Source of the DNA: Pseudomonadota bacterium
GTDB taxonomy: Bacteria; Pseudomonadota; Gammaproteobacteria; Xanthomonadales; Rhodanobacteraceae
Direction: 5' to 3'
Assembly (NCBI GenBank): GCA_029779475.1
Contig: JAKPAN010000323.1
Coordinates: forward strand, 1 to 33,582
DNA: 33,582 nucleotides
The notes beneath the pieces were generated by a model. It ran no database searches. It had not been told where the DNA came from and saw only the letters and a list, made by a program, of their open reading frames with translations. Position 1 is the first letter of the stretch; each line of letters begins with the position of its first letter. Below are positions 1-33,582 of this stretch, one piece after another. The position numbers were made by a program, and so were the translations under genes.

Positions 1-339
1 TTCTCGCCGCGCACGATCGGCGGCGGCGTCTATCGCGCTGCGTTCGACGCGGGCGCGGCGACGCTCGTGCCGCGCGACGTGCCGATGCGCCTGGGCCGCT
101 GGCGCGTCTTCGGCGGCGAGCTTTGGTATTTCTCCGAGATCTCCGAGAAGATCCCCACGCTGAGCGCGTTCGACCTCGCCAGCGGCCGCGATCGCAAGGT
201 CGCCACGCTGCGCGCGATCGTGCTCGACACGGCGTTCAGCGTGATGCCGGACAAGCAGGGCATCCTCTTCGCGCCGTCGGATCGCGACGACACCGACGTC
301 GGCATGCTCAAGCTCGAACGCCGCGCATACGCGGACTAG
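1..339 (+). CDS. C-terminal fragment of a PD40/WD40-like beta-propeller protein (5' truncated by the window)
   Basis: The reading frame is open from the first base and ends at TAG 337-339, so only the last 112 residues are visible. The segment around FSVMPDKQGILFAPSDRDDTD has the look of a PD40 blade: an SPDG-like turn, a strand ending in ILFA, then a D/S-D-rich turn followed by GMLKLER. A previous partial blade precedes it (LSAFDLASGRDRKVATL). In Xanthomonadales such propeller tails often form the periplasmic part of CadC-like winged-helix membrane regulators, or of TolB-like proteins. Which of these applies cannot be told because the N-terminus is outside the window. The propeller call rests on pattern resemblance only. 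Confidence 0.6.
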   Translation, partial: FSPRTIGGGVYRAAFDAGAATLVPRDVPMRLGRWRVFGGELWYFSEISEKIPTLSAFDLASGRDRKVATLRAIVLDTAFSVMPDKQGILFAPSDRDDTDVGMLKLERRAYAD

Positions 340-505
340 CCTTCGCCGTCCCTGACGCGGCGGTCGATGCGATCGCCGCGCGCACCCGAGCAATTTCCGT
401 CACGCCATCGCCGCGTCCGCGCAACCCGCGTGACGCCATGCGCGGGCATCCTGTACCTGCCCTCCAACGGGCAGATGTGTCACAGCATCCATGTGCAAAA
501 CCCTC

Positions 506-548
506 GGCGGACGATTGGGAATCGGGACCCGACGTCCGCCATTTTTTT
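506..548 (+). terminator. Rho-independent terminator after the truncated propeller gene
   Basis: An 8-bp perfect stem, GGCGGACG (506-513) with CGTCCGCC (533-540), is followed at once by ATTTTTTTAT (541-550). The 19-nt loop is long for an intrinsic terminator. It lies 167 nt after the stop of the preceding gene and upstream of the AraC gene. The rest of 340-713 has no convincing gene; it also holds a 15-bp palindrome at 611-625. Confidence 0.7.
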
Positions 549-610
549 ATCTTCGTGCGCTTTGCCGAAGCCTGCGCGCCGCTCGCAAGTCATTGATGCA
601 GCGCCATTCG

Positions 611-625
611 TTTCCGCTTCGGAAA
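611..625. promoter_or_regulatory. 15-bp perfect palindrome upstream of the AraC gene
   Basis: TTTCCG-CTT-CGGAAA lies 88 bp before the AraC-family start codon. It could be an operator, perhaps for autoregulation, or a short hairpin in the leader. No clear -35/-10 pair is visible next to it, so the role is an inference. Confidence 0.35.
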
Positions 626-713
626 GATTTCGGCGCGATTTCGCCGCGACTTCCTGCCTTCGTCCGGCCGCTCGCCTATCACGGCGTCGGTTCGCACACA
701 CAAGGGAATTCGC

Positions 714-1634
714 ATGAAGATCGTCAATCACCGCATCGCTCCGGGCGGCTGCCTGGAACTGCATGAATCATCGTTTTCGGAGGGCGGCGAGCCTGCGCTC
801 GTCGTCGTCACCGGCGCCGGCCGCGGCGGGGTGTTGCGCGTCGAAGCGCCGGTCGCCGCGGTGTGGCTGCCGCTGCGCGGCCGCCTGCAGTTCGGCAGTG
901 CCGCCGAGCATCTGCTGTCCACCGGCGAAGCCAGCGTCAGCGAAGCGGAAGCGCATCTGCGCGTGGTCGGCCGCGGCAACGCGATCTGGGTCGCCGTGCT
1001 CGGTACCGCGGCGGCATGGCGGCGCGCGCTCGGCCAGCGCTGCGACCTGCCGGCCGTCGGTCCGGCACTGTTGCCGGCGCGGCATGTCGCCAGTCGCGAC
1101 CTGCGCCGCCGCGGCGTCGCGCTCGCGCGCGCTGCGCTTGCGGCGGATACGTCGATCGCGGTCGATCGCTTCCTGGAACAGGTGTCGATGCTGCAGCAGC
1201 CGTTCTTGGCCGCGATCGCGCGTTGCCCGGGGCGCTCGTACGCGCAGCGCCGGCAGGTGTTCCTGCGCATGCAGCGCGTGCGCAACTACCTCGCAGCGAA
1301 TTGCCATCTCGATCTCGACAACGACGCGCTCGCGCGCATGGCGAGCTATTCGCCGTGGCATTTCATCCGCGCGTTCCGCAACGCATACGGCGAAACGCCG
1401 CACGCGTACCTGATCCGGCAACGGCTCGAGCGCGCGCGGCGCCTGCTGCGCACGAGTCCGCTGGCGATCGCGGAAGTCGCGACGGCGAGCGGCTTCGAGA
1501 ACCGCTGCGCGTTCTCGCGCCTGTTCCGCCAGCGTTTCGGCCGGACCGCGCTCGAGTTGCGCCGCGAAGGCGCGATGCGCGCAGCCGCCATCGACGGCAA
1601 CGCGCAATTCCAGCAACGCATCGCGCCGCTTTGA
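714..1634 (+). CDS. AraC family transcriptional regulator
   Basis: 306 aa. The C-terminal ~100 residues (about 188-285) form the AraC/XylS double helix-turn-helix: an MQRVRNYLAAN-type entry, then DALARMASYSPWHFIRAFRN, and the second HTH with IAEVATASGFENRCAFSRLF. The N-terminal ~180 residues are probably the effector or dimerisation domain, but no recognisable ligand pocket can be named. The ATG at 714 is preceded by AAGGGA (702-707). The gene sits 96 bp upstream of, and co-directional with, a large TonB-dependent receptor, so control of that receptor or of a substrate response is plausible but unproven. Its own upstream region carries a palindrome at 611-625. Confidence 0.9.
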   Translation: MKIVNHRIAPGGCLELHESSFSEGGEPALVVVTGAGRGGVLRVEAPVAAVWLPLRGRLQFGSAAEHLLSTGEASVSEAEAHLRVVGRGNAIWVAVLGTAAAWRRALGQRCDLPAVGPALLPARHVASRDLRRRGVALARAALAADTSIAVDRFLEQVSMLQQPFLAAIARCPGRSYAQRRQVFLRMQRVRNYLAANCHLDLDNDALARMASYSPWHFIRAFRNAYGETPHAYLIRQRLERARRLLRTSPLAIAEVATASGFENRCAFSRLFRQRFGRTALELRREGAMRAAAIDGNAQFQQRIAPL

Positions 1635-1730
1635 GGCAACGCGATCGCTTCACATTTTCTTAAGGTTCTGCGGACGTGCCGCCGCGCTTTGCGGCGATGC
1701 CGTGCAATCACGACGGGAGACACAACAACC

Positions 1731-4700
1731 ATGAAAAAGAATCTGCTCCGGGAAGCGATCCAGCGCGCGATGGGCCCTTGCGGCGCCGTCGGCGCGGCGA
1801 TCGCGTTTGCCTACACCGCGACGCCTGCTTTCGCGCAGGACGCCGCGCCCGACCTCGACAGCCAGAAGCTCGAAACCATCACCGTGACCGGTTCGCGCAT
1901 CCGCAAGGCGGACGTCGAAACGGCGCAGCCGATCGTCGTGCTCGATCGCGCGGCCATCGAGAAGCAAGGCTTCAACTCCGTCGCCGACATCCTGCAGAAC
2001 ATGGCGGAAGTCGGCGCGCCGCCGATCAGCCGTTCCAGCGTGCTCGCCTCGGGCGAAGCGGTCGGCGGCTACTACGTGAACCTGCGTTCGCTCGGTCCGA
2101 ACCGCACGCTCGTGCTGCTCAACGGCAAGCGCCTGGGCGCGACCACGAGCGGCGTGCAGGATCTGTCGCAGATCCCGCTCGCGGCGATCGACCGCATCGA
2201 AGTGCTCAAGGACGGCGCCTCGTCGATCTACGGCTCTGACGCGATCGCGGGCGTGGTCAACGTCATCACGCGCAAGAACTATGACGGTGCGCAGTTCGAC
2301 AGCTACCTCGGCCAGTTCGACCAGGACGACGGCGCCGCGCAGACTTACAGCATGACGTTCGGCTCGCACAACGATCGCGGCTCGATCACGTTCAGCGCGG
2401 AATATTCCAAGTCCGATCCGGTGTGGGCCAAGGATCGCGAATGGAGCCGCCTGCCGAAGGGACCGAACCATCCGAAGAGCAGCTGGACGGTCGCCACGCA
2501 ATGGGGTGCGTTCCTCTTCCCCGGATCGTTCCACTGCGGCCAGGACAAAAGTCCGTACGGCATGTGCACGCTCAATCCGGGCGGCGATCCGTTCAATCCG
2601 AACGACTACCACGGCACGAACTCTGCGGGCGGCACGTCCGACCTGACGAACTCGAACGAAGAGATGATGGCGCAGACTTCGGTCGAGCGGCATTCGCTGT
2701 TCGTCGCCGGTGACTACAACATCACCGACCACATCAAGTTCAGCACCGACCTGCTCTACAACAAGCGCTCGACGACGGCGCAGGTGGCGGGTTATCCGTT
2801 CCAGCCGGCGAACCAGATTCCGGGCGCGGCGACGCCGTACATCGGTCTGTCCGGTGACAGCTACTACAACCCGACGGGTCAGCACGTCATCGCCGACGAC
2901 GGCACGGTGACGACCCACGGTGGCAGCCTCGTCTACTTCTACCGCCGCACGTGGGAAGTGCCGCGCGTGACGCAGTCGGATCTGCAGACGTTTCGCGCGT
3001 CGGGCACGTTGTCGGGCGATTTCCAGCTTGGCGACCACACCTGGAACTGGGACGTCGGCGGTTACGTCAACACCAACGACCTGCTGCAGGCCAGCCGTGG
3101 CGACGTGAACACGTTTGCCGTCTCGCAGGCGCTCGGCCCGTCGTTCTACGACCCGGCGACCGGCAAGGTCACCTGCGGCACGCCCGATCATCCGATCCAG
3201 TGGGGCACGGCGCCGGGCAACTGCATTCCGTGGAATCCGATGTATTCGGCGGGGCAGAAGGGTCCGGGTTCGCTGACCGGCAATGCGGAGCTCCAGAACT
3301 TCCTGTTCCCGCAGTACCACGCGACGGGCCGCACGAAGGAAGTCGATTATTCGGCGAACATCTCGGGCAGCGTGTTCGCGCTGCCGGCGGGCGATCTCGC
3401 CATCGCGGCGGGTTACGAGCATCGCAATGAATACGGCGCGTTCAATCCGGACGCGTTGCAGATCGCGCACCTGTCGACGAGCCTGCCGGGCGGCCCGACC
3501 AGCGGCAAGTACAAGGTCGACGAGTACTACGTCGAAGTCGACGTGCCGGTGCTCAAGGATATGCCGTTCGCGCGCGAGCTGTCGTTCAACGTCGCCGGCC
3601 GCTACTCGAAGTACGACACCTTCGGCGACACCACCAACGGCAAGTTCAGCGCGACGTGGAAACCGATCGACGACTTGCTCGTCCGCGCCAACTACGCGCA
3701 GGGTTTCCGCGCGCCGACGATCGCGGACCTGTACGGCGGCATCAGCGGCACGTTCCCGTACTACACCGATCCGTGCGACACCAACTTCGGATCCGCAGCG
3801 ACGGACGTGGGCGTGCTTGCGCGCTGCACGGGCGGCTTCGGCGGCCAGGCGGCCACGCCGGGCAACTTCCGCCAGCCGTGCCAGGGCGGCACGCCGTGTG
3901 AAGATCCCGGCTCGCAGAGTGGCGTCAACCTGTTCGCAGGCTCCAATCCGCACCTGCAGCCGGAAGTGTCGACGAGCAAGACCGCGGGCATGGTCTACAG
4001 CCCGAGTTGGCTGTCGGGTCTGGACATGAGCCTCGACTGGTATCGCATCCACATCAAGAGCGCGATCACCGCCGACACGCTCACCAATCAGCTCAACGAT
4101 TGCTACGTCCGCGCCATCGTCAGCCGCTGCTCGTCGAGCATCTTCAAGCGCGCGGCGACCGGTGGCGTCATCTACGACTTCACCAGCAACATCAACCAGG
4201 GCTACACCGACACGGAAGGCTGGGATCTCGGCGTCAACTATCGCTTGCCGGAATTCGCGTTCGGCCGCTTCGCGGTGCACTGGAACACGACGTACACCTC
4301 GCACCTCAACCTCAAGCAGACCGATGACGCGAAATTCGAAACGCCATTGGCGAGCTTCGGCGGCTTCCCCCGCGTCCGCTCGAACGCGTCGCTCGACTGG
4401 TCGCTCGGCGATTTCGGCGCGACCTGGACGACCCGCTATTTCTCGAGCCAGAAGGAACCGTGCTCGTACGACAAGAAGGGCGGTCCGGAGTGCAACATTC
4501 CGAACTACGCCTCGCCGAGCGCAGGGCCGGGACTGAGTCCGCAGAACCGCGTCGGCGCCGTCACGTTCCACGACATCTCGCTGCGCTGGAACGCGCCGTG
4601 GAACGCGACCGTGTCGATAGGCATGAACAACCTGTTCGACAAGCGCCTGCCGATCATGTACTCGGCGCCTGCCTCGCAGTTCCTCACCTATGGCGGTTGG

Positions 4701-4745
4701 GACATCGGCCGCTTCTACTACCTGCGTTATTCGCAGAAGTTCTAG
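1731..4745 (+). CDS. TonB-dependent outer-membrane receptor
   Basis: 1004 aa. MKKNLL begins a signal peptide with a likely cut after TPAFA (about residue 35). A TonB-box-like ETITVTG follows at about 48-54. The plug domain spans about 60-190 (VVLDRAAIEKQGFNSVADIL; NRTLVLLNGKRLG; IDRIEVLKDGASSIYGSDA; GVVNVITRK), then a long beta-barrel that ends in the outer-membrane signature Y-S-Q-K-F with a terminal Phe. TonB/ExbBD would energise uptake of a large substrate. The substrate cannot be read from the sequence; this Xanthomonadales class is used for sugars, peptides or siderophores. An in-frame upstream ATG at 1689 exists, but 1731 has GGGAGA (1715-1720) before it and starts the signal peptide. 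A strong terminator follows the gene. Confidence 0.93.
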   Translation: MKKNLLREAIQRAMGPCGAVGAAIAFAYTATPAFAQDAAPDLDSQKLETITVTGSRIRKADVETAQPIVVLDRAAIEKQGFNSVADILQNMAEVGAPPISRSSVLASGEAVGGYYVNLRSLGPNRTLVLLNGKRLGATTSGVQDLSQIPLAAIDRIEVLKDGASSIYGSDAIAGVVNVITRKNYDGAQFDSYLGQFDQDDGAAQTYSMTFGSHNDRGSITFSAEYSKSDPVWAKDREWSRLPKGPNHPKSSWTVATQWGAFLFPGSFHCGQDKSPYGMCTLNPGGDPFNPNDYHGTNSAGGTSDLTNSNEEMMAQTSVERHSLFVAGDYNITDHIKFSTDLLYNKRSTTAQVAGYPFQPANQIPGAATPYIGLSGDSYYNPTGQHVIADDGTVTTHGGSLVYFYRRTWEVPRVTQSDLQTFRASGTLSGDFQLGDHTWNWDVGGYVNTNDLLQASRGDVNTFAVSQALGPSFYDPATGKVTCGTPDHPIQWGTAPGNCIPWNPMYSAGQKGPGSLTGNAELQNFLFPQYHATGRTKEVDYSANISGSVFALPAGDLAIAAGYEHRNEYGAFNPDALQIAHLSTSLPGGPTSGKYKVDEYYVEVDVPVLKDMPFARELSFNVAGRYSKYDTFGDTTNGKFSATWKPIDDLLVRANYAQGFRAPTIADLYGGISGTFPYYTDPCDTNFGSAATDVGVLARCTGGFGGQAATPGNFRQPCQGGTPCEDPGSQSGVNLFAGSNPHLQPEVSTSKTAGMVYSPSWLSGLDMSLDWYRIHIKSAITADTLTNQLNDCYVRAIVSRCSSSIFKRAATGGVIYDFTSNINQGYTDTEGWDLGVNYRLPEFAFGRFAVHWNTTYTSHLNLKQTDDAKFETPLASFGGFPRVRSNASLDWSLGDFGATWTTRYFSSQKEPCSYDKKGGPECNIPNYASPSAGPGLSPQNRVGAVTFHDISLRWNAPWNATVSIGMNNLFDKRLPIMYSAPASQFLTYGGWDIGRFYYLRYSQKF

Positions 4746-4771
4746 CCTGAAGCGTTGTCCTGGTGACAGCA

Positions 4772-4797
4772 ACGGCCCCGGCAACGGGGCCGTTTTT
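4772..4797 (+). terminator. Rho-independent terminator of the TonB-dependent receptor gene
   Basis: The stem ACGGCCCC (4772-4779) pairs with GGGGCCGT (4786-4793). An extra G-C pair closes a GCAA loop, and a T-run follows (4793-4797). It begins 26 nt after the receptor stop codon and separates that gene from the sigma factor. Confidence 0.9.
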
Positions 4798-4870
4798 CGT
4801 TCGGCGCCATCTCGGGTTGCGCCCGCAAGCGCGGTCGGGGAGCATAGCCGACCGCTTTTCCACGCCGCTC

Positions 4871-5425
4871 ATGCCCAGTCCTTCCGACCCGATCCACGCC
4901 CGCCTCGAAGAGCTGCTGGCCGCTTACGGCGCCCGCGTCCGGGCGCTGCTGTCGACCTACGGCCTCGACAAGCACGGCGTCGACCCGGCCGATGTCGAGC
5001 AGGAAGTCCGCATCCGCCTGTGGCATGCGCTGGAGCGTGACCGGTCTGGCGCCTTTCATGCGTCTTATGTGCAGAGGGTAGTGGCGAGCACGGTGATCGA
5101 CGCCTTGCGCCGCGCCCAAGTCCGGGCCGCGGAGCCGCTGCCGGAAGAAGACGATGGATCGATCGAGCTGGAGGTGGCGCAGGTCGCGCCGGATCGCCGC
5201 GCTGGCGATCTGGAGCACATGCAAGGCCTCAAGCGGTGTCTGGGAGAGATTCCCGAGCGCCGCCGGCTACCGATCGCGCTGCACCTGCAGGGCTTTTCGC
5301 TGCAGGAAATCGCCGATCTCGCCGGCATACCGTCGGCCGAGGCGGCCAGGAAACTGGTGTCGCGCGGGCTGGAGGAACTCAAGCACCGCCTGCGCGATCT
5401 GGGTCTGGGCGATTTTGAAGATTGA
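4871..5425 (+). CDS. ECF-type RNA polymerase sigma factor
   Basis: 184 aa from ATG 4871. The sigma-2 region is at about 15-82 (DVEQEVRIRLWHALERD, then SYVQRVVASTVIDALRR, the part that contacts core and the -10 element). The sigma-4 HTH is at about 120-176 (IPERRRLPIALHLQGFSLQEIADLAGIPSAEAARKLVSRG). There is no sigma-1 or sigma-3, as expected for ECF factors. The frame stays open upstream to 4763, but that would include the receptor terminator, so 4871 is preferred although its ribosome-binding site is weak. The next gene encodes a one-TM protein 64 bp downstream, which fits a sigma/anti-sigma pair. The signal sensed is unknown. Confidence 0.85.
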   Translation: MPSPSDPIHARLEELLAAYGARVRALLSTYGLDKHGVDPADVEQEVRIRLWHALERDRSGAFHASYVQRVVASTVIDALRRAQVRAAEPLPEEDDGSIELEVAQVAPDRRAGDLEHMQGLKRCLGEIPERRRLPIALHLQGFSLQEIADLAGIPSAEAARKLVSRGLEELKHRLRDLGLGDFED

Positions 5426-5489
5426 AGATCTTCGGGATCGCCGGGTTTGAAGAAGCCGATTCCGAAGATTGATTCGAAGAACGAAAGCC

Positions 5490-6032
5490 ATGAACACGAA
5501 GTCGCTGTCCTACCTCCATCGCCGCATGACTGCCGATGCCGCCCACGAAGTCGACGCCGACGCGTTGCTCGCCGCGCTCGAAGGCCGTCCCGCGGATGCC
5601 GCCAAGCGCACTGCCGCCGTCGAGGCGCTGGCCGATTCGGCTGCGCATGCCGACCTCGCGCGCATGCTCGGCGAATTGCAGGCGGATTCGGAAGCGCTCG
5701 CAGCCGCCGTGCGACGCGTGCGCACGGCGATGCCCGCGCGCGCGCAGCGCGAACGTCGCCACGGTCACGCCTCGCGCGTGCGCTGGGCCGCGCCGCTCGC
5801 CGCATGCATGACGCTCGTCGTCGCCGTGTTCGCGTTCCACGAACGCGGCGCGTCACATCGCGACGGCACTTGGAACGACGTCGTCGCTTCCGCGCAGTCG
5901 ATCGCGCAGCACGATCGCATCTTCACCGCGCGCGACGAGATCTTCTCGTCGAGCGATGCCCCCGCGCGTCACGCCGCCAAGGCGCTGCCGGACGAAGTCT
6001 TCCGCAGCGATTTTTCCGAAGGCGGCAGCTGA
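5490..6032 (+). CDS. Putative membrane anti-sigma factor paired with the upstream ECF sigma factor
   Basis: 180 aa. The N-terminal cytoplasmic part (about 1-95) is helical and Ala/Asp/Glu-rich. A single hydrophobic segment follows at about 99-116 (WAAPLAACMTLVVAVFAF), then a ~60-residue non-cytoplasmic tail. No zinc-binding HxxxCxxC motif of ZAS anti-sigma factors is visible. The role is inferred from topology and from position directly behind the ECF gene in the same orientation. An in-frame TTG at 5469 is possible, but ATG 5490 is better. The downstream terminator at 6055-6082 closes the unit. Confidence 0.6.
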   Translation: MNTKSLSYLHRRMTADAAHEVDADALLAALEGRPADAAKRTAAVEALADSAAHADLARMLGELQADSEALAAAVRRVRTAMPARAQRERRHGHASRVRWAAPLAACMTLVVAVFAFHERGASHRDGTWNDVVASAQSIAQHDRIFTARDEIFSSSDAPARHAAKALPDEVFRSDFSEGGS

Positions 6033-6054
6033 GTCGCCCGGCTCCAATGTCACG

Positions 6055-6083
6055 AAAAACGCCCGGTCGATCCGGGCGTTTTC
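6055..6083. terminator. Bidirectional Rho-independent terminator between the sigma module and prfC
   Basis: CGCCCGG (6060-6066) pairs with CCGGGCG (6072-6078) around a 5-nt loop. It is flanked by A5 on the left and T4 on the right, so both strands give a stem followed by a U-run. It can end the sigma/anti-sigma transcript on plus and the M24-prfC transcript on minus. The rest of 6084-6320 has no gene with a start codon; see the in-frame extension at 6129-6320. Confidence 0.9.
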
Positions 6084-6128
6084 TTTTCCGTTCCCGTCTG
6101 GCCGCGCATTGCCGGATCGGAGCCGTGC

Positions 6129-6320
6129 TCAGCGTTCGGCATGCTCGACGAACAGCGCGTCGAACGCCGGCGTCCGGGGCTTGCCTTGGTCGCGGGAAAG
6201 AACGGCTGATTCGCCTATCGCCGAATCCCGCTTCGTCCAGGTGACGCGCTGCCGAACCGAGCGGTCATCGTTGAGTTGCGCCTCGGCTCGCGCCGAATCG
6301 GCGCTCGACGGCGCAGGCGG
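6129..6320 (-). other. 63-codon open stretch in frame with prfC beyond its UGA stop
   Basis: On the minus strand, prfC ends with UGA at 6323-6321. The same frame then stays open for 63 codons to the next UGA at 6131-6129. The translation looks protein-like, especially its end (KPRTPAFDALFVEHAER), and roughly three quarters of its third positions are G or C by my count. It contains no ATG, GTG or TTG, so it cannot be an ordinary separate gene. It may be a readthrough extension, the remnant 3' end of a lost gene, or chance openness of GC-rich DNA. It lies inside the prfC 3' untranslated region, upstream of the bidirectional terminator. Confidence 0.35.
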
Positions 6321-7928
<1,608 letters not shown>

Positions 7929-7982
7929 GGGCGGACGCGTGCGGAACGTGAACCGCCCATTTTAGCGCGGAATCGCGTGCGC

Positions 7983-8660
7983 TCAGCCGGTCGGCGGCAG
8001 ATCGAACAGCAAGTCCTCGTGGAACGCGCCGAACGGCTCGCTCGGATGCGCGATCTGGATTTCCAGCACCCACAAGCCCGGCGCCGGTGCCGATGCGAAA
8101 TCGCCGAGGTCGCCGCCCTTGTGGATCGCGTGCGGGAAATCGCCGAGGCGATGGCCTTTGATGTCGTGGTTGAGGCGCCAGCCCATCGCCTGCGCGCGTC
8201 GCGCGGCGAATGCGTAGAGATCGTGGCCGCTGGTGCGATTCGCGCGCCATTCCCCGGCGACTTCGCCGAACAAAGCGCGCGCGGCGTCGGCGCAAGCCTG
8301 CTGTGCGGGCGCATCGCCGACCGTGAAGGTGTCGCCGACATCGCCCTCGTGTCCGTCAAAGACGAGGCCGAGGTCGATGAAGTAGATGTCGTTCTCGCCG
8401 AGCCGCACGTCGGCTTCGGAAGCCTGACGATAAGTCTTCAGCGTGTTCGCGCCGATGCGGATGTAAGGCCGGTGCCACAGGCGCTGCATGCCGAGCGCGC
8501 GGAACACGTCTTCCGCCTTCGTCCGGGCTTCTTCCTCGCCGATGCCCGGCCGCATGAAGTCGCGGATGCGTTCGAGCGCGATCCAGCTCAATTCCCGGGC
8601 GCGCAGCATCAGCGCGGGATCGTAGGCGGCGCCGACAGCTTCTTGTGGGGCGCGTGTCAT
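7983..8660 (-). CDS. M24 family metallopeptidase (Xaa-Pro aminopeptidase-like)
   Basis: 225 aa, pita-bread fold domain only, without the N-terminal domain of full aminopeptidase P. Likely dinuclear metal ligands are D96 (FIDLGLVFDG), D107 or D110 (GDVGDTFTVG), H170, E200 (VLEIQIA) and E215 (HEDLLF). H177 stands seven residues after H170, as in PepP, and could help bind substrate. The second Asp motif and the final Glu spacing are compact compared with PepP, so the substrate may differ from a Xaa-Pro peptide. It lies 54 bp upstream of prfC on the same strand. ATG 8660 is the only good start. It diverges from the metX operon. Confidence 0.85.
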   Translation of the reverse strand: MTRAPQEAVGAAYDPALMLRARELSWIALERIRDFMRPGIGEEEARTKAEDVFRALGMQRLWHRPYIRIGANTLKTYRQASEADVRLGENDIYFIDLGLVFDGHEGDVGDTFTVGDAPAQQACADAARALFGEVAGEWRANRTSGHDLYAFAARRAQAMGWRLNHDIKGHRLGDFPHAIHKGGDLGDFASAPAPGLWVLEIQIAHPSEPFGAFHEDLLFDLPPTG

Positions 8661-8804
8661 GGGCTGGCGACATGGGGCGTTGCGGCGATTCTAGCGCTGC
8701 GCCGGAGCGACGTTGAGCTTTCCGGAGCGCGCCTCGTGCGCGACCTGGTCGGAGAAAATTCCCTATGACGCCGCAACGATCCGCTGTGCATATGACTTTT
8801 CATG

Positions 8805-8828
8805 ATATGGACGTTTAGCCGTCCATAT
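8805..8828. promoter_or_regulatory. Perfect 9-bp inverted repeat (probable operator) at the met operon promoter
   Basis: ATATGGACG (8805-8813) and CGTCCATAT (8820-8828) are exact inverted repeats separated by 6 nt. The spacer TTTAGC sits where the -35 element would be for a TACAAT -10 at 8836-8841, so a bound dimer would block the promoter. ArsR-family SahR/SamR regulators of methionine genes are known in Proteobacteria, but I cannot confirm that this matches their sites. It lies between the divergent M24 gene and the riboswitch. Confidence 0.6.
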
Positions 8829-8841
8829 GGCTATTTACAAT
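8814..8841 (+). promoter_or_regulatory. Predicted promoter of the metX-metB-hom operon
   Basis: The -10 hexamer TACAAT (8836-8841) matches the consensus at five of six positions. A poor -35, TTTAGC (8814-8819), lies 16 bp upstream inside the inverted repeat. The predicted start near 8848 places the SAM-I aptamer about 25 nt into the transcript. Confidence 0.5.
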
Positions 8842-8872
8842 CAACGCATCTGCCGTTAGAGTCTCCGAAACG

Positions 8873-8980
8873 CTCATCGAGACCGGCGGAGGGACAGGCC
8901 CTTTGATGCCGGGGCAACCAGCGGATTTCCGCCAGGTGCCAAATCCCGCGGGGACGCATCGCGTCCGGCCGAGAGATGAG
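8873..8980 (+). promoter_or_regulatory. SAM-I (S-box) riboswitch aptamer
   Basis: The P1 helix is formed by CTCATC (8873-8878) and GATGAG (8975-8980). Between them are the S-box signatures: GGAGGGACAGGCCC, then GATGCCGGGGCAACC (kink-turn and SAM-contact region), a P3 hairpin around CAGCGGATTTCCGCC, GGTGCCAAATCC, and a P4 hairpin GGACGC-ATC-GCGTCC. It senses S-adenosylmethionine and should turn the operon off when SAM is abundant. No U-tract terminator follows. A hairpin GGTCGA/TCGACC (9035-9052) abuts the metX Shine-Dalgarno GGAG (9053-9056), suggesting control at translation. Confidence 0.95.
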
Positions 8981-9063
8981 TCGCAACGCCGCCGCTTCGA
9001 TGCGGGCGGCCGTGCGGCGCATATCCGGTGTCGCGGTCGATGGGCTTCGACCGGAGACGTACG

Positions 9064-10113
9064 ATGACCCTGCAAGCCCATGCGCTCGACCTCGCCGCGA
9101 GCGCCGTCCTTCCCGACGGTTTTGATCCCGGTTTCGCCGATTCGCCTGCGGCGCGCGAATGCCGCGGCGGCGAAACGCTCGTGCGCTTCACGCCGAAATA
9201 TGCCGACGCCGCACGCGACGTGCGCGTCCATTGGCGCCTTGAAGGCGCCGCGAACGCGCCCGTCGTCGTCGTGCAGGGCGGCATTTCGGCGGATCGCAAC
9301 GCATTGCCCGGCGAGAATATCGAAGGCTGGTGGCACGGCATCGCCGGTGACGGCCGCGCGATCGACACGCGGTGCTGCCGCGTCTTGTCGATCGACTGGA
9401 TCGAATGCCGCGACCTCGGCGACGCGCTCGCCGTCGATACGCGCGACCAGGCCGCGGCGCTCGCCGCGCTGCTCGATGCGTTAGGTATTGAGCGCATCCA
9501 TGCGTATGTCGGCTCTTCCTACGGTGCAATGGTCGGACTTGCGTTCGCGGCTACGCATCCGCAGCGGGTGACGCGACTCGTCGCGATCGCCGGCGCGCAT
9601 CGCGCGCATCCGCTGAGCATCGCGTTGCGCAACATCCAGCGCGAGATCGTGCGCCTCGGCGCGCGTGGCGGCGACCGCGCGGCGGGCCTCGCGCTGGCGC
9701 GGCGCCTGGCGATGACGACGTATCGCAGCGAACGCGAATTCGCCGAACGATGTAGCGGCGAGCCTGTGTTCGCGGACGGTCGTTTCCATTTCGCCGAGGA
9801 ACCGTGGCTGTGCGCATCGGGTGCGCGCTTCGTCGAGCGTTTCGACGGCGAGCGCTACCTCGCGCTGTCGGAGTCGATCGACCTGCATGCCGTCGCGCCG
9901 GAAAGCATCCGCGTGCCGACGACACTGGTCGGCATCTCGTCCGATCGCGTCGTGCCGCTTGCCGACCTGTGCGAATTGCAGCGCCGCTGCGGCGCGTCGG
10001 CGACGCTGCACGTCATCGAATCGCGCTACGGCCACGACGGTTTCCTCAAGGAGGACGCGCAGATCGGCGTGATCCTCGTCGAAGTGCTTGCCCTCGCGGG
10101 AGGTGCGCGATGA
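9064..10113 (+). CDS. metX: Homoserine O-acyltransferase, MetX family (probably succinyltransferase)
   Basis: 349 aa alpha/beta-hydrolase-fold enzyme that activates L-homoserine as its O-acyl ester, the first committed step of methionine synthesis. The nucleophile is S152 in VGSSYGAMVGL, with D294 (SSDRVV) and H324 (YGHDGF) completing the triad. The SSYGAMVGL elbow, rather than GGSMGG, resembles the Xanthomonadales MetX group that uses succinyl-CoA. That is family knowledge, not visible chemistry. ATG 9064 follows GGAG (9053-9056). An upstream in-frame GTG at 9028 lies in the riboswitch leader and is less likely. The gene overlaps metB by ATGA. Confidence 0.92.
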   Translation: MTLQAHALDLAASAVLPDGFDPGFADSPAARECRGGETLVRFTPKYADAARDVRVHWRLEGAANAPVVVVQGGISADRNALPGENIEGWWHGIAGDGRAIDTRCCRVLSIDWIECRDLGDALAVDTRDQAAALAALLDALGIERIHAYVGSSYGAMVGLAFAATHPQRVTRLVAIAGAHRAHPLSIALRNIQREIVRLGARGGDRAAGLALARRLAMTTYRSEREFAERCSGEPVFADGRFHFAEEPWLCASGARFVERFDGERYLALSESIDLHAVAPESIRVPTTLVGISSDRVVPLADLCELQRRCGASATLHVIESRYGHDGFLKEDAQIGVILVEVLALAGGAR

Positions 10114-11291
10114 GCCTGTCCGCGCAGACGCGCGCCGTGCGCGCCGGCATCGAGAGCGACACCCAGCACGGCGCGGTCGTGCCGCCGCTGCATCTGTCGA
10201 CGAACTACACGTTCGAAGGTTTCGGCCGCAAGCGTCCGTACGACTATTCCCGCAGCGGCAATCCGACGCGCGATCAGCTCGCCGCCGCGCTCGCCGATCT
10301 CGAAGGCGGCGCGGCCGCCGTCGTTACGTCGAGCGGCATGGCCGCTGTCGCGCTGGCGCTCGAACTCGTACCGCACGGCGGTCTCGTCGTCGCCGCGCAC
10401 GATTGCTACGGCGGCACCTGGCGCCTGCTCGACGCGTGGGCGAAAAAAGGGCGCTTCCGCGTCGTTTTCGCCGACCTCACCGATCCGGTGAAACTCGCCG
10501 CCGCGCTCGCCGAAAAGCCCGCGCTGGTGTGGATCGAAACGCCGTCGAATCCTTTGCTGCGCATCACCGACGTGCGCCATGTCGCCCAAGCCGCACATGC
10601 GGTCGGCGCGCTCGCCGTCGTCGACAACACGTTCTTGTCCCCGGCGTTGCAGCAGCCGCTCGCGCTCGGCGCCGACGTCGTCGTGCATTCGACGACGAAA
10701 TACATCAACGGCCACAGCGATGTCGTCGGCGGCGCGGTGATCGCGCGCGACGAAGCCGTCGCTGCGCAACTCAAGTGGTGGGGCAATTGCCTCGGTCTCA
10801 CCGGCGCGCCGTTCGACAGTTTCCTCACGCTGCGTGGACTGCGCACGCTCGGCCCGCGGCTGCGCGCGCATGGCGAGAACGCCGAGCGCGCCGCGGCATT
10901 GCTCGACGCGCATCCGGCCGTGGCGCGCGTGTACTGGCCGGGGCTCGCGAGCCATCCGGGTCATGCGCTCGCCGCGCGTCAGCAATCGGGTTTCGGCGCG
11001 ATGCTCAGTTTCGAACTCGTCGGCGGCGTCGCGGCGGTCGAAGCCTTCGTCGACGGCCTCGAATTCTTCTCGCTCGCCGAATCGCTAGGCGGCGTGGAAA
11101 GCCTCATCGCGCATCCGGCGACGATGACGCACGCCTCGATGGCGCCGGACGCGCGCCGCGTCGCCGGCATCGGCGACAACCTGTTGCGCGTTTCGGTCGG
11201 GATCGAGGACGGCGACGACCTGTGCCGCGACCTCGCAGCGGCCCTCGCGCGCGCGGCGCGCGTGAGCGAGCGCGCGCAGGTGCGCGCATGA
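10110..11291 (+). CDS. metB: Cystathionine gamma-synthase (PLP-dependent trans-sulfuration enzyme)
   Basis: 393 aa. It condenses O-acylhomoserine with cysteine to cystathionine. Cys/Met-metabolism PLP family motifs are present: Y46 and R48 in DYSRSGNPT (phosphate clamp from the neighbouring subunit), SSGMAA, D172 in VDNTF (pyridine nitrogen) and the Schiff-base lysine K197 in HSTTKYINGHSD. O-acylhomoserine sulfhydrylase and cystathionine lyase share these motifs, so the exact reaction is inferred from the operon with metX and hom. The start overlaps the metX stop (ATGA at 10110), and the gene likewise overlaps hom at 11288, giving translational coupling throughout. Confidence 0.88.
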   Translation: MSLSAQTRAVRAGIESDTQHGAVVPPLHLSTNYTFEGFGRKRPYDYSRSGNPTRDQLAAALADLEGGAAAVVTSSGMAAVALALELVPHGGLVVAAHDCYGGTWRLLDAWAKKGRFRVVFADLTDPVKLAAALAEKPALVWIETPSNPLLRITDVRHVAQAAHAVGALAVVDNTFLSPALQQPLALGADVVVHSTTKYINGHSDVVGGAVIARDEAVAAQLKWWGNCLGLTGAPFDSFLTLRGLRTLGPRLRAHGENAERAAALLDAHPAVARVYWPGLASHPGHALAARQQSGFGAMLSFELVGGVAAVEAFVDGLEFFSLAESLGGVESLIAHPATMTHASMAPDARRVAGIGDNLLRVSVGIEDGDDLCRDLAAALARAARVSERAQVRA

Positions 11292-12379
11292 ACGCGCTGA
11301 TCAAGTCGGCGCTGCCCGCAGTCGCGTCCGCGCGCGGCGACATCGCGCTCGTGCTGCTTGGTGTCGGCGGCGTCGGCCGTACGCTGCTTGCGCAACTCGC
11401 GACGCCGGCGGCGCAAGGCGTTCATCTCGTCGCGATCGCCGATTCGACGCGCCAGCTTGTCAACGCGCGCGGCATCGTGCCGGCGCAGGCGCGTCGATTG
11501 CTTGGCGATTCGCCGCAATCGCGCGACGACAACGCGCTGCTCGCCGCACTCGACGCCAGCGGACTCGCCGAGCGCGTGATCGTCGATGCGACCGCGTCGG
11601 CCGAAGTTGCATCGCGCCATGCCGATTGGCTCGCGCGCGGTTGCCACGTCGTCAGCGCGAACAAGGCCGCGCTCGGCGAACGGCTCGATGGCTGGAATCG
11701 CCTGCGCCATGCGAGCCGGCAATCGCGACGCCGCTACGGCGACGCGGCAACGGTCGGCGCGGGTTTGCCGGTGCTGTCGACGCTGCTGCGTCTGCGCCAG
11801 TGCGGCGATTCGCTGCTCGCGCTGGACGGCGTGTTCTCCGGCTCGCTGTCGTGGCTGTTCAACCACTTCGACGGCGGCCGCCCGTTTTCCGATTTGCTGC
11901 GGGAGGCGCGCGAGCGCGGCTACACCGAGCCCGACCCGCGCGTCGACCTCGGCGGTGCCGACGTCGCGCGCAAACTGCTCATCCTCGCGCGTGCGGCCGG
12001 GCATGCGATCGACGCGCACGAGGTCGTGGTCGAAGGCGTCGTGCCGGAAGCCTTGCGCGAGATCGGTGTCGACGAATTCCTCGCGCGCGCGAGCGAACTC
12101 GACGCGCCGCTCGAAGCGTTGCGTGTCGCAGCGGCGCGTGACGGGCAGGTATTGCGTTTCCTCGCGCGGCTCGACGAAAGCGGGCGCGCTCGCGTCGGCC
12201 TCGTCGCCGTCGCCCCGACGCACCCCGCGGCGCGCCTGTCCGGCAACGACAATCTTTTCGCGTTGACCACGCAGCGTTATCGCGAGCAGCCGCTCGTGAT
12301 CCAGGGGCCCGGTGCGGGCGCCGAAGTCACGGCGCAAGCGCTGCTCGGCGACGTGCTCGCGTTGCGCGCGGCGCACTGA
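11288..12379 (+). CDS. hom: Homoserine dehydrogenase, stand-alone form
   Basis: 363 aa. It reduces aspartate semialdehyde to homoserine. The N-terminal Rossmann segment has GVGGVGR at 25-31. SANKAAL (K126), GAGLPV (157-162) and the signature GYTEPDPRVDLGGADVARK (E214, D216, D220, K229) mark the active site. It aligns best with the C-terminal half of bifunctional ThrA/MetL: there is no aspartokinase domain and no ACT domain, so allosteric control by threonine is not expected. Control would come from the SAM riboswitch upstream. It starts in an ATGA overlap with metB, and its stop codon lies in the loop of a GC-rich hairpin. Confidence 0.92.
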   Translation: MNALIKSALPAVASARGDIALVLLGVGGVGRTLLAQLATPAAQGVHLVAIADSTRQLVNARGIVPAQARRLLGDSPQSRDDNALLAALDASGLAERVIVDATASAEVASRHADWLARGCHVVSANKAALGERLDGWNRLRHASRQSRRRYGDAATVGAGLPVLSTLLRLRQCGDSLLALDGVFSGSLSWLFNHFDGGRPFSDLLREARERGYTEPDPRVDLGGADVARKLLILARAAGHAIDAHEVVVEGVVPEALREIGVDEFLARASELDAPLEALRVAAARDGQVLRFLARLDESGRARVGLVAVAPTHPAARLSGNDNLFALTTQRYREQPLVIQGPGAGAEVTAQALLGDVLALRAAH

Positions 12380-12388
12380 GCGCCGCGC
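12366..12388. terminator. GC-rich hairpin spanning the hom stop codon
   Basis: GCGCGGCGC (12366-12374) pairs perfectly with GCGCCGCGC (12380-12388). The loop ACTGA contains the hom stop codon. There is no U-tract, so it may stall polymerase or protect 3' ends rather than act as a classical terminator. It separates convergent hom and the DUF4097 gene. Confidence 0.5.
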
Positions 12389-12394
12389 CGCGCG

Positions 12395-13294
12395 TCACGG
12401 TTTGCGGACTTCGATGTCGCCGCTGAAGGTTTCGAGCTGGACTTGCGTGGTGCCGCTGCCGAGCGTCGCGTCGAGGTTCGCGCCGGGGCCGTGGTCGGGT
12501 TCGACGACCTTGCCGAAATCGCTGCGGATGTCGCCGCTGAAGGTCTTGGCGCGCAGCCGTGCCGGCACCGATTCGGGCAGGCGCAGGTGCACGTCGCCGC
12601 TCATCGTCTTCACCGCGACGCTCGCGTCGGCTGTCGGCGCGCCGCGCAGGTTGATGCCGCCCGACACGCTGCCCGCATCGAGCAAACGATAGCCCGAGTT
12701 GTCGGCGTCGATGTCGCCTGACACGGTTTCCAGGCGCACTTCGCCGCCGAGGCCGCGCGCGCGGATGTTGCCCGACACGGTCTCGACGTGCGCCTTGTCC
12801 GATTTCGCGGTGAGGTCGATGTCGCCGCTGACGCTGTCGATCTCGAGCGCCTTCGCGCCGCTGTCCAGGCGCAACTTTCCGCTGACGCTTTCGACGTTGA
12901 GCGAAGTCCCGGCGACGCCGCTGACGACGACGTCGGCGCTGACGGCTTCGATCTTCAGCGCCGCGCCACGCGGCACTTTGATGTCGAGCGTCGTGCCGCC
13001 CATCTGCGTGTCGGAGCTCCAGCTGAAAAACTCGCGCTGCGGCGGCTCGACTTTCACGGTGAGGTGTTTGCTGTCGCCGCCGATGGCGAGGCCCTTCGCG
13101 CCTTTGCCGAGCGTGCCGGTGACGGCGATCTTCTGTTCATCCCAGCCGCTGACGGTGATCGAGCCTTTCACGTTGGAGATGTCGATGCGCGCGTCCGCGT
13201 CGGCGGACATGTTCTGCTGGATCGGCGTCTGCGCGTGCGCGATGCCTGCAGCGGCGAGCGCAACGAACAAGGCGGAAGAGATGGGTGGTTTCAT
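12395..13294 (-). CDS. Secreted DUF4097-type beta-strand repeat protein
   Basis: 299 aa. A signal peptide (MKPPISSALFVALAAAGIAHA, about 1-21) is followed by a right-handed beta-solenoid-like domain made of recurring V-S-G-[DNK]-[IL] turns (ESVSGKL, DSVSGDI, ETVSGNI, ETVSGDI, GSVSGGI, KTMSGDV, KTFSGDI, ETFSGDI). This is the DUF4097 pattern; its function is not known. ATG 13294 is preceded by GGGAG; an upstream in-frame start at 13330 would remove the signal peptide from the N-terminus. It is the last gene of a sigma/anti-sigma operon, 19 bp after the anti-sigma gene, so it is a likely envelope-stress effector or co-sensor. Confidence 0.85.
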   Translation of the reverse strand: MKPPISSALFVALAAAGIAHAQTPIQQNMSADADARIDISNVKGSITVSGWDEQKIAVTGTLGKGAKGLAIGGDSKHLTVKVEPPQREFFSWSSDTQMGGTTLDIKVPRGAALKIEAVSADVVVSGVAGTSLNVESVSGKLRLDSGAKALEIDSVSGDIDLTAKSDKAHVETVSGNIRARGLGGEVRLETVSGDIDADNSGYRLLDAGSVSGGINLRGAPTADASVAVKTMSGDVHLRLPESVPARLRAKTFSGDIRSDFGKVVEPDHGPGANLDATLGSGTTQVQLETFSGDIEVRKP

Positions 13295-13313
13295 GACGAT
13301 GGCTCCCTGCGGA

Positions 13314-13757
13314 TCAGCCGGCGTTGGCACCGAAGTGGTCGAGTTTGTCGCGTCGCGCCTGCGTGCGGTTGAGCAGGTCGACGAGGAACGGACTGTCGGG
13401 ATGTTGCGCGAGCGCCTGTTGCAACTCGGCGTGCGCGGAGTCGAGCACGATCGCCGCGGCGAGCAGACGCGGATCGTCGTTCGGCGCGCGCGTCTTCACG
13501 GCGCGCAGCAGCGCGCGCGCATCTTCGGCGGCGAAGGACGGCGCCGGCGGCGCTTGCATGCGCAACGTCGCGAACGCGGCGACGGCGAGCGCAATACCCG
13601 CGGCCGCGGCGAACGCGGGCTTGCGCCAGCGCGGTGCCCGCGCGACGACGCTCGGCGCCGCTTCGATGCGCGTGGCGATGCCGGCCCACAAGTCGCGCTG
13701 CGGTTCGCGCGGCGTGTTCATGCGGCGCAGTTCGCGCTGGATCTCGAATTCATTCAT
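13314..13757 (-). CDS. Putative one-TM anti-sigma factor
   Basis: 147 aa. A short basic cytoplasmic region (NEFEIQRELRRMNTPREPQRDLWAGIATRIE) precedes one membrane segment at about 47-64 (PAFAAAAGIALAVAAFA). The ~80-residue tail would be periplasmic and helical. No ZAS zinc motif is seen. Its start overlaps the stop of the ECF sigma gene (ATGA, 13754-13757), the usual arrangement for a sigma factor and its cognate inhibitor. The anti-sigma role is inferred from topology and context only. Confidence 0.65.
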   Translation of the reverse strand: MNEFEIQRELRRMNTPREPQRDLWAGIATRIEAAPSVVARAPRWRKPAFAAAAGIALAVAAFATLRMQAPPAPSFAAEDARALLRAVKTRAPNDDPRLLAAAIVLDSAHAELQQALAQHPDSPFLVDLLNRTQARRDKLDHFGANAG

Positions 13758-14401
13758 GACGATGTACTCCTGCGACCATCCCGGCTGCCAAAGCCGGCGC
13801 GGCCATCTTGACCGCGCGCTTCATTCAAAAGCCAGCCGCGCAACAGTCCGCGCGCCCGATGCAGTTGCGCCTTCGACGAACCGACCGCCATGCCGAGTTC
13901 GCGGCCGATTTCCTCGTGCTTCCAGCCTTCGACGTCGTGCAGCACGAGCACGGCGCGCGCACGTGGCGGCAGTTTGGCGATGGCTTGTTCGAGGTCGGCA
14001 CGCTCGCCGGCGCAGAACGGCGTGTCGGCGCCGCCGAGCGCTTCGAGTGCTTCCGCGTCGACCGTGTCCTCGGGATCGCGTCCGCGCAGGTCCATGAGCG
14101 CGACGTTGACGGCGAGCCGGTGCAGCCAGGTCGAGAACGCGCTTTCGAAACGGAAGCTAGGCAGCTTTTGCCAGGCGCGCACGAAGGCTTCCTGCGTGAG
14201 TTCCTCGGCGCGCGCCTCGTTCATGCCGGACAGGCGCCAGACGGCGCCGTGCACGCGGCCGGCGTGCATGCGATACAGCGACTCGAACGCCCGCACGTCG
14301 CCCGATGCAGCGCGGCGCACCAGTTCGGCGTCGGCCGATTCGGCGACTTCGGTGCGTGGCGCTGCGGTCATCGGCAAGGGCATGGCAAGGCAGGCGTTCA
14401 T
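13754..14401 (-). CDS. ECF RNA polymerase sigma factor (RpoE-like)
   Basis: 215 aa. Sigma-2 is at about 24-108: DAELVRRAASGDVRAFESLYRMHAG, then the core-binding ELTQEAFVRAWQKLPSF and STWLHRLAVNVALMDLRGR. Sigma-4 is at about 134-192: LPPRARAVLVLHDVEGWKHEEIGRELGMAVGSSKAQLHRAR. It heads a three-gene operon with a one-TM anti-sigma protein and a secreted DUF4097 protein. Starts at 14383 and 14368 are possible; 14401 is the longest and none has a good ribosome-binding site. The C-terminal ~20 residues are Gly/Arg/Ser-rich. Autoregulation is typical of the family but not shown here. Confidence 0.9.
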   Translation of the reverse strand: MNACLAMPLPMTAAPRTEVAESADAELVRRAASGDVRAFESLYRMHAGRVHGAVWRLSGMNEARAEELTQEAFVRAWQKLPSFRFESAFSTWLHRLAVNVALMDLRGRDPEDTVDAEALEALGGADTPFCAGERADLEQAIAKLPPRARAVLVLHDVEGWKHEEIGRELGMAVGSSKAQLHRARGLLRGWLLNEARGQDGRAGFGSRDGRRSTSS

Positions 14402-14479
14402 CTTGCCAGCTTGGATGCCGTGCGGTCGCGCAGGGTTTAAGCGGCGGCCCGGCTGCTTTCGCGGCCCGGGCGCGAGGCA

Positions 14480-14485
14480 TATAGT
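14480..14485 (+). promoter_or_regulatory. Possible -10 element upstream of the secreted copper-monooxygenase-like gene
   Basis: TATAGT (14480-14485) stands alone in a GC-rich intergenic region. A Shine-Dalgarno GGGAGG (14492-14497) and ATG 14506 follow, so the leader would be very short. No matching -35 is evident. The same A/T island could serve the divergent sigma gene. Confidence 0.3.
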
Positions 14486-14505
14486 GGGCGCGGGAGGGCG
14501 CTGTC

Positions 14506-15450
14506 ATGAAAGCATCGTTCCGCGTGATCGCCGCGACATGCCTGCTGATGCTGTTTGGATCCGCGCAAGCCAGCGACCTTGTGTTCCGCAACGGATTCGA
14601 TCCGGGCTTCCAGATCCAGACGCCGGACATCACGGTCGCGCCGGGCGCTGAGGAAATCTGGTGCTACTACTTCCGCACGCCGAATACCGACGTGGCCGGC
14701 GTGCGGCGCTGGGCCTCGCTGATGCAGCCGGGCATGGCGCATTTCATCGTCTATGCGGCCTACAGCAGCAGCTGGCAGCCTATTGAAATGGTGCCGCCTG
14801 GAACCTTGACCCAGACGCCATGCGGGCTGGGTACCGGAAGCACACTCCCGGGCTGGCTTTACTCGACGTATGCGCCTGCGGAGCAGATGGTCTTTCCCGA
14901 TACGGATGGCAGCGGTTCGCCCGTCGCCGCCGAGCTTCAAGCCGGCCAGCCCGTCTTCCTGCAAATGTTCGTGAGCAATTCCGGCACTGCGCCGCTGACG
15001 ACATCCGCGCTGCTCGAGGCCGAGACGCTGGGCACCGATCGGGTTTACACAAAGACGGCTTCGTATCTGGCCTTGAACACCAACATCGCCATCCCGGCCA
15101 TGGGCAGTGCGTCCGTGACGGCGACCTGCGTGTCGCCGCCGTTCACCAGCTTCTGGTGGCTGTCGACGCGCACGCATCGCTTTGCGACGCAGTCGAAGAT
15201 TTCCGACGGATCGACCACGCTCGTCGTCAGCGACGACTGGGCGCATCCGACCATCGCGCAGTTTTCGCCGGCAAACTTCCATGCGTTCCCGTCCAACGGC
15301 ATAACGCACGATTGCTCATACGTGAATCCGACCGCGAACGTGATCCAATACGGCGAGAGCGAGACGACCGACGAAACCTGCATGAGCATCGGTTTCTTCT
15401 TCCCGGCCGCGCATCCGGCGATCTGCTACAACGGCTCGGGGCCGTTCTGA
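14506..15450 (+). CDS. Secreted protein with a degenerate PHM-like copper-monooxygenase fold
   Basis: 314 aa. The signal peptide is about 1-22 (cut near AQA/S). The order of segments resembles copper type II ascorbate-dependent monooxygenases: YYFRTPN ... MQPGMAHFIVYA (N-domain), LQAGQPVFLQMFVSN, then LSTRTHRFATQSKISDG, HDCSYVN and GESETTDETCMSIGFFF (C-domain). The metal ligands are mostly absent: the HH pair reads AH (78-79), the third His position reads F (QMF, 153-155), HxH reads RTH (222-224) and the DEMC Met reads DETC (289-292). If the homology holds, it is a non-catalytic relative. DLVFRNGFD (24-32) just after the signal peptide recurs in altered form in the 19713 protein. ATG 14506 has GGGAGG upstream. 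Confidence 0.6.
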   Translation: MKASFRVIAATCLLMLFGSAQASDLVFRNGFDPGFQIQTPDITVAPGAEEIWCYYFRTPNTDVAGVRRWASLMQPGMAHFIVYAAYSSSWQPIEMVPPGTLTQTPCGLGTGSTLPGWLYSTYAPAEQMVFPDTDGSGSPVAAELQAGQPVFLQMFVSNSGTAPLTTSALLEAETLGTDRVYTKTASYLALNTNIAIPAMGSASVTATCVSPPFTSFWWLSTRTHRFATQSKISDGSTTLVVSDDWAHPTIAQFSPANFHAFPSNGITHDCSYVNPTANVIQYGESETTDETCMSIGFFFPAAHPAICYNGSGPF

Positions 15451-15452
15451 GT

Positions 15453-15486
15453 CGCGCGGCGAACACCCGTTGGCGTTCGCAGCGCG
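15453..15486. terminator. Hairpin between convergent genes
   Basis: GCGAAC (15459-15464) pairs with GTTCGC (15475-15480). After one G-A mismatch, five more GC pairs extend the stem (15453-15457 with 15482-15486). No strong U-run follows. It sits 3 nt after the stop of the secreted-protein gene and before the end of the convergent sulfotransferase gene. Confidence 0.5.
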
Positions 15487-15562
15487 CTCCCGTTTCATGC
15501 CGAGGTTCGTTCGCTGCGGTCTTCCGCAAACTCAGGCGTCCGCGCTTGCGAAGACGCGACGC

Positions 15563-17176
15563 TCAATGCACGTCAGCGCCGAACTCGCCTGCGGGCAGGC
15601 GCTCGCGCAGGAACGCTTCCGCGGCAGCCAGCGGCTTGGCGTAGCGCCTCCACGCGCCGATCGAACGCGTGTGCAGCGGCTGGCGCACCTGCGAACTGCT
15701 CGCCGTCGCGGACGGCGCAGCGTTGCGCGCGAGGTCGGCACAGGCGGCTTCGAACGGCAGGCCGCAGTGATCGAGCACGAGACGCATGACGCGTTCCGGC
15801 TCGCGCACGAGTTCCTCGTAACGCACGACGAGCACGGCGCCGGGCATGATCTTGTCCCAGTGCGCGAGCATCTCGCGGAAACGCACAACGTGCGCCGCGG
15901 TTTCCAGCGCGTCGTAGCTATACGGGTAATGCTCGCCCGCGAACAGCTCCTTGAGGTTGGAGAACGTGCTGTCCATCGGGTCGCGCAGCAGGCAGATCAT
16001 CTTCGCCTGCGGCAGCGCCTTGCGGATGAAACCGGCGTAGATCGCGTTGCGCGGATGCTTGTCGACGAGATGCGTCGCCTTGCCCGCGCGCCAGTGCGTG
16101 CGTTGCACGTACGCGCGCCCGATCGCGGCGAAATCCATCGACGCGGCGGCGTCGAGCAATTTCGCGTCGGCGGACTGGCGCGTGAAGGTGTCGGCTTCCC
16201 AGCACAGTTGGTGGTGGAAGTCGTCGAGCTCGCCGGCGCTGGCGACGCGGCTGTGGTTGGAGAGCAGGCGTTCGAGCACGGTGGTGCCGGTGCGCGGCAT
16301 GCCGAACACGAACACCGGCGTGTCGGCGAGCGGTTCGTTCGCGGCGCTTTTAACGAAGCGTGCGTCGCAAAGCGCCGTCATCGCATCGTACGTTGCTTGC
16401 TCGACGGCCGGATCGTAGTCGAGCGTCGCGCGCTTGAGACGCATGCCTTCGGCGAGCGCGGGCCACGCGGCGGCGGTGTCGCCGGCCGCGTCGAGCTGTG
16501 CGAACAGCGCATAGTCGAGCAGCGTGCGCTGCGCGTCGGCGAGTTGCGGATGCGCGAGCGCTTCGCGGATGCGCGCGGTCTGGTTCGCGGCGTCGGCTTT
16601 CGCATCGTGGCCGGCGAGCATGAGCATCGCCGCAGCGTAGTCGGGCGCAATCGACAGGCAGCGCTGGAATTCCGCAGTCGCTTCCTCGCCGTAGCCGAGA
16701 TGGCGCAGCGTCATCGCGCGCATGTAGCTCAGTGCCGGCGTCGCGCCATGACGCGCCAACGCAAGATCGAGAAGGCGCAGCGCCTCGACATGCTGGTCGG
16801 CGAGGCCGAGGCATTGCGCGAGACTGGCTGCGTAGTCGGGATGCGCGGACACGTCGGACCAGTTCGCGCGTTCGATGATGTGCGTGGCAAAACGCGTCTC
16901 GCCGATGCCCTGCAGATGGTGCGCAAGTTCGGCGAGTCCGGCGAAGCGGCCGCTGTCGCGCATGTGGATGGCGGCGTTGCGTGCGTAGTCGACGGCTTCG
17001 CGGAAGTGGCCGGCGGCGAGCGCTGCGTTCGAGACGGCCAGCCATGCCATCGGCTGCGCGGGATCGATCTCGAGGATCGCGTTGTAGGTATCGAGCGCGC
17101 TGGTGTAGTCGCCGCTGCGCAGGAAATCGGCTGCACGGCGGTAATGGTCGTCGAGAGAGGATCGGAAGTCGTTCAC
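15563..17176 (-). CDS. TPR-containing sulfotransferase family protein
   Basis: 537 aa from GTG 17176. The N-terminal half consists of helical tetratricopeptide-like repeats (AADFLRSGDYTSALDTYNAILEIDP; EALRLLDLALARHGATPALSY; EEATAEFQRCLSIAPDYAAA). The C-terminal half is a PAPS-dependent sulfotransferase: the 5'-phosphosulfate loop FGMPRTGTTVLERLL begins at about residue 291, with HLVDKHPRNAIYAGFI and the 3'-phosphate-binding RDPMDSTFSN further on. It would transfer sulfate from PAPS to an unknown acceptor. A GTG at 17206 is also in frame but lies in the base of a hairpin, so 17176 is favoured; neither start has a clear Shine-Dalgarno. It follows pckG on the same strand. Confidence 0.85.
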   Translation of the reverse strand: MNDFRSSLDDHYRRAADFLRSGDYTSALDTYNAILEIDPAQPMAWLAVSNAALAAGHFREAVDYARNAAIHMRDSGRFAGLAELAHHLQGIGETRFATHIIERANWSDVSAHPDYAASLAQCLGLADQHVEALRLLDLALARHGATPALSYMRAMTLRHLGYGEEATAEFQRCLSIAPDYAAAMLMLAGHDAKADAANQTARIREALAHPQLADAQRTLLDYALFAQLDAAGDTAAAWPALAEGMRLKRATLDYDPAVEQATYDAMTALCDARFVKSAANEPLADTPVFVFGMPRTGTTVLERLLSNHSRVASAGELDDFHHQLCWEADTFTRQSADAKLLDAAASMDFAAIGRAYVQRTHWRAGKATHLVDKHPRNAIYAGFIRKALPQAKMICLLRDPMDSTFSNLKELFAGEHYPYSYDALETAAHVVRFREMLAHWDKIMPGAVLVVRYEELVREPERVMRLVLDHCGLPFEAACADLARNAAPSATASSSQVRQPLHTRSIGAWRRYAKPLAAAEAFLRERLPAGEFGADVH

Positions 17177-17205
17177 GGCGGGCTCGCACGTTCGTGGAGG
17201 AAACA

Positions 17206-17225
17206 CGGCCGCGCGAACGCGGCCG
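17206..17225 (-). terminator. UUCG-loop hairpin after pckG
   Basis: On the minus strand, CGGCCGCG-TTCG-CGCGGCCG forms a perfect 8-bp stem with a UUCG tetraloop, 30 nt after the pckG stop codon. Only a short TGTTT follows, so termination may be partial and allow some transcription into the sulfotransferase gene. Confidence 0.5.
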
Positions 17226-17254
17226 GTGAACCCGTCATTTTGACGCGATGGCGC

Positions 17255-19069
17255 TCAGGATGCGACTGCGCGCCGCTGCGGCTCGTTTTCGCGCGCGAGC
17301 GATTCGGCGATGCGGCGCTGCTCGGCGCGCAGGCGCTCGGGCGTGCGCGTGCCGAAAGAGTCGAGATAGCGGCCGATGTCCTCGACTTCCGCGGCCCAGC
17401 CGTCGAGGTCGACGTCGAGCAGTTCGTCGAGCGCGCCGTCGCGCAGGGCGAGCCCTTCGACGTGCAGGTCGCTTTCGCGCGGCACGAAGCCGATCGGCGT
17501 TTCCTGCGCACCGGCCTTGCCGTCGCAGCGGTCGATGATCCATTCGAGCACGCGCAGGTTGTCGCCGAAGCCGGGCCACAGGAACTTGCCGTCGGCGCCC
17601 TTGCGGAACCAGTTGACGTGGAAGATCTTCGGCAGCTTCGCGCCGGCCTTGTCGAACGACAGCCAGTGCGCGAAGTAGTCGCCGTAGTTGTATCCGCAGA
17701 ACGGCTTCATCGCCATCGAATCGCGGCGCAATACGCCGACCGCGCCGGTCGCGGCGGCGGTCGTTTCCGAACCCATCGCGGCGCCGACGAGCACGCCATG
17801 CGCCCAGTCGCGCGCTTCGAACACGAGCGGCACGAGCGACGGACGGCGTCCGCCGAACACGATCGCACTGATCGGCACGCCTTGAGCGTCTTCGGCTTTC
17901 GGCGACCAGCTCGGCGCCTGTTTCGCGGACACGGTGAAGCGCGAATTCGGATGCGCGGCGGGGCCGTTCTTCGCGTCGTACGGACGGCCTTGCCAGTCGG
18001 TCGCGGGCGCGCCTTCGTGCAGGCCTTCCCACCACGGCTGGTTGTCGGCGGTGACGGCGACGTTGGTGAAGATCGTGTCGTGCTGGATCGAGGCGAGCGC
18101 GTTCGGGTTCGTGCTCTTGTCGGTGCCGGGCGCGACGCCGAAGAAACCGGCTTCCGGATTGATCGCGTACAAACGGCCGTCTGCGCCGGGGCGCATCCAG
18201 CAGATGTCGTCGCCGATCGTCCAGACCTTCCAGCCTTTCTCGCGATAACCCTCGGGCGGAATCAGCATCGCGAGATTGGTCTTGCCGCACGCGGACGGGA
18301 ACGCCGCGGCGACGTAATGCGTTTCGCCCTGCGGATTCTCGATGCCGACGATGAGCATGTGCTCGGCGAGCCAGCCTTCGCTTTTCGCCTGGAACGAGCC
18401 GATGCGCAGCGCGTGGCATTTCTTGCCGAGCAGCGCGTTGCCGCCGTAGCCGGAACCGTACGACTTGATCGTGAGTTCTTCCGGGAAATGCATGATGAAG
18501 CGGCGCTCGGGGTCGAGTTCGCCGATCGAGTGCAGGCCTTTGACGAACGCCGGCTGCGCGCCGCGCGCGAGCGCCTCGGAGCCTTCGCACTCGATGCGTG
18601 CGAGCGCCGGCGCGCCCATGCGCGTCATCACACGCATGTTGGCGACGACGTAGGGCGAATCGGTGATCTCGACGCCGCATCGCGAGATCGGCGAATCGAT
18701 CGGGCCCATGCAGTACGGGATCACATACATCGTGCGGCCCTTCATGCAGCCCGCGAACAGCGCGTCGATCTTCTCGTGCGCCGCGGCCGGATCCATCCAG
18801 TGGTTGTTCGGGCCGGCGTCTTCCTCGTGCTTCGTGCAGACCAGCGTCAGATGTTCGACGCGCGCCACGTCCGACGGATGCGAACGATGCAGCGTGCAGC
18901 CCGGATGCGTGTCCTGGTTGAGTTCGATCAGCGTGCCGTTGGCGAGCATCTGCGCGCGCAGCGCATTGGCTTCTGCGTCGGAACCGTCGCACCAATGGAC
19001 GCGGTCGGGTTGGGTCAGACGGGCGACGTCGTCGACCCATCGGTTGAGCGCTTCGAGACGGCTTGGCAT
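17255..19069 (-). CDS. pckG: Phosphoenolpyruvate carboxykinase (GTP)
   Basis: 604 aa, typical for GTP-PEPCK. It converts oxaloacetate and GTP to PEP, GDP and CO2, the entry to gluconeogenesis. Motifs: the P-loop with hyper-reactive cysteine FPSACGKTN at about 257-265, GDDICWMRP at about 286-294, YGSGYGGNALLGKKC (substrate and Mn region), FHVNWFRKG, and FCGYNYGDYFAHWL of the nucleotide site. ATG 19069 gives the usual N-terminus (MPSRLEALNRWVDD). An upstream in-frame TTG at 19099 is less likely, and neither has a strong Shine-Dalgarno. It lies 96 bp downstream of an XRE regulator gene on the same strand. A GTP-type enzyme rather than the ATP-type PckA is usual for Xanthomonadales. Confidence 0.97.
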   Translation of the reverse strand: MPSRLEALNRWVDDVARLTQPDRVHWCDGSDAEANALRAQMLANGTLIELNQDTHPGCTLHRSHPSDVARVEHLTLVCTKHEEDAGPNNHWMDPAAAHEKIDALFAGCMKGRTMYVIPYCMGPIDSPISRCGVEITDSPYVVANMRVMTRMGAPALARIECEGSEALARGAQPAFVKGLHSIGELDPERRFIMHFPEELTIKSYGSGYGGNALLGKKCHALRIGSFQAKSEGWLAEHMLIVGIENPQGETHYVAAAFPSACGKTNLAMLIPPEGYREKGWKVWTIGDDICWMRPGADGRLYAINPEAGFFGVAPGTDKSTNPNALASIQHDTIFTNVAVTADNQPWWEGLHEGAPATDWQGRPYDAKNGPAAHPNSRFTVSAKQAPSWSPKAEDAQGVPISAIVFGGRRPSLVPLVFEARDWAHGVLVGAAMGSETTAAATGAVGVLRRDSMAMKPFCGYNYGDYFAHWLSFDKAGAKLPKIFHVNWFRKGADGKFLWPGFGDNLRVLEWIIDRCDGKAGAQETPIGFVPRESDLHVEGLALRDGALDELLDVDLDGWAAEVEDIGRYLDSFGTRTPERLRAEQRRIAESLARENEPQRRAVAS

Positions 19070-19165
19070 GGCGATTGGCGTGCGATGACGCGTGGACAAA
19101 AGGAGACAAAAACGTAGCGATGGCCTTGGGGCATTGCAAGGCAGAGTGCGGAAAACCGCGGATTT

Positions 19166-19540
19166 TCAGCGCGAATCCGAGGGGATGAGTAAGTCGAGCA
19201 GCGCGGCTCGCCGCTTCGGCGGCAATGCGCGATAGCGCAGCAGCAACGCGCGCTCCTTGCTGTCGCGCGCCGCGGGTGTGGTGTCGTCGGCGAGGTACTC
19301 ACCGCTGCTGTCACGCACGGTCGTCCCGCGCGAGGAAGCGGACGCGCCGCAGATGAGTTCGTCGAGCGAACGTTTAAGCACGATGCGCATCTGCGGCAGG
19401 ATGCGGAAACTCGGCGTTTCGCGGCCGTTTTCCCAGGCAGAGATCGACGACTTCGTGACACCGAGCGCGAAGCCCAACTGCTCCTGCGTCAAGCCGGCGG
19501 CAATCCGCGCTTCGCGAAGGCGATCGGCGAAACGCTTCAT
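19166..19540 (-). CDS. XRE family HTH transcriptional regulator
   Basis: 124 aa. The N-terminal Cro/CI-type HTH covers about 5-60: RLREARIAAGLTQEQLGFALGVTKSSISAWENGRETPSF, with SSISAWENGR as recognition helix and turn. The rest (about 62-124) is polar, with a helical end (KERALLLRYRALPPKRRAALLDLL) that may dimerise or bind another protein. ATG 19540 is preceded by AGGA. It diverges from the 19713 gene, and the shared intergenic region contains a 23-bp palindrome (19607-19629) repeated before the 21652 gene, so it is the obvious candidate repressor of both units and perhaps of itself. A longer start at 19585 is possible. Confidence 0.85.
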   Translation of the reverse strand: MKRFADRLREARIAAGLTQEQLGFALGVTKSSISAWENGRETPSFRILPQMRIVLKRSLDELICGASASSRGTTVRDSSGEYLADDTTPAARDSKERALLLRYRALPPKRRAALLDLLIPSDSR

Positions 19541-19606
19541 CGGAAAAATCCTGCGCGAAGAGGTTTTCCGACGGTATGGGTGCATCGTCCCGCTGTCGTG
19601 CTGAAA

Positions 19607-19629
19607 TTCTTGACACTTTATGTTCGGAA
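19607..19629. promoter_or_regulatory. 23-bp palindromic operator, copy 1
   Basis: The arrangement is TTC-TTG-ACAC-TTT-ATGT-TCG-GAA, an inverted repeat of TTC-N3-ACAC with one mismatch in seven paired positions. It overlaps the -35 hexamer TTGACA (19610-19615) of the 19713 gene and lies 67 bp upstream of the divergent XRE start. A second, perfect copy lies at 21570-21592. The wider 35-bp blocks (19598-19632 and 21561-21595) agree at 25 positions by my alignment. Confidence 0.7.
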
Positions 19630-19636
19630 ATACAAT
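19610..19636 (+). promoter_or_regulatory. Predicted sigma-70 promoter of the secreted-protein operon
   Basis: A perfect -35 TTGACA (19610-19615) and a -10 TACAAT (19631-19636) are separated by 15 bp, slightly short. An alternative -10, CAATAT (19633-19638), gives 17 bp. The operator covers the -35, which suits repression. The leader to ATG 19713 would be about 70 nt. Confidence 0.65.
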
Positions 19637-19712
19637 ATCCGGCGGGCGCGCGATGGGACGTGCGCATGTCGATGGAGCCTGTTCCATCGGCACGGGGGGC
19701 AGGAGAAGGCAC

Positions 19713-20546
19713 ATGGCGCAGCGTCCGCGCGCTGAAAGGTTGTCCGTTGCCGGCATGGCCGGCCTCATCGTGGCCGTCATCGCTGCCGCCGGGGCGTTCG
19801 CGCCCGATGCGACTGCGTCGACCTGGCTGGATTCGTTCCAAGCCACTTTCGATACCGCGATCCGCACGGACGGCGCCGGTGTCCTCAAGCGCGGCCAGAT
19901 TTTGGTCAAGCGCTTTCAGGCCGCACCGGCGATCGTGGATACCGGCATTCCCGCCAACGTCCAGATCGGCGCGCTGGCCATCGACGGCGATACGGTGTTC
20001 TATGCGCCGGACGCAGCTTTCAAATTCGCTGGTTTGCCGGTGACGCCGCGCGATGTCGTGCGTCGCAATGCGAATGGCACCTCGACGATCTTCCTGCGCG
20101 GCAGTGACATGGGGCTGCCTGCCAATGTGAGGCTCGACGCGCTGGCACTGTCCGGTTCGGACGTTCTTTTCAGCGTGGACGCAGCGACCAAAATCGCAGG
20201 CACGTCGGTTTCGCCAGCCGACGTGCTGCGCTGGAACGGCAGCGCGGTTTCGATCCTCTATCCGGCGCATTCGCTCGGCATCGCGGCGGGCCTGAATCTC
20301 ACCGGGCTGGAGCGGCTCGCCAACGGTGATCTGTTGATGGCATTCGATACGGCTGGCCGCGTCGCGGAGGTTTCTTTCAAGGCGGGCGAGATTCTCCGCT
20401 ACGCGCCTTCGTCGGCGAACTGGTCGCTGGCGCTGAGTCAATCGCAGCTGGGTGTCCAGTGCAGCCCCTGCAAGCTCAACGATTTCGCGGCGAGCGGCAA
20501 CCCCGACGTCATTTTCCGCAGCGGCATGGAACGGTACGAGGACTGA
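19713..20546 (+). CDS. Secreted four-repeat protein of unknown function
   Basis: 277 aa. A hydrophobic segment at about 12-35 looks like a signal peptide or anchor. Four tandem repeats of roughly 50-57 residues follow (about 43-93, 94-150, 151-206, 207-263). Each has the pattern F/L-x-x-D-x-A ... V-x-x-x-D-[VI]-[LV]-R ... LG-[IL]-x-A-x-[VL]-x-L-x-[AG]-L ... GD; the layout suggests propeller-type blades. The C-terminus is DVIFRSGMERYED, similar to DLVFRNGFD in the 14506 protein. ATG 19713 has AGGAGA (19701-19706) upstream; an in-frame ATG at 19620 lies inside the promoter and is rejected. The next gene starts one base after the stop, so the two are coupled. No enzyme motif is visible. Confidence 0.75.
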   Translation: MAQRPRAERLSVAGMAGLIVAVIAAAGAFAPDATASTWLDSFQATFDTAIRTDGAGVLKRGQILVKRFQAAPAIVDTGIPANVQIGALAIDGDTVFYAPDAAFKFAGLPVTPRDVVRRNANGTSTIFLRGSDMGLPANVRLDALALSGSDVLFSVDAATKIAGTSVSPADVLRWNGSAVSILYPAHSLGIAAGLNLTGLERLANGDLLMAFDTAGRVAEVSFKAGEILRYAPSSANWSLALSQSQLGVQCSPCKLNDFAASGNPDVIFRSGMERYED

Positions 20547-20547
20547 C

Positions 20548-21456
20548 ATGAAAACGATGCATTGGATGGTGGTTGCGGTCGGCTTGACGATGGCCGGCCT
20601 GTGTCGCGCGGGCGACGGCGCGTTCGAGATCAATCAGGCGTGCGTGGACGTTGGCTGTTTTCCGGGGGATGCGCCGGGGCTGCCGGTGACGATCACCACG
20701 TCCGGGACTTATCGCTTGAGCAGCAACCTGACCGCGCCGGATACGGCGACTGGCGGAATCGTCGTCGCGGCCAACGACGTGACGATCGACCTCAACGGAT
20801 TCAGGGTCGTCGGGCCAATCGCGTGCAGCGGGACGCCGACGACGTGCACGCCCGCGATCAGCGGAGGAGGCGCTGCCGGGATCGATGCCTGGTCCTACAA
20901 TCCGACGAATCTCGTCGTCCGGAACGGCTCGATCACGGGCATGGGAACAGGGCTTTTGCTCAGTTACGACGGGCGTGCGGAAGGCATCAAGGCGATACAG
21001 AACGGTGACGCCGGAATTCGTGCGCGCGCCGGCGCGGCAGTCGTCAATTCCACGGGCACAGCGAACGGCAAGATCGGCATCGAAGGCGGATTGATCGACG
21101 GCTGCTCGGTATCGCGCAATCCGCAATACGGTCTCGCCGTGCAGGGCGACGGCGCCGTCGTGCGCAATGTCGTCGTCCAGGGAAATACCGGATACGGGAT
21201 CTATTTGACCAGTGGCGCCAGCGTCATTGGAGCCTCCGTCAGCGGGAACGACGTCGGGATTTTCGCCAATGGCGGATCCCAGATTCTCGATTCAGTGTTC
21301 AAAAACAACACGCACGTCGCCATCACGAACACGCAGGGCACGCTGGGCGTAGCGCGTTCCACCTTCGTGGGCAACAACGGCGGCGGTTTGCAATGGGGCG
21401 GCACGATCGTCGAACTGGCGCCGAACTTGTGCGGGACATCCATGGCGTGCCCATAG
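20548..21456 (+). CDS. Secreted right-handed parallel beta-helix repeat protein
   Basis: 302 aa. The signal peptide is about 1-21 (MKTMHWMVVAVGLTMAGLCRA). An N-terminal cap-like region (TITTSGTYRLSSNLTAPD ... GIVVAANDVTIDLNGF) is typical of pectate-lyase-fold or NosD-like proteins. Repeated turns follow: NLVVRNGSITGMG, EGIKAIQNGDAGI, GCSVSRNPQYGLAVQGDGAVVRNVVVQGN, TSGASVIGASVSGN, ILDSVFKNN and ARSTFVGNNGGG. Several cysteines near both ends could form disulfides. No catalytic residues of a named polysaccharide lyase can be assigned. ATG 20548 follows the previous stop by one base, with GAGG at 20538-20541, so it forms an operon with the four-repeat protein. Confidence 0.85.
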   Translation: MKTMHWMVVAVGLTMAGLCRAGDGAFEINQACVDVGCFPGDAPGLPVTITTSGTYRLSSNLTAPDTATGGIVVAANDVTIDLNGFRVVGPIACSGTPTTCTPAISGGGAAGIDAWSYNPTNLVVRNGSITGMGTGLLLSYDGRAEGIKAIQNGDAGIRARAGAAVVNSTGTANGKIGIEGGLIDGCSVSRNPQYGLAVQGDGAVVRNVVVQGNTGYGIYLTSGASVIGASVSGNDVGIFANGGSQILDSVFKNNTHVAITNTQGTLGVARSTFVGNNGGGLQWGGTIVELAPNLCGTSMACP

Positions 21457-21569
21457 CCCGGCATCGTCGGGTCTGACGGCTGTCGGGGAGACAGCAACCC
21501 GTAATCGGCGGAAACGCGCGCGTCCCATGAACGGTTGCGCCGAATTGGCTTGTTCCGAATGTGCGGGAA

Positions 21570-21592
21570 TTCAATACACATCGTGTTCGGAA
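21570..21592. promoter_or_regulatory. 23-bp palindromic operator, copy 2 (perfect arms)
   Basis: TTC-AAT-ACAC-ATC-GTGT-TCG-GAA: both the TTC/GAA and ACAC/GTGT pairs are exact. It ends 59 bp before the predicted TTG start at 21652. An additional TTCCGAA at 21553-21559 could be a half-site. The -35 corresponding to copy 1 reads AATACA, so this promoter is weaker or differently organised. The 78-bp interval 21457-21534 contains only weak hairpins. Confidence 0.7.
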
Positions 21593-21651
21593 AAAAACAT
21601 GCGAATGGCGCGCGCGAATACGTCGCCAAAACCGCGATCGAGGTACGAGCT

Positions 21652-23706
21652 TTGGAGATTCAATCGGCAGGCATACGCCGTTCCGGCGCCATCTTTTCCG
21701 CCGTGACGTACGGTGCAGCATTCGATCTGCTCTTGATCGCCATCGTGGCGCCCCTTGCGGCGATGCTATGCCTGTCGGGATGGGGGACGGACTTTCCTTT
21801 TAGCTCCGACGGCGTGATGCCGTACATATTGTTCGACGACTTCTTCAAGCACGGCGGGCGACCCGGCGCCTGGGTTTACCCGATAGCGCCCTACTGGTTT
21901 CCGGACACGGTCCTCGCATGGGCGATCCGTTCCTTCACTTCCGACATCTTCTCTTGCGTGTTCGCCTACGCGGTTATCCAGTCCGCGTTGTTCTTGCTGC
22001 TGACGCGCTGGGTGTTCGCGTGCATTGCCAAGAGCGAAGGGTCAACGTCGGCGCGAATCATGTGGCTGTTGTGGCTTCTCGGATGGGTCGCGCTGGTTGC
22101 CGTCGGCGCACGCAATCCCGTGAGCTGGTATGCATGGCTTTATCGATACGTCTTCTATCCGAACATCCATTCGGGGACTCTGCTCGTCGCGTTGCTCGGC
22201 ATCGGTGTCTGGATCAAGGCGAGTGCTGCGCAGAGCGTGCGAGGCACCGTTGCACTGTCCTTGCTATGTTTCGCAGCCTTGATTTCCGATCAGGCGTTCG
22301 CGCTTTGGTTCATCGTACCGGCGTGCGCCGCGCTGCTCGTCCCGGGGCATGCGGCGCGCTGGCGCTGGCTCGCGGCCGGATCCATGGCGTCCGCTTTCAT
22401 TGCCTATCGCATTCTCCGATTTCTCATGCCGTCGACATTCTTCGGCGCCGCGTTGTTGCCGGAGCCGAACCTAGCCCGATCCAGCATGGAAACCATCTTT
22501 GCCGATCTATGGCAATTGCTGTCCCATGACTGGATATTTTCGCTCTATGAGGGAGCGGTATTCGCGACGCTGGCCTACTTATCGTTGATATCGTGGCGCT
22601 CGAGAAAGGTGTCCATGACATCGGACAGGATGTTTCGCCTTTCGGTGTTTCTGTTCATATCGATTGCCCTTCCCGTCATTGCATCGATCGCGCTGGGCCG
22701 TCACGCGAACTTGACTGCGTTCCGCTACTACCAGCCTTTGTGCCTTGCGGGTCTGGTGATTCCGATTGCGTTGCGTCCCTGGTTGCAACGCTTCGAACGG
22801 ACTTTGTCGGTAGCTTTGCCCGTGCTTGCCGTCGCGGTCATGATGGTCGCGGGCTACTCGTCCAAATCGTGGCCGTTCGGTTCTTTCCGGATCCCCGATG
22901 CGCGATCGGCGCAGATCGAATGCGAGCGGGGTCTCATCAGCAGATACCACGCGCGCGTGGGGTTTGCCGAGTACTGGAACACGATGTCCGTCATGGCCCG
23001 CATTCCGAAATTGACGCTCGTTCCTCTGCGCGCTTCCGATCTCCATCCAAGCACCATGCTCAATACCAATCTCGATTGGCTGTCCCCGTCCCGTCGCCCG
23101 GATGCGGGCGATATCGAGATTCTCGACGAGGGCGCGCTTGATTCCGGTCAAATGGATGCTCTCTTCGGGGCGCCTGACGAAAGAGTAGTCTGCCCGCAGT
23201 CGGCGATCCGGATCTATCGAACCAGGAATGGACGACCGAGCCTTCTCGCCAAGCTGCACGATCGTTTCGCTTGGGCAACGACCTTCCAGAGGTTTCAGGT
23301 CACGGGCGAAGTCGACGTGCCGGCTTCTGCCTGGTCGACTGATCCGAGTCTGGATCGAGGCGACGTCATCGTCGTCGCAGGGGACTATCCGAACCGGACC
23401 GAAGTGCTCTCCGTTGCGTCGGACATGAATCCCGATGCCGAGGAAATGTGGATCGACTATGAAGTCGAATCGGCTGCGCCGGATGCGGCTCTTGCGTTCG
23501 AGCTGTACGAGTTGAACGAGTCCGGTTCCCTCGTGCGTGTCCTCGGCAAAAGCAGCCTGCCTCTGGCACCCGGAAACAAACACCAGACAGTGTCCAAGTT
23601 CCGCAATCTTTCTGGCCCTTCGGAGATGCCGAAGCAGGTCGGCATGCGGGTCACGGCTTCCGGTCGCATGAAGGCGGTCATTAAGTCCATTGGTTGGCGT
23701 CGCTGA
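21652..23706 (+). CDS. Large polytopic membrane protein of unknown function with a C-terminal soluble domain
   Basis: 684 aa from TTG 21652, preceded by GAGG (21640-21643). About nine or ten hydrophobic segments fill residues ~14-402 (LLLIAIVAPLAAMLCL; AVIQSALFLLLTRWVF; IMWLLWLLGWVALVAVG; LSLLCFAALISDQAFALWFIVPACAALL; LSVALPVLAVAVMMVAGY). The first loop has S-S-D-G-V-M-P-Y and PIAPYWFPDT, a layout like GT-C-type membrane proteins with an acidic first loop, but no known glycosyltransferase family is recognised. Residues ~403-684 are soluble and probably partly beta-rich. ATA, CTA and GGA codons and a lower GC set it apart from its neighbours, a sign of transfer. In-frame ATG 21559 is an alternative start but would put the operator inside the gene. 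Confidence 0.75.
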   Translation: MEIQSAGIRRSGAIFSAVTYGAAFDLLLIAIVAPLAAMLCLSGWGTDFPFSSDGVMPYILFDDFFKHGGRPGAWVYPIAPYWFPDTVLAWAIRSFTSDIFSCVFAYAVIQSALFLLLTRWVFACIAKSEGSTSARIMWLLWLLGWVALVAVGARNPVSWYAWLYRYVFYPNIHSGTLLVALLGIGVWIKASAAQSVRGTVALSLLCFAALISDQAFALWFIVPACAALLVPGHAARWRWLAAGSMASAFIAYRILRFLMPSTFFGAALLPEPNLARSSMETIFADLWQLLSHDWIFSLYEGAVFATLAYLSLISWRSRKVSMTSDRMFRLSVFLFISIALPVIASIALGRHANLTAFRYYQPLCLAGLVIPIALRPWLQRFERTLSVALPVLAVAVMMVAGYSSKSWPFGSFRIPDARSAQIECERGLISRYHARVGFAEYWNTMSVMARIPKLTLVPLRASDLHPSTMLNTNLDWLSPSRRPDAGDIEILDEGALDSGQMDALFGAPDERVVCPQSAIRIYRTRNGRPSLLAKLHDRFAWATTFQRFQVTGEVDVPASAWSTDPSLDRGDVIVVAGDYPNRTEVLSVASDMNPDAEEMWIDYEVESAAPDAALAFELYELNESGSLVRVLGKSSLPLAPGNKHQTVSKFRNLSGPSEMPKQVGMRVTASGRMKAVIKSIGWRR

Positions 23707-23751
23707 AAGCGGGTTTCGCAGGAGCCCGTGGCGATAGCCGGCATCCCACGC

Positions 23752-24333
23752 TCACCGCGGAATCAGCGTCTCCATGAAATCCCCGATGTAATCCTCGAAT
23801 TCCTCATGCGTCATGCGCGGCTGCCCGATCTGGGCGAGTTGCACGAAACCGACGTAGGCGGAGTAGGCGAGGCGGGCGCGGTTGGCGGCGGTGTTCGCGT
23901 CGAAGCCGGCTTGGCGGAACGCGTCGGTGACGAAGTCGATGCGCCGCTGCGAGACGCGCTCGACGAGCGGCCCGATCAACGGCTGGTCGATCGCCTTGAA
24001 CAGCGCCGCGAAGATCGCATGCGACTGGCGTTTGTGGCTGACCTGGCGGATCAGTTCGCGCAGGCGTTCGCGCGGGTCGGTGACGGTCGCGGTCGGCGCG
24101 AGCACCTGCTCCTCGTCGTCGTGTTCCCAGCGTTCGATCGTGGCCTGGATCAACGCCTCGCGCGTCGGGAAATGCCAGTAGAAGCTGCCCTTGGTCACGC
24201 CGAGGCGTCGCGCGAGCGGTTCGACGGCGACCGCGGCGAGGCCGTTTTCGGCCAGCGTTTCGAGCGCGGCGCGTTCCCAGTCTGCGGCGGACAGGTGCGC
24301 TTTCGGTTCGATTTTTGTGATTTTCGTCGCCAT
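23752..24333 (-). CDS. TetR family transcriptional regulator, divergent to fadE
   Basis: 193 aa. The N-terminal HTH is at about 34-56 (VAVEPLARRLGVTKGSFYWHFPTREALIQATIERWE), with the hallmark GSFYWHF recognition helix. The C-terminal ligand domain is helical. ATG 24333 gives a short leader before the HTH. It diverges from fadE across a 144-bp intergenic region that holds a promoter and a 7-bp inverted repeat over its -10 element. By analogy with PsrA/FadR-type TetR repressors, long-chain acyl-CoA is the likely inducer; the ligand is inferred from the neighbouring gene only. Confidence 0.9.
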   Translation of the reverse strand: MATKITKIEPKAHLSAADWERAALETLAENGLAAVAVEPLARRLGVTKGSFYWHFPTREALIQATIERWEHDDEEQVLAPTATVTDPRERLRELIRQVSHKRQSHAIFAALFKAIDQPLIGPLVERVSQRRIDFVTDAFRQAGFDANTAANRARLAYSAYVGFVQLAQIGQPRMTHEEFEDYIGDFMETLIPR

Positions 24334-24394
24334 TTCCGCAGTGTGCCGCAGGCGGCGACGCGACGAAAGGCGCTCGATCCCGCGACCGTCGCGT

Positions 24395-24424
24395 TTGACA
24401 TTGCAAAAAAAGCCGTTCCATACT
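24395..24424 (+). promoter_or_regulatory. Predicted fadE promoter
   Basis: A perfect -35 TTGACA (24395-24400), an 18-bp spacer containing an A-tract, and a -10 CATACT (24419-24424, four of six). The -10 lies inside the inverted repeat at 24417-24436. Confidence 0.6.
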
Positions 24425-24436
24425 GATGCGTATGGA
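24417..24436. promoter_or_regulatory. Probable TetR operator over the fadE -10 element
   Basis: TCCATAC (24417-24423) and GTATGGA (24430-24436) are exact inverted repeats with a 6-nt spacer, giving a 20-bp site of the size TetR dimers bind. Its position over the -10 predicts repression of fadE. It differs from the GAAAC-N4-GTTTC pattern known for PsrA. Confidence 0.65.
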
Positions 24437-24477
24437 GCCGGCGCGAAGCCGGTTCGCCTGCTGCCGAGGATCCTGCA

Positions 24478-26946
24478 ATGACGGCGTTCGCTCCTTTCCT
24501 GTTCGGTGTGCTCGCGATACTCGTCGCGGCGTATTTGCGATTGCGCTTGCTGCACTGGTCGATCGCGACCGCGGTCGTCATCGTCATCGCCGCGTGGCTG
24601 TGCGGTTCGAGTGTGCTGGCGACGGCGATTCCGCTTCTGCTGCTCGCGCTTGTCGCGGTGCCGCTCAATCTTGTCGACTTCCGCCGCAAGCGCCTGTCGG
24701 CGCCGCTGCTGGCGATCTTCCAGAAGGTCACGCCGAAACTTTCCGACACCGAGCAAATCGCGCTCGACGCCGGCACGGTCGGCTTCGAAGGCGAACTGTT
24801 CAGCGGCAAGCCCGACTGGAAGAAGTTGCTCGCGCAACCCAAGCCCGAGCTGTCGATCGAAGAGCAGGCCTTCCTCGACGGCCCGGTCGAACGCCTGTGC
24901 GCGATGACGAACGACTGGCAGATCACGCACGAACTCGCCGACCTGTCGCCGGAGATCTGGGACTTCGTCAAGAAGGAAAGATTCTTCGGCATGATCATTC
25001 CGAAGAAATACGGCGGCCTCGAGCTTTCCGCGCTCGCGCAATCGGCGGTGCTGCAGAAGCTCATGGGCGCGTCGGCTTCGCTGTCGTCGACGGTCGGCGT
25101 GCCGAATTCGCTCGGCCCGGGCGAACTGCTGCTCCACTACGGCACGCAGGAACAGCGCGACTACTATCTGCCGCGCCTCGCCGACGGCCGCGAGATTCCG
25201 TGCTTCGCGCTGACCGGCCCCTACGCGGGTTCGGATGCGACCTCGATTCCCGACTACGGCATCGTCTGCAAGGGCGAATGGAACGGCGCGAACGTGATCG
25301 GCGTGCGCCTCACCTTCGACAAGCGCTACATCACGCTGGCGCCGGTGGCGACGCTGTTCGGCCTCGCGTTCCGCATGTACGACCCCGAGCACATCCTCGG
25401 CGACAAGGACGACATCGGCATCACGCTCGCGCTGCTGCCGCACGACACGAAAGGTCTCGAATACGGTCGTCGCCACTTCCCGCTCAACGCGGCGTTCCAG
25501 AACGGCCCGGTACGCGGCAAGGACGTGTTCGTGCCGCTGTCGCAGCTCATCGGCGGCGAGAAGATGGCTGGGCAGGGTTGGCGCATGCTGGTCGAATGCC
25601 TGTCTGTCGGACGCGGCATCACGTTGCCGTCGAACGCCTCGGGCGGCGTCAAGGCCGGCGCGATCGCGGCGGGCGCGTATGCGCGCATTCGCAAGCAGTT
25701 CGGTATCGCCATCGGCCGCTTCGAGGGTGTCGAGGAAGCGCTCGCGCGCATCGGCGGTCGCGCGTATGCGATCAGCGCACTGTCGAAGGCGAGTGCGGCC
25801 GCGGTCGATCGCGGCGAAAAGCCTGCGGTGCCGAGCGCGATCGCGAAATACCACGCGACCGAGCTTGGCCGCGAAGTCGCCAAGGACGTCATGGACATCC
25901 ACGGCGGCAAGGGCGTGCAACTCGGCCCGTCGAACTACGCGGGCCGCGCGTGGCAGACCTCGCCGATCGCGATCACGGTGGAAGGCGCGAACATCATGAC
26001 GCGCAGCCTCATGATCTTCGGTCAGGGCGCGATCCGCTGCCATCCCTACGTCTTGCGCGAGATGGAATCGCTCAAGCTTTCGGACTATCGCGAGAAGCTC
26101 AAGGCGTTCGATTCCGCGCTGTGGGGACACGTCGGTTTCGCCGTGTCGAACGCGGTGCGCAGCCTCGTGCTTGGACTCACGTTCGGGCGCATTGGCAATG
26201 TGCCCGGCAACGCGTACACGCGCCGCTACTACCGCAAGCTCAATCGTTATGCGGCGGCGCTCGCGCTCGTCGCCGACACCTCGATGCTCGTGCTCGGCGG
26301 CAAGCTCAAGTTCAAGGAAAAGATTTCCGCACGTCTCGGCGACGTGCTGTCGAACCTCTACATCGCCAGCGCGATGCTCAAGCGTTACGAAGATCAGGGC
26401 CGTCCGGTCAACGACCAGCCGCTGCTCGCGTGGGCGTTCCACGACTGCGTGCATCGCATGCAGGACGCGCTCGACGGCGTGTTGCGCAATTTCCCGGTGC
26501 GCCCGGTCGCGTGGGTGTTGCGCGCGCTCGTGTTCCCGTTCGGTCGCCGTGAGGTACCGCCGTCGGATGGCCTCGGCCGCCGCGTCGCCGCGATCCTGTG
26601 CGCGCCCGGCGAAGCGCGCGACCGTCTCGCCGAATGGGTCTACCTCACGCCGAATGCGAACAATCCGGTCGGCCGCATGAATGCGATCCTGCCCGAGGTG
26701 ATCGCCGCCGAGCCGATCGAACGCAAGTTCCTCAAGGCCGCGAAAGGCGGCGAACTCGCCGGTTACGACTACGACGCGCAACTCGCGGACGCCGTCGCGA
26801 AGGGCGTCATCAGCGACGCCGAACGCGACCTGCTCGCGCGCGTGCGCAAGGCCACGTTCGAATTCATCTCGGTCGACGATTTCGACCCGACCGAACTCGC
26901 CGCGGGCAAGCACGTCAAGCCGGCGTCGCTGCGTTCCGCGGCGTGA
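24478..26946 (+). CDS. fadE: Acyl-CoA dehydrogenase FadE (long form)
   Basis: 822 aa, matching the ~814-aa E. coli FadE. It oxidises acyl-CoA to trans-2-enoyl-CoA in beta-oxidation and passes electrons to ETF. N-terminal hydrophobic segments (about 5-20 and 28-66) suggest inner-membrane attachment. The ACAD core follows: FGMIIPKKYGGLELSALAQSAVLQKLM, substrate and FAD region CFALTGPYAGSDATS (about 242-256), and MDIHGGKGVQLGPSNYAG. The C-terminal FadE-specific domain contains NFPVRPVAWVLRALVFPFG. ATG 24478 has GAGGA upstream. It is divergent from a TetR regulator, and its electron acceptor genes etfBA are in the same window. Confidence 0.96.
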   Translation: MTAFAPFLFGVLAILVAAYLRLRLLHWSIATAVVIVIAAWLCGSSVLATAIPLLLLALVAVPLNLVDFRRKRLSAPLLAIFQKVTPKLSDTEQIALDAGTVGFEGELFSGKPDWKKLLAQPKPELSIEEQAFLDGPVERLCAMTNDWQITHELADLSPEIWDFVKKERFFGMIIPKKYGGLELSALAQSAVLQKLMGASASLSSTVGVPNSLGPGELLLHYGTQEQRDYYLPRLADGREIPCFALTGPYAGSDATSIPDYGIVCKGEWNGANVIGVRLTFDKRYITLAPVATLFGLAFRMYDPEHILGDKDDIGITLALLPHDTKGLEYGRRHFPLNAAFQNGPVRGKDVFVPLSQLIGGEKMAGQGWRMLVECLSVGRGITLPSNASGGVKAGAIAAGAYARIRKQFGIAIGRFEGVEEALARIGGRAYAISALSKASAAAVDRGEKPAVPSAIAKYHATELGREVAKDVMDIHGGKGVQLGPSNYAGRAWQTSPIAITVEGANIMTRSLMIFGQGAIRCHPYVLREMESLKLSDYREKLKAFDSALWGHVGFAVSNAVRSLVLGLTFGRIGNVPGNAYTRRYYRKLNRYAAALALVADTSMLVLGGKLKFKEKISARLGDVLSNLYIASAMLKRYEDQGRPVNDQPLLAWAFHDCVHRMQDALDGVLRNFPVRPVAWVLRALVFPFGRREVPPSDGLGRRVAAILCAPGEARDRLAEWVYLTPNANNPVGRMNAILPEVIAAEPIERKFLKAAKGGELAGYDYDAQLADAVAKGVISDAERDLLARVRKATFEFISVDDFDPTELAAGKHVKPASLRSAA

Positions 26947-26951
26947 CGATC

Positions 26952-26981
26952 ATCGCGGCGCACGCGCAAGTGCGCCGCGAT
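26952..26981 (+). terminator. Perfect 12-bp hairpin after fadE
   Basis: ATCGCGGCGCAC (26952-26963) pairs exactly with GTGCGCCGCGAT (26970-26981) around a GCGCAA loop, 5 nt after the fadE stop. No U-tract follows; it is probably a terminator or mRNA-protecting stem. Confidence 0.6.
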
Positions 26982-27030
26982 TGCAAGGTCGATATGCGAA
27001 CATGCGCGCCGATCCAGACGGAGCCCGTGC

Positions 27031-27489
27031 ATGTCGCAGCGTGATGCCAGCCACGAAACATTCCTCGCCGCCGCGCGCGCCGAAGCCGAAGCCGGTTTCG
27101 CCGAAGGCGGCATCCCGATCGGGTCGGTGATCGTTCACGAAGGCCGCATCATCGGCCGCGGCCACAACCGCCGCGTGCAGAACGGCAGCCCGATCCTGCA
27201 CGGCGAAATGGATGCGTTCGAGAACGCTGGCCGGCAACCGGCGCGCGTGTATCGCGAATGCACGCTGTACACGACGTTGTCGCCGTGTTCGATGTGCAGT
27301 GGCACGATCGTGCTCTACGGCATTCCGCGCGTCATCATCGGCGAGAATCGTTCGTTCCTCGGCGAAGAAGAGTGGTTGCGCAGCCGCGGTGTCGAATTGA
27401 CCGTCCTCGACGATCCAGGCTGCATCGCGCTCATGGAGCGCTTCATGCGCGAGCAGCCTGCATTGTGGAATGAAGACATCGGCGAGTAG
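27031..27489 (+). CDS. Cytosine deaminase of the yeast Fcy1 type (zinc nucleobase deaminase)
   Basis: 152 aa. CDA-fold deaminase with zinc ligands H57 (HGE, catalytic E59), C86 and C89 (SPCSMC). It follows yeast Fcy1 closely over its whole length: EGGIPIGSVIV, GRGHNRRVQNGSPILHGEMDAFENAGR, YRECTLYTTLSPCSMCSGTIVLYGIPRVIIGEN, and the identical C-terminal EDIGE. Fcy1 deaminates cytosine to uracil for pyrimidine salvage. It is unrelated to the amidohydrolase CodA that many Gammaproteobacteria use. ATG 27031 has GGAG about 10 nt upstream. It is convergent with the fghA gene. Substrate specificity is inferred from similarity. Confidence 0.88.
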   Translation: MSQRDASHETFLAAARAEAEAGFAEGGIPIGSVIVHEGRIIGRGHNRRVQNGSPILHGEMDAFENAGRQPARVYRECTLYTTLSPCSMCSGTIVLYGIPRVIIGENRSFLGEEEWLRSRGVELTVLDDPGCIALMERFMREQPALWNEDIGE

Positions 27490-27516
27490 CGGCGCTTTCC
27501 GGAAGACTCGACGACC

Positions 27517-28365
27517 TCAGCCGCGCAACGCGCGCGCATGATGGCGCAGGTGATCCTCGACGAAGCTCTGGATGAACCAGTAGCTGTGGTCGTAGCCCGC
27601 GTGCAGGCGCAGGCGCAGCGCTTGTCCGGCAGCGGTGCAGGCGACTTCGAGGCGCTGCGGCTGCAATTGCACGTCGAAGAACTTGTCGGCTTCGCCTTGG
27701 TCGACGAGCAGTTCGCCGGGAAAGCGCGCGCCGTCTTCGAGCAATGCGACCGTGTCGTACGCGCGCCAGGCATTCGCGTCGTCACCGAGATAGCGCGGCA
27801 ACGCTTTGTGCCCCCACGGCACCTGACTCGGCGCGACGATCGGCGCGAATGCGGAGACGGATCGATAGCGCTGCGGATTCTTCAGTGCGATCGTCAATGC
27901 GCCGTGGCCGCCCATCGAATGACCGAAGATCGACGCGCGCGAGACATCGGCGTCGGCGAAGTTCGCGCCGATCACCGCAGGCAATTCGTTCGTCACGTAG
28001 TTGTACATCCGGAAGCGCGACGCGAATGCGGGCGTCGTCGCGTCGAGATAGAAGCCGGCGCCTTCACCGAATTCCCAATCGCCGGTGGCGCCGTCGATGC
28101 CGGTATCGCGCGGGCTCGTATCGGGCGTGACGAGGATCAGGCCGAGTTCGGCGGCGACGCGTTGCGCGCCGGCCTTGATCGCGAAAGTTTCCTCGGTGCA
28201 GGTGAGCCCGGCGAGGTAATACAGCACAGGCGCCTTGTCGCCGGCCGCGAGCGGCGGGCGAAACACGCCGAACTTCATCGCGCCGCCGGTTTCCTTCGAT
28301 GCGTGTTTGTAGAAGCCTTGCAAGCCGCCGAAGCAACGTTGTTCGGAAAGGATGTCGAGGGTCAT
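27517..28365 (-). CDS. fghA: S-formylglutathione hydrolase
   Basis: 282 aa alpha/beta hydrolase of the esterase D family. It hydrolyses S-formylglutathione to formate and glutathione, the second step of glutathione-dependent formaldehyde detoxification. The triad is S150 in GHSMGGHGA, D227 in DQGEADKFF and H260 in GYDHSYWF, the same spacing as human esterase D. Other family marks are LAGLTCTEETFAIKAGAQ and PDTSPRDTGI. ATG 28365 begins the typical N-terminus (ILSEQRCFGGLQGFYKH). The usual partner, glutathione-dependent formaldehyde dehydrogenase, is not in the window. It is divergent from a Nudix gene. Confidence 0.95.
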   Translation of the reverse strand: MTLDILSEQRCFGGLQGFYKHASKETGGAMKFGVFRPPLAAGDKAPVLYYLAGLTCTEETFAIKAGAQRVAAELGLILVTPDTSPRDTGIDGATGDWEFGEGAGFYLDATTPAFASRFRMYNYVTNELPAVIGANFADADVSRASIFGHSMGGHGALTIALKNPQRYRSVSAFAPIVAPSQVPWGHKALPRYLGDDANAWRAYDTVALLEDGARFPGELLVDQGEADKFFDVQLQPQRLEVACTAAGQALRLRLHAGYDHSYWFIQSFVEDHLRHHARALRG

Positions 28366-28491
28366 GAGCGCATGTCGATGGGAAGTGCGGCCCGGGGTGG
28401 CCGCGGTTAGAGTATCCGAACCGGGCGTCCTCCAAGACGCGACCCACTCGTTCGAATGCGGCGATCCCGGACGGATCGCGGGAGTCGTTTC

Positions 28492-28980
28492 ATGCCTTAC
28501 ACGCCCATCGTCGCCACGCTCGGCTACGTGCTCTCGCCCGACGGCAAGCGCGTGCTGATGATCCATCGCAACGCGCGGCCCGACGATCAGCACCTGGGCA
28601 AATACAACGGCCTCGGCGGCAAGCTCGATCCGCACGAGGACGTGCTCGCCGGCATGCGTCGAGAAATCCGCGAGGAAGCCGGCATCGAATGCGACGAGTG
28701 GCAGCTGCGCGGCACGATCAACTGGCCCGGCTTCGGCAAGCGCGGCGAGGATTGGCTCGGTTTCATCTTCACGATCACGCGTTTTTCCGGCATGCCGCTC
28801 GAACGCAATCCGGAAGGCGCGCTGGAATGGGTCGAACTCGATCGCCTGCACGAATTGCCGATGTGGGACGGCGACCGCCACTTCCTGCCACTCGTCTTCG
28901 ACGCCGATCCGCGCCCGTTCCACGGCGTGATGCCGTATCGCGACGGGCGCATGCAGTCGTGGAGCTATTCGCGCCTGTGA
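28492..28980 (+). CDS. Nudix hydrolase (MutT/8-oxo-dGTPase-like)
   Basis: 162 aa. A complete Nudix box G-x5-E-x7-REUxEExGU spans 43-65 (GKLDPHED ... RREIREEAGI) and binds Mg for pyrophosphate hydrolysis. The start (TLGYVLSPDGKRVLMIHRNARPDDQHLGKYNGLGGKL) and FHGVMPYRDG resemble 8-oxo-dGTP diphosphatases of the MTH1/MutT kind, but the nucleotide substrate cannot be fixed from sequence. ATG 28492 has GGGAG (28480-28484) upstream. Its end is 10 bp from the end of the convergent carrier gene. Confidence 0.9.
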   Translation: MPYTPIVATLGYVLSPDGKRVLMIHRNARPDDQHLGKYNGLGGKLDPHEDVLAGMRREIREEAGIECDEWQLRGTINWPGFGKRGEDWLGFIFTITRFSGMPLERNPEGALEWVELDRLHELPMWDGDRHFLPLVFDADPRPFHGVMPYRDGRMQSWSYSRL

Positions 28981-28989
28981 ATGCGGGCG

Positions 28990-30345
28990 CTATTGAAGCG
29001 GGCGCTTCTGCGGCGAGTCTTCGAGCAGGCGCGCGGCCGTCCAGCCGATGCGTGCGGACGCGGCGGCGGCGATCACGGTCAGCAGCGCGATCACCGGCAC
29101 GCTGATGCCGAGCGCGCGCAATCCGTTGAAGCCGCTGGTGACGACGACGTCGCCGAAACGCCAGACCGAGGTGTCGATGAAATTCTTCGTCTTGTAGCGC
29201 GTTTCCGCATCGACGCGCGTGTAGAGCGAATCCGCCGCGGGCTTGAAGATGCCGTAGGCGCTCGCGCGCGTGAGCACGGCGACCGCGGCGATCCACGGGC
29301 CGCCGAAGATCGCGAACAGCGCGAGCATGACCGCCTTGACGACGCCGTCCAGCGCTAGCGGGAACTGCGGCCCGAGCCGTACCATCAGCGTGCGCGTGAC
29401 GCCGATCTGCAGCAGCATCTGCAGCACGTTGGTGGCGAGGTCGATGTTGGCCTGGAAGTCGATGCGCGCCTCGCGCGTCGCGTTCACCGCGCCGTTGTAG
29501 TCGACGAGCAGCGCGTAGATGACCGTGCCGACCGCATCGCCGAGCAGCATGAGCAGCGCGATGCGGCGCATCAGCGGTGACTTCAGCGTCTCGATCGCGC
29601 CGGCGAAGAATCCGCCGCCGATGATGCGTTCGTCGCGGCGCTCGTCCCCGATCACCGGATGACGCTGGCCCCAGCCCGCGAGCGCGAACACGCAGACGAT
29701 GGCGGCGCCGAGCAGCAGCGCGGAAACGACGAGCAGGCCGCTGACGCCGACAATGGAATTGAGCGACTTGGTCAGCACAGGCCCGGCGATCGCGCCAACC
29801 GCGCCGCCGAGCGCGACGATCGGGAACAGCCGATGCGCCTGCTCCGCGTCGAACAAGTCCGCCATGAAGCTCCAGAACACGGCGACCACGAACAGGTTGA
29901 ACACGCTGATCCAGACGAAGAACACCGAGCCGAGCAGGCGCGCACCGATCGCGTCCTGCATCTGGAACAGCGGAATGAACGCGACCGTGCCGAGCATGAA
30001 AAACAGATACGTGAGCGGCACGAACACGCGACGCGGGTAGCGCGAGACGAGCGCGCCGAACGGCGGCGTCAGCGCCAGCGTGGCGACGAAGGTGACGAGA
30101 TAGAACGTCGGCAGCGCGGTCGAGCCGACCGCGGCGGACAGCTGGTCGCGTACCGGCCGCAACACGTAATAGGCGGCAAGCACGCAGAAGAAATACGCGA
30201 AAGCGACGGCGACGGCGAACCATTCGTGGCGCTGGATGGCGGGACTTTTCGGCAAGACGCGGTCGCGCGGTCGTAAAGGCCGCGCAAGCCTAGCATGCGC
30301 GCCGCCGCGTTTCGGCGACAGCGCGCATGCGCAACGGCGTCGCAT
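28990..30345 (-). CDS. MFS-like carrier related to NTP/NDP exchange transporters
   Basis: 451 aa as the longest frame, about 12 membrane segments. YYVLRPVRDQLSAAVG in the first loop and FKPAADSLYTRVDAETRYKTKNFIDT near the C-terminus resemble the signature regions of the Tlc/ATP-ADP exchanger family. Relatives of this length occur in free-living bacteria with unknown substrates, so nucleotide exchange is not assured. The first ~30 residues are Arg/Pro-rich and unlike a carrier N-terminus; a TTG at 30255 (giving PKSPAIQRHEWFAV) is an alternative start, and neither has a good Shine-Dalgarno. It diverges from the GMC oxidoreductase gene. Confidence 0.75.
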   Translation of the reverse strand: MRRRCACALSPKRGGAHARLARPLRPRDRVLPKSPAIQRHEWFAVAVAFAYFFCVLAAYYVLRPVRDQLSAAVGSTALPTFYLVTFVATLALTPPFGALVSRYPRRVFVPLTYLFFMLGTVAFIPLFQMQDAIGARLLGSVFFVWISVFNLFVVAVFWSFMADLFDAEQAHRLFPIVALGGAVGAIAGPVLTKSLNSIVGVSGLLVVSALLLGAAIVCVFALAGWGQRHPVIGDERRDERIIGGGFFAGAIETLKSPLMRRIALLMLLGDAVGTVIYALLVDYNGAVNATREARIDFQANIDLATNVLQMLLQIGVTRTLMVRLGPQFPLALDGVVKAVMLALFAIFGGPWIAAVAVLTRASAYGIFKPAADSLYTRVDAETRYKTKNFIDTSVWRFGDVVVTSGFNGLRALGISVPVIALLTVIAAAASARIGWTAARLLEDSPQKRPLQ

Positions 30346-30417
30346 CGACGGCGCTCTGGGGCATTTGCTCTACAGTCGCGCTCTATCCTCGATGGCGTCT
30401 TCGCCTTGCATTCGTCC

Positions 30418-31998
30418 ATGACCTACGACTTCATCATCGTCGGCGCCGGTTCGGCCGGTTGCGTGCTCGCCAATCGCCTCAGCGCGAATCCCGCGCATCG
30501 CGTGTTGTTGCTCGAAGCCGGCGGCCGCGACTGGCATCCGTTCATCCACATGCCTGCGGGTCTCGCCAAGCTCGCGGTCAATCGGCGCGTCAACTGGTGC
30601 TACGACACCGAGCCCGAGCCGAACCTCGACAACCGCCGCCTGTGGTGGCCACGCGGCAAGGTGCTCGGCGGCTCGAGTTCGATCAACGCGATGGTCTACG
30701 CGCGCGGCGATGCGCGCGACTACGGCGAATGGGCCGCTGCGACGGGCGACGAACGCTGGGCGTGGCGCAACGTGTTGCCCGTGTTCAAGCGCGCCGAAGG
30801 CAACACGCGCGGCGCGGACGAATTCCATGGCGCGGATGGCCCGCTCGCGGTGTCGGATCTGCGTCATCACAATGTGTTGTCGGCGGTCTTCATCGACGCC
30901 GCGGTGCAAGCCGGCTTTGCGCGCAATGAAGATTTCAATGGCGCCACGCAAGCTGGCTTCGGTCTGTATCAGGTCACGCAGAAGAACGGCGCGCGCTGCT
31001 CGGCTGCGGCGGCGTACCTGCGCCCGGCGCGCACGCGCGCGAACCTGACCGTGCTCACCGGTGCGGCGGCGACGCGCGTGCTGCTCGATGGCGCGCGTGC
31101 CAGCGGCGTCGAATATCGCCATCGCGGCGCGACGCATCGCGCGGAAGGCGGCTGCGTGATCCTCTCCGGCGGCGCGATCAATTCGCCGCAGTTGATGATG
31201 TTGTCGGGCATCGGCCCGGCCGATCATCTGCGCGAACACGGTATCGCCGTCGAGCACGATCTGCGCGGCGTCGGCGCGAACCTGCAGGATCATCTCGACG
31301 TCTGCACGTTGGTGCGTTCGACGAAAGCCGTCACCTACGACAAGATCAACGACGTCGCGGTCGCGCTGCGTTTCCTGCTCAAGCGCGATGGCATCGGCAG
31401 TTCGAACGTTGCCGAAGCCGGCGGTTTCGCGCGCACGCGCCACGCGCCGGACGCGCGCTGCGACGTGCAGTTCCATTTCGTGCCGGCGTTGCTCGACAAC
31501 CACGGCCGCAATCGGCTCGAAGGCTTCGGCTATACCGTGCACGCCTGCGCATTGCGGCCGAAAAGCCGCGGCACGATCCGCCTGCGCTCGGCCGACCCGT
31601 TCGCCGATGCGGCGATCCGTGCGAACTATCTGAGCGATGCCGAGGGCGAGGACCTGCGCACGATGATCGAAGGCGCGCGCCTGTCGCGCGACATCCTCGC
31701 GCAGGCCGCATTCGCGCCCTATCGCGGCGAAGAAATTTTCCCCGGCGCGGAAGCGAAGTCCGATGCCGACTTCGCCGCCTTCATCCGACGCAAGGCCGAA
31801 ACGATCTACCACCCATCCGGAACCTGCCGCATGGGCGATGACGACGAAGCCGTCGTCGATTCCGAACTGCGCGTGCGCGGCATCGAAGGCTTGCGTGTCG
31901 TCGACGCGTCGATCATGCCGACGCTCGTCGGCGGCAACACCAACGCGCCGACGATCATGATCGCCGAGCGCGCGGCGGAGTGGCTGCTGGCCGGTTGA
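30418..31998 (+). CDS. GMC family FAD-dependent oxidoreductase (choline/alcohol dehydrogenase-like)
   Basis: 526 aa. FAD-binding GAGSAG (9-14) with LLLEAGG, the GMC signature WWPRGKVLGGSSSINAMVY (about 76-94) and the second signature GGAINSPQLMMLSGIGP. The active-site base is H465 in YHPSGTCRMG, with N509 in GGNTNAPT completing the pair. Such enzymes oxidise primary alcohols to aldehydes; candidates include choline, polyethylene glycol and medium-chain alcohols (AlkJ). No choline-specific context (betB, betI) is present, so the substrate is left open. ATG 30418 begins the Rossmann strand directly. It converges on etfA, separated by a hairpin. Confidence 0.92.
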   Translation: MTYDFIIVGAGSAGCVLANRLSANPAHRVLLLEAGGRDWHPFIHMPAGLAKLAVNRRVNWCYDTEPEPNLDNRRLWWPRGKVLGGSSSINAMVYARGDARDYGEWAAATGDERWAWRNVLPVFKRAEGNTRGADEFHGADGPLAVSDLRHHNVLSAVFIDAAVQAGFARNEDFNGATQAGFGLYQVTQKNGARCSAAAAYLRPARTRANLTVLTGAAATRVLLDGARASGVEYRHRGATHRAEGGCVILSGGAINSPQLMMLSGIGPADHLREHGIAVEHDLRGVGANLQDHLDVCTLVRSTKAVTYDKINDVAVALRFLLKRDGIGSSNVAEAGGFARTRHAPDARCDVQFHFVPALLDNHGRNRLEGFGYTVHACALRPKSRGTIRLRSADPFADAAIRANYLSDAEGEDLRTMIEGARLSRDILAQAAFAPYRGEEIFPGAEAKSDADFAAFIRRKAETIYHPSGTCRMGDDDEAVVDSELRVRGIEGLRVVDASIMPTLVGGNTNAPTIMIAERAAEWLLAG

Positions 31999-32023
31999 GC
32001 CGCGCCGCATCGGCGGCGCGGCT
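31998..32023. terminator. Perfect 11-bp hairpin between convergent GMC oxidoreductase and etfA genes
   Basis: AGCCGCGCCGC (31998-32008) pairs with GCGGCGCGGCT (32013-32023) around an ATCG loop. The first base is the last base of the GMC stop codon. It can serve both strands; there is no U-tract on either side. Confidence 0.6.
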
Positions 32024-32030
32024 GCGTCGA

Positions 32031-32972
32031 TCAGACTGCCGCGGTGAGCTCGGGCACCAGCGCGAACAGGTCGCCGACGAGGCCGTAGTCGGCGATCTCG
32101 AAGATCGGCGCTTCGGCGTCCTTGTTGATCGCGACGATCGTGCCGGCGTCCTTGATGCCGGTGAGATGCTGGATCGCGCCGGAAATGCCGATCGCGACGT
32201 ACAGCTCCGGCGCGATGATCTTGCCCGTCTGGCCGACCTGGAGGTCGCTCGGCACGTAGCCGGCGTCGACCGCCGCGCGCGAGGCGCCGACCGCGGCACC
32301 GAGCTTGTCGGCGAGCGCGTAGATGATCTTGAACGCATCGGACGAGCCGAGCGCGCGGCCGCCGGAAACCACTTTCGCTGCGCTCTGCAGGTCCGGGCGA
32401 TCGCTCTTGCCGGAACTCAGTTCGACGAAGCGCGTGTGCGAGGGCAGGGCGACGTCGAGCGCGAGCGTTTCGACCGCCGCGTTGCCGCCGGCGCCAGCCG
32501 CCGCGTACGACGCGGTGCGTACGGTGCCGACGAGGATTTCACCGGCCGGCGCCTCGACTGTGACGATCGCGTTGCCGGCGTAGATCGGGCGCTTGAACGT
32601 GTACGCGCCTTCGACCGCGGAAATGTCCGACACCTGCGCGACGCCGAGCAGCGCGGCCGCGCGCGGCAGCACGTCCTTGCCGAACGTCGTCGACGGCGCG
32701 AGCAGATGGGTGTAGCCGTTCTTCGCGGCGGCGGCGATCTGCGGCGCGTAGATCGCGGCGAGTGCGTGCGCGTTCTCGGCGCGCGCGACGGTCAGCACCT
32801 TCGACACGCCGTCGATCTTCGCGGCTTCGGCGGCGACGCCGGCCGGATCGGCGGCGAGCACCAGCACGTCGATGGCGTCGGCGCCGATCTGCTTCGCGCA
32901 GGTGACGCAGCGCGCGGTACTGGCATTGAGTTTGCCGTCGAGATGTTCGGCAACGATCAGGATCTTGCTCAT
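32031..32972 (-). CDS. etfA: Electron transfer flavoprotein subunit alpha
   Basis: 313 aa. It pairs with EtfB to carry electrons from acyl-CoA dehydrogenases to ETF-ubiquinone oxidoreductase. The N-terminal domain starts [25 protein letters not shown]. The C-terminal FAD-binding domain has [55 protein letters not shown] and the closing [16 protein letters not shown]. Its ATG overlaps the etfB stop (TGATG), so the two are translated together. FadE in this window is a likely electron donor. Confidence 0.97.
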
Positions 32973-33582
32973 CAGACCAGCCCCTTCGTCTTCAGCGCGG
33001 CCACGAGTTCGGCCACGTCCTTCACCATCACGCCCTTGCTGCGCTTGGCCGGCGGCGCGTAGTGCGTGGTCTTGAGATGATCGCCGGACTCGACGCCGAG
33101 ATCGGCGAATTGCAGCGTTTCGATCGGCTTGGATTTCGCCTTCATGATGTCCGGCAGCTTGATGAAGCGCGGCTCGTTGAGGCGCAGGTCGGTGGTGATG
33201 ACGGCGGGCAGGTCGACTTCGATCGTCTCGAGGCCGGCGTCGACCTCGCGCGTGACGCGCGCGGCGTTGCCGTTCACTTCCACCTTCGACGCGAACGTCG
33301 CCTGCGGACGATCCCACCGCGCGGCGAGCACCTGGCCAGTCTGGTTGCAATCGTCTTCGATCGCCTCTTTGCCGAGCAGCACGATGCCGGGTTGTTCCTT
33401 CTCGACGCTCGTCTGCAGCGCGCGCGCCGCGGTGACCGGATGGACCGCATCGGTCGTGACGCCGTGGATCGCGCGGTTCGCGCCCATCGCGAGGCCGTTG
33501 CGGATGTGCGCCTGCGCATCGGCCGGGCCGATGGTGACGACGACGACTTCTTCGGCGACGCCTTTCTCGCGCAGGCGCAGCG
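32972..33582 (-). CDS. etfB: Electron transfer flavoprotein subunit beta (N-terminus beyond the window)
   Basis: 203 codons plus two bases are visible, and the gene runs off the right edge of the window; full EtfB is about 249 aa. EtfB marks: KGVAEEVVVVTIGPADAQ, NGLAMGANRAIHGV, EDDCNQTGQVLAARW (AMP/FAD interface region with the ETF-beta signature), VEVDLPAVITTDLRLNEPRFIKLPDIMKAKSKP and a Lys/Ala-rich C-terminus. An internal ATG at 33487 is a Met within the domain, not the start. It is immediately followed by etfA with a one-base stop/start overlap. Confidence 0.97.
   Translation of the reverse strand, partial: LRLREKGVAEEVVVVTIGPADAQAHIRNGLAMGANRAIHGVTTDAVHPVTAARALQTSVEKEQPGIVLLGKEAIEDDCNQTGQVLAARWDRPQATFASKVEVNGNAARVTREVDAGLETIEVDLPAVITTDLRLNEPRFIKLPDIMKAKSKPIETLQFADLGVESGDHLKTTHYAPPAKRSKGVMVKDVAELVAALKTKGLV

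Follow-up and report, generated by a model that had tools for sequence, protein, structure and literature searches.

A tandem array of candidate 17-bp operators beside a small XRE-type repressor gene in a Rhodanobacteraceae genome

Genes and repeats at the locus

The window, i.e., the whole stretch of DNA analysed here (33,582 nucleotides), contains a small XRE-type gene facing an operon for predicted secreted proteins, followed by a gene for a large membrane protein. Short dyads lie in front of both units. The features are as follows (operators and palindromes carry no strand).

17255–19099, minus strand: GTP-type PEP carboxykinase gene, downstream of the XRE gene (context only)
19166–19540, minus strand: XRE-type repressor gene, 124 aa (Pfam HTH_3, alignment, AlphaFold model, PDB fold match)
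19574–19590: candidate operator O1 (position A), GTATGGGTGCATCGTCC, 24 bp from O2
19598–19614: candidate operator O2 (position B), GTGCTGAAATTCTTGAC, rank 2 of 33,566 window positions
19607–19629: palindrome 1 of the initial annotation, equal to the right half of O2, a 7-bp gap and the left half of O3
19622–19638: candidate operator O3 (position C), GTTCGGAAATACAATAT, rank 1 of 33,566 window positions
19713–20546, plus strand: predicted secreted protein, 277 aa, first gene facing the XRE gene (open reading frame list)
20548–21456, plus strand: predicted secreted right-handed beta-helix protein, 302 aa (Pfam Beta_helix, 2.4e-12)
21561–21577: candidate operator O4, GTGCGGGAATTCAATAC, upstream of the membrane-protein gene, rank 3 of 33,566 window positions
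21570–21592: palindrome 2 of the initial annotation, equal to the right half of O4, a 7-bp gap and the left half of O5
21585–21601: candidate operator O5, GTTCGGAAAAAAACATG, a perfect left half exactly 24 bp after O4
21652–23706, plus strand: large membrane-protein gene, about 684 aa, start assumed at the in-frame TTG at 21652

The XRE protein consists of a lambda/P22-type HTH (residues 4–64) and a C-terminal helix pair (residues 94–118). It belongs to Pfam HTH_3 (1.7e-14, 54 bits against a cut-off of 23), its AlphaFold model has a mean pLDDT of 77, and its closest PDB fold is the P22 c2 repressor. T29, K30, S32, S34, A35, W36, E37 and N38 are invariant in an alignment of 23 bacterial relatives; the C-terminal part of one XRE sequence, L100, looks out of frame. 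RstR of the CTX phage and DicA, also small XRE repressors, are among the best NCBIfam matches; however, the protein lies outside both families, with scores far below the curated cut-offs (RstR, NF041951, 41.2 bits against 80; DicA, NF007257, 35.6 bits against 101). Sixteen PADLOC models match it (best 34 bits), mostly over the HTH only, with capH covering residues 2–96; these are HTH-level matches and do not place it among the defence regulators RmrA, CapH or the R-M control proteins. Nor does the locus have the layout of a type II toxin-antitoxin pair, the next gene on the XRE strand being the PEP carboxykinase gene and no toxin. The PEP carboxykinase gene adjoins the XRE gene in another genome, G010, as well.

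Among the neighbours, neither the 277-aa secreted protein (searched in Pfam as a longer frame) nor the large membrane protein has a Pfam, NCBIfam or PADLOC match, and PADLOC returned no match for any of the three proteins neighbouring the XRE protein.

The initial annotation described a 23-bp palindrome, TTC-N3-ACAC-N3-RTGT-N3-GAA, shared by the two promoters, and as a description of the letters this was accurate. Both sites fit the pattern with 0 mismatches; the arms of site 2 are perfect (0 mismatches on the opposite strand, against one for site 1); the TTGACA over which site 1 was said to lie is at 19610–19615; and site 1 does fall in the divergent region, with the XRE start (19540) on one side and the secreted-protein operon on the other. 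The surrounding 35-bp blocks, for which agreement at 25 positions was claimed, agree at 26 in the best alignment found here; when the two upstream regions were mononucleotide-shuffled 200 times, the maximum averaged 19.2 (sd 1.1) and went no higher than 24. In the genome scan that had been suggested, the assembly of the organism (3.23 Mb, 86.7% complete) contained only these two sites at up to one mismatch, and the pattern read backwards had no match at the same threshold. With three mismatches allowed, the window holds five matches where 2.3 are expected, and at least five occurred in 15 of 100 shuffles. Since the loosened pattern is not rare in the window, what carries weight is conservation, together with the exact sites and the longer block.

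The candidate unit is a 17-bp dyad, about GTNNGG-N5-CCNNAC, with a period of 24 bp. Three copies (O1–O3, 19574–19638) separate the XRE gene from the secreted-protein operon; O4 with the half copy O5 occupies 21561–21601 before the membrane-protein gene. A matrix was built from 63 operators, hand-set after viewing, in the loci of 21 of 22 relatives; the Dokdonella locus L085 was left out, and all sequence labelled Dokdonella was thereby excluded. In the window, this matrix scores O3 at 15.8, O2 at 15.4 and O4 at 14.4, the next position reaching 10.1; thus, O4 was recovered unaided. Over 128,871 positions of other sequence, mostly from the same genus, one non-array position scored at least 12 (13.6). 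The remaining two copies score lower. O1 has a good left half and a right half that is weak in this genome (score about 1.2–1.3, rank 4 in its 260-bp region and 303 in the window), and O5 lacks its right half (full-operator score −1.9).

A strict sigma-70 scan of 19500–21700 returned no promoters, a point against the repressor reading proposed below, and the promoter boxes of the XRE gene and the operon were read from conservation. On that reading, most of the operon's TTGACA −35-like box falls in the right half of O2, the right half of O3 overlaps the operon's presumed −10 region, and O1 touches the one presumed for the XRE promoter.

Conservation and specificity of the array

Relatives of the XRE protein were taken from the best 80 of 204; 22 of these (L082–L103; 48–70% identity, E up to 5e-27) were used, and the other 58 (28–49%, E of 2e-13 or worse) were set aside. 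At least two operators lie upstream of the XRE gene in all 22 and in three further distinct relatives. For statistics, 24 bacterial regions (the window, G006 and L082–L103) were ranked with leave-group-out matrices. Each has at least two operator sites among its four best positions: C in 24 of 24, B in 22, A in 17 and a fourth site, D, in 11. The 7 regions in which A falls short, and the 13 in which D does, count against the repressor–operator reading proposed below, and conservation of B and C is partly expected from promoters alone. Across the regions, 60 pairs are exactly 24 bp apart, against 5.8 (sd 2.4, maximum 12) in 200 dinucleotide shuffles, with the next peaks at 48 and 72 bp. In 17 further loci, C was in the top four in all 17, B in 16 and A in 15; compared with the 22 upstream regions, nine of these loci are >97% and five 92–96% identical, so that only L207, L213 and L216 (71, 41 and 56%) are distinct. 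One array, the O1–O3 type in G006, turned up with the pair pattern without being looked for, next to what may be an XRE start leading into a transposase region.

Genes of the XRE family are directly preceded by the array in Xanthomonas, Pseudoxanthomonas, Tahibacter, Rudaea, Pseudomonas and viral contigs, among otherwise differing neighbours. In bacteria, the repressor and the array stay and the facing gene varies by lineage: a secreted beta-helix operon, a PoyD-type RiPP epimerase, a DUF3309 protein, an ankyrin or TonB_C lipoprotein, a PAS-GGDEF protein or a recurrent 65-aa frame.

The 23-mer fares differently. Among 26 upstream regions (the 24 bacterial ones, window included, and two viral), it occurs at up to one mismatch only in the window, at up to two in three and at up to three in 13. 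What is conserved across these regions is the half-sites and their 24-bp spacing, not the 23-mer as written. We thus rejected the palindrome as the operator, since it is not kept in relatives; more likely it is the junction of two units.

An exact pair of operators was found in 4 of 398 genomes of the order, all four among the 18 with the XRE family and none in genomes lacking it. With respect to the suggested test for co-occurrence of sites and XRE orthologs, this shows specificity only, because arrays already known guided the design of the pair patterns and account for the matches in G010, G475 and G503. A genome-wide regulon was considered and rejected: at up to one mismatch, the pair pattern in the own genome finds site 1, site 2 and C201:51473. 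The last falls within a long mechanical reading frame. Scanning with single operators gave 12 matches, against 4 in the backwards control. Three of the nine matches outside the window score 15.7, 15.4 and 14.6, as high as O4, and such O4-like single 17-mers, together with the weak O1 and the half-site O5, speak against the repressor–operator reading. Yet none of the nine has an exact 24-bp partner among the four best positions of its 2–3-kb locus (one has a weak partner, 4.5, at 25 bp), and single matches were not used for this reason. By mechanical frames, the high-scoring match in C144 covers a likely start codon and that in C306 lies in a long frame; the third is in C224.

Pairing of the half-sites and the regulator

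We consider it likely, from sequence comparison, that the locus encodes an autoregulated repressor of the lambda/P22 type with tandem 17-bp operators, which also controls the divergent operon and the membrane-protein gene. An XRE dimer would bind the 17-bp dyads that recur every 24 bp in the stretch separating the XRE gene from the divergent operon, with neighbouring dimers probably cooperating. O1 would touch the presumed −10 of the XRE gene and O2 the −35-like box of each promoter, and O3 would lie over the operon's presumed −10. Filling of O2 and O3 would switch the secreted-protein operon off, and filling of O1 the repressor gene itself. O4 and O5, 2 kb away, would place the membrane-protein gene under the same repressor.

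The strongest competing explanation retains the register of the initial annotation, in which a dimer sits on a gap-centred dyad of about 19–23 bp (right half, N7, left half), one per promoter. The same half-sites can indeed pair in this way, and site 2 has exactly one complete pair of this kind. Column statistics, calculated from 22 of the 26 arrays (the irregular L082, L083, L098 and L100 being left out), add to this: the outer bases at distances 4 and 5 are symmetric about the gap in 0.78 and 0.86 of weighted rows, the 17-mer interior is poorly conserved in A and B (0.06–0.68 bits at positions 7–11), and gap AB has a higher mean than A (0.98 against 0.61). In addition, the inner spacing shortens to N6 at B in L082 and L083 and at A in L086. 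However, the gap changes length while the 17-mers remain intact, measuring 13 in L095, 14 in the second L094 array and 6 in L098, L100 and, before D, in L082, L083 and L086. In C the interior is conserved (0.81–1.23 bits at positions 7–11), and gap BC less so (mean 0.55). Furthermore, the W1, L085, G006, L084 and L087 arrays end in a complete C with no following half, an argument tempered by the overlap of the right half of C with the −10 region. The lambda operators, too, measure 17 bp in the part of PMC4997575 consulted. Taken as a whole, the gap-centred register is unlikely: the earlier pairing of half-sites is probably wrong, and the conserved unit is more likely the 17-bp dyad repeated every 24 bp than the 23-bp palindrome.

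A second question is which protein binds. Another regulator of the genome could recognise the array with the XRE gene as a passenger, but the array keeps to the XRE family across bacterial genera and viral contigs while other neighbours differ, and the exact pair is absent from genomes of the order without that family; we regard this explanation as very improbable. Since the array lies directly upstream of an XRE relative in every locus compared, the regulator of both promoters is very probably the XRE protein. Just as improbable is the idea that the repeats have no operator function and are conserved simply as the −35 and −10 boxes of a divergent promoter pair. This would explain why TTGAC and the −10 region fall on the right halves of B and C and why a TGTCGT before B fits an XRE promoter −35, but gives no promoter meaning to the left halves, the extra A and D copies or the 24-bp phasing, and D, downstream of the −10, is among the top four in 11 of 24 arrays.

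The prediction of one regulator for two adjacent units stands in part. Sites are present at both promoters, site 2 being recovered by a matrix drawn from other genera; the membrane-protein gene, however, is not a stable member of the regulon, as two homologues (G007, 30%; G031, 38%) come without an operator and the facing gene varies. Homologues occur in 4 of 230 genomes, including the own genome and G218, a weak partial match; at L186 and L187, no operator score exceeds 10.3.

Relation to phage immunity switches

The regulon had been called unrecognised, but its layout resembles an immunity switch of the lambda/P22 type, with tandem 16–18-bp dyads between divergent genes of which one is the repressor (O1 being weak in the window). 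The HTH fold is closest to P22 c2, three operators lie between divergent genes, and the promoter boxes fall inside operators. In lambda O_R, the operators are spaced by 24 and 23 bp. There are also differences. The XRE repressor, at about 120 aa, leaves no room for a LexA-like cleavage domain; 11 of 24 arrays have a fourth operator among their four best positions; and no phage gene is found among the annotated genes of the window. Nor is there a cro: the divergent gene encodes the secreted protein without a family match, not a Cro-like HTH protein. A mobile-element origin of the window locus was rejected, with no tRNA and no phage or recombinase gene among seven proteins scanned.

Two described systems come close in the portions of their reports consulted. 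PaaR2-YdaS/T of the cryptic prophage CP-933P (PMC8630535), reported to be bistable and to control other genes, has a CI-like XRE protein and several operators between divergent units; unlike the window, with only the repressor and the array, it is part of a recognisable prophage and has Cro- and CII-like partners, and among the window's XRE relatives the partner gene varies. The immB region of phiKO2 and N15 (PMC4997575) has three tandem operators between a repressor and a divergent gene, overlapping promoters, but these are 16 bp with a T-A-N10-T-A motif and belong to telomere phages. LfsT of P. aeruginosa (PMC9769523, consulted in part) was rejected as a counterpart, as the motif given there differs. 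The titles and abstract openings among the open-access matches listed, a scope outside subscription journals, hold no description of the family.

Viral copies exist. Six viral loci were found and three compared (L190–L192), L193–L195 being at 35–45%; in two kinds of viral contig, a Cro-like gene and a serine recombinase stand opposite an XRE relative with its array, the order in L191 and L192 being a Cro-like HTH protein, then the recombinase. The viral relatives differ at recognition-helix positions kept in bacteria (L190 has S29 and D35), which counts against the repressor–operator reading. In a tree of 30 rows (L100 left out), two viral copies group (97/85) and the backbone is unresolved. 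Plasmids gave one distant match and phage records five, none covering 80%. At L005 of G028 the divergent gene is Cro-like and the operators look different by eye. The XRE repressor with its tandem operators probably shares ancestry with phages. We would tentatively go further, to a possibility we hold the less probable one: that a phage immunity switch became a portable bacterial cassette, its cro position refilled in each lineage, which may seed extra operators nearby and in which bistable, heritable expression of surface or secreted products may persist.

What began as a guessed motif becomes a family with a proposed binding code, consisting of a repressor, a 17-bp operator and a 24-bp phase, and open to testing in Dokdonella, Tahibacter, Xanthomonas, Pseudoxanthomonas and relatives. 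Should the switch be of phage origin, a viral decision circuit would have been reused for ordinary genes.

Tandem dyads upstream of the XRE gene and its relatives

The initial annotation proposed that a small XRE regulator controls two adjacent transcription units through a shared 23-bp palindrome. Both palindromes were located at the coordinates it reported, and a scan of the 3.23-Mb assembly (86.7% complete) with the 23-bp pattern, allowing up to one mismatch, returned no further place. The surrounding 35-bp blocks agree at 26 positions, exceeding every one of 200 shuffles. The features concerned are as follows.

19166..19540 (-): XRE gene, 124-aa repressor-type protein
19574, 19598, 19622: putative 17-bp operators O1, O2 and O3
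19607-19629: site 1, first 23-bp palindrome
19713..20546 (+): predicted secreted protein, first gene of the operon facing the XRE gene
21561, 21585: putative 17-bp operator O4 and, with its left half only, O5
21570-21592: site 2, second 23-bp palindrome
21652..23706 (+): membrane-protein gene (presumed start)

When 84,980 species were scanned, 204 relatives of the XRE protein emerged; the best 80 were listed, and the first 22 of these (L082-L103) served as the working group. The region upstream of these genes carries a conserved tandem array. Three half-sites, (A/G)TATGG, GTNCGG and GTTCGG, are aligned at 24-bp spacing (sites A, B and C, equivalent to O1, O2 and O3), with GTACAG replacing GTNCGG in the Xanthomonas group, and each is followed five bases later by an inverted half. 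When windows agreeing with a simple dyad in at least 6 of its 10 positions were counted, spacings of 24, 48 and 72 bp occurred 58, 39 and 31 times in 23 upstream regions; with the array of genome G006 included (24 regions), 60 pairs lay at 24 bp, whereas shuffles averaged 5.8 (sd 2.4) and never exceeded 12. Under leave-group-out matrices, C ranked in the top four of its own region in 24/24 cases, B in 22/24, A in 17/24 and a fourth site, D, in 11/24. X. nasturtii (L101) has four plain operators, GTATGGTGAATCCGCAC, GTGCGGCAGTGCTTGAC, GTTCGGAAATACAATAC and GTTCTGGAACCCCGGAC. Among 17 later-found loci, upstream identity to one of the 22 was above 97% in nine and 92-96% in five; the array is present in all three distinct ones (L207, L213, L216), a good B being absent from L207. 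Two loci, L094 (9250-9750) and G480:C64 (29159-30160), hold two XRE copies each, and the second copy in L094 has an array of its own, including one 31-bp step.

Judging from the pattern of conservation, the operator unit is probably a 17-bp dyad with half-sites paired across five bases. The candidate alternative is the originally proposed unit, whose halves are paired across the 7-bp gap; in its favor, the inner spacing of the 17-mer is itself N6 in three cases (site B in L082 and L083, site A in L086). However, the gap changes length around intact 17-mers: it measures 13 in L095, 14 in the second L094 array, and 6 both in L098 and L100 and ahead of D in L082, L083 and L086. The operator interior is conserved in C, not in A and B.

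Prediction of operators in the window and in related genomes

The 63 operators used to build a symmetric matrix came from 21 loci, all without the Dokdonella label. Over all window positions this matrix ranked 19622 (15.8), 19598 (15.4) and 21561 (14.4) first to third, the fourth scoring 10.1; thus, the site before the membrane-protein gene was recovered without being used. Other, mostly same-genus sequence (128,871 positions) gave one non-array match of at least 12, scoring 13.6. The window's own genome holds three further single 17-mers (15.7, 15.4 and 14.6), none with a 24-bp partner among the best neighbours. Since these score equally high, O4 rests on its position and on the perfect GTTCGG half-site exactly 24 bp on.

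The pair pattern GTNCGG-N5-YHWKAC-N7-GTTCGG occurred without mismatch in 3 of 31 genomes: at site 2, in the same-genus genome G010 and, unlooked for, in G006. Across 398 genomes of the order, it matched four, all among the 18 carriers of the XRE family (E up to 1e-25); one of these matches is site 2, and the other three each stand directly 5' of an XRE gene. Because those three correspond to arrays already in the set (G010 is L085; G475 resembles L093, and G503 L101), the result says that XRE-less genomes lack the pair and is no evidence of independent co-occurrence. The exact pattern is absent from 14 of the 18 carriers because half-sites drift.

Regarding promoters, TTGAC(A/T) ends O2, a -10-like CAATAC(T) ends C in most relatives, and TGTCGT 5' of O2 fits a -35 of the XRE promoter. 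A strict sigma-70 scan of 19500-21700 found no promoter, and these boxes are therefore readings from conservation.

Genomic context and facing genes

Among 61 genomes compared, the closest XRE relative is that of G010 (69% identity), which likewise adjoins a PEP carboxykinase gene. The upstream sequences are GCTTGACAGATTAAGTTCGGAAATACGATAC in G010 versus TCTTGACACTTTATGTTCGGAAATACAATAT in the window; the palindrome arms TTC and ACAC are gone from G010 and the remainder is retained. The pattern TTGACA-N4-A-N-GTTCGGAA, derived from these two genomes themselves, is present in them only among 233 family genomes. Within 16 genus genomes, only these two have an XRE motif 5' of the PEP carboxykinase gene, and 11 of the 14 others have a TetR-like motif there (pckG; L067-L081). 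A similar TetR-like frame lies in the window at 23752-24333 (-), 5 kb away.

Units facing the XRE gene (facing gene or first plausible frame opposite XRE, the latter picked by judgement)
Window: secreted protein and beta-helix protein
G010: PoyD-type epimerase (421.5 bits, cut-off 325)
G006 (L164, G006:C17, 1278-2879): DUF3309, facing a three-operator array
Tahibacter: ankyrin protein
Pseudoxanthomonas CF125: TonB_C protein
L095: trypsin/adhesin-like protein
L087: PAS-GGDEF
L083: transketolase (L082 alike by eye)
Six Xanthomonas loci (L088-L091, L096, L097): similar 65-73-aa frame after the array, at a distance of roughly 225-500 bases from where XRE starts

The G010 unit is possibly a RiPP export locus. 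The two Xanthomonas frames tested (L090, L089) had no Pfam match. In G010 (Dokdonella BIN16; L060, G010:C4, 13789-15318), the first gene of the facing unit encodes a PoyD-type radical SAM peptide epimerase, and the frames behind it resemble membrane, HlyD and ABC proteins by eye. Facing products in L093, L095, L098, L099 and L101 look lipoprotein-like or secreted, also by eye, which hints at a preference for envelope targets. In G006, a possible XRE start codon leads on into sequence that holds an rve-type transposase. Two predicted secreted proteins of the window (14506-15447 and 19713-20546) have similar short motifs (D-L-V-F-R-N-G-F-D / D-V-I-F-R-S-G-M-E), one protein close to its N-terminus and the other close to its C-terminus.

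The XRE protein, its viral relatives and the proposed regulation

The XRE protein matches Pfam HTH_3 (54 bits). Its structure model (mean pLDDT 77.4) shows a five-helix HTH, a low-confidence stretch at 69-88 and a C-terminal helix pair; the best PDB fold matches are the DNA-binding domains of P22 c2, C.AhdI and ImmR, and P22 c2 and the 434 repressor are also among its matches in a comparison of sequence profiles. Residues T29, K30, S32, S34, A35, W36, E37 and N38 are invariant in 23/23 bacterial rows; the viral L190 departs from them at 29 and 35. XRE scored below cut-off with the RstR and DicA models, and PADLOC gave weak matches only, mostly confined to the HTH. Among the matches listed from the open-access literature, no description of the family or the array was found.

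Six IMG/VR loci match XRE. L190 and L191 (same XRE, 55%) and L192 (47%) have operators at 24-25-bp steps, scoring 8.3-13.6. On the facing strand of L191 and L192, an HTH protein (77 or 73 aa) begins at +106, and a serine recombinase comes next (phrog_95 integrase, 2.9e-44 and 2e-43); additional matches are a holin in L191 and a virion protein in L192. Genome G028 (L005, 49% over residues 1-82) shares this gene order, with an HTH_3 protein and a Resolvase domain, and operators that look different from those of the arrays. The backbone of a tree of 30 rows is without resolution.

The window system would work like a lambda-type switch; however, it is not a strict member of that class, because a Cro-like gene is missing from the window. 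The array and its conservation are direct observations; that XRE binds there, does so cooperatively and represses is what we infer here. The XRE protein is most likely a repressor of its own gene and of the divergent unit, acting through tandem 17-bp operators that would be filled cooperatively, and O4/O5 would extend its control to the next unit.
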